A stretch of DNA of 49,017 bases, taken from assembly GCA_026415715.1 (NCBI GenBank), contig JAOAGO010000022.1, positions 1-49,017 of the forward strand, given 5' to 3'. The notes below the pieces were generated by a model. It was not told where the DNA came from, did not search any database, and saw only the letters and a list, made by a program, of their open reading frames with translations. Made by a program: the position numbers and the translations under genes. Below, in pieces: positions 1 through 49,017 of this stretch (its first letter is position 1; each line of letters opens with the position of its first letter). The DNA comes from Chitinophagaceae bacterium. Its GTDB lineage: Bacteria > Bacteroidota > Bacteroidia > Chitinophagales > Chitinophagaceae.

Positions 1-2358
<2,358 letters not shown>

Positions 2359-2445
2359 TAAATCTTTTTTTTCACTCGTCTTACTTCCCGATATGTTCAC
2401 CTTATTGATGTCAGCAACCTGAACCAGCCCGACATCAAAACGTCT

Positions 2446-2553
<108 letters not shown>

Positions 2554-2560
2554 TCTTTTA

Positions 2561-2588
2561 ACCCTCCGTTTCCTGCGGAGGGTTTTTT
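2561..2588 (+). terminator. Intrinsic terminator of the rRNA operon
   Basis: A stem ACCCTCCG (2561-2568) pairs with CGGAGGGT (2576-2583) around a 7-nt loop, followed directly by a T run. It lies 8 nt after the 5S 3' end, so it most likely ends the rrn transcript. Confidence 0.9.
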
Positions 2589-2646
2589 ATTTCTCTTCCG
2601 CACTCACCCCCGTTACCTGTTATCAAAACCGAAAAAAGATTTCAGG

Positions 2647-2755
2647 GGCTGTCGGCTGCAATACATACCTCAGCACCGGTTCCGGCCGCTTCAGGGTACG
2701 CTTCGCTTCCGTGCTTCGCACCCTCGCTCCGCTCGGCCTTCCGCGTCCGGCAGCC
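2647..2755. repeat. GC-rich nested inverted repeat downstream of the rRNA operon
   Basis: The gap between the rRNA terminator and the next gene (2589-2953) contains an unusually GC-rich block in an otherwise AT-rich spacer. Three nested complementary arms are visible: GGCTGTCGG (2647-2655) with CCGGCAGCC (2747-2755), GGCCG (2684-2688) with CGGCC (2734-2738), and AGGGT (2693-2697) with ACCCT (2720-2724). The 16 bases starting it (2641-2656) recur with one difference at 4779-4794, upstream of mnmA. No convincing gene is present; the remainder of the gap (2756-2953) is AT-rich and shows nothing recognisable. Confidence 0.5.
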
Positions 2756-2953
2756 TCTTGGCTTTCACTTATCTATCGGCAGAGAATTATTATGATAAAA
2801 AAACAACTTCATTTTTTAGCTACTCCCTCACATGATTTCAACTTGAAATTGAAAATTGCAAATCAGGTATGCGATTTCCCTGATACCGCAAAATCAAATA
2901 AAACCAAAACATACTTTTTTTCTCCTGAATTCAAACTGATTTTTTCAATAATC

Positions 2954-4750
2954 TCATTTTGCCGTTTCCATAATATCCTCCTTGCGCACAACTCCTTCAT
3001 CATCCAACACCCGAAATACCGGATAACGCATAAAGGTAGGCTCCATCCAGGGCGATAGCTGATAAATAAAATTCAGCTGGGCATATCCGTTTGCCGCAAA
3101 GGCCGTGTCTGAATTCTTTTTCTGCTCAAAAAGCCTTTGTATCTCGGGATGGCGCCTGAGAAAAGCGGCAGCGCTGTCTTCAAAAACATAAGCCGAAAAA
3201 CCTTCCTTTTGCCCCAGTATGGCGTCAAAAAAATTCCAGGCAAAAAAAGAATCCTCGGCTTCCGGCTCCAGCGTTTCTGTCAGAAAACGGTTTGCCACTT
3301 GATTCATCGGAATATACCAGTCGTTTTTCCGGAAAGCAATATTCATTATGCTTTTGCTTACCCTTACATCACTGTTCAGATGATGCATTTCGTAGGGGCG
3401 GGGTAGGGTTTTATAATCTTCAATCTTATACACTTCCACCTTTATCACCGTATCGCGGGCAAGCCGGTACATCTTCACGTTGTTCAGTTGCAACAGTTCC
3501 ACCACCGGCCACCAGCCCTGCGGAATGATGTATGCCCCTGGCTTTGTTACGTAATGTACAGGTTCAAACCCGTCATAAACAGTTATATTTTTTTCAAAGG
3601 GCTTTGAGCGATCGTAGTACAACATTTTTTGTCCGGTAAGCCCGCTGATTTTATATCCGGCCTCGTATCCTTTAAAGAGAAAAGTTTTAAATATTTTTTT
3701 ATCCGGTTTCCAACGAATAGGAAAAGAAGCCTGCGTGCAAACTTTTTGTTTTGTGTTTTGTCGGAGTTGTTTTATTCTTTGCCGGTTTTCCGATGTGTAT
3801 TCCACAAAGCATTTCATCAGGGCCAGTGTGGCGCTTACCCGTTGGGCATACGGTTTCAGCATGTGCGTTTCGGGTACAAAAGCAAACGTATGCCACAGCG
3901 CCGCAAAACCACTGGTGTACCGCGGACTATCCCAAAATTCCGTCCATCCGTTTTCCGGGCTGGTGTTGAATACATTCACATAAGGTGCCATATCCCAGCC
4001 CTTATCTTTCATTCGTCTGAAAAGGGAAGGTTCAAATTCATCTCTCAGAAATTTTCCCATATCTCCGCCAAGTTTTTGGCTTTGGGTGCTGATGAGTGTC
4101 ATCACATGCTGATAGTCTGCCCCGTTGCTTACATGATGATCAACGAAGACATCGGGATCGAGCAGGTGAAAGATTTGAATCAGCGAACGGGCTTCCCGTG
4201 AATCACACTTGATCATGTCGCGGTTCAGATCCAGGTTTCTTGAATTTCCGCGAAATCCGATTTCTTCCGGTCCGTTCTGATTTACGCGGAAAAACCGGCT
4301 TCGGTTTAAGCAGCCCCCGATGTTATAGACCGGAATGATGCAAACCATCACATCTTCCGGCAACCGATACTGTCCTTTTACAAATTCTTTGGCAAAGAGC
4401 ATGCTGGCGTCAATTCCGTCCGGCTCGCCGGGATGAATTCCGTTATTAAACAAAATAATACTTTTCTGTTTTCTGATGTTTTCAAAATTCAGATTTTCGG
4501 GAATCTGACGGGCTAACAGGGCCAGATGCAAAGGATATCCGGCATCGGTTTGCCCCATGGTAAAAAGTTTTACGTTTTTGCTTGCCCGGTCGGCCGTTTT
4601 CCACCAGTCAATAATTTCTGAATATGTAGCCGTTTGCGTGCCACCGGATTTTTCAAAACGAGTTTGCATGCCGGACTGTGCCGGAAGTTGTAGCCAGAGT
4701 GTTTTAAACATAAAAATCAGAAAAAGATACCTGCAACCTTTTCTTTTCAT
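2954..4750 (-). CDS. Secreted M14-family zinc carboxypeptidase-like protein
   Basis: This is an exported metallopeptidase of the M14 (carboxypeptidase A-like) fold, about 598 residues long. The zinc motif HPGEPDG (HxxE) is near residue 106. It is followed by the substrate-binding region NLDLNRDM, the third zinc ligand in VFVDHHVSNG, and a likely catalytic Glu in the segment VPETHML. The chosen start gives a clear signal peptide (MKRKG, then a hydrophobic stretch ending LPAQSG); an in-frame ATG 24 bp upstream would put eight polar residues ahead of it. The gene is divergent from mnmA, with only about 90 bp between starts. Substrate unknown: the family includes true carboxypeptidases and peptidoglycan or amide hydrolases. 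The family call is firm, the specificity is not. Confidence 0.85.
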   Translation of the reverse strand: MKRKGCRYLFLIFMFKTLWLQLPAQSGMQTRFEKSGGTQTATYSEIIDWWKTADRASKNVKLFTMGQTDAGYPLHLALLARQIPENLNFENIRKQKSIILFNNGIHPGEPDGIDASMLFAKEFVKGQYRLPEDVMVCIIPVYNIGGCLNRSRFFRVNQNGPEEIGFRGNSRNLDLNRDMIKCDSREARSLIQIFHLLDPDVFVDHHVSNGADYQHVMTLISTQSQKLGGDMGKFLRDEFEPSLFRRMKDKGWDMAPYVNVFNTSPENGWTEFWDSPRYTSGFAALWHTFAFVPETHMLKPYAQRVSATLALMKCFVEYTSENRQRIKQLRQNTKQKVCTQASFPIRWKPDKKIFKTFLFKGYEAGYKISGLTGQKMLYYDRSKPFEKNITVYDGFEPVHYVTKPGAYIIPQGWWPVVELLQLNNVKMYRLARDTVIKVEVYKIEDYKTLPRPYEMHHLNSDVRVSKSIMNIAFRKNDWYIPMNQVANRFLTETLEPEAEDSFFAWNFFDAILGQKEGFSAYVFEDSAAAFLRRHPEIQRLFEQKKNSDTAFAANGYAQLNFIYQLSPWMEPTFMRYPVFRVLDDEGVVRKEDIMETAK

Positions 4751-4805
4751 ACAATGTTGTTTAAAGTTTGGCAATACATTCAGAGGCTGTCGGCCATGGG
4801 TTTCG

Positions 4806-4813
4806 TATCTTTG
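4806..4813 (+). promoter_or_regulatory. Bacteroidota -7 element of mnmA
   Basis: TATCTTTG matches the TAnnTTTG consensus exactly and lies 29 bp before the chosen mnmA ATG. It also shows that an upstream in-frame ATG at 4768 lies ahead of the promoter and cannot be the start on this transcript. No clear -33 TTTG is seen at the usual distance. Confidence 0.65.
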
Positions 4814-4842
4814 TAAATGTAAAACGTTTACAAGAATACCGA

Positions 4843-5952
4843 ATGAGTAAAAAAGGAAAAGTGCTGGTAGCCATGAGCGGTGGTATTGACAGTACCGTCA
4901 CGGCGCTTCTTTTGCATGATGAAGGCTATGAAGTTGTAGGCATTACCATGAAAACCTGGGATTATGCGCACAGTGGCGGAAGTAAAAAAGAAACCGGTTG
5001 TTGTAATCTGGATTCATTCAATGACGCCAGAAAAGCAGCCGTTGAGCACGGCTTTCCTCACTATATTTTAGATATACGGGAAGAATTCGGTGATTTTGTA
5101 ATTCACAACTTTGTGGAAGAATATCTGGCCGGAAGAACGCCCAACCCCTGCATACTCTGCAACACGCATATAAAATGGAGAGCCTTGCTCAAAAGGGCAG
5201 ATGCATTGAGCTGCGATTACATCGCTACGGGCCATTATGCCAGGATCCGGCTTCATGAGAACGGACGTTACGTCATCAGTAAAGGAACAGACGAAACAAA
5301 AGATCAGAGCTATGTGCTGTGGGGGCTGCAGCAGGATTTGCTGAGCCGTACGTTGCTTCCTTTGGGTACGTACAGAAAAAAAGAAATCAGGGAAATGGCC
5401 AGAGCTTATGGCTATCCTGAGCTGGCAACCAAAAGCGAAAGCTATGAGATTTGTTTTGTTCCTGATAATGATTACAGGGGATTTTTAAAAAGAAAGGTGC
5501 CAGGACTGGAACAAAAAGTAGCGGGAGGATTTTTTATTGACAAACAGGGAAATATTTTAGGAAAACACAAAGGATATCCTTTTTACACCATAGGCCAGCG
5601 AAAGGGACTGGAAATTGCCCTGGGAAAGCCAATGTATGTTACCGCCATTGATCCGGTAAATAACACCGTTACGCTCGGCACCGAAGAAGATCTGGAACAA
5701 AATGTGATGCAGGTTTCGGGAGTCAATCTGATAAAATACGAAACGATACCCGAAGGCATCGAAGCCGTTACCAAAATCCGATACAGAGATAAAGGCGCTC
5801 TTTCCCGCCTGTATCCCGAAAACGAACAAATCGTAAATGTTCATTTTGCCGAAAGGGTTAAAAGCATAGCTCCCGGACAAAGCGCTGTTTTTTACGAAGG
5901 AGATGATGTGATTGGCGGGGGTATTATCCGCAAAGGACATTTGCAGGTTTAA
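4843..5952 (+). CDS. mnmA: tRNA-specific 2-thiouridylase MnmA
   Basis: MnmA puts sulfur on C2 of the wobble uridine (U34) of tRNAs for Lys, Glu and Gln, using ATP to activate the base and a persulfide relay to deliver sulfur. The 369-residue product has the PP-loop SGGIDS (residues 12-17), the first catalytic cysteine in NPCILCN (Cys103), the ATGHYARI and KDQSYVLW blocks of the adenylation domain, and the second catalytic cysteine in YEICFVPD (Cys204). Length is typical. The start is set by the MSKKGKVLVAMSGG N-terminus and the promoter at 4806. Terminated by a hairpin at 5987. Cytoplasmic housekeeping enzyme. Confidence 0.97.
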   Translation: MSKKGKVLVAMSGGIDSTVTALLLHDEGYEVVGITMKTWDYAHSGGSKKETGCCNLDSFNDARKAAVEHGFPHYILDIREEFGDFVIHNFVEEYLAGRTPNPCILCNTHIKWRALLKRADALSCDYIATGHYARIRLHENGRYVISKGTDETKDQSYVLWGLQQDLLSRTLLPLGTYRKKEIREMARAYGYPELATKSESYEICFVPDNDYRGFLKRKVPGLEQKVAGGFFIDKQGNILGKHKGYPFYTIGQRKGLEIALGKPMYVTAIDPVNNTVTLGTEEDLEQNVMQVSGVNLIKYETIPEGIEAVTKIRYRDKGALSRLYPENEQIVNVHFAERVKSIAPGQSAVFYEGDDVIGGGIIRKGHLQV

Positions 5953-5986
5953 AACAATAACAATGAGCTTTTTACGTTTTTAACCC

Positions 5987-6014
5987 CGGGGAGATTTTAT
6001 TCCCCGTTTTTTAT
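5987..6014 (+). terminator. Intrinsic terminator after mnmA
   Basis: The stem CGGGGA (5987-5992) pairs with TCCCCG (6001-6006) around an 8-nt loop and is followed by a T-rich tail. It separates mnmA from the downstream lipoprotein gene. Confidence 0.85.
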
Positions 6015-6017
6015 TTG

Positions 6018-6025
6018 TATTTTTA
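6018..6025 (+). promoter_or_regulatory. Possible -7 element of the lipoprotein/subtilase pair
   Basis: TATTTTTA differs from TAnnTTTG only at the last base. It falls right after the mnmA terminator and 38 bp before the chosen GTG start, so it is the best promoter candidate for the 6063-8867 pair. Support is positional only. Confidence 0.35.
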
Positions 6026-6062
6026 CAAAGATTATAAACCCAACCTGAAAAATCTTGAATCC

Positions 6063-6842
6063 GTGAAAACATTACATACATACAGGCTTTTTCTTTTTAT
6101 GGTGTTGCCTGCCTTGAGCTTCAGCGTTTTTATTTCCTGTAATAAAAAAGAAACATTTTTAACCGATAAAATCACAGATTATTTACCCCTTGCTCCCGGG
6201 AAATATATAACCTATCGGGTGGATTCCATGGTATTTACCAATTTCGGTAGGAGCACTGAAATCCGAAAATATCAGGTCAGGCATCTTGTAGATGCACTGA
6301 TAACGGATAATCTGGGGCGGCCGGCCTACCGCATCTTCCGTTTCATCCGCGACTCGGCCGGTACACAACCCTGGCAGGCGAACGGAACATATCTGATGAT
6401 GCTTCTGAACGACAAAGCAGAAATGACAGAAGATAACCTGAGGGTTATAAAGTTACAGTTGCCCATAAAGGATAAATTTACCTGGAAAGGAAACCGTTAT
6501 CTGCCCGACAATCCTTACGGCCCCCTTTATAATTTCAGTAATGATGATAATATGGCCGATTGGGATTTTTATTATGATGGCAATCCGTCATCTTTTAGTT
6601 ACCGGGGAGTAAACTACAACAACGTTATTACCGTAGAACAGGCTAATGAAGTGCTCAACGTGCCCATCACCAATCCGAATGCTTATGCAGCGCTTACCCG
6701 CTGTGTGGATCGGTATGCTAAAGGAACGGGTCTTGTGTTTCGCCATTTTGAAATCTGGGAGTATCAGCCCAACCCCGGAGGTACTGCCGGGCCTTACAAA
6801 ACCGGATTCGGCATCACCATGTGGATGATTGATAAAAACTGA
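6063..6842 (+). CDS. Putative lipoprotein of unknown function
   Basis: I do not recognise a named family. The 259-residue product starts with a short lysine/arginine-containing segment, a hydrophobic stretch and the lipobox-like FISC followed by NKKE, so it should be a lipoprotein after cleavage before the Cys. The rest is a soluble, aromatic-rich domain without obvious repeats. GTG at 6063 is preferred. An earlier in-frame TTG lies inside the terminator tail, and an ATG at 6099 would remove the basic residues needed for export. It sits 15 bp before the secreted subtilase gene on the same strand, so the two are probably co-transcribed. Confidence 0.7.
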   Translation: MKTLHTYRLFLFMVLPALSFSVFISCNKKETFLTDKITDYLPLAPGKYITYRVDSMVFTNFGRSTEIRKYQVRHLVDALITDNLGRPAYRIFRFIRDSAGTQPWQANGTYLMMLLNDKAEMTEDNLRVIKLQLPIKDKFTWKGNRYLPDNPYGPLYNFSNDDNMADWDFYYDGNPSSFSYRGVNYNNVITVEQANEVLNVPITNPNAYAALTRCVDRYAKGTGLVFRHFEIWEYQPNPGGTAGPYKTGFGITMWMIDKN

Positions 6843-6857
6843 AGTTATTCATTTTTC

Positions 6858-8867
6858 ATGAAACTTCGCTGTTTTCATAGATTCATTTTTATTTCTTTCA
6901 TATTACAACTGTATTATTACTCTGCTCAGGCGCAATTTTCAAGATATATTGTAACGCTGAAAGATAAAAACAGTACGCCCTTTTCATTCAGTAATCCTTC
7001 TGCTTTTCTTTCCGCAAAAGCCATAGAGCGAAGGGCGCGGTACGGGATTGCGTTAGACAGCACCGATTTGCCGGTAACACCGGCCTATCTGAGTCAAATC
7101 CGTAATGTACCCAACATCACCATACTGAATGTGTCTAAATGGCTGAATTCGCTAACGGTTCAGACAAACGATTTAAATGCAATAAATACAATCCGCAATT
7201 TTCCCTTTGTATTAAATGTTTCCGGAATTGCCGCCCGTCCGCTTTCAAACAGTTATCCCTCAAAGAAAAATTTTGAGAAAGAAGAATTTTTTCTTCCTGA
7301 ACAAAACCGGGTCAGTCAGGTCACCAACAACTACTACAACTATGGGGCCCCGTCTTTCAATGAAATTCAACTGCATAATGGCCAATTTTTACACAACATC
7401 GGTTTGCGGGGGCAGGGAATGACCATTGCCATGCTGGATGCCGGCTATTTTAATTTTACAAACCTGAGGGCTTTTGACAGCGCCAGAGCCAACGGGCAGA
7501 TCTTAAGCACATGGGATTTTGTATCACGCCACGAAAGCGTAACGGAAGATCACCCGCATGGCATGCAATGTTTGTCCACCATTTTAGCTAATATTCCGGG
7601 GCAGTTTATCGGAATGGCTCCGCAGGCAAGAGTTCATTTATTCCGCACGGAGGATGCAGCTACAGAATACCCCATTGAAGAACACAACTGGGTATGTGCC
7701 GCCGAACGGGCTGACAGCCTGGGATGTGATGTGATTTCCTCATCTCTGGGGTATAATATATTCGATAACCCCGTGTTCAATTACACATATTCTCAGATGA
7801 ACGGAAACGTGGCACTATCAACAATCGGAGCCGACCTGGCGGCACGAAAAGGAATGCTGGTTTTTAACTCGGCCGGCAATGAGGGCTTTTCTTCATGGAG
7901 ATATATCATTGCCCCCTCCGACGGCGATAGCGTGATTGCTGTAGGGGCCGTAAATGCAGCCGGTACGGTGGCGGGATTTTCCAGTTATGGTCCGTCATCC
8001 GACGGACAGATTAAGCCTGATGTCGTCTCAGTAGGGGCTATGGCTATCATTCAAACTACGGCAAATACAGTCGGGTATGGTAACGGAACCTCATTTTCTT
8101 GCCCCAAAATGGCCGGCTTGGCTACCTGCCTTTGGCAGGCTTTTCCGGAATTTCAACCCATGCGTATAGCCAGAGCCTTGCGGGAATCCGGCCATAAAGC
8201 AAATCAACCCGATGACAGGGTAGGTTACGGTATTCCGGATATGAAAAAAGCATTTTCCTCCCTGCTTACTGAATACGCCACATCGTCTGTATCCATTTCT
8301 CAATGTAAGGTAGCCCTTCGCTGGCGAACCAAAGATGTGAGCAGCATGAGATATGAAATAGAACGAAAAGCGCCGGGCGATACGGGATTTATACGAATTG
8401 CTTCACTTTCGGCTACTGCAGGCCAGAATTTGTCAATTAAAGATTATGAATGGACACAGGATTTGTCAGGAGGATCTTTCGGAAATTATTTGTACAGGAT
8501 TAAACAGATTCTGGATACTTCTACGACGGCATACACCGAGGCGTACATAGATACCGCTATTTTACTCCTCACCCAACCCTGCCGCTCTCAAAATACAAAC
8601 CGGGAAGAATTGCTGATTAAAGTATTATCAACCCCGGTAAATAGCGGTATGGCTGAAGTTTTAACGGAATCGGTATTTGCCGTAGCCAATTTACAACTTG
8701 TTGTTCTGGATGCATCGGGAAGAAAAATGATTACCGTTGCTGCTTCAAAACCCGCAGGCAGAAAAATTATCCGGATTCCGGTAAATCAATTATCATCCGG
8801 CAGTTACCTGTTGCAGGCGTTTGACGGAAACCGGAGGCTGGGAAGCACATCATTCATCAGGTTGTGA
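6858..8867 (+). CDS. Secreted S8 subtilisin-like peptidase with T9SS sorting domain
   Basis: This is a subtilase of 669 residues. An N-terminal signal peptide (to about residue 26) precedes a propeptide-like region. The catalytic domain shows the Asp in IAMLDAG (Asp194), His in DHPHGMQC (His234), the oxyanion Asn in NSAGNEG (Asn341) and the nucleophile in GNGTSFSCP (Ser412). The last 75 residues or so form a beta-rich module ending in GSYLLQAFDG...GSTSFIRL, which is a type A C-terminal sorting signal of the type IX secretion system; the protein is therefore expected to cross the outer membrane and be anchored or released. The 3' end overlaps the convergent rRNA methyltransferase gene by 18 bp. 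Substrate unknown. Confidence 0.92.
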   Translation: MKLRCFHRFIFISFILQLYYYSAQAQFSRYIVTLKDKNSTPFSFSNPSAFLSAKAIERRARYGIALDSTDLPVTPAYLSQIRNVPNITILNVSKWLNSLTVQTNDLNAINTIRNFPFVLNVSGIAARPLSNSYPSKKNFEKEEFFLPEQNRVSQVTNNYYNYGAPSFNEIQLHNGQFLHNIGLRGQGMTIAMLDAGYFNFTNLRAFDSARANGQILSTWDFVSRHESVTEDHPHGMQCLSTILANIPGQFIGMAPQARVHLFRTEDAATEYPIEEHNWVCAAERADSLGCDVISSSLGYNIFDNPVFNYTYSQMNGNVALSTIGADLAARKGMLVFNSAGNEGFSSWRYIIAPSDGDSVIAVGAVNAAGTVAGFSSYGPSSDGQIKPDVVSVGAMAIIQTTANTVGYGNGTSFSCPKMAGLATCLWQAFPEFQPMRIARALRESGHKANQPDDRVGYGIPDMKKAFSSLLTEYATSSVSISQCKVALRWRTKDVSSMRYEIERKAPGDTGFIRIASLSATAGQNLSIKDYEWTQDLSGGSFGNYLYRIKQILDTSTTAYTEAYIDTAILLLTQPCRSQNTNREELLIKVLSTPVNSGMAEVLTESVFAVANLQLVVLDASGRKMITVAASKPAGRKIIRIPVNQLSSGSYLLQAFDGNRRLGSTSFIRL

Positions 8868-10004
8868 CGGCCTGCGGAAGAGTGAGGCAAAAAGAGTGTC
8901 GCCTTCTTTATCATATCCGGTAAAATATTTGCTTTGAACGGGAATGAGATGGCATTCTTTGCTGAGGTAACGAATCTGAAATTCATTTTCCTCTTTAAAT
9001 ACCGAGCAGGTTATATACAATAAATACCCGCCCGGCCTTAAAAAAGGTACAGCGTTTGAAATGATTTTTTTCTGAAGGGTAGTGTAATGAGTTAATTTTT
9101 CGGTTGTGAAGTAGTGTATGTTTTCGGGAGTGCGGGCCCAGGTGCCGCTTCCCGTACAAGGCACGTCAGCCACAATCACATCAAACTGCGGCAAATCGGG
9201 AAGTGAATTTTCTTTCGACAGGTCGGCAATAATACATGTGTACCGGCCGATGCCGGCTTCGCGAAATCTTTTTTTCAGTTGCAAAAGTATGGAAGCCCTT
9301 ACATCTGAAGCGAACAAAGAAACCGAAGGCAGAAGATCATAAGCCAGTATAGATTTTCCACCGCTTCCTGCACAGCAATCCCAAAGCGTAAATCGGGATA
9401 AGCCGGAAAACTTTTTGATATAGGAAATGAATTCGCCTGTCTGTTGAGAGCTGATATCCTGAATAACGGCCTCCCGATTTAATGCGAGGATGCTGTGCAC
9501 AGGAATACTGTTTGGCAATTTCAGACAGTTGGGCAACGGCTCTTCAAAAGGGATATGGTGTTTTTTCAGTTTTTGCAAAACCTGTATATTCTTACCGGGC
9601 CGGATACGTAAAAAAAGAGCCGGTTGTTTCAGTAACGACGCAGTAAAGTATTGTCTGTTTATTTCAGCGCTCAGTAAGTTGTAATTCGGAAAAATATCCC
9701 GCCAGGCAACTTTGTGTTTTTGTAACTGAAGTTGAAATTTTTGAAACGGCTCCGGAAGTGCATCAACCGGAAAGGAGTGGCAAAGCAAAAAACTTTTGAT
9801 TATTTTTTCCTCCAAACCGTCGTTCGGAAAAATGCCGGAAGCCCGGAAGTAGGAATAGCACATGGCGGCTAATGTTTTTCTATCTGTTGAACCGGCTTTT
9901 TTATATTGGCTGAAAAAACGTTTCAGGTGTGCAGAAAAAGGTTCCTTGCCGTCATACTGCTGAATAATTTGCCGGGCTATGGCCGGATGAGCCGGGTGAA
10001 GCAT
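8850..10004 (-). CDS. RsmB/NOP2-type rRNA (cytosine-C5) methyltransferase
   Basis: A SAM-dependent m5C RNA methyltransferase of the RsmB/Nol1/Nop2 family, 384 residues. The SAM pocket is the CCAGSGGKS segment (motif I), followed by FASDVR (motif II). The two cysteines of the family mechanism are both present: motif IV ADVPCTGSG (Cys283) and motif VI YITCSVF (Cys333). The N-terminal third is poorly conserved and may be a reduced NusB-like domain; the protein is shorter than E. coli RsmB. The likely role is methylating a cytosine in 16S rRNA, but the exact position cannot be read from the sequence. Upstream and on the same strand lies a lipoprotein gene, 24 bp away. Confidence 0.87.
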   Translation of the reverse strand: MLHPAHPAIARQIIQQYDGKEPFSAHLKRFFSQYKKAGSTDRKTLAAMCYSYFRASGIFPNDGLEEKIIKSFLLCHSFPVDALPEPFQKFQLQLQKHKVAWRDIFPNYNLLSAEINRQYFTASLLKQPALFLRIRPGKNIQVLQKLKKHHIPFEEPLPNCLKLPNSIPVHSILALNREAVIQDISSQQTGEFISYIKKFSGLSRFTLWDCCAGSGGKSILAYDLLPSVSLFASDVRASILLQLKKRFREAGIGRYTCIIADLSKENSLPDLPQFDVIVADVPCTGSGTWARTPENIHYFTTEKLTHYTTLQKKIISNAVPFLRPGGYLLYITCSVFKEENEFQIRYLSKECHLIPVQSKYFTGYDKEGDTLFASLFRRPSQPDE

Positions 10005-10028
10005 TGGTATGGGTTATTAAAAGGATAA

Positions 10029-10874
10029 TCAGCGATAAATGTATTTCGCGGTAGTGGTCAGGGTCATCCCGGTTTGAGTTGTTCGTACCGTGTCCGGTTT
10101 ATTGGCCATATTGTAAATGTATGTTCTTTCGGTAATTAAATTCTGGCCCGGGTTTAAGGAATTCGTTATTTCCGTGCGAATGATGTTATTGGCATTAAAC
10201 CATTCTACTCTTCCGGTAATTATGGCTTCGTTTTGCAGTATGAGAGGATTTGTCTTATTGTCGAAGCTGAAGGTTTGATTTATGTTGGCGGCAGCAAAGA
10301 GGCCGGGAATATTTTCAATTTTTCGTTGCACTGAAATGATGTTTTTGCCTGTTTCATTGTAAACGTAATTTACCCTTTGTGCAACCATGGGAGGTATGGG
10401 TATGGGCATACCCGTTATCGCGATATGATGTTCTTCGCTAATAATTCTTCCGGAACTGTTGTATGCATAAACGGCGCTGTCTTTTATTGTGAGGTTTCCG
10501 AATGGAATAACAATGGAAAAAACGGATGAAGTATATCGGGATAAGGCATTGTTATAATTGTGTTTTATCAGCAGGCTGTCAACACCCGGAAAATTCAGGT
10601 TTGGCGATTTGACTACGGTTTCGGTAATAATCCCTGAATTGTTTCGGCGAATAATGAGTTCCGAAGAAATGCCGGGGCCGGTTGTTTTTTCTCTGATCAG
10701 CCGCCCGCCGGCATCATAGGTGAATTCGGTTAGGGTTGTATCATTCGCGGAGAATGATTTAATCATCATAAGACGGGAACCGGCAGCATTCCAGCCCCAG
10801 TCAATTTCTTTCTGACATCCGTACTGAAATATCACGGTAAGGCATATCAGAACAAAAAGAATTCTAACATTCAT
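10029..10874 (-). CDS. Putative lipoprotein with YD-like beta repeats
   Basis: The 281-residue product begins with a hydrophobic signal ending in the lipobox-like QYGC, then QKEIDWGW. The mature part is rich in Tyr, Asn, Thr and Ile and shows repeated motifs of the type FTYDAGGRLIRE, VYAYNSSGRIIS and NYVYNETGKNI, about 50-60 residues apart, which resemble the YD/RHS-like repeats found in many Bacteroidota surface lipoproteins. The function is unknown. It lies 10 bp downstream of the E2 gene of 2-oxoglutarate dehydrogenase on the same strand, so it may be read through from that operon without a metabolic link. Confidence 0.7.
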   Translation of the reverse strand: MNVRILFVLICLTVIFQYGCQKEIDWGWNAAGSRLMMIKSFSANDTTLTEFTYDAGGRLIREKTTGPGISSELIIRRNNSGIITETVVKSPNLNFPGVDSLLIKHNYNNALSRYTSSVFSIVIPFGNLTIKDSAVYAYNSSGRIISEEHHIAITGMPIPIPPMVAQRVNYVYNETGKNIISVQRKIENIPGLFAAANINQTFSFDNKTNPLILQNEAIITGRVEWFNANNIIRTEITNSLNPGQNLITERTYIYNMANKPDTVRTTQTGMTLTTTAKYIYR

Positions 10875-10884
10875 ACCTTAAAAT

Positions 10885-12144
10885 TTAAAGTTCCAGCAAT
10901 ATTCTGATCGGATCTTTAGCTATCAAAAGTTGTTCCGGATTTTCCAGTAATTCTTTTACCCTCACCAGAAAACTTACCGATTCGCGGCCGTCAATTATTC
11001 TGTGATCATAACTTAAGGCCACGTACATCATCGGCCTGATGACTACCTGGCCGTTGAGGGCTACGGGCCTTTCCTGAATTTTGTGCATGCCCAGGATAGC
11101 GCTTTGCGGAATATTCAGTATCGGTGTGCTCATCAGCGACCCAAACACACCGCCGTTGGTGATGGTGAAGGTTCCGCCGGTGAGTTCTTCGGCCGTAAGT
11201 TTACTCTCTCTGGCTTTGGCAGCCAGCTCGGCCACCTTTTTTTCAATTTCGGCCATGGAGAGGCTTTCCACATTCCGGATGACGGGCACGGTGAGTCCCC
11301 TGGGAGTACTCACGGCAATACTGATATCTGCATAGTCATGATACACGATTTCATCGCCGTCAATGATAGCATTTACGGCCGGCCATTCAGATAATGCAAT
11401 GGCACAGGCTTTGGCAAAAAAACTCATAAAGCCAAGGCCGATACCGTGTTTTTCAGAAAATTTTTCTTTGTAGGTATTTCTGATCTGAAGTATGCGGCTC
11501 ATGTCCACTTCATTAAATGTTGTGAGCATGGCCGTTGTGTTTTTTGCTTCTACCAGCCTTCGGGAAATGGTTTTACGCAGGTTGCTCATCTTTTCTCTTC
11601 GCACTTCCCGGCTGAATAACGGCTGATCGTTGAAAGGTTTTCGCCCGGGATGTTCCAGAGCAGCTAAAACATCCGTTTTCAGAATTTTGCCGGAAGGTCC
11701 GGAAGGAACCACCGTATTCGGGTCAATTTTTTTATCGGCAAGAATGGCAGCGGCAAGCGGACTGGCTTTTACGGAAATGTCTTTTTTTTCAGTTTCCGTG
11801 TTGAGTTCAGCGGTCGCTTTTTTAGTTTGTTTTTTTGTTTTTTCTTTTTTTTCGACCACCTCTTCAGAATCGGTTTGAACGGGATTTCCGTTTTCTGAAG
11901 GGGCAGAAGCCGTATCATCTATGGTTGCCAGTAAATCACCGATTTTCAGCATATCACCTTCCCGAATATCGGCTAGTTTGATAATTCCTGATTTTTCGGC
12001 GTTGACTTCAAACGTGGCTTTTTCACTTTCCAGTTCGGCTATCACTTCATCCTGATGTACGTAGTCTCCGTCTTTTTTATTCCAGCGAAGCAGCGTTACT
12101 TCATTTATGGATTCGCCTACACCGGGCACTTTCACTTCAATCAT
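10885..12144 (-). CDS. sucB: Dihydrolipoyllysine-residue succinyltransferase (E2 of 2-oxoglutarate dehydrogenase)
   Basis: The E2 core of the 2-oxoglutarate dehydrogenase complex transfers the succinyl group from lipoyl-lysine to CoA in the citric acid cycle. The 419-residue protein has one N-terminal lipoyl domain with the lipoylated Lys in [11 protein letters not shown] (Lys42) and a Lys/Thr/Glu-rich linker. It continues with a peripheral-subunit-binding domain ([14 protein letters not shown], then [12 protein letters not shown]) and the catalytic domain, with SYDHRIIDG (His381, Asp385) near the C-terminus. It starts 10 bp after the stop of sucA, so the two form one operon. E3 is not in the window. 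Confidence 0.95.
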
Positions 12145-12154
12145 AAATATTTTT

Positions 12155-14935
12155 TTAAATGCTTAATGCGGTTTCAATCAGTTCGGCCTGTTCCTGCAAA
12201 TGAATTTTGTAATGACCGGTGGCCGGTGAGGCTGAAGCCTGCCGGCTTACGATTCCGAAATGGAAATCTTTGAGATTCATTTGCAGATAGCAGGCAGCAC
12301 CCATGTTTAAGGGCTCTTCCTGCACCCAGAACCAGGTTGCTTTTTTATATTTTTCATACACGGATTCCAGTTGTTTCACCGGAAGCGGATACAACTGCTC
12401 CAGCCGGATGATGGCAATATCATCCCGTTTGTCTTTAATTCGTTTTTCATGCAATTCAAAAAATATTTTTCCGGAGCAAAACAACACTTTTGAAATTTTT
12501 TCAGGCACCGCCAGTTCATCATCCAGAACTTCCCGGAAGCTGCCTTCGGTGAATTCATTTAAAGCAGAATATGTATCGGGATGACGAAGATAGGCTTTGG
12601 GAGAAAAATTTAAAAGGGGTTTTCTGAAGGGCCACGCCACCTGCCGGCGCAGTGCATGAAAGTAGTTGGCCGCGGTGGTGATGTTGGTTACCACCATGTT
12701 GAGTTCTGCACAGAGTTGCAAAAAACGTTCTATGCGGGCGCTGCTGTGTTCCGGCCCTTGCCCTTCGTAGCCGTGAGGCAGTAAAAGAGTTACCCCGTTC
12801 ATGCGGTTCCATTTCTGCTCGCCGGCCGAAATGAACTGATCAATGATAATCTGAGCCCCGTTGGCAAAATCGCCAAACTGCGCTTCCCAGATGACCAGTG
12901 CATTGGGATTGGCCAAAGCATAACCATATTCAAATCCCAAAACAGCATATTCACTGAGCAGTGAATTATAAATTCTGAATTTGGCTTTGGCGCCGGGAAT
13001 ATGATTCAGCCGGTTATAGGGCTTGTTGGTTTCTTCATCTCTTAGCTCTGCGTGACGATGCGAAAATGTGCCTCTGCGCACATCCTGACCACTCATCCTG
13101 ACGTCTTTTCCTTCCAGTAATAAAGAACCGAAAGCCAACAGCTCGGCAGTAGCCCAATCTACTTTATTTTCCGTTTGAAACAGACGAACTTTATCCTGCA
13201 AAATTTTTTCTACTTTACGAAGAGGCTTAAAGTCTGCCGGCCACTTCATGATGGCGTCAAATACCGTCAAAAACTGTTCTTTAGTTATTGCCGTTACGGG
13301 AGATTTTTCAAAATCTTCGGGTGTGGCTTTACGCAGTTTTTTCCATTCCAGTTCGGGTGGTTGATAGTGATAAGGGAGCGGATTTTGTTTTACTTCGTTT
13401 AATCGTTCCTGTAAGTCTTCCCAGAATTTTTTTTCCATTTCTTTTGCCAGGCTCTGGGCCTCATCATCTCCGTTTTCAAGCAGATACCTGACATATACTT
13501 CCCGGGGATTAGGATGTTTATCTATCAGGGCGTAAAGGTGCGGTTGGGTAAATTTCGGATCATCGCCTTCGTTGTGGCCATGACGTCGGTAACACACCAT
13601 GTCAATAAATACATCCGAGTGAAACTCCTGTCGGTAACGGGTAGCGATTTCTACGCATTTTACTACAGCTTCGGGGTCATCGCCGTTCACATGAAATACC
13701 GGCGCCTGAATGGCGGCAGCCAGCGAAGTACAGTAGTCAGAACTTCGGGCATCATCAAAATCTGTGGTGAAACCGATTTGGTTGTTGATTACAAAATGGA
13801 TGGTACCGCCTGTATAATATCCTTTCAGATAGCTCATCTGAATCAGTTCATAAACAATTCCCTGCCCGGCAATGGAAGCGTCTCCATGAATCAGTATCGG
13901 AAGAATTTTATCAAACTCGCTTTGATACATTACATCGGCTTTAGCCCGCGCAAATCCGGCAACAACGGGATTTACGGCTTCCAGATGAGAAGGGTTGGGC
14001 ATGAGCTTTAGATGAATTTTTTTGTTTTCCGGGGTAACAATTTCACTGCCGAAACCCAAGTGATATTTCACATCGCCGCTGCCCATGGTTTGATCCATCT
14101 TGCTGACGCCTTCAAATTCGCTGAAGATTTGTTCATATGTTTTGCCGAGAATGTTAGCCAGAACATTCAATCGTCCCCGGTGCGCCATGCCGATAACCAC
14201 CTCATGTACATCATTTTGCGCAGCCGTGTTAATGATGGCGTCCAAAGCCGGTATGGTGGTTTCGCCTCCTTCCAGCGAAAATCGTTTCTGGCCTACGTAT
14301 TTTGTATGCAGAAATTTCTCAAAGATGACTCCCTGATTCAATTTTTCAAGAATTCTTCGCCTTTTTTCCAGGGGCAAGGGCTCCTGCATGGTTTGTTCTA
14401 TGGCATGGGTAAGCCAATCAATTTTTTTCTGGTCGCTGATGTATTTGAATTCAATGCCTACGTGATGAGCGTAGCATTTTTCCAGAAAGGTCAGAATATT
14501 TCGCAGCGTGGTTTTGCCAAGACCGATCATGTGTCCGGTCAGAAATTCAGAGTCCAGGTCATTTTCGGAAAAACCGAAAAAAGATAATTCCAGATTTGCA
14601 CCCCGATCTTTTCGTTTTCGTATGGGATTTGTTTTGGCAATGAGATGTCCTTTATTGCGATATCCCAGAATTAAGCGATATACATTCAGTTCTTTTTTTA
14701 ACTGGTCAAACGTCAGTTCATCGCTTGTCCTTTCACTCAGGTGTTCCGTGACTTTTGGCACTTCGGCAGTGCCGGCGGGCTTTCCGTTTTGTAAGGCATA
14801 GTTTATGGCAAAATCAAAACCTTCAAAAAATTTCTTCAGGTCAGGATCAACGCTGTCGGGATTTTGCAGATAATCTTTGTACAAACTTTCAATATACGCA
14901 GGGGATGAACCGGTTATATACGAAAAATCCTTCAT
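12155..14935 (-). CDS. sucA: 2-oxoglutarate dehydrogenase E1 component
   Basis: This thiamine-diphosphate-dependent decarboxylase supplies the succinyl group to the E2 encoded next to it. About 926 residues, close to the 933 of E. coli. Visible blocks include the N-terminal [17 protein letters not shown] segment, which is characteristic of OdhA/Suc[12 protein letters not shown], and the ThDP-binding region [12 protein letters not shown] near residue 415. The C-terminal transketolase-like half contains [29 protein letters not shown] at 14935 is preferred over an ATG 9 bp upstream because this N-terminus matches the family. Two one-mismatch -7 candidates lie on the minus strand near 14971-14989, too weak to choose between. 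Confidence 0.96.
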
Positions 14936-15092
14936 GAAAATCAATTATCAGGGAGATGGTAAGCCGTGTGCAAATATCGTTCAAATTGAATAAAATCTTT
15001 ATTAAAAAACGTAAAAATCGCCCCATAGTTGGGCCAATAGATTTGATTTTACTTTTTTTACCCTGATATTAAACGTTTCTTTTTTTAAATTT

Positions 15093-15124
15093 TTTGACAA
15101 TTCAGTCAGAATGGCTTACCTTTG
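15093..15124 (+). promoter_or_regulatory. Bacteroidota housekeeping promoter of rpsT
   Basis: A -33 TTTG (15093-15096) and a perfect -7 TACCTTTG (15117-15124) are separated by 20 bp, the textbook Bacteroidota sigma-A arrangement. The rpsT ATG follows 18 bp after the -7 element, so the leader is very short. Confidence 0.8.
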
Positions 15125-15142
15125 CAAACTCAAAAATTTAGA

Positions 15143-15403
15143 ATGGCTAATCATAAAGCAACCAAAAAAGATACCCGACAGTCTGCCCGAAGGAGGGAGC
15201 GCAACCGGTATTATGCCAAAACAACCCGGAATGCCATCAGAGACCTGAAAAATATGAGCGGTAAGGAAATGGCAGAAAAACTTCCTGAGGTAGTATCTAT
15301 GATAGATAAGTTGTGTAAACGCGGGGTAATTCATAAAAATAAAGCATCCAACCTCAAATCAAAGCTGGCCAGGAAGGTTAAAGCGGCTAACGGCATAATG
15401 TAA
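15143..15403 (+). CDS. rpsT: 30S ribosomal protein S20
   Basis: This small basic protein binds 16S rRNA early in assembly of the 30S subunit. The 86-residue product starts MANHKATKKD and has the two long helices of S20 with many Arg and Lys (RQSARRRERNR; KASNLKSKLARKVKAA). The start is fixed by the family N-terminus and by the promoter ending at 15124, which excludes an upstream in-frame codon. Monocistronic: a strong terminator follows. Confidence 0.96.
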   Translation: MANHKATKKDTRQSARRRERNRYYAKTTRNAIRDLKNMSGKEMAEKLPEVVSMIDKLCKRGVIHKNKASNLKSKLARKVKAANGIM

Positions 15404-15431
15404 AAATCTTTTAAACGGGTTATTTTAACAG

Positions 15432-15462
15432 GCCTGAATATCACATTCAGGCTTTTGTTTTT
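15432..15462 (+). terminator. Intrinsic terminator after rpsT
   Basis: GCCTGAAT (15432-15439) pairs perfectly with ATTCAGGC (15445-15452) over a 5-nt loop and is followed by a T-rich tract. The next gene starts 38 bp later; TACCTTGC near 15468 could be its degenerate -7 element. Confidence 0.9.
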
Positions 15463-15499
15463 TATTTTACCTTGCCTTTTAACGAAGAAAAATTTTCTT

Positions 15500-18067
15500 A
15501 TGCGTAAGGTTTATTTATTCTTTTCAGTACTATTTATAATTTGTCATATTTCGAATGCTCAGCATCCGGAATATTATCTTCCCAGGCAGGTCAATTACAA
15601 TCCGTCAGTTCCCCGGCCCAAAGATGTGATATTTCATGAGGTAGGTGAATGGCATGTGACGCATGACCGGCTGGTTCAATATATGAAGGCGCTTGCCGCC
15701 GCCGTTCCCTCACGGATAAAATTGGAGAATATTGGTTTCACGTATGAAGGGAGGCCGCAAATTCTGTTAATCATCACATCCCCGTCAAATCATAGCCGGC
15801 TTGAGGAAATCAGGCAGGAGCATTTACAGCTTTGTGACCCGGAACGTTCTTCTGCCTTAAATATTGAAAATATGCCTGTAGTGGTTTGGATTGGCAATTC
15901 CATTCATGGCAATGAATCAAGCGGTTCAAATGCGGCCTTGCTTACCGCGTATCATCTTGCCGCTGCCCAGGGGCCGGATATAGAAGATTTGCTTCAGAAA
16001 ACCGTTATAATTTTGGATCCTTGCTTTAATCCTGATGGTTTACAGCGATTTTCCACATGGGTGAATCAACATAAAAGCAAAACGCCGGTCAGCGATCCGA
16101 ATCACCGGGAATTTCAGGAAGTATGGCCCGGCGGCCGATTTAATCATTACTGGTTTGACCTGAACCGTGACTGGTTACCTGCCGTTCATACAGAAACCCG
16201 GAATCGCCTGATCTGGTATCACCGATGGAAGCCCAATGTGCTTACAGATCATCATGAACAATCTTCCAATGCCACATTTTTTTTCCAGCCGGGAGTTCCA
16301 TCCCGTGTGCATCCGCTCACCTCTGAAAAAAACCAGGAGCTCACGGCACGTTTAGCCCGTTTTCATGCCCGCTATCTTGACAGTATCGGCACCTATTATT
16401 TTACCAAAGAAAATTATGATGATTTTTACTACGGCAAAGGATCAACGTATCCCGATATCAACGGGGGTGTCGGCATTTTGTTTGAACAGGCCAGTTCGAG
16501 AGGACATGTGCAACAAACCACTAACGGATTGTTGAGTTTTCCCTACACCATACGAAATCAGTTTGTCACTTCTTTATCTACGCTGGAAGGAGCAAGAGCG
16601 TTGAGAAAAGAGCTTCTCGAATGGCAGAGAACGTTCTATAAAAAATCAGTTCAAACACAGCCATCCGCACCGGCCGGTTATGTATTTGGTGATCCAAACG
16701 ATGAGACAAAGACCAGAATGTTTGTGAATTTACTACTTCGCCACCAAATTGAGGTGAAGGAACTTCCTGAAAACCGAACGGATCCGGACTGGCCTAAAGG
16801 AAAAGCCTATTTTGTTTCCCTTCAGCAACCACAGCGTGTACTGATTCAGGCTATTTTTGAAAACGTTCCGGAATACAGGGATAGTTTGTTTTATGACATC
16901 ACGGCATGGAATTTACCTTTAGCATACGGCCTTTCATATAAACCGGTTGTAGCTTCCCGTATTCCCGCTACAGCGCGAACAGTGAGTGAAATGGCTGAAA
17001 AGGAAGGAAAGTTTTATGGCGCTCAGTCGGAATACGGTTATTTAATTAGCTGGAACGATTATTATGCACCGGCCGCCTTGTATTATTTACTCAATCAAGG
17101 TTTGTTGGTAAAAGTTTCTACCCGGCCATTTGAAACACAAACTACGGAAGGAATTTTACAATTCAACCCGGGTACTTTGTTGATTCCCGTAACTATGCAA
17201 ACTACCGGTTCTGATGAAATTTACCGGTTATTGAATAATGCCGTAAAACTTTTTGGAGTTAAAATTTACAGTTTGAGCGGCGGGTCGGCCGTATCGGGAA
17301 CCGATTTAGGGAGCAGTCGTTTTGTTACGGTTACCCGACCCACAGTGGCCTTGTTAGCAGGTGCCGGCATAAACCCAACCGATGCGGGTGAGATATGGTT
17401 TTTGTTAGATCAGCATATGCAAATTCCCTGCACCCTTCTTGAGCCTTCGGTGTTTAACCGGACCGATATCAGCAAATACAATACATTGATTTTACCGGGA
17501 GGAAACTACAATGAGCTCAACAAAGACAAACTGAAAACATGGATTCAAAACGGCGGTACACTGATTGCATTGGAAGAAGCGGTAAACTGGGTTGCACAGA
17601 ATGGAATCAGCGACATAAAATTCAAAAAACCAAAACCGGCGGTAGATAGTACTACGGTTTTATCTTATGCAGAACGGGAAAACATAGAAGGTGCACAGCA
17701 AATGAACGGTGCCATACTGGAAGCAGAAACCGATTTAACTCATCCGCTGGCTTTCGGATATCACAAAAAAACCGTTAGTTTGTTTAAAGCGAATAAAATA
17801 TTTCCTGAAAAAAGCAAAAATCCTTACGCCAATCCCTTCCGTTACGGGGTAAAGCCCCTGCAAAGCGGATGGGTAAGCAAGGAAAATCTGGAAGCCATCC
17901 GAAACACTGCTGCAGTAATTGTTAGCGCTGTAGGATCGGGCCGTGTTATCCATATTTCAGATAATCCTAACTTCAGAGGGTTTTGGCTCGGGGGAACCAA
18001 ATTATTTATGAATGCGGTTTTGCTGAGCCGTGTCATTGAAGCGGCCAGCGCCAGAACAGAGGAATGA
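15500..18067 (+). CDS. Large secreted M14 zinc carboxypeptidase
   Basis: This is an exported metallopeptidase of 855 residues. A signal peptide (MRKVYLFFSVLFIICHISNA) is followed by the M14 domain: zinc motif HGNESSG (HxxE), NPDGLQRFSTW, the FDLNRDWL loop, the third zinc ligand in TDHHEQSSN, and the probable catalytic Glu in GVGILFEQASSRGH. The C-terminal third looks like a class I glutamine-amidotransferase-like or ThuA-like fold (LILPGGNYNEL; GGTLIALEEAVNW), an arrangement I know from Bacteroidota M14 proteins of unknown substrate. The start is chosen for the signal peptide; an ATG 45 bp upstream adds residues that overlap the terminator region. Paralogous in fold to the peptidase at 2954 but not close in sequence. 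Confidence 0.87.
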   Translation: MRKVYLFFSVLFIICHISNAQHPEYYLPRQVNYNPSVPRPKDVIFHEVGEWHVTHDRLVQYMKALAAAVPSRIKLENIGFTYEGRPQILLIITSPSNHSRLEEIRQEHLQLCDPERSSALNIENMPVVVWIGNSIHGNESSGSNAALLTAYHLAAAQGPDIEDLLQKTVIILDPCFNPDGLQRFSTWVNQHKSKTPVSDPNHREFQEVWPGGRFNHYWFDLNRDWLPAVHTETRNRLIWYHRWKPNVLTDHHEQSSNATFFFQPGVPSRVHPLTSEKNQELTARLARFHARYLDSIGTYYFTKENYDDFYYGKGSTYPDINGGVGILFEQASSRGHVQQTTNGLLSFPYTIRNQFVTSLSTLEGARALRKELLEWQRTFYKKSVQTQPSAPAGYVFGDPNDETKTRMFVNLLLRHQIEVKELPENRTDPDWPKGKAYFVSLQQPQRVLIQAIFENVPEYRDSLFYDITAWNLPLAYGLSYKPVVASRIPATARTVSEMAEKEGKFYGAQSEYGYLISWNDYYAPAALYYLLNQGLLVKVSTRPFETQTTEGILQFNPGTLLIPVTMQTTGSDEIYRLLNNAVKLFGVKIYSLSGGSAVSGTDLGSSRFVTVTRPTVALLAGAGINPTDAGEIWFLLDQHMQIPCTLLEPSVFNRTDISKYNTLILPGGNYNELNKDKLKTWIQNGGTLIALEEAVNWVAQNGISDIKFKKPKPAVDSTTVLSYAERENIEGAQQMNGAILEAETDLTHPLAFGYHKKTVSLFKANKIFPEKSKNPYANPFRYGVKPLQSGWVSKENLEAIRNTAAVIVSAVGSGRVIHISDNPNFRGFWLGGTKLFMNAVLLSRVIEAASARTEE

Positions 18068-18153
18068 TTTATCTGAAAGAAAACCATCCGGCAAGTGTGA
18101 TTCAGAATTTCAACTTAACTTGCCATGTTTGTAAAACTTAAAATTAAACTACT

Positions 18154-18582
18154 ATGATTAAAATGCAGGTAATCGGCAATCTTGGCCGGGATTGTGTCGT
18201 AAATCCAGTAGGCGGTAAAAATGTAATTAATTTTTCGGTAGCCCATACTGAAAAATACAAAGACCATCAGGGAAATATGCAGGAAAAAACTACGTGGGTG
18301 GAGTGTTCTTACTGGGTTGACAAAACGGGTATTTCACAATATCTAACAAAAGGGAAACAGGTATATGTAGAAGGAATACCCGATGTGAGAACTTATCAGA
18401 AAAACGACGGTACAACCGGAGTATCCCTGACGCTCAGGGTGCGGGATATCAGATTACTGGGAGGAAGAGGGGATCAACCTTTAAGTGAAAGCCCTGCGCA
18501 GGAACCGGTTGCAGCATCCGTGTCTTCCCCCGTTTCAGACAAAAGTGATATTCAGGAATTTGCTGACGATCTGCCTTTCTGA
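18154..18582 (+). CDS. ssb: Single-stranded DNA-binding protein
   Basis: SSB coats single-stranded DNA during replication, repair and recombination and recruits partner proteins through its tail. The 142-residue product has an N-terminal OB-fold of about 105 residues (MQVIGNLGRD; NFSVAHTEKY; the Trp-containing TTWVECSYW), a short flexible linker, and the acidic tip FADDLPF, which is the partner-binding peptide of the family. Length is on the short side but normal for Bacteroidota, many of which encode several SSBs. It stands alone. The 172-bp gap to murF contains no gene. Confidence 0.94.
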   Translation: MIKMQVIGNLGRDCVVNPVGGKNVINFSVAHTEKYKDHQGNMQEKTTWVECSYWVDKTGISQYLTKGKQVYVEGIPDVRTYQKNDGTTGVSLTLRVRDIRLLGGRGDQPLSESPAQEPVAASVSSPVSDKSDIQEFADDLPF

Positions 18583-18754
18583 ATTTGAGGCATAGGAGAT
18601 ATACTTTGTAGAAACAGCCTGCTTTCGGGGATATTAATGTACCGTTTTTTAAAATGTTACAGAAAATTTCCGGCCTGTTTTCGTAAATAATGCATGATGC
18701 ATTCAGGTCAGGCCGGCTGGTAAATTTTATATTCTGTATTTTCAGAAAAGAGAC

Positions 18755-20038
18755 ATGAACACAGAGCAGCTTTATTTGCTCTACAAAGAACACCCTTCGG
18801 TATGTATTGATTCCAGAAAGGTACAGCCCGGCGACCTTTTTTTTGCTTTACGCGGCGAACGGGCAGATGGAAATACATTTGCCGGGCAGGCCCTGGAAGC
18901 CGGCGCCGCCGCTGCAGTGATTGATCATCCGGATTATCACATTCCGGGAAAAACCATATTAGTTGAAAATACGCTGAAGGCGCTTCAGGATTTAGCAACC
19001 TGTCACAGAAAACAATTTTCCATTCCTTTTCTGGCCATAGGGGGAAGCAATGGTAAAACCACGACAAAAGAATTAATTCATGCCGTGCTTTCCACTCAAT
19101 TCAAAACCTACACAACACCGGGAAATTTGAACAATCATATTGGCATTCCGCTCACGCTGCTCCGAATCCGAGACGACGCCGAAATGGCAGTTGTAGAAAT
19201 GGGAGCCAATCATCTGAATGAGATTACATTTTATTGCAGCATGGCGCAGCCTACTCACGGCCTGATCACGAACTGCGGCAAAGATCATCTGGAAGGATTT
19301 GGCAGCGAAGAAGGCGTAAAAAAAGCTAACGGAGAATTGTTTGATTATTTAAAGACTCACCAGGGTGTTGCCTTTGTGATGAACGATTATGATTATCTTG
19401 TTCAGATGAGCCGGGGAATTGAATCGGTGTTTTCTTATGGCACGAAAGAAGCTGATATTGTTGGCAAAGTTTCGGAAAGCGACTTGTTTTTACATGTGGA
19501 AATAGAAAAAGGGGGTGAAATAAAAAAAATTCAGACCAGACTCATCGGAGAATTTAATTTGCCGAATGTGTTGGCTGCTGTGGCCGTGGGCAAATATTTT
19601 CGGATAACTGATGAAAACATAAAAAATGCTATTGAAGGATATACACCTGCCAACAACCGCTCGCAACTGGTAATACGGGGGTCCAACACTTTCATTCTGG
19701 ATGCCTACAATGCAAATCCTTCCAGTATGAAAGAGGCCATTGAAAGTTTTGCCCGTATGAAAGCTTCCAGAAAAGTGGTTATGCTGGGCGCTATGGCCGA
19801 ACTCGGCGATTACAGCATAGCAGAACATCAGCAAATTGTGAATTTATTGCAGCAATATACATGGGATGCGGTAGTATTGGTGGGGGGCGATTTTTCCAAA
19901 ACCACACATCCTTTTTTATACTTTGATACAGCACAGGAAGCCAGAAAATGGCTCAATGAAAAAAAACCGGAAAATGCTTTTATTTTGTTAAAAGGAAGTC
20001 GTACCGCTGCGATGGAAACTGTACTTACGGAAGAATAA
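18755..20038 (+). CDS. murF: UDP-N-acetylmuramoyl-tripeptide--D-alanyl-D-alanine ligase
   Basis: MurF adds D-Ala-D-Ala to the UDP-MurNAc-tripeptide, the last cytoplasmic step in building the peptidoglycan monomer. The 427-residue protein shows an N-terminal uridine-binding domain (IDSRKVQPGDLFFAL), the Mur-ligase P-loop GGSNGKTTT (residues 96-104), the TTPGNLNNHIGIPLTLL block, the ATPase-domain EMGANHLNEI and the C-terminal ligand domain (ILDAYNANPSSM, then VMLGAMAELGDYS). It is isolated from the dcw cluster, as is common in Bacteroidota. The Crp/Fnr gene begins 11 bp after its stop, so read-through is likely. Confidence 0.96.
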   Translation: MNTEQLYLLYKEHPSVCIDSRKVQPGDLFFALRGERADGNTFAGQALEAGAAAAVIDHPDYHIPGKTILVENTLKALQDLATCHRKQFSIPFLAIGGSNGKTTTKELIHAVLSTQFKTYTTPGNLNNHIGIPLTLLRIRDDAEMAVVEMGANHLNEITFYCSMAQPTHGLITNCGKDHLEGFGSEEGVKKANGELFDYLKTHQGVAFVMNDYDYLVQMSRGIESVFSYGTKEADIVGKVSESDLFLHVEIEKGGEIKKIQTRLIGEFNLPNVLAAVAVGKYFRITDENIKNAIEGYTPANNRSQLVIRGSNTFILDAYNANPSSMKEAIESFARMKASRKVVMLGAMAELGDYSIAEHQQIVNLLQQYTWDAVVLVGGDFSKTTHPFLYFDTAQEARKWLNEKKPENAFILLKGSRTAAMETVLTEE

Positions 20039-20049
20039 AAGCCGCAATT

Positions 20050-20673
20050 ATGAACTGGAAAGAAAAATTTCCGCACTTTGAACCCGAATTGACGGAACTT
20101 ATAGAAAGAGAAGGGGTATTTAAAACATTCAGAGCAGGAGATATCATCATGCGGACAGGCCAGTATATCAAGTCTACCGTACTGGTGCTGGAAGGACGGA
20201 TAAAAATTTACAGGGAAAATCCCGACGGGGGAGAATTTCTGATGTATTATCTGGGCCCGGGTCAGGCTTGTGCCGTTTCTATGATTTGCGCCATACAATC
20301 GGCCACCAGCGAGGTTATGGCCAAGGCAGAAGAAGAAACGGAAGTGCTGATGATTCCTGTGCATCTGATGGACGATCTGATGAAGGAATATAAAAGCTGG
20401 CATCAGTTTGTCATTCAAACCTACAGAAGCCGATTTGACGAATTATTGTCTGTTATAGATAATATTGCGTTTCACAATATGGATGAGCGGCTTGAGTTTT
20501 ATCTGAAACGTCACGTTTCAGTATCCGGAAAAAAAACTATACAGGTTTCACATCAGCAGATAGCGGATGATTTAAACAGTTCCCGTGAAGTGATATCCCG
20601 ATTGCTCAAAAAAATGGAACAACAAAATAAAGTGAAATTGCATCGTAACATGATAGAATGGACCGAAGCGTAA
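20050..20673 (+). CDS. Crp/Fnr-family transcriptional regulator, likely master of the sulfur island
   Basis: A 207-residue regulator with an N-terminal cyclic-nucleotide-like beta-roll (residues 25-115, containing VLEGRIKIYREN and YYLGPGQAC), a dimerisation helix, and a C-terminal winged helix (residues 160-207). The recognition helix reads NSSREVISRLLKKME. Arg179, Glu180 and Arg184 align with Arg180, Glu181 and Arg185 of E. coli CRP, which contact TGTGA. Two cysteines, Cys74 and Cys80, lie in the region corresponding to the CRP ligand pocket, and the classic cAMP-binding signature is absent. It has no N-terminal four-Cys cluster like Fnr. It directly precedes tauE and the sulfur genes, whose promoters carry TGTGA palindromes. 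Redox or persulfide sensing through the two cysteines is inference only. Confidence 0.9.
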   Translation: MNWKEKFPHFEPELTELIEREGVFKTFRAGDIIMRTGQYIKSTVLVLEGRIKIYRENPDGGEFLMYYLGPGQACAVSMICAIQSATSEVMAKAEEETEVLMIPVHLMDDLMKEYKSWHQFVIQTYRSRFDELLSVIDNIAFHNMDERLEFYLKRHVSVSGKKTIQVSHQQIADDLNSSREVISRLLKKMEQQNKVKLHRNMIEWTEA

Positions 20674-20676
20674 CCC

Positions 20677-20692
20677 TGTGATTTGAGTCACT
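20677..20692 (+). promoter_or_regulatory. Crp-like operator 1, before tauE
   Basis: TGTGATTTGAGTCACT is a TGTGA-N6-TCACT palindrome. Its centre (20684.5) lies 33 bp upstream of the centre of TAATCTTG (20714-20721), a -7 element with one mismatch. It begins 3 bp after the Crp/Fnr stop codon. The spacing fits a class II activator site near -41. Confidence 0.75.
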
Positions 20693-20737
20693 GTAAACCC
20701 GCTGCAAGCAGCCTAATCTTGCAGAAAATTTTCCAAC

Positions 20738-21550
20738 ATGGAAATCCTGGGCTATGCAGCATCATTGCTGATTGGTATTTCTTTAGGCTTGATTGGCGGC
20801 GGAGGTTCCATTCTTACAGTTCCCGTATTGGTTTATCTTTTCCGTGTTGATCCTGTTTTAGCTACGGCATATTCGTTATTTATCGTAGGTGCTACCAGTC
20901 TGGTAGGCGCTTATCCCAAATACAAGTCGGGCGAACTGGATATCAGAACGGCCGTCATTTTTGGTATTCCCTCAATTGCAGCGGTTTTTGCTACCAGAAA
21001 GTTTATTATACCGGCTCTGCCGCAAAAGTTATTAACAATTGGCGGATTTACACTTACCAAGCCTCTCTTTCTGATGATTTTGTTTGCCGTGCTCATGATA
21101 TCGGCATCCTACTCTATGATAAAGAATAATGGCTTATCCGGCGATGAGGAAACCCCAGAACGAAGATTTAATTACCCTTTGATATTTCTGGAAGGCATTG
21201 TGGTAGGGGTGTTAACAGGTTTGGTAGGCGCCGGCGGGGGGTTTCTCATCATTCCGGCATTGGTATTGTTAAGTAAGCTGCCAATGAAGCAGGCAGTCGG
21301 AACTTCGTTGTTAATTATTGCAGCCAAATCGCTGATAGGTTTTATTGGCGACCTTTCATCGCAAAAAATGGATTGGCCATTATTACTTTCTATCACGGCA
21401 CTTGCTATTGCAGGCATATTTTTGGGAAATCATCTTAGTAAAAAAATATCCTCCGGAAGACTGAAAAAGGTTTTTGGTTGGTTTGTATTGGTAATGGGGA
21501 TTTATATTTTAATAAAGGAAATCTTTTTTTCAGGAAACTTAAATCATTAA
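20738..21550 (+). CDS. TauE/SafE-family sulfite/organosulfur permease
   Basis: An inner-membrane protein of 270 residues with about eight predicted helices in two inverted repeats. Each repeat carries the glycine-rich family signature: GLIGGGGSILTVP near residue 20 and GLVGAGGGFLIIP near residue 165. TauE/SafE proteins are linked to export of sulfite, sulfoacetate and other sulfur anions; a TauE gene also sits in the persulfide-responsive cst locus of Staphylococcus aureus. Here it lies between the Crp/Fnr regulator and a CstB-like persulfide dioxygenase and has its own operator at 20677. I infer release of sulfite or thiosulfate made in the cytoplasm; the direction and substrate are not visible in the sequence. 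Confidence 0.88.
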   Translation: MEILGYAASLLIGISLGLIGGGGSILTVPVLVYLFRVDPVLATAYSLFIVGATSLVGAYPKYKSGELDIRTAVIFGIPSIAAVFATRKFIIPALPQKLLTIGGFTLTKPLFLMILFAVLMISASYSMIKNNGLSGDEETPERRFNYPLIFLEGIVVGVLTGLVGAGGGFLIIPALVLLSKLPMKQAVGTSLLIIAAKSLIGFIGDLSSQKMDWPLLLSITALAIAGIFLGNHLSKKISSGRLKKVFGWFVLVMGIYILIKEIFFSGNLNH

Positions 21551-21554
21551 TTTT

Positions 21555-21570
21555 TGTGATGAACGTCACC
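21555..21570 (+). promoter_or_regulatory. Crp-like operator 2, before the CstB-like gene
   Basis: TGTGATGAACGTCACC is a TGTGA-N6-TCACC palindrome. Its centre (21562.5) is 33 bp upstream of the centre of GAACTTTG (21592-21599), a -7 element with one mismatch. This is the same geometry as operator 1. The CstB-like ATG follows at 21637. Confidence 0.78.
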
Positions 21571-21636
21571 GTAACGGAAGCAAATTCTTGTGAACTTTGA
21601 ATATCTAAATATTTCATCATTTAAAAATAAATAACT

Positions 21637-23043
21637 ATGTATTTTCAGCACATTTACGACAAAACATTAGCACAGGCAAGTTATTTTATTGGTTGTCAGG
21701 CAGCCGGCGTAGCCGCCGTTATTGATCCGCAAAGAGACGTGGATATTTACCTGGAAATTGCCCGGCAAAACAAAATGAAAATTACACACATATTTGAAAC
21801 ACATATTCATGCCGATTTTCTGACCGGTTCAAGAGAACTGGCTGCTTTAACAGGCGCCGAATTGTACCTCTCCGATGAAGGAGGGCCGGACTGGCAATAT
21901 GAATTTCCACACCATGGACTCAAAGATGGTGATATTGTAAAAGTAGGGAACCTCAAGATTGAAGTCATGCATACCCCGGGTCATACTCCGGAAAGTATTA
22001 GTTTTTTACTTACCGATCTTCCGGCGAGTGAAGAACCGGTTATGATTTTTACCGGCGATTTCGTTTTTGTCGGAGACATCGGACGTCCCGATTTGCTGGA
22101 AAAGGCCGCCGGTTTTAAAGGAACCCAAGATGCCGGAGCAAGACAAATGTTTAAATCCATACAGCGATTTGCCCAATTACCGGATCATATTCAGGTATGG
22201 CCGGGACATGGCGCCGGTTCAGCCTGCGGGAAAGCTTTGGGAGCTGTGCCCAGCTCTACCGTAGGGTATGAAAAAAAGAGAAACTGGGCATTTAAATACC
22301 TGAATGATGAAGAAGGATTTGTAAAATATCTCCTGACCGACCAACCCGAACCGCCTAAGTATTTTGCCATGATGAAGAAGCTGAACAAAGTAAATCGTCC
22401 GCTTCTTACTGAAGTTCCTAAATTAAAAAAAATATCACTGGCCGAGCTCAAGGAAGCTTTGCAAAAAAATTATCCAGTAGTTGATACAAGAAATAAAGCA
22501 GAGTATTCAAAAGGATATATTCCCGGAACACTCAACATTCAGGGTAATAACTCATTTGCCACATGGTGCGGTTGGTTTCTGGACTATCAAACACCCTTTG
22601 TACTTATAGCCGATGAGTCGCAACTTGAAGATCTGACCCGAAAACTGATGCGCATCGGATTGGATAATATTTACGGATATTTCCCGGTTTCTTCCCTTAC
22701 GGAATGGGAAACTAAAGGCGGAAAACTGGAAAAAGTAAATCTTCTGACCATAGAAGAATTCAAATCGTTGCACGATAAAAATAACATTCAGGTTGTGGAT
22801 TTGCGTGGTGAAGTGGAATACAAAAGCGGTCACCTGAAAGGCGCCGATCATATTTTTGTAGGTACTCTCCCGGAAAATCTTTCAAAAATCAATAAGGATA
22901 AAAAAGTAGTTGTTCATTGTCAGGGAGGCGACAGGGCCGCCATTGGATATTCCATACTGGCAAAAAATGGTTTTTCCAACATTTACAATTTTTCCGGGGG
23001 TATCAATGAGTGGATAAGTCAGGGATATTCACTTGAATCCTGA
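21637..23043 (+). CDS. CstB-like persulfide dioxygenase / rhodanese fusion
   Basis: A 468-residue fusion. Residues 1-255 are a metallo-beta-lactamase-fold persulfide dioxygenase (ETHE1/CstB type): THIHADF (His56, His58, Asp60), HTPGHTPES (His116), FTGDFVFVGD (Asp141) and WPGHGAGS (His191). The usual second DH histidine is replaced by Phe61, as expected for a mononuclear iron site. Residues 265-360 form a rhodanese fold lacking the active-site cysteine loop (FVLIADES instead), so a pseudo-rhodanese. Residues 370-465 form a second rhodanese with a Cys loop CQGGDRA (Cys428). This three-domain order matches S. aureus CstB, which turns low-molecular-weight persulfides into thiosulfate. It heads a run of sulfurtransferase genes and has its own operator at 21555. 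Cytoplasmic. Confidence 0.88.
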   Translation: MYFQHIYDKTLAQASYFIGCQAAGVAAVIDPQRDVDIYLEIARQNKMKITHIFETHIHADFLTGSRELAALTGAELYLSDEGGPDWQYEFPHHGLKDGDIVKVGNLKIEVMHTPGHTPESISFLLTDLPASEEPVMIFTGDFVFVGDIGRPDLLEKAAGFKGTQDAGARQMFKSIQRFAQLPDHIQVWPGHGAGSACGKALGAVPSSTVGYEKKRNWAFKYLNDEEGFVKYLLTDQPEPPKYFAMMKKLNKVNRPLLTEVPKLKKISLAELKEALQKNYPVVDTRNKAEYSKGYIPGTLNIQGNNSFATWCGWFLDYQTPFVLIADESQLEDLTRKLMRIGLDNIYGYFPVSSLTEWETKGGKLEKVNLLTIEEFKSLHDKNNIQVVDLRGEVEYKSGHLKGADHIFVGTLPENLSKINKDKKVVVHCQGGDRAAIGYSILAKNGFSNIYNFSGGINEWISQGYSLES

Positions 23044-23083
23044 TTCTCTAAACATTTTAATGACTTATTAAAACTTTTTAATT

Positions 23084-23365
23084 ATGAAAACTCTTAAAGA
23101 AATAGTAAAAGATGCTTCGGCTACTATAGTGGATGTAAGAAGCACCTGGGAATATGCCTCAGATCATATTCCCGGGGCCCTTAATATTCCGCTGGAGGAA
23201 ATCAGTTATCGTCTGGCCGAGTTCAGGCAAATGAAAAAACCGGTGGTTTTGTATTGTCGTAGCGGAAATCGCAGTGGCATGGCCATGAGTATTCTCAGGC
23301 AGAATGGTTTGACTGAGGTTTACAATGGCGGAGGAATTGAAGATATGCGATATTTATTAAATTAA
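23084..23365 (+). CDS. Single-domain rhodanese (cytoplasmic), first of three
   Basis: A compact sulfurtransferase of 93 residues that forms a persulfide on its active-site Cys58 in YCRSGNRSG, a six-residue loop typical of GlpE/PspE-type rhodaneses acting on thiosulfate or persulfides. Upstream motifs IVDVRSTWEY and HIPGALNIP are canonical. There is no signal peptide, so it is cytoplasmic. It lies 40 bp after the CstB-like gene and 16 bp before a second rhodanese, clearly in one operon. The natural donor and acceptor are not known. Confidence 0.93.
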   Translation: MKTLKEIVKDASATIVDVRSTWEYASDHIPGALNIPLEEISYRLAEFRQMKKPVVLYCRSGNRSGMAMSILRQNGLTEVYNGGGIEDMRYLLN

Positions 23366-23381
23366 AACAACAGATCATTTC

Positions 23382-23696
23382 ATGTTTAAATTTCTGGAAA
23401 AACTGCTGGGTAAAACATCCGTAAATTACCGGCAGCTCCTCCGTCAAGGAGCAATAATTATAGATGTACGTACGCCGGCAGAGTACAGGGAAGGACATAT
23501 AAAAGAATCAATCAATATTCCTTTAGATACGATTCGCAGTAAAGTTCAAGAAATAAAAAGCAAAAACAAGCCTGTGATTACGGTTTGTCGAAGCGGAAAC
23601 CGAAGCGCGGTGGCAAAAAGTATTTTGAAATCAGCCGGAATAGAGGCATACAACGGAGGCGGTTGGCAATCATTACTGGCAAAACTAAATGGATAA
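23382..23696 (+). CDS. Single-domain rhodanese (cytoplasmic), second of three
   Basis: A 104-residue rhodanese with IIDVRTPAEYREGHI and the catalytic loop VCRSGNRSA (Cys69). A short N-terminal extension (MFKFLEKLLGKTS) is amphipathic and has no clear export signal. It is recognisably a paralog of the preceding gene (shared CRSGNRS loop and NGGG near the C-terminus), so local duplication is likely. Its stop codon directly abuts the start of the third rhodanese gene. Confidence 0.92.
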   Translation: MFKFLEKLLGKTSVNYRQLLRQGAIIIDVRTPAEYREGHIKESINIPLDTIRSKVQEIKSKNKPVITVCRSGNRSAVAKSILKSAGIEAYNGGGWQSLLAKLNG

Positions 23697-24128
23697 ATGA
23701 GGAAAGTTAACTCACTCGATTCCTCCAATTTATTTTCACGAGCCGGTAGGAGGTTCATGGTTATGCATTTTTCTTTACTGTTAATGCTACTGTGGTGTTG
23801 CGGGCAAACCAAACAATTGCCCGGCAGTATCGATGCTGCACAGTTCAAAGAGATGTTGAAAAAGAATAACGTTGTACTGATTGACGTACGTACACCAGAG
23901 GAATTTTCACAGGGTCATATTCCCGGAGCCCGTATGATTGACTATCTCCAAACGGAAACATTCCGTAAAGAGTTAAACCGTTTGGACAAAAACAAAACGT
24001 ATCTGTTGTATTGCCGCAGCGGAAACCGAAGTAAACAGGCGATGCAGGAAATGATACAATCAGGTTTTAAAAATGTTTATGAACTGAAAGGAGGTATTAA
24101 ATCCTGGCCGGGCGAATTGGTAAAATAG
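23697..24128 (+). CDS. Exported rhodanese (probable lipoprotein), third of three
   Basis: A 143-residue rhodanese: VLIDVRTPEEFSQGHIPGARMI and catalytic loop YCRSGNRSK (Cys106). Unlike its two neighbours it carries a hydrophobic segment (residues 23-33, HFSLLLMLLW) preceded by RR and followed by two cysteines (CCGQTKQ), which looks like an export signal and possibly a lipobox, although the site is not a perfect match. The first ATG abuts the previous stop codon. A second in-frame ATG at 23757 is preceded by AGGAGG and could be the true start; both give the signal. Location is therefore probably periplasmic, so the triplet may serve both sides of the inner membrane. Confidence 0.86.
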   Translation: MRKVNSLDSSNLFSRAGRRFMVMHFSLLLMLLWCCGQTKQLPGSIDAAQFKEMLKKNNVVLIDVRTPEEFSQGHIPGARMIDYLQTETFRKELNRLDKNKTYLLYCRSGNRSKQAMQEMIQSGFKNVYELKGGIKSWPGELVK

Positions 24129-24135
24129 AAACATC

Positions 24136-24564
24136 ATGAAAAAGATAATTCTTCTTTTATTGACGTTAACGGTTGTTCTGGGTGGGCAGGCCCAGAAACC
24201 AACAAACAGAAAAAAAACATATAAAATTATTTTTCAACTGAACTCTCCTGATACTCTGGCATGGAAAGGATTAATAAATAATTTGAAAAATCTGAAAGCC
24301 GGATGGGGCGACAGCGTTATGATGGCAGTTGTGGCTCACGGCCCGGGCCTGGATTTTCTCGTAAAAGACAAAACCACTCAGTACGAACGAATTGTTTTTT
24401 TTAAAAATCAGGGGGTAGAATTTATAGCCTGTGAGAATACGATGACTGAGCGAAATATTCCGAAAGAAAAAATTATGCCCGAAGCCTCTTTCGTAAAAAT
24501 GGGTATTGCCGAAATTGTACGACGTCAGGAAAACGGGTGGACATATATAAAAGCCGGATTTTAA
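24136..24564 (+). CDS. Exported DsrE-family sulfur-carrier-like protein
   Basis: A 142-residue protein with a signal peptide (MKKIILLLLTLTVVLGGQAQ) followed by a DsrE/DsrF-like fold: YKIIFQLNSPD, then VMMAVVAHGPGLDFL, and the segment VEFIACENTM with a conserved Cys99, the residue that can carry sulfur in this family. The mature protein appears to have a single cysteine. It begins 7 bp after the exported rhodanese, so a periplasmic sulfur relay between the two is plausible but inferred. Such exported DsrE-like proteins are common beside sulfur genes in Bacteroidota, without an assigned reaction. Confidence 0.82.
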   Translation: MKKIILLLLTLTVVLGGQAQKPTNRKKTYKIIFQLNSPDTLAWKGLINNLKNLKAGWGDSVMMAVVAHGPGLDFLVKDKTTQYERIVFFKNQGVEFIACENTMTERNIPKEKIMPEASFVKMGIAEIVRRQENGWTYIKAGF

Positions 24565-24625
24565 CCGGTATCATCTTCTTTGCACTTACATAGCCATTTA
24601 AAAATTAGAGAACAGTACTTATTGT

Positions 24626-26044
24626 ATGAACAAAATACTGATTACTATACTTTATACATTCATCTCTTTTACGTTCGTTTTTTCGCAGCATCAGGAGTTG
24701 AATGAAAAACCGGCCATTTGGAAATCCAAAGATCACGAAGCAGACAGCAACTCCCTCTTATCTGCTTTTAAAAAAGGGGTTGTCAGCGGACATTTCCGTT
24801 ACTTTTTCATGGCCACAGACAATACATCCGGCCTTTCCGATTATTATGCCAACGCCTTTGGCGGGGGAATCAAATATGAAACAGCACCCTTCAAACATTT
24901 TCAACTGGGGGTAAGCGGTTTTTTTATTTACAATATTGGCTCTTCCCCGTTGCACCGACCGGACCCACATACACAACAAATGAATCGTTACGAAATCGGA
25001 CTTTTTGATATCCAGGATCCTCTGAATAAAAATGATATAGACCGGCTGGAAGAGTTTTACTTACGCTACATTCATCGTAATGTAAATATTACTTTCGGAA
25101 AACAACTCATAAATACACCTTTTATAAATCTTCAGGACGGTAGAATGAGGCCAACAGAAGTAGAAGGATTGTGGATAGAGTACACAGATTCTCAAAAAAT
25201 AAGTGCTCATGCCGGTTATATATATAGAATCTCTCCCCGAAGTACTGTAAAGTGGTTCAGCGTGGCCGAATCAATCGGTATTTATCCTTCCGGCGTAAAT
25301 CCGGATGGCACTCGTTCCGGATATCCGGGTAATCTGAACAGCAAAGGAATTTTTCTGGCCAATTTCTCCTTTCCGGTTTCAAAAAACTGGCGGATTCAGT
25401 TTTGGAATCAGTTTACCGAAAATATTTTTAACAGTGCATTTCTGGGATTACAGTTTGATAAAAATTTAGCTAAGCAAACTAAGTTCAGGTTTGAAGCGCA
25501 AGCTATACGGCAGGATGCAGTGAAAGACGGAGGCAATAAGGATGCTTCCAAAACTTATTTTGAAAAAAATGGAAAGGCCTTCACATTTGGTTTTAAAACC
25601 GGACTGCTTCAAAACAAGTCGGAATATTCATTCAGTTACAACCGAATCACAAAAGCCGGCCGCTATCTGATGCCCAGAGAGTGGGGAAGAGACCCTTTCT
25701 TTACCTTTATGCCAAGAGAACGTAATGAAGGCTTAGCCGATGTACATGCAGTGGTTGTGGCAGGCAAACGAAAATTTTTAAAATCCGGATTCACCGCTTC
25801 TCTGGCTTATGGGGGATTTGACCTGCCGCAGGCTGCCGATTTCAGGAAAAACAAATACGGTATGCCCTCCTACCATCAGTTGAATATTGATCTGCAACAT
25901 AAATTCAAAGGATTTTTAAAAGGATTGGAGGCACAGTTTCTTTATGTTTATAAAAGAAATACCGAAAAAAATGTCGCTGAAAAATATTTGTTCAATAAGG
26001 CCGATATGAGCTTATGGAATGTGGTGTTTAATTACCGGTTTTAA
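24626..26044 (+). CDS. OprD-like outer-membrane porin
   Basis: A 472-residue outer-membrane beta-barrel. A signal peptide (to about residue 20, VFSQ) is followed by alternating amphipathic strands rich in aromatic residues, and the chain ends NVVFNYRF with a C-terminal Phe, as in barrel proteins. The segment HFRYFFMATDNTSGLSDYYA and the pattern LEEFYLRYIHRNVNITFGKQL resemble the OprD/DcaP porin group. It stands 61 bp after the DsrE-like gene in the same transcription unit and before the soxB-like unit. I infer passage of small sulfur anions or other organic anions; selectivity cannot be read from the sequence. Confidence 0.78.
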   Translation: MNKILITILYTFISFTFVFSQHQELNEKPAIWKSKDHEADSNSLLSAFKKGVVSGHFRYFFMATDNTSGLSDYYANAFGGGIKYETAPFKHFQLGVSGFFIYNIGSSPLHRPDPHTQQMNRYEIGLFDIQDPLNKNDIDRLEEFYLRYIHRNVNITFGKQLINTPFINLQDGRMRPTEVEGLWIEYTDSQKISAHAGYIYRISPRSTVKWFSVAESIGIYPSGVNPDGTRSGYPGNLNSKGIFLANFSFPVSKNWRIQFWNQFTENIFNSAFLGLQFDKNLAKQTKFRFEAQAIRQDAVKDGGNKDASKTYFEKNGKAFTFGFKTGLLQNKSEYSFSYNRITKAGRYLMPREWGRDPFFTFMPRERNEGLADVHAVVVAGKRKFLKSGFTASLAYGGFDLPQAADFRKNKYGMPSYHQLNIDLQHKFKGFLKGLEAQFLYVYKRNTEKNVAEKYLFNKADMSLWNVVFNYRF

Positions 26045-26051
26045 CCGGCAA

Positions 26052-26067
26052 TGTGATTTCAGTCACA
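26052..26067 (+). promoter_or_regulatory. Crp-like operator 3, before the SoxB-like gene
   Basis: TGTGATTTCAGTCACA has perfectly complementary arms, TGTGA-N6-TCACA. It begins 8 bp after the porin stop codon. The sequence 33 bp downstream of its centre (GAGTTTTA, 26089-26096) is a poor -7 match, which fits a promoter that needs an activator. The SoxB-like ATG is at 26123. Confidence 0.78.
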
Positions 26068-26122
26068 TTTCGGTTTTGGATGTTTCCTGAGTTTTAAATT
26101 TTATTTCCGGAAACTAAAGAGA

Positions 26123-27832
26123 ATGATGCAAAACGCGGTATTAAACAGTAAACAACCCACACGAAGAAATTTTCTGAAAAAAGTATCATTGGCCGGAGTG
26201 GCCATAACTCTCGGAAAAAACACAGCTTTGACACAATCGGACACAAAAGAAGAAGGTCGTACCGAAGAAGTATCCGGTTCAGGTCATATTACTATTCTTT
26301 ACACAGCCGATATTCATGCACAATTGAATACGCATGATGAATTTTTTTGGGAAAACGGAAAGCCGGTTTATAAAAAAAGAGGGGGATTGGCAGTATTGAA
26401 AACCATGATTGATTTTTACCGGAAACAAAACCCCAAAGGGACATTATTAATAGATGGAGGTGATTTTTTTCACGGAAGCGCAGTGGCCTCGCTTACGGAA
26501 GGCGAAGCCCTTATACCAGTGATGAACGCCTTTGAATATGACCTGATTCTTCCGGGAAACTGGGAGGTGGTTTACAAAAAGAAAAAAATGCTGCATGATA
26601 TGGGGCATACAACAGCCGCCAAAATCTGCGCCAACATGTGGCATAAAAGTAATGATGAAAATAACGGCGAGTTGATTTTTCCTCCTTACTGGGTAAAATA
26701 TATTGCCGGAATTAAAGCCGGGTTTATCGGTTATACTGACCATTTGATTCCCAAAAGGCAATCGCCGGCATACAGTGAGGGGATACGTTTTGAACATGCT
26801 ACCTACAATGTGGCAAAATACATTCGTTTTTTGCGCGAAGTAGAAGGTTGTCATTTAGTATGCTTGGTAACCCATATGGGTTTAGCCCAGCAGGTAGCCC
26901 TGGGTAACAGTCCGGAAGTACAAGGGGTAGATTTTATTCTGGGGGCTGATACACATGAAAGGGTAAGAACCCCTATAGAATGCAAGTATGCCAAAGTGAT
27001 TGAATGCGGAGCTTTCGGGTCCTTTTTAGGAAAGCTGGATATTTATATGCAAAACGGAAGGATAAAGCATTATCGCTATGAATTGCTGGATGTAGATCCA
27101 AAGCGATATCCTCCGGATAAAACCATACAGGCGCTCATTGATAACATACAGACACCTTTCAAAAAGCAACTTTCGCGGGTTATTGGCACTACTACTACGC
27201 CGCTGGTACGTTATTTTGTTTTGGAAACTCCCATGGACAATTTAATTACGGATGCCATAAAATGGAAATTTAAACCGGATATTGCCTTAAGCAACGGGTT
27301 TCGTTTTTGTCAGCCATTAGCCATTCCACCCGGAAAATCCAAAGCAGAAATTACAAAAGAATTTTTGTGGAATATGTTGCCGGTGGACAGCGAAGTAAAA
27401 AGAGGAGTCGTTACCGGCGCCCAGCTTTGGGACTGGCTTGAGAAAGAGCTTCAAAATGCCTTCGCCAAAGACCCTTCCAAACGACTGGGCGGCTGGTTTG
27501 TGAGATACTCCGGGATGCAGGTAAATTTTACAATTGGAAATGAATTTGGCAAACGGGTGAACTGGGTGAAAGTGAATGGAGAACCCCTGGATTTGAAAAA
27601 AGAATATACTATTGTAGCCTGTGAACGGGAAGGCGATCCTGATGATACATTATGCCGTATGGAAAAAATAAAATATCCGCAAAAATTAGGAATGCTGATG
27701 CATGATGTAATTGAGGAATATCTGGCCGTACACTCTCCCGTTTCTCCTCGTCAGGAACAAAGAGCTATAGCCACTGATCAACCAATGACTTTATTAACCC
27801 AACTTCAAGGCACAACCTATGAATTCAGATAA
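26123..27832 (+). CDS. Tat-exported SoxB-like metallohydrolase (5'-nucleotidase family)
   Basis: A 569-residue member of the SoxB/UshA metallophosphoesterase family. The N-terminus carries a twin-arginine signal, TRRNFLKK (13-20) followed by VSLAGVAITL. Metal-site residues are YTADIHAQ (Asp63, His65), IDGGDFFHG (Asp114), GNWEVVY (Asn146), VTHMG (His251) and GADTHER (Asp276, His278). In UshA the GNHE motif provides Asn plus the catalytic His; in SoxB it is HWE. Here it is GNWE: the metal Asn is kept but the catalytic His is Trp, as in SoxB. SoxB hydrolyses sulfate from a thiosulfonate-loaded carrier. The context (TsdA-like cytochrome overlapping by 14 bp, rhodaneses, YeeE pair) supports a sulfur role over nucleotidase. 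No SoxYZ carrier is nearby, so the substrate is uncertain. Confidence 0.8.
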   Translation: MMQNAVLNSKQPTRRNFLKKVSLAGVAITLGKNTALTQSDTKEEGRTEEVSGSGHITILYTADIHAQLNTHDEFFWENGKPVYKKRGGLAVLKTMIDFYRKQNPKGTLLIDGGDFFHGSAVASLTEGEALIPVMNAFEYDLILPGNWEVVYKKKKMLHDMGHTTAAKICANMWHKSNDENNGELIFPPYWVKYIAGIKAGFIGYTDHLIPKRQSPAYSEGIRFEHATYNVAKYIRFLREVEGCHLVCLVTHMGLAQQVALGNSPEVQGVDFILGADTHERVRTPIECKYAKVIECGAFGSFLGKLDIYMQNGRIKHYRYELLDVDPKRYPPDKTIQALIDNIQTPFKKQLSRVIGTTTTPLVRYFVLETPMDNLITDAIKWKFKPDIALSNGFRFCQPLAIPPGKSKAEITKEFLWNMLPVDSEVKRGVVTGAQLWDWLEKELQNAFAKDPSKRLGGWFVRYSGMQVNFTIGNEFGKRVNWVKVNGEPLDLKKEYTIVACEREGDPDDTLCRMEKIKYPQKLGMLMHDVIEEYLAVHSPVSPRQEQRAIATDQPMTLLTQLQGTTYEFR

Positions 27833-28859
27833 AAAATTTAATTTTTTGTACACTGTGAAATCAAACTGGCCCCTGGTTTTGATTTCAGGAGCTACCGCAT
27901 TAATGCTAGGTAGTGAAATAGTTGGTGCAGTAAAGAAAGACAGCCCTAAGGAAGAGATTTCAAAGGATTCGGTAAATTTATGGAACCCACCCAGCTTATT
28001 CACAGATACAGAATTAAAAGGGGAAGAAAGGGAACTAGTCATTTATGGAGAAGATCTTATTGCCAATACGGCTAAATATTTAGGGCCTAAGGGCTCGGTA
28101 GCTCAGATTTCAAATGGTATGAACTGCCAAAACTGTCATCTGAACGCCGGGAAAAAAAACTGGGGAAACAACTACAGTGCGGTTTATTCAACTTATCCGA
28201 AATACAGAGACCGAAGCGGTACAATTGAAAGTATCTATAAAAGAGTTAGCGATTGTTTTGAAAGAAGCCTGAACGGCAAGGCGCCGGACAGCAACAGCCG
28301 TGAATATCAGGCAATTTATGCCTATATAAAATGGCTTGGGAAAGATGTAAAAAAAGGAGAAAAACCTCACGGAAGCGGAATTCCCAAAATACCTTTTCTT
28401 GACAGAGCAGCAGACCCCGCAAAGGGAAAAGTAGTTTACGAAAAATATTGTCAGTCTTGTCATGGAGCTAACGGAGAAGGAGTGCCCGACGGCAACGGAA
28501 TAGGATATGTTTATCCGCCATTGTGGGGTCCGAATAGTTATAATGACGGTGCCGGACTATTCAGGCTAAGTTTTTTTGCCGGTTATGTAAAAAGCAACAT
28601 GCCCCAAAATCAGGCAACCCACGAAAATCCGGTGCTAACCACCGAAGAGGCATGGGATGTTGCCGCTTATGTGAACAGCCAGCCTCGCCCCAAAAAAGAT
28701 TTGAGCAAAGACTGGCCCGACATTTCCAAAAAACCTTTTGATCATCCTTACGGGCCTTATACCGACGGTTTTACTGAAAAACAACACAAATACGGACCTT
28801 TCAAACCCATCATAGAAAAAAGGGAAGCAATGGCTAAAGCGGGTAACAAAGCAATGTGA
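27819..28859 (+). CDS. TsdA-like diheme cytochrome c (thiosulfate dehydrogenase family)
   Basis: A 346-residue diheme c-type cytochrome with an N-terminal membrane segment (residues 17-36) that acts as signal or anchor. Heme 1 site is NCQNCHLNAG (CxxCH at 103-107); heme 2 site is YCQSCHGANGEG (211-215), with Met261 in NMPQNQ as a likely axial ligand. The segment KRVSDCFERSLNG places Cys146 where TsdA enzymes have the unusual axial Cys ligand of heme 1. TsdA couples two thiosulfates to tetrathionate, reversibly. The reading frame overlaps the end of the SoxB-like gene by 14 bp, implying coupled translation. I call it TsdA-like from motif order; the catalytic direction, and whether thiosulfate is the substrate, are inference. 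Confidence 0.82.
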   Translation: MNSDKKFNFLYTVKSNWPLVLISGATALMLGSEIVGAVKKDSPKEEISKDSVNLWNPPSLFTDTELKGEERELVIYGEDLIANTAKYLGPKGSVAQISNGMNCQNCHLNAGKKNWGNNYSAVYSTYPKYRDRSGTIESIYKRVSDCFERSLNGKAPDSNSREYQAIYAYIKWLGKDVKKGEKPHGSGIPKIPFLDRAADPAKGKVVYEKYCQSCHGANGEGVPDGNGIGYVYPPLWGPNSYNDGAGLFRLSFFAGYVKSNMPQNQATHENPVLTTEEAWDVAAYVNSQPRPKKDLSKDWPDISKKPFDHPYGPYTDGFTEKQHKYGPFKPIIEKREAMAKAGNKAM

Positions 28860-28870
28860 CAGGAATCACG
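28855..28870 (+). promoter_or_regulatory. Crp-like operator 4, before the YeeE pair
   Basis: TGTGACAGGAATCACG is a TGTGA-N6-TCACG palindrome that includes the stop codon of the TsdA-like gene. Its centre (28862.5) is 34 bp upstream of the centre of CAATTTTG (28893-28900), a -7 element with one mismatch. The first YeeE ATG is at 28925. Confidence 0.75.
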
Positions 28871-28924
28871 TTTTTAAATTACTTCATTGATACAATTTTG
28901 TAACAGAAATTAAAAACCAACAAT

Positions 28925-29485
28925 ATGGAATTTTTACAAAAACCCTGGCCTTGGTATATTGCCGGCCCTCTGATTGGTTTAACCGTGCCGGTTTTATTAT
29001 TGCTTGGAAATAAATCTTTCGGCATTTCGTCATCTTTACGACATGTATGCGCTGCTTGCATGCCTTCGAACATTCCTTTTTTTAAGTATGATTGGAAAAA
29101 GGAGGCGTGGAATTTGTTTTTTGTCGGGGGAATTTTTATCGGCGGTGTGATTGCTGGATTGTTTTTCCATCATTCCGGCCCGATTCAGCTAAATCCCAGG
29201 CTTACCGAAGAATTAGCCGGTTATGGTATAACTCAATATGAGGGTTTGGTACCATCCCAGATTTTTTCGTGGAGCCAATTATTAACTCCCCGGGGACTAA
29301 TCATGATGGTTCTCGGCGGATTTTTAGTAGGATTCGGCACCCGATACGCCGGAGGCTGTACTTCCGGGCATGCCATAATGGGATTAAGCAATTTGCAATG
29401 GCCTTCGCTTGTGGCGACCTGCTGTTTTATGGCCGGCGGTTTTTTAATGGCTAATCTGATATTACCACTGATTTTAAAACTTTAA
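28925..29485 (+). CDS. YeeE/YedE-type sulfur transporter, first half
   Basis: An inner-membrane protein of 186 residues with about four helices. It contains the sulfur-transport signature [16 protein letters not shown] (Cys145) and an additional pair in RHVCAACMP (Cys42, Cys45). In full-length YeeE (TsuA) proteins, a line of conserved cysteines passes thiosulfate across the membrane; such proteins are about twice this length. The next gene supplies the second half, so the two probably pair. It has its own operator at 28855. Import of thiosulfate or another sulfane-sulfur compound is the likely role. Confidence 0.87.
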
Positions 29486-29509
29486 ACATCATTTAAAATA
29501 ATTTCTAAA

Positions 29510-30040
29510 ATGGAAACACTAAACACTTCTTCTGCAACATCACCTGTTGTTCTTGAGCATGATACGGATTTTGAAGTGCGTTCGGAAAATGCCATGTGTG
29601 TAAACTATTCCAAACTGGACAAACCCATTACTTCGCTTTTAAAATATGCCGTAGCCGGCATGGTATTTGGGATTGTTCTGGTGAAAGCAGAAGTGATTTC
29701 ATGGTATCGTATTCAGGAAATGTTCCGGTTACAAAGTTTTCATATGTATGGTCTCATCGGTTCGGCAGTAGCGGTAGGAATGCTCAGCGTTTGGTTGATT
29801 AAAAAATTCAACTTAAAATCAATTGAAGGAGAGCCTATAAAACTGGAACCTAAAAAGTTTAATAAAGGACAAATATTTGGGGGGCTTTTATTTGGTTTTG
29901 GCTGGGCGCTTACCGGCGCATGTCCGGGCCCGTTGTTTGCGCAAATCGGTTACGGGGCAACCGTGATAATTGTAACGCTTTTGAGTGCCATTGCAGGCAC
30001 CTGGGTTTACGGTAAATTAAGGCCAAAACTGCCGCATTAA
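29510..30040 (+). CDS. YeeE/YedE-type sulfur transporter, second half
   Basis: A 176-residue membrane protein with about four helices (DUF6691-type). After a 40-residue soluble N-terminus (with Cys30) come hydrophobic segments and the signature FGFGWALTGACPGPLFAQIG (Cys138), the counterpart of the GGCTSGH motif in its partner. It begins 24 bp after the first half and ends the sulfur island. The pair is best read as a heterodimeric transporter equivalent to one fused YeeE/YedE protein. Confidence 0.86.
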   Translation: METLNTSSATSPVVLEHDTDFEVRSENAMCVNYSKLDKPITSLLKYAVAGMVFGIVLVKAEVISWYRIQEMFRLQSFHMYGLIGSAVAVGMLSVWLIKKFNLKSIEGEPIKLEPKKFNKGQIFGGLLFGFGWALTGACPGPLFAQIGYGATVIIVTLLSAIAGTWVYGKLRPKLPH

Positions 30041-30090
30041 TGTTTTACTATTTATATTACGGCTTTTTGCATTTATTACTTGAAATCAGA

Positions 30091-30108
30091 ACTTCAAATC
30101 GTTGAAGT
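30091..30108. terminator. Small perfect hairpin between convergent units
   Basis: ACTTCAA (30091-30097) and TTGAAGT (30102-30108) form a perfect 7-bp stem with a 4-nt loop, located between the end of the YeeE pair and the end of the convergent rnhA gene. The flanks lack a strong T tract on either strand, so it is only a weak bidirectional terminator candidate. Confidence 0.3.
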
Positions 30109-30113
30109 AAAAT

Positions 30114-30752
30114 TTATTTCCTTCCAAAATCGGCAGGGTTTTCGCCCCAGCTTTTGGTTTCCCATTTTAATATGGGATTCTCATAGTTATTTTGCTCAAG
30201 CCATTTTACGGCCCGGTTTAGTAGTTCAAAAATTTTTTTATTTGAAGGTGTTGGTACAAGTTGGGTTTTTGGTTTTTTGTTTTTGACCCATAAAATGGCT
30301 ACGTTACTGTCTGAATAAACCGGGATAGAAGATTTTATTTTTTTCAGATAAGCCAGTGCATGAACAATAGCCAGAAACTCACCCACGTTGTTGGTGGCGT
30401 ATTCAAATGGGCCCTGGTGAAAAATTTTTTTACCGGTTTTCAGATATATGCCCTGATACTCCATTTGACCGGTTTTGCTGTTGCATGCGGCATCTACAAC
30501 AATGCTTTCAGGAATCGGCGATGATGCGTGATTTGATTTTTTTTGCGTAATGAGTTTGTTTGTTTTTAATTCATTAAACGATTTTTCATTTTTTTCTCTG
30601 AAGGCTTTTTCGGCCGACTCTTTATCCGGGAAGCCTTTGTATCTGGCCTTCGAAAATCTTTCTACCTGTTTCCTGCATTCTTCCCAGGACGAATAAATGC
30701 CGGGCTTTATGCCATTCCATACTACATAATATTTATTTTTTTGAGAAGGCAT
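30114..30752 (-). CDS. rnhA: Ribonuclease H1 with N-terminal hybrid-binding domain
   Basis: RNase H removes RNA from RNA-DNA hybrids. The 212-residue protein has an N-terminal viroplasmin-like domain (YYVVWNGIKPGIYSSWEECRKQV, residues 8-52) that binds hybrids, a Lys-rich linker, and a C-terminal RNase H fold. The four catalytic acidic residues are in VVDAAC (Asp87), GEFLA (Glu125), YSDSN (Asp148) and ENPADFGR (Asp208). It starts 8 bp after the carboxylase stop, in one operon. This is the eukaryote-like, two-domain type common in Bacteroidota. Confidence 0.93.
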   Translation of the reverse strand: MPSQKNKYYVVWNGIKPGIYSSWEECRKQVERFSKARYKGFPDKESAEKAFREKNEKSFNELKTNKLITQKKSNHASSPIPESIVVDAACNSKTGQMEYQGIYLKTGKKIFHQGPFEYATNNVGEFLAIVHALAYLKKIKSSIPVYSDSNVAILWVKNKKPKTQLVPTPSNKKIFELLNRAVKWLEQNNYENPILKWETKSWGENPADFGRK

Positions 30753-30760
30753 AAAAAATA

Positions 30761-32386
30761 TCAGACCTGGAACACACCTGTTTTTAAATCGTTTATTTGT
30801 GCATTATGATTTGCCGCATGCAAGGCTTCGCTGATGATGTTTCGGGTATCCAAAGGGTCAATAATGGCATCTATCCATAGCCGCGCCGCCGCATAATAGG
30901 GTGATGTTTGTTTGTCATAGCGACTTTTTATGCTTTGCAACAGATGGTCTTCTTCTTCTTTACTTAACGTTTTGCCTTGTGCTTTTTGTGAGGCCACTTC
31001 TATCTGAAGTAATGTTTTGGCGGCAGAGTCTCCGCTCATCACGGCAATTTTTGCCGTAGGCCATGCAAAAATAAAACGGGGGTCGTAGGCTTTTCCGCAC
31101 ATTGCATAATTTCCGGCGCCAAAACTGTTTCCGGTGATGATCGTAATTTTAGGCACCACGGAGTTTGCAACCGCATTGACCAGCTTGGCGCCATCTTTGA
31201 TAATCCCGGCATGTTCGCTACGGCTACCCACCATAAAACCGGTAACATCCTGAAAGAATACCAGGGGAATATTTTTCTGGTTGCAGTTTAGCACAAAACG
31301 GGCCGCTTTATCGGCGCTGTCGTTATAAATAACCCCACCCATCTGCATTTCGCCGCGGGCATTTTTTACAATTTTTCGCTGATTGGCTACGATGCCTACT
31401 GCCCAACCGTCAATACGGGCGTAGGCGCATACAATCGTTTTACCGTAATCTGCTTTAAACTGTTCTAATGCCGAGTTATCTACAATGCGTTCAAGTATTT
31501 CTGTTACATCATAGGGTTTTCCGTCAACCGGAAACAGACCATATATCTCTTCCGGATTTTTTAAAGGAGGCTGAGGCGTGATTCTGTTAAACCCTGCTTT
31601 GGGTTTTTCGCCCAGTCTGGAAATGATTTTTTTTACCTGATCGAAACACTCCTGTTCTGTACTGAATTTGTAATCGGCAATTCCGCTGATTTGGGTATGA
31701 GTTACGGCCCCACCAAGCGTTTCATGATCCACTTCTTCACCTATGGCTGCTTTTACCAGATATGGCCCGGCCAGATAAATAGAGCCGTTGCCTTCCACCA
31801 TCAAGGTTTCGTCACTCATTATGGGTAAATAGGCGCCGCCGGCTACACAGGGGCCAGTCACCACCGCAATTTGGGTTATGCCCATAGCGCTCATACGTGC
31901 ATTATTACGGAATATTCGCCCAAAGTGTTCTTTATCCGGAAAAATTTCATCCTGTAAAGGAAGAAACACACCGGCACTATCAACAATATAAACGACGGGA
32001 AGATGATTTTCCATGGCAATTTCCTGCAGCCTCAGATTTTTTTTTCCTGTTATAGGAAACCAGGCTCCGGCTTTTACGGTTTGGTCATTGGCTACAATCA
32101 CACACTGCTTTCCGCTGATATATCCCACACCCCCCACGGTTCCTCCGGCAGGACAGCCTCCGTATTCATTATACATATCATCGCCTGCCAGGGCACCGAT
32201 TTCAACAAATGGTTTCTCTTTGTCGCAGAGGTATTCAATTCGTTCTCTTGCTGTAAGTTTATTTTTTTCTCTTTGCTTTTCTATGGCTTTCCGGCCGCCA
32301 CCGAGATAGATTTTTTGTAATTTATTCTGAAGCTCTTCCAGCCTTTGTTTCATCTGTTCTTCGTTTTTTTTGAAATCCGGATTCAT
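30761..32386 (-). CDS. Acyl-CoA carboxylase, carboxyltransferase (beta) subunit
   Basis: The biotin-dependent carboxyltransferase subunit (541 residues) moves CO2 from carboxybiotin onto an acyl-CoA. The segments DSAGVFLPLQDEIFPDKEHF, GPCVAGGAYLPIMSDE and YLAGPYLVKAAIGEEV resemble the methylcrotonyl-CoA carboxylase beta group more than the propionyl-CoA group, which would point to leucine breakdown, but specificity is not certain. The C-terminal half has the second crotonase-like lobe (FFQDVTGFMVGSRSEHAGI; GNSFGAGNYAMCGKAY). The biotin-carrying alpha subunit is not adjacent. Its promoter probably uses TATCTTTG on the minus strand at 32403-32410. Confidence 0.92.
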   Translation of the reverse strand: MNPDFKKNEEQMKQRLEELQNKLQKIYLGGGRKAIEKQREKNKLTARERIEYLCDKEKPFVEIGALAGDDMYNEYGGCPAGGTVGGVGYISGKQCVIVANDQTVKAGAWFPITGKKNLRLQEIAMENHLPVVYIVDSAGVFLPLQDEIFPDKEHFGRIFRNNARMSAMGITQIAVVTGPCVAGGAYLPIMSDETLMVEGNGSIYLAGPYLVKAAIGEEVDHETLGGAVTHTQISGIADYKFSTEQECFDQVKKIISRLGEKPKAGFNRITPQPPLKNPEEIYGLFPVDGKPYDVTEILERIVDNSALEQFKADYGKTIVCAYARIDGWAVGIVANQRKIVKNARGEMQMGGVIYNDSADKAARFVLNCNQKNIPLVFFQDVTGFMVGSRSEHAGIIKDGAKLVNAVANSVVPKITIITGNSFGAGNYAMCGKAYDPRFIFAWPTAKIAVMSGDSAAKTLLQIEVASQKAQGKTLSKEEEDHLLQSIKSRYDKQTSPYYAAARLWIDAIIDPLDTRNIISEALHAANHNAQINDLKTGVFQV

Positions 32387-32402
32387 AAAAATGTATTTAC
32401 GT

Positions 32403-32410
32403 CAAAGATA
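32403..32410 (-). promoter_or_regulatory. Bacteroidota -7 element of the carboxylase/rnhA operon
   Basis: Read on the minus strand the sequence is TATCTTTG, an exact TAnnTTTG match, 16 bp upstream of the carboxylase ATG. No clear -33 TTTG is seen at the usual distance. Confidence 0.6.
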
Positions 32411-32535
32411 GTGTAAACAGGTCTTCTGTAATGGATACTTTTGATTGAGCCGGTAAAGACATTTTATCACTGAAATATACCCTGTTTGCGGTATTTTAAG
32501 ACAAAATAAAATACATACATTTATTTTCTTAATAA

Positions 32536-32940
32536 ATGTTTCTTATGTTTTACTGTAATTTTTTAGATGTGGCTGTTGTGCCAACAGCACAAAACGATAT
32601 TATTCGACTCATTGCATTAACTCTGGCCGTCACCCTTGTTGAGGCTTTGTTGTTGACCGCCATAAAATATCAACCCTTGCGTCATTCTCTGTGGCAGTCA
32701 TTGGTAATAAATGCTCTTTCCACTGCATTGGGTATAGTGATCCGGCTTTTCACGCCATTTCTTTTTTTAGAAGGTGATTTTTATTTGTTGAAGTTGTTTT
32801 TGCTTACTCTTATCATTGAATTTCCGATTCTTTATCTGTTAAATAAAATGAAACCTGTAAGTAAAACTGCCCTGGCTTGTTTGATTATAAATGTAGTAAG
32901 TTATCTTTTGCTCATTTTATATATCAACTTTTTTAACTGA
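32536..32940 (+). CDS. Small membrane protein of unknown function
   Basis: A 134-residue hydrophobic protein with four probable membrane helices (about residues 22-42, 53-75, 80-98 and 108-130). A short N-terminal segment (MFLMFYCNFLDVAVVPTAQND) precedes them. No family is recognised. ATG at 32545 is an alternative start. It ends 3 bp before an MFS transporter gene, so the two are co-transcribed and may work together, but nothing in the sequence shows how. TACATTTA near 32516 is a one-mismatch -7 candidate. Confidence 0.65.
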   Translation: MFLMFYCNFLDVAVVPTAQNDIIRLIALTLAVTLVEALLLTAIKYQPLRHSLWQSLVINALSTALGIVIRLFTPFLFLEGDFYLLKLFLLTLIIEFPILYLLNKMKPVSKTALACLIINVVSYLLLILYINFFN

Positions 32941-32943
32941 CAA

Positions 32944-33993
32944 ATGAAAAAATATATTATTCTTTTGGGCGCAGGCCATGGAATCAATGATTTACTGGCG
33001 GGATACATGCTGGGAAACCTGGCATTTCGAGGTGATGTTAAGATGACTTTTGTCTCGCTGATGATTTATAATCTTCTGGCTTTTGGCGGACAATATTTTG
33101 TTTCATTGCTCCTCAGCAGAACGGGAAAACACTCTTTTTTTGTACGCCTGGCCTGGTGTTTTCATGTACTTGCTTTATTTCTTTTTGAGGTTTATCCGCC
33201 AACTGCATTTATTTTTTCCGGAATGGGTTCGGCAATTTACCATGTTGCAGGCTGTTCATTCAGCATAAGTGATAGAGAATCGTCTTCGGTTGGTTTTTTT
33301 GCAGCGCCCGGGGTTTTAGGACTCATTGCCGGCGGTTATCTTGCCTGGCAGGGATATAACCTGATCATATTTTTGGTTGTTGTCTGTTTCATTTTTTTAA
33401 TGCTTTTTTTAAAAGTTCCTTTGAAAAATAAGCCCTCTTTAAAGCGGAAAACGCATACCCCGGTTACTCCCGATATGCATGACTGGCTGATGATAGCTTT
33501 ACTTTCAGTAGTGGCACTACGCTCTGCCGTATGGAATATTTTTCAGTTTATTTTTCAGGAAAACTATACCGCACTGATCGCAATCGCTTTATCTGCTGCT
33601 GCCGGAAAATTAATCGGAGGCTGGCTTGCCGATAAGGTGGGTCTGAGGTTTTACATTTACTTTACTTTGTTAAGTTCTGCTCCTTTGCTCAGTTTCCTGA
33701 AACATGATTTGGTAGCCATGAGCATAGGAATAGCTTTGCTGCAATCGGGGGTTCCGGCTACAACAGTATTACTTTATCGCTCCACAAATTGCCATAAAGA
33801 AGCGGCAGTGGCTCATACATTCGGAACGGCTATACTTGCCGGGGCATTTATTTTTCTTTTGCCAAAGGATTGGTTAACGCAAAATATCATGATACCCTTC
33901 AGTTTGGTGATGCTGGCAGTGCTTCTGTTGGCGTTCACTCAAAAAAGTAAAAAGCTTAAGGCTAAGAAGCTGATATCATCCCCAATTCACTAA
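32944..33993 (+). CDS. MFS transporter, Fsr-like
   Basis: A 349-residue polytopic membrane protein, short for the major facilitator superfamily (about 10-11 helices). The N-terminus GAGHGINDLLAGYM resembles the HGxND motif of the fosmidomycin-resistance (Fsr)-type MFS branch. A central basic loop (about residues 162-180) separates the two halves, and the second contains an MFS-like loop GGWLADKVGLRFY. The substrate is unknown. Codon use and gene spacing are like the neighbours. It is preceded by the small membrane protein gene and followed by an independently promoted pdhB. Confidence 0.78.
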   Translation: MKKYIILLGAGHGINDLLAGYMLGNLAFRGDVKMTFVSLMIYNLLAFGGQYFVSLLLSRTGKHSFFVRLAWCFHVLALFLFEVYPPTAFIFSGMGSAIYHVAGCSFSISDRESSSVGFFAAPGVLGLIAGGYLAWQGYNLIIFLVVVCFIFLMLFLKVPLKNKPSLKRKTHTPVTPDMHDWLMIALLSVVALRSAVWNIFQFIFQENYTALIAIALSAAAGKLIGGWLADKVGLRFYIYFTLLSSAPLLSFLKHDLVAMSIGIALLQSGVPATTVLLYRSTNCHKEAAVAHTFGTAILAGAFIFLLPKDWLTQNIMIPFSLVMLAVLLLAFTQKSKKLKAKKLISSPIH

Positions 33994-34041
33994 ATTTTAT
34001 GTAGAGATTGGAAATTTTTAGGTTCTGAAAATTTTCCCGGT

Positions 34042-34049
34042 TAAATTTG
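34042..34049 (+). promoter_or_regulatory. Bacteroidota -7 element of pdhB
   Basis: TAAATTTG matches TAnnTTTG exactly, 24 bp before the pdhB ATG. The -33 region has only a weak T-rich match. Confidence 0.6.
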
Positions 34050-34073
34050 TCGGCTAATTAAACGAATAACAAT

Positions 34074-35063
34074 ATGGCCAGAATGATAGCCTTTCGTGAA
34101 GCCTTACGCGAAGCCATGAGCGAAGAAATGCGAAGAGATGAGAGGGTATTTTTAATGGGTGAAGAAGTGGCTGAATATAACGGGGCTTATAAAGTAAGTC
34201 AGGGTATGTTAGCTGAATTTGGTCCCAAACGGGTTATTGACACCCCCATTTCCGAGCTTGGCTTTGCCGCCATAGGTGTAGGGGCAGCACAGAACGGGCT
34301 TCGTCCGATTGTAGAATTTATGACATGGAACTTTGCCGTACTGGCGCTGGACCAAATCCTGAACACAGCCTCAAAAATGCTGGCCATGAGTGGCGGTCAA
34401 ATCAATTGTCCGATTGTCTTTCGCGGGCCAAACGGTTCTGCCGGACAGTTAGGGGCGCAACACTCCACGGCTTTTGAAAGCATTTATGCAAATATTCCCG
34501 GTATTAAAGTAGTATCGCCCAGTAACGGTTATGATGCCAAAGGATTACTGAAGCAAGCCATCCGCTTCGAAGAAGACCCGGTTGTGTTTATGGAAAGCGA
34601 AGTGATGTACGGCGATAAATGCGAAGTGCCCGAAGAGGAATATTATATTGAACTGGGTAAGGCAGACATTAAACGTAAAGGAAATGATGTTACGCTGGTT
34701 TCTTTTAATAAAATGATGAAAGTGGCTCTGGGCGCTGCCGCCGAACTGGAAAAAGAAGGCATCAGTGCAGAAGTGATAGACCTGCGAACGATTCGTCCGC
34801 TGGATTGGAAAACCATTCTGGAAAGTGTTAAAAAAACAAATCGCCTGGTCATTGTAGAAGAGCAATGGCCTTTTGGTTCGGTTTCTTCAGAAATTGCTTA
34901 CAGAATTCAAAAAGAAGGTTTTGACTATCTTGATGCTCCCATAAGGCGCATTACATCAGCCGACGCACCGCTACATTATGCTCCGAATTTAGTGCAGGCA
35001 GCCCTTCCGGATGTGGCTCGTACGGTGAAACTGGTTAAAGAAGTGATGTATTTACAGAAGTAA
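34074..35063 (+). CDS. pdhB: Pyruvate dehydrogenase E1 component, beta subunit
   Basis: The beta chain of heterotetrameric E1, which works with an alpha chain and thiamine diphosphate to decarboxylate pyruvate and feed the E2 lipoyl arm. The 329-residue product starts MARMIAFREALREAMSEEM and shows FLMGEEVAEYNGAYKVSQG, DTPISELGFAAIGVGAA, the FRGPNGSAGQLGAQHS block, and the C-terminal transketolase-like domain with LVIVEEQWPFGSV. Length is normal. Neither pdhA nor E2/E3 is adjacent, so this is an orphan beta-subunit gene with its own promoter and terminator. Branched-chain 2-oxoacid specificity is less likely from sequence but cannot be ruled out. Confidence 0.92.
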   Translation: MARMIAFREALREAMSEEMRRDERVFLMGEEVAEYNGAYKVSQGMLAEFGPKRVIDTPISELGFAAIGVGAAQNGLRPIVEFMTWNFAVLALDQILNTASKMLAMSGGQINCPIVFRGPNGSAGQLGAQHSTAFESIYANIPGIKVVSPSNGYDAKGLLKQAIRFEEDPVVFMESEVMYGDKCEVPEEEYYIELGKADIKRKGNDVTLVSFNKMMKVALGAAAELEKEGISAEVIDLRTIRPLDWKTILESVKKTNRLVIVEEQWPFGSVSSEIAYRIQKEGFDYLDAPIRRITSADAPLHYAPNLVQAALPDVARTVKLVKEVMYLQK

Positions 35064-35226
35064 TGATAGCTGTCGTTATTAGAATTCAATAATATGTCAT
35101 GTAAAACATTATCAGGATTACTAGATTTACGATGTTGAAAAAAAATTAATATTTTAATAAATTTTTCCAATTTATTCATGCGAATTTGCTTAGGTTTTTC
35201 ATAGGATATTGGATTTTAAAAGTCGA

Positions 35227-35254
35227 AGCCGGGTTTCTACCCGGTTTCTTTTTT
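35227..35254 (+). terminator. Intrinsic terminator between pdhB and the response regulator
   Basis: The stem CCGGGT (35229-35234) pairs with ACCCGG (35239-35244), extendable by two weaker pairs, and is followed by a T-rich tail. It lies about 165 bp after pdhB; the stretch between (35064-35226) is AT-rich and holds nothing recognisable. Confidence 0.8.
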
Positions 35255-35306
35255 CCTGCTCCCCAACGGTTGATTGCTTATTTTTACATAAAAATTTTGA
35301 AGCCCG

Positions 35307-36467
35307 ATGCCTGATATTCTGATAATAGATGATGAAAAAGCAATACGCAAAACGCTTACTGAAATTTTAACTTACGAAGGATATACTGTGGAAGAAGCCC
35401 TGGACGGGGAAGAAGGGCTCAGAAAATTTTCCGAGAAAACATTCGATCTGGTCTTGTGCGATATTAAAATGCCCAAAATAGATGGAATGGAGTTTTTACA
35501 AAAAGCCGGATTGCAAAATCCGGATGTACCGGTTGTAATGATTTCGGGCCATGGGAATATTGAAACCGCTGTTGAAGCCGTAAAAAAAGGCGCTTTCGAT
35601 TACATTGCCAAGCCTCCCGACTTAAATCGTCTGCTGATAACGATACGAAATGCTATGGATAAAAGCCGTTTGATGACGGAAACAAAATCATTAAAACGAA
35701 AAGTAAGCAAAGTGCAGGAAATGATTGGCGAGTCTTTGGCGATGCAAAAGATTAGAGAAACCATAGAAAAAGTAGCACCAACAGATGCCCGGGTATTAAT
35801 TACCGGCGACAACGGTGTGGGAAAAGAACTGGTAGCCCGGTGGATCCATGAAAAAAGTTTACGCAGAAACCAGCCGCTGATTGAGGTAAACTGTGCTGCC
35901 ATACCTACCGAGCTTATCGAAAGTGAGTTGTTTGGACATGAAAAAGGTTCATTCACTTCTGCAGTGAAGCAACGTATCGGAAAGTTTGAAGCGGCTCACG
36001 GAGGCACGCTTTTTCTGGATGAAGTAGGCGATATGAGCCTGAGCGCTCAGGCTAAAGTACTTCGTGCGCTGCAGGAAGGAAAAATCAGCCGTGTGGGAAG
36101 CGATAAAGATATCAGTGTGGATGTAAGGGTTATTTCGGCAACCAATAAAGACCTGCTGAAAGAAATAGAAAATAAAAACTTCCGAATAGATTTATATCAC
36201 AGGCTCAGCGTCATCATTATTCATGTACCTTCACTAAATGAAAGAAAAGAAGATATTCCGTTGCTGACTGATTATTTTCTGCGGCAAATCTGCAATGAAT
36301 ACGGAATTGCAGTAAAATCGATTGATGCATCGGCCGTAGAATTATTACAGGAATATCACTGGACCGGCAACATCCGGGAGTTGCGGAATGTGGTTGAGCG
36401 TTTAATTATTTTATCCGGAAAGAATATTACGGCAGAAGATGTAAAACATTACGTTTTGCCCCGATAG
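35307..36467 (+). CDS. NtrC-like response regulator without DNA-binding domain
   Basis: A 386-residue protein with a receiver domain (residues 3-118; phospho-acceptor Asp52 in LCDIKMP, Lys102 in IAKPPD), a short linker, and a sigma-54-interaction AAA+ domain: Walker A GDNGVGKE (167-174), Walker B TLFLDEVGD (233-242), and the arginine-finger region ending in EYHWTGNIRELRNVVERL. The loop that contacts sigma-54 is GSFTSA (214-219) instead of GAFTGA. The chain stops at HYVLPR, right after the AAA+ domain, and lacks the C-terminal Fis-type helix-turn-helix. It may act from solution or regulate something other than sigma-54 promoters. No partner kinase is adjacent. Confidence 0.9.
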   Translation: MPDILIIDDEKAIRKTLTEILTYEGYTVEEALDGEEGLRKFSEKTFDLVLCDIKMPKIDGMEFLQKAGLQNPDVPVVMISGHGNIETAVEAVKKGAFDYIAKPPDLNRLLITIRNAMDKSRLMTETKSLKRKVSKVQEMIGESLAMQKIRETIEKVAPTDARVLITGDNGVGKELVARWIHEKSLRRNQPLIEVNCAAIPTELIESELFGHEKGSFTSAVKQRIGKFEAAHGGTLFLDEVGDMSLSAQAKVLRALQEGKISRVGSDKDISVDVRVISATNKDLLKEIENKNFRIDLYHRLSVIIIHVPSLNERKEDIPLLTDYFLRQICNEYGIAVKSIDASAVELLQEYHWTGNIRELRNVVERLIILSGKNITAEDVKHYVLPR

Positions 36468-36532
36468 TTTTTTTGCCTCTTTTCATGTACCTCATTCAAT
36501 TTTGCTTTTAGCAAAACTTTCTGTTTTTCTGC

Positions 36533-36562
36533 TTTGAGAGGAAAATATTTATGATATTTTTG
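36533..36562 (+). promoter_or_regulatory. Bacteroidota housekeeping promoter of lepB
   Basis: TTTG (36533-36536) and TATTTTTG (36555-36562, exact TAnnTTTG) are 18 bp apart. The lepB ATG follows 18 bp after the -7 element. A weak hairpin (TTTTGC/GCAAAA, 36500-36516) upstream may end the preceding transcript. Confidence 0.75.
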
Positions 36563-36580
36563 CTGGCTTAAAAAAAGTTC

Positions 36581-38119
36581 ATGCCATTAGAACACTTGCT
36601 GATTATTTATTTCATCAGCCTTATGCTGGTGATTTTGCCTGCTCCGGGCCTGATGGGGTTATTTGTAAAAGCCGGTATCCCCTCATGGAAAGCCTGGATA
36701 CCTTTTTACAATACATGGCTGATGCAGAATGCGGTTCGACGTCCCGTACATTGGGTTTTCTGGCAATTTATTCCTGTAGTGGGTTGGTTTATAACGCCGG
36801 GCATTTTTATAGAATTTGTAAAAGGGTTCGGTAAGTTTTCTTTTGGCAGTCATACCCTGGCGGCACTGCTGGCGCCGCTTTATTTTCCCTATCTGGCTTT
36901 TGCGGAAAAACCTGTATTTACAGGATATGAAGGCGTAAAGAAGCATAAAAAACCTTCGTGGCGGGAATGGCTGGATGCGGCCATTTTTGCCGTGGTTGCC
37001 GCAACACTTATCCGTACTTTTATTTTTGAAGCTTATACCATACCTTCTTCTTCAATGGAAAAAACCCTGCTGGTGAGGGATTTTTTATTTGTAAGTAAAC
37101 TCAGTTACGGACCCAGAGTGCCCAACACTCCGCTTTCGTTTCCTTTTGTTCACAACTATCTTCCCTTTGGCAGCAGCAGAAAATCTTATCTGGAATCGAT
37201 TAAACTTCCTTATATACGCTGGTTTTCATCGCCGGTCAAGCGAAATGATTGTGTTGTATTTAATTTTCCGGCCGGAGATACCGTCATTAATCTGCCCGAA
37301 TATCAATCCAAAAGGCCGTATTATCAGGTGTGCAGAGAACTGGGGGAGGGAGATATAAATAAAGGAAGACAAATTGTATTATCAAATCCTGAGTTATATC
37401 CCTTAGCCATTCATCCGGTAGATAAAACCGATAATTATATAAAACGCTGCGTAGCCGTTGCCGGCGATACGCTACAAATCCTGAACGGTGAAGTTTATAT
37501 TAACGGAGTAAAACAGGAAATGCCTCCTTATGCCCAAATGGAATACAAGGTAGAAACCCAACAAACCCTTGATCCGGATTTTGTAAAAAATGAATTTGAT
37601 ATTAATCTTTTTGATCCTACTGAAGTGAATATACTCGGTGCAAACAGTTATGTAATGAAATTAACCAAAAAGTCAGCCGATAAATTAAAACAATCCGGCC
37701 TGGTGAAAAACATAACCATGTTATTGGATACGATAGTAAACAGAATTCAGTTTGAGGAATTTGTTTGGCGAAACGGCTGGAGTATAGACAACTATGGTGA
37801 AATCTGGATTCCGGTCAAAGGGGCCACCATTACCCTGAACGAAAAAAATTATTACATTTATGAAAGAGTAATCCGGGTTTATGAAAAGAATGATTTTTAT
37901 ATGAAAGACGGACGTTTTTATCTGAATGGAAAGGAAGTAACGCAATATACGTTTAAAATGAATTATTACTGGATGATGGGAGATAACCGGCATGAATCGC
38001 AGGACAGCCGTTTCTGGGGTTTTGTACCCGAAGACCGGATAGTGGGTAAAGCCTGGATGATTTGGTTTAGTTGGAATAAAGGGCCGCGATGGAAAAGATT
38101 TTTTAAAATAGTCCGCTGA
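36581..38119 (+). CDS. lepB: Signal peptidase I, extended form
   Basis: This enzyme removes signal peptides from exported proteins at the outer face of the inner membrane. The 512-residue protein is much longer than E. coli LepB (324). The first 125 residues form a hydrophobic module with several membrane helices (residues 5-30, 58-78 and 88-108), followed by a further anchor (132-150). The catalytic Ser is in IPSSSMEKTL (Ser158) and the Lys in YIKRCVAVAGD (Lys287). The conserved GDNRHESQDSRFWG box and the VGKAWMIWFSWN segment close the domain. An insert between Lys287 and GDNR (about residues 300-450) adds roughly 150 residues. It has a strong promoter of its own. Confidence 0.93.
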   Translation: MPLEHLLIIYFISLMLVILPAPGLMGLFVKAGIPSWKAWIPFYNTWLMQNAVRRPVHWVFWQFIPVVGWFITPGIFIEFVKGFGKFSFGSHTLAALLAPLYFPYLAFAEKPVFTGYEGVKKHKKPSWREWLDAAIFAVVAATLIRTFIFEAYTIPSSSMEKTLLVRDFLFVSKLSYGPRVPNTPLSFPFVHNYLPFGSSRKSYLESIKLPYIRWFSSPVKRNDCVVFNFPAGDTVINLPEYQSKRPYYQVCRELGEGDINKGRQIVLSNPELYPLAIHPVDKTDNYIKRCVAVAGDTLQILNGEVYINGVKQEMPPYAQMEYKVETQQTLDPDFVKNEFDINLFDPTEVNILGANSYVMKLTKKSADKLKQSGLVKNITMLLDTIVNRIQFEEFVWRNGWSIDNYGEIWIPVKGATITLNEKNYYIYERVIRVYEKNDFYMKDGRFYLNGKEVTQYTFKMNYYWMMGDNRHESQDSRFWGFVPEDRIVGKAWMIWFSWNKGPRWKRFFKIVR

Positions 38120-38165
38120 AATCTTTATATGCTTTCCGGAAATTGATTTTAAAAAATGTTACTTC

Positions 38166-38651
38166 ATGGAGCTTTCCCGATATGAATTTACGTTCAGGGT
38201 TTATGATGAGGCCGGACAATTAGATCGTGATGATTCAAAATTATTAGATGAAGCCCGACTTGCGCTTCGGTATGCTTATGCTCCCTATTCCCGTTTTCAG
38301 GTAGGGGCAGCGGCATTCACTGAAAACGGCGATATACTGACCGGAGCGAATCAGGAAAATGCATCCTTCCCTGTAGGAATCTGCGCCGAAAGGGCATTGC
38401 TGGTCAATGCAGCCGTTTTACATCCGGGCAAGGCGCTTACCGCAATAGCCATAACGTATTTCAATGAGCTGAAAGAAAGCAACTACCCGATTACACCCTG
38501 CGGTATGTGTCGTCAGGCTTTGCTGGAATATGAACAGCGCTTTTCTAAACCCATTCGCCTGATACTCGGCGGAAGGAAAGGAAAGATTTTTGTGTTGGAT
38601 TCGTGTAGTCTTTTACTGCCTCTTGCGTTTGAAGCAAAGGATTTAAAATAA
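38166..38651 (+). CDS. cdd: Cytidine deaminase
   Basis: This pyrimidine-salvage enzyme deaminates (deoxy)cytidine to (deoxy)uridine using one zinc. The 161-residue protein has the small homotetrameric-type fold: YSRFQVGAAAFTENGDI, the catalytic ICAERA (Cys73 ligand, Glu75 proton shuttle) and PCGMCRQAL (Cys112 and Cys115 ligands). About 20 residues precede the core, more than in Bacillus Cdd. The 3' end overlaps the convergent ogt gene by 9 bp. Confidence 0.94.
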   Translation: MELSRYEFTFRVYDEAGQLDRDDSKLLDEARLALRYAYAPYSRFQVGAAAFTENGDILTGANQENASFPVGICAERALLVNAAVLHPGKALTAIAITYFNELKESNYPITPCGMCRQALLEYEQRFSKPIRLILGGRKGKIFVLDSCSLLLPLAFEAKDLK

Positions 38652-39140
38652 AGTACGGATGCCATAAGTTTTTTTCGCTTCAAATTCCAGCAGCCATTTT
38701 TTTCTCCACAATTCTCCGCCGTATCCGGTAAGTTCTCCATGCGATCCGACAACTCTGTGACAAGGTACAATAATCATCAGCTGATTTTTTGCAATTACAT
38801 TGGCTACGGCTCTTGTGGCTTTGGCATCACCCAGGCGTTTCGCCAGTTCCTGGTAGGTAATTGTTTTTCCGTAAGGAATTTGCATCAGTTCGTTCCATAC
38901 CTCTTTCTGAAAAGGCGTTCCTTTCTGATGCAGCGGCAAATGAAAAGTCTTTAGTTCGCCGTTAAAGTATTGAATCAACTGTTCGAGGCATTGAATAAAT
39001 AAAGCAGGAAGATTTCTTGCATTAGCCGGTGATTTCTGTATTTTGTCATGAAAGGTTACTTCGGAAATATAATCCGGAGTGCCGCCGATGCGTATTTGTC
39101 CCAGCGGAGATTGGTAATATGTAAATAACAATTCATCCAA
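38643..39140 (-). CDS. ogt: Methylated-DNA--protein-cysteine S-methyltransferase
   Basis: This suicide repair protein moves the alkyl group from O6-alkylguanine to its own cysteine. The 165-residue product contains an N-terminal RNase H-like domain, the helix-turn-helix segment GTPFQKEVWNELMQIPYGKTITY, and the active-site box IVPCHRVVGSHGELTGYGGE (Cys127). Length fits Ogt. Its start lies inside the end of the upstream csaA-like gene (8-bp overlap), indicating coupled translation. Confidence 0.94.
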   Translation of the reverse strand: MDELLFTYYQSPLGQIRIGGTPDYISEVTFHDKIQKSPANARNLPALFIQCLEQLIQYFNGELKTFHLPLHQKGTPFQKEVWNELMQIPYGKTITYQELAKRLGDAKATRAVANVIAKNQLMIIVPCHRVVGSHGELTGYGGELWRKKWLLEFEAKKTYGIRTLF

Positions 39141-39468
39141 CTTTTCGGCCGTTTTCGGTTTTTCTTTCCGGTTGTAGTAAAATTACATGATTTTGTGCAT
39201 CATAAACGCCTAAAACCAGACATTCACTCATAAACCCTGCTATATTCTTTGGGGGAAAGTTGACAACAGCTACAATCTGACGGTTTATCAAATCTTGGGG
39301 TGAATAATGATGAGTAATCTGTGCCGAAGATGTGCGAACGCCTATTTCGGGGCCGAAGTCTATTTTCAGGCGATAGGCCGGTTTCCGGGCTTCAGGAAAA
39401 TCGGACACTTCAAGGATTGTTCCGGTGCGGATGTCTATTTTCATAAAGTCATCCCATGTTATGTTCAT
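39133..39468 (-). CDS. csaA: CsaA-like tRNA-binding-domain protein
   Basis: A 111-residue stand-alone tRNA-binding (EMAP II-like OB) domain: FMKIDIRTGTILEVSDFPEARKP, then ITHHYSPQDLINRQIVAVVNFPP and the C-terminal LVLGVYD. This is the CsaA family, described as a dimeric tRNA-binding, chaperone-like protein in Bacillus. The gene overlaps ogt by 8 bp. The exact cellular role is unclear across the family. Confidence 0.9.
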   Translation of the reverse strand: MNITWDDFMKIDIRTGTILEVSDFPEARKPAYRLKIDFGPEIGVRTSSAQITHHYSPQDLINRQIVAVVNFPPKNIAGFMSECLVLGVYDAQNHVILLQPERKTENGRKVG

Positions 39469-39562
39469 GTTTTTTTTACCTAAAGATAAAAAATGAAAAA
39501 AAATGGATAAGATTTATTGCTCTTTTAAGAAGCGGAGAATGATAGCTGTTTTTAAAAAAATA

Positions 39563-40423
39563 TCAGATGTTCATAATTGAAATTAGCTCGTCAAGGCCGT
39601 CTCGGTAAAAATTTTTTTCATGGTATTTGAAGCATTTTTTCAATTCAACCAGCAGCCGCCGAATGATTTGTTTATTTTTTAGCGGAATGAAATATTTTTC
39701 CTGAAAAGAGATGCTTTTTTGGTTGAAGTATTCTTCCAGTTCTTTAAATGAAAATGCCAGTCCGGATACAGGGTCTATGAAAAAAAGAATCTGACTCTTT
39801 TGTTTTTTAGTTTCAGTGGTTTTTTTTATGTAAGCCAGAACAAATTGATGCGGAATCGGAATGGCTTTTACGGGAATATCCAGCAGTTCGCATAAAATTA
39901 AGTACAAAATACCGAGGCTGAGCTGATTTCCTGTCTGTTTCTCTAAAAGTTTATTCAGCAGAAAGGAATCGGGGTCATCATAATTTAATTCCGTGCCTTT
40001 TAATCCGTAATAGTTGTAGAGCATTCCGGATACAATATGAATCTGTTCCAGTGGAGTGAGATAACTGTTTAGTTCAAGCCAAATATTTTTTCTCAGCTTT
40101 TCTATTTCCTGTATTGTCGGCCCGGCTTCCAAATCGTGAGCGTAATATTTAGAAACCAAAAGCGAACCCAGCATAAGATCATGGTGTCCTGAATTATTCC
40201 ATTCAATAAAATCTTTACGTAATTCACGGTAATTCAACCGGTGAATCAGGCGTTCCAGACGATGATGAATTTTAGGATCGGGGGTAATATCTAACAGATA
40301 TTCCAGTTCAGGTAATACCGAAGAGCCGTAATGAAGAATTTTTTCCGAAACGATTTCAAATACTTCCTCGTCCGGATCGTCTACGAGTGAAAGCAAGGCA
40401 GAGATTTCTTTTTTGTTTTTCAT
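39563..40423 (-). CDS. SirB1/transglutaminase-like protein with HEAT-like N-terminus
   Basis: A 286-residue soluble protein. The first 70 residues (ALLSLVDDPDEEVFEIVSEKIL...LPELEYLLD) look like one or two HEAT-type helical repeats. Residues 95-215 resemble the SirB1 N-terminal domain of the transglutaminase-like superfamily: DDPDSFLLNKLLEKQTGNQLSLGILYLILCELLDIP, then IPIPHQFVLAYIK. The C-terminal part is helical. Its biochemical role is unknown. It is a single-gene unit, about 95 bp upstream of csaA; no promoter match was judged convincing. Confidence 0.78.
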   Translation of the reverse strand: MKNKKEISALLSLVDDPDEEVFEIVSEKILHYGSSVLPELEYLLDITPDPKIHHRLERLIHRLNYRELRKDFIEWNNSGHHDLMLGSLLVSKYYAHDLEAGPTIQEIEKLRKNIWLELNSYLTPLEQIHIVSGMLYNYYGLKGTELNYDDPDSFLLNKLLEKQTGNQLSLGILYLILCELLDIPVKAIPIPHQFVLAYIKKTTETKKQKSQILFFIDPVSGLAFSFKELEEYFNQKSISFQEKYFIPLKNKQIIRRLLVELKKCFKYHEKNFYRDGLDELISIMNI

Positions 40424-40636
40424 TCTTTACGAGGCAATATCTGATATATTCTTGAAAAAAATGAAAAGGAATTTTCCACAAATGGGGATTAATTTCCTTT
40501 ACGATGTAATGGCATTTACAACGTCTTATTTCAAAACTTTTTTAAACCTGTTTATGGGCTTTGGTGAATGCGTCATGGAGAAGATTATTCCGGCATCATG
40601 GCAGATGTAAACTTTGCTGATGATACCTGTAAGTAA

Positions 40637-43264
40637 TTATTTGGATTTCTTTTTGTTTTTTGAAGTTGCGGATGCTGATTTTTTTGCAGCCGGCCGGGAA
40701 GAAGCCGATTCCGTTTTTTTTGTTTTTCCGGAAAAGGCGTCCGGAATTTCTTTTTCAATAAACTCTTTTACCTGATTCAGGGTAAACGAAGCTGCTTCTT
40801 CGGCTGTATATCGGGAACCGTCTTCTTTTTTAGGCAGTTGAATCAGTTTTTTGCCCCAGCGGATTACCGGCCCCCATCTTCCTTTTTCCAGAGAAATATT
40901 TTCTTGAGGCCATTGCTGAATATATCGTTGTGCTTCTTTTTTAAGTTTTTCTTCAATCAGCAACTCCATTTGTTCCTGTGTCAGCTCTTCAAAATTGTAT
41001 TTGGCAGGAACATTTATGAACAGATTGTTCCACTTCAGGTAAGGGCCAAACCGCCCTTTTCCTTTCACTATAGGTAAATCCTGATAATAACCTACAGGTG
41101 CATCGGCTGCCAACCTGGCTCGGATATGTTCTATGGCTTTTTCCAGATCTATACTTCCCAGATCCGTTCCCCTGGGAAGAGAATAAAACGCATCGCCCCA
41201 TTTCACGTAGGGGCCATAACGGCCGCTGCCTACCGTTACTTCTTTGCCCTCATATTCACCCAACGAACCCGTACGTCCAAAAAGTTTTAAAGCCTGTTCC
41301 AACGTTATTGTTTCAATGCTCATTCCCGCCGGTATGGTGGCAAATTTTGGTTTCTCTTCATCACTGGCGTCGCCTATCTGAATCATGGGTCCGTAGCGAC
41401 CCATTTTGGCCACAACCGGTTTTCCGCTCTCGGGATCAATACCAAGTTCCCGCTCGCCGGTTACCCGTTCGGCATGTTCTATGGTTTTGTTCACATCTTT
41501 TTTAAACGGTTTGTAAAAGTCATTAATCATGGCATTCCATTTCAGCTTCCCTTTGGCCACTTCATCAAATTCTTCTTCAATCCTTGCGGTGAAGCCATAG
41601 TCCATGATGTCGTCAAAATATTTATTCAGAAAATCGGTAACTACGATACCCAGATCGGTAGGAAAAAGTTTTGATTTTTCTGCGCCGGTTAATTCCGATT
41701 CCAGTTTTGTGCTGATTTTCCCGTTTTTCAGCAGCAGTACATTGTAATATCGCAGCACACCTTCTTTATCTCTCTTTTCAACGTATCCTCTTTTTAATAT
41801 GGTAGAAATAGTAGGCGCATATGTAGAGGGACGTCCGATACCCAGTTCTTCCAGTTTTTTAACCAGTGAGGCTTCCGTGTAGCGGGCCGGTGGCCGGGAA
41901 AAGCGTTCTATTGCTTTCATTTGTTCAAGCGGCAACAACTGGCCTGTCGTAAGCGGAGGCAGTCGGTTTTCCTTTTCCTCTTCTTCTGCATCATCATCAT
42001 CTTTATCTTCACGATATACTTTGAGAAAACCTTCGAATTTCAAGACTTCGCCCGATGCGGTCAGTTCGTCGTTTTCAGAAGCGTTTTGTTTTTCCGCCGG
42101 GATTATTTCTATTTTTACTGTTGTTTTTTCCAGTTCGGCATCAGCCATCTGACACGCCATGGTTCTTTTCCATATCAGTTCGTATAGTTTTTTGCAATCA
42201 GCATCCGGTACGGTAGTATTACTCATGTAAGTGGGTCTTATGGCTTCATGCGCTTCCTGTGCCGATTCATTTTTGTTGACAAATTTTCTGTGTTGGTGAA
42301 ATTTTTTCCCGTAATGTTTTTCTACGGCTTCCTGTATGTCGGCCAGGGCCGTTTCGCTCAAATTGACACTGTCCGTACGCATGTACGTGATGTAACCGTT
42401 TTCGTACAGCTTTTGCGCAATCATCATGGTGCGGGCAACTCCATATCCTAATTTGCGCGAGGCTTCCTGTTGTAAAGTGGAAGTAGTAAACGGGGGGGCA
42501 GGCGATCGCTTGGCGGGCTTAACCTGAACATCTTTCACCCGAAATTCGGCTCCGATACATCGTGAAAGAAATGCCTGTGCTTCTTCCTGCGTGTTCAGTT
42601 TTTTTCCCTCGGCTGTAAAGAGCACCTGTTTACCGTTGATATCTTTTGCGGTAAAGGATGCTTCTATTTTGTAAGAACTTACCGGAGTGAAGGCATTGAT
42701 TTCTCTTTCCCGTTCCACTATTAGCCGAACGGCTACGCTTTGTACTCGTCCGGCACTTAAATTGTTACGTAAACTGACTTTACGCCACAGTACGGGACTC
42801 AGTTCAAATCCGACAATGCGATCCAGAACGCGGCGGGCCTGCTGAGCCATCACCAGATTCATATCTACCGTGCGGGGATTTTTAATGGCCTCTTGTATGG
42901 CCGGACGGGTGATTTCGTGAAAAACAATGCGTTTCGTTTTTTTCGGGTCTAAACCCAACACTTCACACAAATGCCAGCTAATGGCTTCACCCTCGCGGTC
43001 TTCATCTGTGGCCAACCACACTTCCTTACTGTCGGCCGCAATCTTTTTTAATTCGCTGACTACTTTTTGCTTTTCGGGAGGTATAATGTATGTGGGTTCA
43101 AAATTGTTTTCTATGTCAATTCCCATCTCTGCTTTATCCAAATCACGAATATGTCCGTAGCAACTTTTAACCTGAAAATCTTTTCCCAGAAATTTTTCAA
43201 TAGTCTTTGCTTTTGCGGGACTTTCCACAATCAAAAGATTTCGGGATGACTTGTTTCCGCTCAT
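40637..43264 (-). CDS. topA: DNA topoisomerase I (type IA)
   Basis: TopA relaxes negative supercoils through a transient tyrosine-DNA bond. About 875 residues from the chosen start (MSGNKSSRNLLIVESPAKAKT). The Toprim domain has the acidic metal motif ATDEDREGE near residues 85-93, and the catalytic Tyr is in YITYMRTDS (about Tyr294). The GIGRPSTYAPTISTI block is also present. Instead of four-Cys zinc fingers the C-terminal third has at least four repeats of the type GRYGPMIQIG, GRYGPYVKWG, GRFGPYLKWN and GRWGPVIRWG, then a Lys/Ser-rich tail. An ATG 51 bp upstream adds residues with no family match. TAACTTGC on the minus strand near 43312-43319 is a weak -7 candidate. Confidence 0.96.
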   Translation of the reverse strand: MSGNKSSRNLLIVESPAKAKTIEKFLGKDFQVKSCYGHIRDLDKAEMGIDIENNFEPTYIIPPEKQKVVSELKKIAADSKEVWLATDEDREGEAISWHLCEVLGLDPKKTKRIVFHEITRPAIQEAIKNPRTVDMNLVMAQQARRVLDRIVGFELSPVLWRKVSLRNNLSAGRVQSVAVRLIVEREREINAFTPVSSYKIEASFTAKDINGKQVLFTAEGKKLNTQEEAQAFLSRCIGAEFRVKDVQVKPAKRSPAPPFTTSTLQQEASRKLGYGVARTMMIAQKLYENGYITYMRTDSVNLSETALADIQEAVEKHYGKKFHQHRKFVNKNESAQEAHEAIRPTYMSNTTVPDADCKKLYELIWKRTMACQMADAELEKTTVKIEIIPAEKQNASENDELTASGEVLKFEGFLKVYREDKDDDDAEEEEKENRLPPLTTGQLLPLEQMKAIERFSRPPARYTEASLVKKLEELGIGRPSTYAPTISTILKRGYVEKRDKEGVLRYYNVLLLKNGKISTKLESELTGAEKSKLFPTDLGIVVTDFLNKYFDDIMDYGFTARIEEEFDEVAKGKLKWNAMINDFYKPFKKDVNKTIEHAERVTGERELGIDPESGKPVVAKMGRYGPMIQIGDASDEEKPKFATIPAGMSIETITLEQALKLFGRTGSLGEYEGKEVTVGSGRYGPYVKWGDAFYSLPRGTDLGSIDLEKAIEHIRARLAADAPVGYYQDLPIVKGKGRFGPYLKWNNLFINVPAKYNFEELTQEQMELLIEEKLKKEAQRYIQQWPQENISLEKGRWGPVIRWGKKLIQLPKKEDGSRYTAEEAASFTLNQVKEFIEKEIPDAFSGKTKKTESASSRPAAKKSASATSKNKKKSK

Positions 43265-43637
43265 TTTCAAATGCATTAGATAATCGGCTAATCCAATATA
43301 AAATACGGGCTGCAAGTTAGAGCAAGAAAACTAAACTTGAATATTTTTTTAAGTATGAATACGAAAAAGATAAACGATAATTATTTTTTTTATTTTTAAA
43401 TGGATTTTATTAAAGATAACGGAAGGAATTGAAAAAATGTAAATGATTTTGAACGGCAGGATATTTTTTTCAACTTTGGTTTACATATCAAATTTATCGG
43501 TGAGTGAAGGGTAAATTAAGTGTCAACCTGAATTTTATCACAAACTTATGTTGGTTAATACATTTCAATGACCTGCTCATTACTGTTTCAGTTTTATTTG
43601 TTTGTCTTTTTCGGTAGAATTAAAATAGAGCAGTATT
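43265..43637. other. AT-rich intergenic region between topA and an SGNH hydrolase gene
   Basis: About 370 bp with long A and T runs and no convincing reading frame, RNA gene or hairpin. The topA-proximal end probably holds the topA promoter on the minus strand. The rest is simply AT-rich, and I see nothing that would mark a small RNA, although one cannot be excluded. Confidence 0.5.
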
Positions 43638-44279
43638 TTATTTATGTTTATTATAATAACCTAAAATCCATCCGGCCAGTTTTTCAGCCCAGCGTTTGTA
43701 TTCGATGGCTGATGGATGAAGTCCGTCCGTTGTGAGCAATTCGGGTTTTTGGGCTGCTTCGCGACTCCAGGAAGTAATATCCAGATAGTTTGTTTTATAT
43801 TTTAAAGCAAGGGAATAATTTACAGCATTGAATTCATCAATCTCTTTGGCTATCTGAAGGCGGTTTTTTCCTTCGGCAAAAGGGGTTACGCTCCAATCGG
43901 GTATGGAAAGTACCGTTATCCGCTCCGGTATTTCCTGAACATACGACAAGGCTTTTTGTAAAAGCTTTTCAAACTCTTGCCGGTAATGTTCAAGGCTACG
44001 GTTTCTGTACTGATTATTTACGCCGATCAGAAGCGTCACGAAATCATATATGTCTGAGAGTTCATGCCGTTCTTCTGCTTCCTGTATGGCTTGTGCCAAT
44101 TCGTCGGTCGTCCATCCGGTTTTGGCAATCCGGGTTAGGATTAAATGAATTTTTTTTTCTTTCAGCAAGGTTGCGAGTTGTGAGGGGAAATTATCTTCGG
44201 GAGCAACGCCTTCTCCAACAGTATAAGAATCTCCAAGCGCTAAAAGCCTCAGCGAGCCATTGAATTTCGGTGTATTCAT
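43638..44279 (-). CDS. SGNH/GDSL-family hydrolase
   Basis: A 213-residue esterase-like protein. Block I is LLALGDSYTVGEG (nucleophile Ser18), block III is LIGVNNQYRN (oxyanion Asn), and block V is TTDGLHPSAIEY (Asp185 and His188), so the catalytic set is complete. There is no signal peptide, which suggests a cytoplasmic enzyme. Candidate substrates include acyl esters of lipids or sugars; none can be chosen from the sequence. Single-gene unit. Confidence 0.88.
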   Translation of the reverse strand: MNTPKFNGSLRLLALGDSYTVGEGVAPEDNFPSQLATLLKEKKIHLILTRIAKTGWTTDELAQAIQEAEERHELSDIYDFVTLLIGVNNQYRNRSLEHYRQEFEKLLQKALSYVQEIPERITVLSIPDWSVTPFAEGKNRLQIAKEIDEFNAVNYSLALKYKTNYLDITSWSREAAQKPELLTTDGLHPSAIEYKRWAEKLAGWILGYYNKHK

Positions 44280-44446
44280 AATGCGGGATGTATCAGACTG
44301 GAAAGTAAATTAAAACACAGATAAATTACCTGAAAATTTTTATCTCTTTTTTATTTTAAAAATGATGCCGATGGTTTTAAACCATGATGGCAAAATTTAT
44401 CGGTATGACAGAAAAAATTAATTTGCAGGCTACTACTAAAAAAAAC

Positions 44447-45190
44447 ATGAATTTAGTCTTGTTAGGATGCGGTCGCACGGCAGCCCTGTTGGGGCGGCGC
44501 TCTAAGGCTGCAGGGCATCGTATAGTACAGATTTATGCCACGGATACCATGACGGCGTCTGCTTTGGCTTATGAATGGGATACGGAATCGACCAACTATA
44601 AAAGTCTTATTTCGAAAGATGCCGATTTGTATCTGGTGGCTGCTGCGGATGATCAAATACGTGAAATGATTCAAGACCTTCATCTTCCCGGAAAAGTAGT
44701 AGCCCATACCTCCCCGGTATTATCTGCTGAAATACTGAAACCGGTATCGGAACATTACGGCGTTTTTTATCCTATAATCAATGAAGAGCAAGAGAACCAT
44801 TCCGAGTTTTCATTCTGTGTATTTTATCAGGCAGCTACGGAAAAAGCGTTGAAACAATTGGAACAGTTCGCCTCATCGGTTTCAGGAAACAAAATGTTTA
44901 AAACCGATGCTGATGAAAGGATGAAAATTTTCCTTGCCGCTTTGCTGGGGGGTGAAGTGCCGAAATACCTTTTGCGGAAGGTACAGGAGTTTTGCGAACT
45001 GGAAAAGATAAATCCCGAACATATCCTTCCGTCTCTAAAAGAGACTGCCGATGCATATCATCAAATGATTTCGGGGCGAAAACTGAAAGCAATGTCCTTA
45101 TGGCCCGAAGGCCTGGATCATCAAACCTTAATTCCTATTTTGGAAAATTATCCGGACCTGAAAAAAATTTATTCTTGTTTAATGAAATAA
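44447..45190 (+). CDS. Rossmann-like / DUF2520 protein
   Basis: A 247-residue protein with an N-terminal NAD(P)-type Rossmann fold (MNLVLLGCGRTAALLGRRS; LYLVAAADDQI; VVAHTSPVLS) and a C-terminal helical DUF2520 domain (from about residue 130), an architecture related to ProC-like and 6-phosphogluconate-dehydrogenase-like oxidoreductases. The usual GxGxxG is modified to GCGRTAALLG. It is preceded by a near-match -7 TTAATTTG (about 44417-44424), so the ATG at 44447 is preferred over two upstream in-frame ATGs (44384, 44405). The following genes (ferredoxin, iscX) are on the same strand. The reaction is unknown. Confidence 0.8.
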   Translation: MNLVLLGCGRTAALLGRRSKAAGHRIVQIYATDTMTASALAYEWDTESTNYKSLISKDADLYLVAAADDQIREMIQDLHLPGKVVAHTSPVLSAEILKPVSEHYGVFYPIINEEQENHSEFSFCVFYQAATEKALKQLEQFASSVSGNKMFKTDADERMKIFLAALLGGEVPKYLLRKVQEFCELEKINPEHILPSLKETADAYHQMISGRKLKAMSLWPEGLDHQTLIPILENYPDLKKIYSCLMK

Positions 45191-45259
45191 ACTTAAATTT
45201 TAAAAGGACTGTTTCAAAAGGGGTAATCAAACCATATCGAAAAGAATTTGTTTAACATG

Positions 45260-45267
45260 TACCTTTG
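45260..45267 (+). promoter_or_regulatory. Bacteroidota -7 element of the ferredoxin gene
   Basis: TACCTTTG is an exact TAnnTTTG match 25 bp before the chosen ATG (45293). An in-frame ATG at 45248 is upstream of it, so that codon cannot be used on this transcript. Confidence 0.65.
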
Positions 45268-45292
45268 CAATGGAAAAAAAGTAAAAAATTCA

Positions 45293-45628
45293 ATGTACAG
45301 AATAAAATTCAATTTTGAACAGAAAGATTTGAAACCCGTAACGTTGGACAATGTGGAACCCGGCCAAAGTTTGCTCGAGGTGGCCCTGAAGAATGATATT
45401 GAATTGCATCACAATTGCGGAGGCGTATGCGCCTGTACCACCTGTCATGTTTATATTGAAAAAGGAATGGAGTATCTGGAAGAAATGTCGGAGCGGGAGG
45501 AAGATTTTGTTGACCGTGCCGTAAATCCGCGATTGAATTCCCGACTCGGTTGTCAGTCGGTTTTGCTGGACGGCGACGGTGAGCTGGAAGTGACCATTCC
45601 CGATCAAACACAGTTTTTAGGTGAATAA
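45293..45628 (+). CDS. [2Fe-2S] ferredoxin, adrenodoxin type
   Basis: A 111-residue electron carrier. The iron-sulfur ligands follow the adrenodoxin/Isc-type pattern C-x5-C-x2-C...C: Cys42, Cys48 and Cys51 in NCGGVCACTTCH, and Cys87 in RLGCQSV. The acidic segment between (YLEEMSEREEDF) is typical of the partner-binding region. It lies 32 bp upstream of iscX, as in isc operons, which suggests a role in iron-sulfur cluster assembly; the scaffold genes are not in the window. The start is set by the promoter at 45260. Confidence 0.92.
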   Translation: MYRIKFNFEQKDLKPVTLDNVEPGQSLLEVALKNDIELHHNCGGVCACTTCHVYIEKGMEYLEEMSEREEDFVDRAVNPRLNSRLGCQSVLLDGDGELEVTIPDQTQFLGE

Positions 45629-45660
45629 TTTATTTATACCATCATAAAAAATTCTTTATT

Positions 45661-45900
45661 ATGTCTCAATTTGAACCCCCCATATACTGGAGCGATTATG
45701 AAGATATAGCCCAAAAACTTTATGAACGTTTCGGAGATGAATTCGATGAAAAGAAAATTTACCGAATCCGTTTTACCGATTTGCTGGAGTGGGTTTTGCA
45801 GATTCCGGGATTTGCCGGAAAACGTGAAGAATGCAATGAAGGGCATCTGGAAATGATACAAAGCGCCTGGGTATATGAGTGGAGGGATAATAATAAATAA
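45661..45900 (+). CDS. iscX: Fe-S assembly protein IscX
   Basis: A 79-residue acidic protein with the IscX signature: IYWSDYEDIAQKLYERF, then IRFTDLLEWVLQIPGF and the C-terminal ESAWVYEWRD-like end (IQSAWVYEWRD). IscX binds the cysteine desulfurase IscS and iron and tunes cluster assembly. It lies just after the ferredoxin gene, a common isc gene order. IscS itself is not in the window. Cytoplasmic. Confidence 0.92.
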   Translation: MSQFEPPIYWSDYEDIAQKLYERFGDEFDEKKIYRIRFTDLLEWVLQIPGFAGKREECNEGHLEMIQSAWVYEWRDNNK

Positions 45901-45957
45901 TCAGGGATATTCCTTTTTTTCGCCGTACATTTTTATTTTTTCCGGTAAACCGTTTTC

Positions 45958-46458
45958 ATGAATCTTCTTTCCTGCTTTCAGCCAATTCGTGCATTTATTT
46001 TTGATGTGGATGGGGTATTGACGGACGGTACAATACTGATTTTACCTGATGGCGTGGAGGCAAGGCGCATGCATATACGCGACGGGTTTGCCCTGCAGAT
46101 GGCGGTTAAAAAAGGTTACTGTGTTAAAATTATTTCGGGCAATGAATCGGCTGAAGTGTTGTATCGTTTGGAAAAGCTGGGTATCCGCGATGTGACGATG
46201 TCAGTGTCTGACAAAGCCGGGTTAGTCAGAAACTATCTGAAACAGAAGAATCTCTCGCAGGAAGAATTGTTGTATATGGGTGATGATTTGCCGGATATTC
46301 AGGCGATGCAGTTAGCCGGCTTGCCGTGTTGTCCCTTTGATGCGGCCCCTGAAGTTCGGGATGTGGCCAGATACATTTCGCCTTTTTGCGGAGGGAATGC
46401 CTGTGTAAGAGATGTGATTGAAAAAACATTGCGGGTACAACGCCGGTGGGTTCTCTGA
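45958..46458 (+). CDS. kdsC: KdsC-like HAD phosphatase (KDO 8-phosphate phosphatase)
   Basis: A small C0-type HAD phosphatase of 166 residues: IFDVDGVLTDG (nucleophile Asp16, Asp18), the catalytic Thr/Ser-like segment IISGN, the conserved Lys in SDKAG, and MGDDLPDIQAM (acidic motif). KdsC hydrolyses KDO-8-phosphate in lipopolysaccharide inner-core synthesis. The fold and length fit, and the enzyme is expected in a Gram-negative organism. No other KDO gene is adjacent, so a related sugar phosphate is possible. It lies 57 bp after iscX; TACATTTT in the gap is a weak -7 candidate. Confidence 0.87.
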   Translation: MNLLSCFQPIRAFIFDVDGVLTDGTILILPDGVEARRMHIRDGFALQMAVKKGYCVKIISGNESAEVLYRLEKLGIRDVTMSVSDKAGLVRNYLKQKNLSQEELLYMGDDLPDIQAMQLAGLPCCPFDAAPEVRDVARYISPFCGGNACVRDVIEKTLRVQRRWVL

Positions 46459-46548
46459 ACCTGACATCATTGAAGACTTATTTTTATTCCTTTGTTAAGA
46501 GTTTCTGCGAAAAACCACTCATATCTTTTTTTTTGCTAAAATTGTTGC

Positions 46549-47472
46549 ATGAGGCTGGTACTGGCTTTTCTGAAATTAGTACGTTTTCCCAATCTGTTGT
46601 TCATCGCACTTACGCAGATTTTGTTTCAGTTTTGCATTTTTCAGCCTCTTTATAAATCCGAAATTCCGGCAGACGATTTCCGGCATTTTATATTGATTTT
46701 GTTTGCCTCATTATTCATTGCGGCCGGAGGATATATCATAAACGATTATTTTGATATTAATATTGATGAAGTGAACCGGCCCGCCCGCCTGGTAGTGGAT
46801 AGGGTTATTCATCGCCGTTGGGCCATAGCCTGGCATTTCATGTTGAGCGGTGCCGGAATTCTTTTATCGGTTTTTGCCTTTCCCTTTCCTGAAAAATGGT
46901 ATTTGATTTTAGCCAATATCCTGTGCGTGGTGTTGCTCTGGTTTTATTCGGCCAGGTTTAAAAAAATGTTATTGATAGGAAATGTGGTTATTTCGCTACT
47001 GACCTCCTGGACAATACTGGTGCTTTTTTTTTCAAAGCTGAGTTTCAGAGATGCTTTTGAAGCGGATCACAGCCGGTTTTTCCGGATTGCCTTTTTATAT
47101 GCCGGATTTGCATTTATCATCTCGCTCATTCGTGAGGCTGTAAAAGATATGGAAGATATGGCAGGCGATGCCCGCTACGGGTGCAAAACAATGCCGGTGA
47201 TGTGGGGTGTGCAAACCACTAAAGTGTATGTGGCCATCTGGCTTACGGTGATGTTGTCGTTGCTCTTACTTCTTCAGATTTATGTGTTGCAGTTTCGATG
47301 GTGGCTGGCTATTGCCTACTGTATTCCGATGTTGGTTGTTCCGGCCGGCGTTGCCTTGTGGAAACTGAAGCAAAGCCGCAGTACTGAAGATTTTCGCAAA
47401 CTCAGCCGGCTTGCAAAATGGATCATGTTAGCTGGCATTTTATCTATGTTGTTTTTTTGCATTTATTTGTGA
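46549..47472 (+). CDS. UbiA-family prenyltransferase
   Basis: An integral membrane prenyltransferase of 307 residues with about eight helices. The two Asp-rich motifs that bind the Mg-diphosphate are present: NDYFDINIDEVNRPAR near residue 65 and REAVKDMEDMAGDARYG near residue 200. The NDxxDxxxDxxNRPxR form is shared with geranylgeranylglyceryl-phosphate-type and (digeranyl)geranylglycerol synthases as well as chlorophyll and quinone enzymes; in Bacteroidota such genes are often annotated geranylgeranylglycerol-phosphate geranylgeranyltransferase. No quinone gene is adjacent, so the acceptor is undetermined. It begins 4 bp before the maf unit ends the pair, that is, its stop is 4 bp from the maf start. 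Confidence 0.87.
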   Translation: MRLVLAFLKLVRFPNLLFIALTQILFQFCIFQPLYKSEIPADDFRHFILILFASLFIAAGGYIINDYFDINIDEVNRPARLVVDRVIHRRWAIAWHFMLSGAGILLSVFAFPFPEKWYLILANILCVVLLWFYSARFKKMLLIGNVVISLLTSWTILVLFFSKLSFRDAFEADHSRFFRIAFLYAGFAFIISLIREAVKDMEDMAGDARYGCKTMPVMWGVQTTKVYVAIWLTVMLSLLLLLQIYVLQFRWWLAIAYCIPMLVVPAGVALWKLKQSRSTEDFRKLSRLAKWIMLAGILSMLFFCIYL

Positions 47473-47476
47473 CAGA

Positions 47477-48061
47477 ATGATCAATCAGAAAATTATTCTT
47501 GCTTCACAATCGCCCAGAAGAAAACAGTTGCTGGAATGGGCTGAAATTTCATACGAAGTGGTTGTGCCATCTACCGATGAATATTTTCCGCCGGGGTATT
47601 CACCGGAGGAGGCGGCCATTTTTATAGCCCGCAACAAAGCGCTCAATGTGAAAGAGCGACTAACCGAATCACCGGTAATATTAGCCGCCGATACCATGGT
47701 TGTGCTGGATGATCATATTATCGGCAAACCGGTTCATCGGGAGGATGCCGTAAGTATGTTACTGGCGCTTTCGGGCGCCGTTCACAAAGTCATTACGGGG
47801 GTTGTGTTGTTGCAGGGCGAAAAAGAACTGGCATTCAGCGATACCACTATTGTTGAATTTTACCCTCTTTCGGTAGAGCAAATAGAATATTATATAGAAA
47901 AATACCGGCCCTATGACAAAGCCGGCGCTTATGCCATACAGGAATGGATTGGCGTGATCGGCATTAAACGAATTGACGGTGATTTTTATAATGTGATGGG
48001 ACTTCCCGTGAGTAAAGTGATTCATGCCCTGGAAAGGTTTATTCCTTCCTACACCCCGTAA
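47477..48061 (+). CDS. maf: Maf-family nucleotide pyrophosphatase
   Basis: Maf proteins remove pyrophosphate from modified or canonical nucleoside triphosphates and help clean nucleotide pools. The 194-residue product has the N-terminal signature IILASQSPRRKQLLEWA, the catalytic-loop segment VILAADTMVVLDDHIIGKP, and the C-terminal KAGAYAIQ...GDFYNVMGLPV. Among subfamilies the sequence looks nearer to YhdE (dTTP/UTP) than YceF, but this is a weak preference. It starts 4 bp after the UbiA stop codon and precedes the DUF2851 gene by 25 bp, so the three form one operon. Confidence 0.93.
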   Translation: MINQKIILASQSPRRKQLLEWAEISYEVVVPSTDEYFPPGYSPEEAAIFIARNKALNVKERLTESPVILAADTMVVLDDHIIGKPVHREDAVSMLLALSGAVHKVITGVVLLQGEKELAFSDTTIVEFYPLSVEQIEYYIEKYRPYDKAGAYAIQEWIGVIGIKRIDGDFYNVMGLPVSKVIHALERFIPSYTP

Positions 48062-48086
48062 ATTTTTATTGTATTAACGCCGCTTT

Positions 48087-49017
48087 ATGAATGAAAAGTT
48101 ACTTCATTTTATATGGCAGCATCAGTATTACGATGCCAGAGGGTTAACCACGGTGGGTGGAGAATCGGTTCAGGTGCTTCAAGCCGGACAGTTTAATGCG
48201 CATCAGGGTCCGGATTTTCTGAATGCAAGACTTAAAATCAATAACGTAACATGGGCCGGTCATGTTGAAATGCATGTTAAAACTTCTGACTGGATCCGGC
48301 ATGGGCACCAGAAAGACCGGAATTATGACAATGTGATTTTACATGTGGTGTGGCAGCATGATATGGCGGATGATGAACTTCCGGATAAAATGCAACATGT
48401 GCCGGTAGTTTCCCTGGAGAGCAGGGTTTCGTCATTATTGCTGAAGCGCTACGAACATCTGATGAAAAGCCGTTCATTCATTCCCTGCGGAAAAATGATT
48501 GCGGATGTAAAACCCTTAACGTGGCGAAGCTGGAAAGACCGGTTGCTGGCAGAAAGATTACAAAAAAAATCGGAACGCATTCTGGCGCTGCTGAAAGAAA
48601 ACGGAATGCACTGGGAAGAAACATTCTGGCAGCTTATAGCCAGAAATTTCGGTATAAGGCAAAATGCCGATGCTTTTGAAGAATTGGCCAGGCGGTTACC
48701 CCTGAAAATTATTGCCCGCCATAAATCCAACTATTTTCAGATAGAGGCAATGCTGATGGGCCAGGCCGGCTTGTTGAACGAAGAACTGGATGACGAATAC
48801 TACATCATGTTGCAAAAGGAATATCATTTTCTGAGAAAAAAATATCAACTTCAACCGATTCGCCAGAGCGTACATTTTTTACGCATGAGGCCTTCGGCAT
48901 TTCCCACGTTGCGGCTGGCTCAACTCAGCGCCCTTCTGCACCGGTCATCTCGGTTGTTTTCCAAAATACAGGAGACAAGCGAATTGAAAACAATAAGATC
49001 TTTATTCAGTGTAACAC
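48087..49017 (+). CDS. DUF2851 family protein (3' end outside window)
   Basis: An open frame starts with ATG at 48087 and stays open for 310 codons to the window end. It opens MNEKLLHFIWQHQYYDARGL and contains QAGQFNAHQGPDFLNARLKI and WAGHVEMHVKTSDWIRHGH, which I recognise as the DUF2851 family, widespread in Bacteroidota and of unknown function. The HVEMHV and HQ/NYDNVILHVV patterns contain several His and Asp residues that could bind metal. It lies 25 bp after maf. Minus-strand frames here are shadows. Confidence 0.88.
   Translation, partial: MNEKLLHFIWQHQYYDARGLTTVGGESVQVLQAGQFNAHQGPDFLNARLKINNVTWAGHVEMHVKTSDWIRHGHQKDRNYDNVILHVVWQHDMADDELPDKMQHVPVVSLESRVSSLLLKRYEHLMKSRSFIPCGKMIADVKPLTWRSWKDRLLAERLQKKSERILALLKENGMHWEETFWQLIARNFGIRQNADAFEELARRLPLKIIARHKSNYFQIEAMLMGQAGLLNEELDDEYYIMLQKEYHFLRKKYQLQPIRQSVHFLRMRPSAFPTLRLAQLSALLHRSSRLFSKIQETSELKTIRSLFSVT

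Follow-up and report, generated by a model that had tools for sequence, protein, structure and literature searches.

A stretch of 49,017 nucleotides from a Chitinophagaceae bacterium (hereafter the window) encodes a Crp/Fnr-type protein, its gene placed 11 bp downstream of murF, next to a series of sulfur-related genes (Table 1), which raises the question of whether this protein commands them through the palindromes lying among them. A preliminary description had proposed a sulfur regulon on the basis of four TGTGA-N6-TCAC sites. Such a regulon is well supported by the genome comparisons given below, and the protein encoded at 20050 quite probably acts as the dedicated class II activator of genes handling sulfide, persulfide and thiosulfate.

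Table 1. Palindromic sites, promoter elements and genes at the locus
Feature	Position	Strand	Sequence or basis	Remark
Site 1	20677..20692	+	TGTGATTTGAGTCACT	upstream of tauE
-7 box of site 1	20714-20721		TAATCTTG	
Site 2	21555..21570	+	TGTGATGAACGTCACC	upstream of CstB-like gene
-7 box of site 2	21592-21599		GAACTTTG	
Site 3	26052..26067	+	TGTGATTTCAGTCACA	upstream of SoxB-like gene
-7 box of site 3	26089-26096		GAGTTTTA	
Site 4	28855..28870	+	TGTGACAGGAATCACG	upstream of YeeE pair; overlaps stop codon of cytochrome c gene
-7 box of site 4	28893-28900		CAATTTTG	1 bp further away than in sites 1-3
Crp/Fnr-type regulator	20050..20673	+	PF00027, PF13545, PF00325 over cut-off; alignments; structure model	cNMP-binding fold and Crp HTH
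TauE/SafE-family exporter (tauE)	20738..21550	+	PF01925	
CstB-like metallo-beta-lactamase	21637..23043	+	3tp9 3e-126, 3r2u 2e-113	two rhodanese stretches; persulfide dioxygenase-like
Rhodanese, first of three	23084-23365	+	PF00581	
Rhodanese, second of three	23382-23696	+	PF00581	
Rhodanese, third of three	23697-24128	+	PF00581	
DsrE-like protein	24136-24564	+	PF02635	
Opr-family porin	24626..26044	+	PF03573	
SoxB-like protein	26123..27832	+	Metallophos and 5'-nucleotidase C-terminal domains	
TsdA-like cytochrome c	27819..28859	+	4wqc 5e-41	
Split YeeE/YedE sulfur transporter	28925..30040	+	PF04143 in both halves	halves 28925-29485 and 29510-30040

The motif is present exactly at 20677, 21555, 26052 and 28855 and nowhere else in the window; the site at 26052 also matches on the - strand because it is a full 16-bp palindrome. 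Shuffled versions of the window gave a mean of 0.18 matches and a maximum of 2, none of 100 shuffles reaching 5, and the set was thus rightly called non-random. When two mismatches are permitted, the excess over expectation in the 49 kb is small (24 vs. 15.7). The placement of the sites in gaps before transcription units holds for three of them; at site 4 the TGTGA overlaps the end of the cytochrome c gene. Their supposed common orientation hangs on one base, since a palindrome has almost no orientation, but 55 of the 62 sites preceding the four gene families retain that base, the promoter-distal T. The three rhodanese genes and the DsrE-like gene (23084..24564) probably share an operon with the CstB-like gene. 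The SoxB-like protein scores 262 bits against the NCBIfam SoxB (thiosulfohydrolase) model TIGR04486, whose cut-off is 550, and is therefore called SoxB-like only.

All four proposed -7 elements were located, and the distance of 33-34 bp from the palindrome resolves into one offset common to three sites and 1 bp more in the fourth. Across the 62 sites the offset is fixed, with T at +42 in 62/62 and A at +38 in 58/62, and no conserved -33-like element was found between palindrome and -7 box. Class II CRP sites are centred at -41.5. The fixed offset, with the -7 box positioned from a published flavobacterial start-site map (PMC9723704, excerpts), would place the palindrome centre likewise at about -41.5, consistent with a class II Crp-dependent promoter. 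The sites might instead serve a repressor or dual regulator which reactive sulfur releases, as the persulfide regulators CstR and SqrR as well as SoxR and sHdrR are described as repressors in the portions consulted of PMC9774590 and PMC12423496. We regard this as improbable, because activation accounts better than repression for a fixed position at -41.5 with no conserved -33-like element.

The sites recur before orthologous sulfur genes in relatives, strict ones standing ahead of the leading genes of the target units and seldom ahead of others. Across 33 Chitinophagaceae-type loci, strict sites lie ahead of 10 of 10 SoxB-like genes, 23 of 29 tauE orthologues, 18 of 28 CstB-like genes and 6 of 20 yeeE orthologues, the last being the least conserved of the four, and 8 of 207 other genes. 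In the same loci no strict sites were found upstream of rhdA, rhdC and dsrE orthologues, and rhdB has one in 14. Site positions are conserved while the spacer diverges. A matrix trained on the Chitinophagaceae-type loci and then applied to other clades, mostly Flavobacterium, found sites before 53/57 tauE, 47/53 CstB-like and 12/13 rhdB genes, 2/41 yeeE genes and 8/806 other genes. An apparent absence of sites from Flavobacterium was rejected: strict TGTGA-N6-TCAC is almost never seen there, but one-base hybrid sites are present. The recurrence of sites together with their spacing points to a conserved sulfur switch.

The preliminary description had held that many matches unrelated to sulfur genes would speak against the regulon. 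The nine-base motif alone does have many such matches, whereas the motif combined with its position is specific. The 2.63-Mb genome contains 18 distinct strict places (23 matches). Of the 14 that lie outside the window, 10 fall within coding frames; two of the remaining four are in other non-coding places and two precede sulfur-linked genes, one of the latter being crossed by an opposite-strand open frame. In 85 genomes, moreover, counts of the bare motif were mostly near those of a reversed-pattern control, and such counts were rejected as regulon evidence. These figures are what could be cited for chance or inherited sequence without function, a reading that is hardly credible and already contradicted by position-specific conservation with a diverging spacer, by transfer across clades and by co-occurrence with the regulator.

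For the co-occurrence a composite of palindrome and -7 box was used instead of the bare motif. Its enrichment among 144 genomes is concentrated in those that encode an orthologue of the Crp/Fnr protein, with 142 vs. 16 control matches in the 50 genomes having an orthologue (at least 50% identity) and 43 vs. 22 in the 94 genomes having none. The regulon extends to unlinked sulfur genes, as sites also mark sulfide:quinone oxidoreductase (SQR), thioredoxin and a YgaP-like protein, SQR being found with thioredoxin. In this genome no good -7 box accompanies the site that separates trx from SQR (scores 6.3 and 11.5), and two matches inside coding sequences, L017 and L016, reach 19.0 and 17.1; the matrix alone is therefore not decisive, and the two coding places were left as chance despite their scores. 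A matrix match in the window at 14747 (score 14.4) is followed by no convincing gene start and is probably also due to chance, and a candidate close to what looks by eye like a chromate transporter gene (G000:C3:18449) was discarded because each flanking gene has its 3' end towards it. Some relatives have sites at Dps, DUF2202 and Rrf2 genes.

The protein encoded at 20050 belongs to the Crp/Fnr superfamily by domain scores above cut-off and by fold matches. Its helix S-R-E-V-I-S-R aligns with S-R-E-T-V-G-R of E. coli CRP, so that the residues proposed to read TGTGA (R180, E181 and R185) are all retained. A bare TGTGA palindrome can be read by several Crp/Fnr proteins, and the palindromes could be real operators of another regulator; this is very unlikely, as nothing found here speaks for it, the sites track the orthologue and its helix, and the genome yielded just one further Crp-type HTH, in a receiver-cNMP-HTH fusion whose helix, A-T-E-S-L-I-R, lacks the arginine.

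The operator changes with the helix. Sites of the form GTAAC-N4-GTTAC occur instead where the recognition helix reads R-V-x3-R. In 39 further loci, palindromic GTAA sites were found solely with R-V helices (8 of 24 loci) and GTGA sites solely with R-E helices (2 of 14), and 16 of the 24 R-V loci have no palindromic site. Orthologues outside Chitinophagaceae retain the R-E helix yet use one GTAA half, and the helix code is therefore not strict.

CRP contacts cAMP through E72 and R82, and the oxygen sensor of FNR is an Fe-S cluster bound by four cysteines. In the alignment with E. coli CRP the cAMP contacts are not kept, E72 standing opposite a gap and R82 opposite an alanine. The protein falls below the NCBIfam cut-off for CRP (46 vs. 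266 bits), and it does not match FNR, having two cysteines only and an Fnr score of 30 vs. 228 bits. Seven NCBIfam models match it, all below their cut-offs, which leaves it in none of the regulator families named there. The two cysteines, C74 and C80, are invariant in 37 of 37 aligned orthologues; C80 is absent from a partly sulfur-linked clade at 38%, and C74 is found in paralogues without sulfur neighbours. Since the cAMP contacts are lost and C74 and C80, the sole cysteines of the protein, lie in that region, the likeliest signal would be reactive sulfur (or redox) working through these two residues, for which these features give a hint.

The same regulon and geometry could also serve a regulator with haem or another cofactor as its sensor of NO, CO, oxygen or redox, the sulfur genes being one output of a low-oxygen or nitrosative physiology. 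Haem binding is described in the excerpted text of PMC12040651 for two Crp/Fnr proteins from this phylum, HcpR and PgRsp; P. gingivalis HcpR is among the fold matches of the regulator, the Desulfovibrio HcpR consensus is likewise TGTGA-N6-TCACA (PMC1274295, in part), and the sites at Dps, DUF2202 and Rrf2 genes would suit such a role. We nevertheless consider it unlikely, as no ligand-domain histidine is among the invariant columns of the 37 orthologues and the targets found, in a search that did not include hcp and NO-detoxification genes, are mostly sulfur and thioredoxin genes.

Under the preferred reading of a sulfur-responsive class II activator, a dimer of the regulator would bind TGTGAC-N4-GTCACA-type palindromes centred at about -41.5 (-42.5 upstream of yeeE), replace the missing -33 element and recruit RNA polymerase with the primary sigma factor. 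Its predicted targets are TauE, the CstB-like/rhodanese operon, the SoxB-like/TsdA-like pair and YeeE at this locus, and SQR with thioredoxin and the YgaP-like protein elsewhere in the genome. In this clade the regulator gene has no palindrome of its own, and the regulator is probably made steadily. Tentatively, one may envisage a Bacteroidota Crp/Fnr subfamily that detects persulfide or polysulfide through a C-x5-C dithiol located at the former cAMP site, acts as the class II master activator for the oxidation of sulfide and thiosulfate, and has an operator that switched between the GTGAC and GTAAC forms as a single recognition-helix residue changed.

If this is true, Bacteroidota would gain a dedicated Crp/Fnr-type sulfur switch for which the protein is named, the operator defined and the promoter geometry exact. 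The signal hypothesis (C74/C80) and the specificity switch (Glu180) become directly testable, and promoter sequence alone could predict sulfur genes in many Bacteroidota genomes. No Crp/Fnr regulator of this gene set is described for Bacteroidota in the titles and abstract openings among the matches listed, obtained with slash-less spellings of CRP and FNR; the sulfide/persulfide regulators among those matches belong to ArsR, CsoR, Fis, MarR and similar families.

The proposed system resembles E. coli CRP at class II promoters in fold, R-E-x3-R helix, TGTGA-N6-TCACA-type site and a probable centre at -41.5, and differs in its loss of cAMP contacts, its small sulfur regulon and its TAnnTTTG-type -7 box. 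The CstR, SqrR/BigR, SoxR and FisR regulons likewise comprise persulfide, SQR or thiosulfate genes under cysteine-based sensing of reactive sulfur (PMC9774590, PMC5823870 and PMC12423496, each in part), but these regulators are of the CsoR, ArsR and Fis families. HcpR, a Crp/Fnr regulator of nitrosative stress, shares the superfamily and uses both operator types seen here (wTGTGAnnnnnnTCACAw for Desulfovibrio, GTAACnnnnGTTAC for HcpR2), which the available portion of PMC1274295 links to residues 180/181; its targets, however, are hcp and nitrogen-oxide genes, and the P. gingivalis protein, although a fold match, is 17% identical to the regulator. The best PDB sequence match (E 3e-22), also first by fold, is 3dv8, a Crp/Fnr protein of Eubacterium rectale under an entry title that gives no function; at 25% identity, it has a C-x5-C at the same place as the regulator.

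The four TGTGA-N6-TCAC palindromes claimed in the preliminary description are all present in the window, and the 49 kb hold no other, against a chance expectation of 0.18 matches (mean of shuffled sequence). When the 16-mer may differ at one or two positions, the excess in the window is mild (24 vs 15.7 by chance). The gene identities claimed for the neighbourhood (tauE, CstB-like, SoxB-like, YeeE pair) hold as well: the confirmed genes encode TauE, a metallo-beta-lactamase with rhodanese (CstB-like), three more rhodaneses, a DsrE-like protein, an Opr porin, the SoxB-like protein, a TsdA-like cytochrome c and a split YeeE pair. The CstB-like gene itself carries two further rhodanese stretches. 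The SoxB-like protein was not given the name SoxB, its 262 bits being under the cut-off of 550. The claim that each site lies in the gap before a transcription unit stands except for site 4.

Coordinates of the regulator gene, the strict sites and other features in the window and elsewhere in its genome
Feature	Position	Remarks
Crp/Fnr-type regulator gene	20050..20673 (+)	recognition helix S-R-E-V-I-S-R
Site 1	20677	before tauE
Site 2	21555	before CstB-like gene
Site 3	26052	before SoxB-like gene
Site 4	28855	before YeeE pair; overlaps stop codon of cytochrome gene
Three single-domain rhodanese genes	23084-24128	in tandem, 3' of CstB-like gene
Further matrix match	14747	score 14.4; no convincing gene start behind; probably chance
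SQR gene outside window (L214)	G000:C30:25943-26317	at contig edge; one in-frame TAA near edge
Receiver, cNMP-binding and Crp HTH protein (L025)	contig 6, ~37.0-37.6 kb	351 residues; adjoins genes resembling Hsp20 by eye

Conservation was analyzed in 120 loci that carry relatives of the regulator (40 plus the best 80 of 134 others, the latter from Chitinophagaceae and other Bacteroidetes MAGs, mostly Flavobacterium). Once loci with identical regulators had been set aside, 108 were left, window included. For the 33 loci of Chitinophagaceae type (regulator identity at least 66%) we searched up to 150 bp upstream, excluding genes with less than 120 bp upstream. Sites before orthologous sulfur genes are kept: strict sites precede tauE in 23/29, the CstB-like gene in 18/28, the SoxB-like gene in 10/10 and yeeE1, the first half of the split YeeE, in 6/20 of these loci. 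None was found there upstream of murF (0/31), the regulator (0/33), the rhodanese genes rhdA (0/18) and rhdC (0/8), dsrE (0/10), opr (0/9), the cytochrome gene (0/11) or yeeE2 (0/21), and few before rhdB (1/14) and other genes (8/207). The latter eight are two thioredoxins, one SQR, two Dps-like, one DUF2202 and two copies of a no-Pfam protein, as judged from one tested copy of each kind.

The fixed distance claimed between palindrome and -7 element is borne out by an alignment of the 62 distinct strict sites before tauE, CstB-like, soxB-like and yeeE1 genes in all 108 loci, chosen regardless of the -7 box: T+42 occurs in all 62, A+38 in 58, T+43 in 57 and G+44 in 49, and the sole position above 60% between palindrome and box is T+17 (39/62). 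The aligned sites share descent, yet the promoters of four genes share one distance; the window's yeeE promoter is one base longer than the others. The class II position of CRP is -41.5. Because the -7 box lies at +37..+44 relative to the palindrome, and the F. psychrophilum primary-sigma box TAnnTTTG spans -12 to -5 according to a passage in PMC9723704, the centre of the 16-bp palindrome, computed from the F. psychrophilum coordinates, also falls at -41.5. What the sequences establish are the sites, their spacing and conservation, the co-occurrence with the regulator and the helix-operator covariation. The regulator would occupy a position of about -41.5 as a dimer, and the lack of a conserved -33-like element suggests that it activates transcription. 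Its gene starts 11 bp after murF, and no such site precedes it in this clade, for which reason the sensor is likely to be supplied steadily.

The sites also track with the Crp/Fnr orthologue. The composite of palindrome and -7 box at fixed offset was counted in 144 genomes against the reversed pattern; 50 of them encode an orthologue that is at least 50% identical, in one case split in two. These 50 yielded 142 matches vs 16 reversed (at least one match in 47/50), and the other 94 yielded 43 vs 22 (31/94). Within the genus the counts were 90 vs 10 in 27 genomes with the orthologue and 5 vs 1 in 15 without; the genomes are not independent, so that P values for this co-occurrence would mislead. 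In the genome of the window just three places match the composite: site 1, site 2 and one other; sites 3 and 4 deviate at the -7 box.

Clustering at sulfur genes across this genome (2.63 Mb, 96 contigs) failed for the bare motif, which gave 23 strict matches at 18 places. Fourteen places lie outside the window, ten of them inside coding frames. Of the other four, one is downstream of both flanking genes, one is ~60-75 bp upstream of an ExbB-like gene (by eye) and scores weakly with the matrix, a third is flanked by a thioredoxin gene and an SQR gene, and the last, with a matrix score of 20.2, stands upstream of a YgaP-like transmembrane gene. The YgaP-like gene starts 159 bp from its site with a possible 30-codon frame in between, and a 541-codon open frame of uncertain true start overruns the site on the opposite strand. 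Since most outside places are unrelated, the bare 9-base motif is not specific, and its counts in 85 genomes are mostly near the reversed-pattern control. Counts far above that control occur in G014 (25 vs 8) and G040 (26 vs 1), of the same genus, and in G043 (112 vs 33) and G047 (71 vs 29), of the same family, as though a wider Crp-type regulon were present.

Beyond the window, sites precede thioredoxin and SQR genes, FCSD-like flavoproteins, TPMT/TehB-like methyltransferases, ResA-like thioredoxins and YgaP-like proteins, and in some genomes Dps, DUF2202, Rrf2 and outer-membrane efflux genes, several of these names resting on similarity to one tested copy. An SQR from a relative is similar to human mitochondrial SQOR (1e-126). 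Among SQR genes sharing at least 67% identity with the SQR query, those of G039 (the locus of the query itself), G020, G010, G011 and the window's genome have an upstream site that departs from the 16-mer at no more than one base, and that of G024 has one with two mismatches; no site stands before the G009 gene, and the G008 gene is cut at a contig edge. The more distant SQR genes of G098 and G096 have no site at the promoter, and near-sites occur at 4/8 second-type flavoprotein genes. Dps-like and DUF2202 genes carry the same site type in relatives (L057, L065, L102), and iron or oxidative-stress genes may therefore belong to the regulon of some species.

With a weight matrix of palindrome and -7 box, built from 54 Chitinophagaceae sites, we scored 75 loci of other clades. 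Values of at least 8 were obtained for tauE (53/57), CstB-like (47/53), rhdB (12/13) and cytochrome (1/1) genes, rarely for yeeE1 (2/41), the regulator (1/73) and other genes (8/806: two thioredoxin-like, one SQR, four copies of one Flavobacterium HD-like gene and one unknown, by eye), and never for murF (0/9), rhdA (0/5), rhdC (0/53), yeeE2 (0/36), opr (0/1) or the SoxB-like gene (0/1). Most sites outside Chitinophagaceae are hybrids: the 165 target promoters there carry GTGA/TTAC (49), GTAA/TCAC (50) or GTGA/TCAC (9) and in no case GTAA/TTAC, and the 101 Chitinophagaceae-type ones carry GTGA/TCAC (65) or GTAA/TCAC (1). In Flavobacterium loci such as L116, L119, L153 and L173, the operators are TGTGATAAATGTTAC before tauE and TGTAACATTAGTCAC before CstB-like genes, each with one GTGA and one GTAA half, and the R-E of the regulator helix is unchanged.

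Only one other Crp-type HTH was found in the window's genome, in a receiver-cNMP-HTH fusion encoded on contig 6; its helix, A-T-E-S-L-I-R, is without the arginine of R-E. Helix and operator were compared in another 40 loci; a regulator match was present in 39 of these, and one helix was not recognised. GTGA-N6-TCAC sites occur in 2/14 R-E-helix loci (six of the 14 being distant paralogues without sulfur neighbours) and 0/24 R-V-helix loci, and GTAA-N6-TTAC sites in 8/24 R-V loci (11 sites in all, one or more of them poor) and 0/14 R-E loci. This pattern agrees with the HcpR-type link of residues 180/181 to operator bases, as given in a passage of PMC1274295. The correspondence is not strict, because hybrid sites go with R-E helices (107/108 regulators) and GTAA/TTAC precedes non-target genes (4/347 and 6/984).

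CRP residues E72 and R82, which contact cAMP, are aligned with a gap and an alanine in the regulator. Its only two cysteines, C74 and C80, are invariant in 37/37 aligned orthologues; in the structure model (mean pLDDT 86, ~70 at residues 71-90) C80 is predicted inside helix 75-83 and C74 just before it. Sulfur is a candidate signal for the regulator. Against it, six paralogues (32-36% identical) that have no sulfur genes beside them also possess C74, and C80 is lacking in a 38% clade, some members of which have tauE or yeeE adjacent; the main rival is a haem/NO signal like that of HcpR or PgRsp. The regulon is well supported and its signal a candidate. The parts, a Crp/Fnr protein, a CRP-like operator and class II spacing, are of known kinds; no NCBIfam model names the regulator subgroup above cut-off, and literature searches found no regulon of this kind among the titles and abstract starts listed.

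Composite sites before Rrf2-type regulator and outer-membrane efflux genes recur in several genomes of relatives (L197, L198, L181, L190, L193). In seven loci (L230, L234, L242, L251, L253, L259, L265) whose regulators are 38-46% identical and have R-V-x3-R in place of R-E-x3-R, GTAAC-N4-GTTAC palindromes keep the same spacing to the -7 box.
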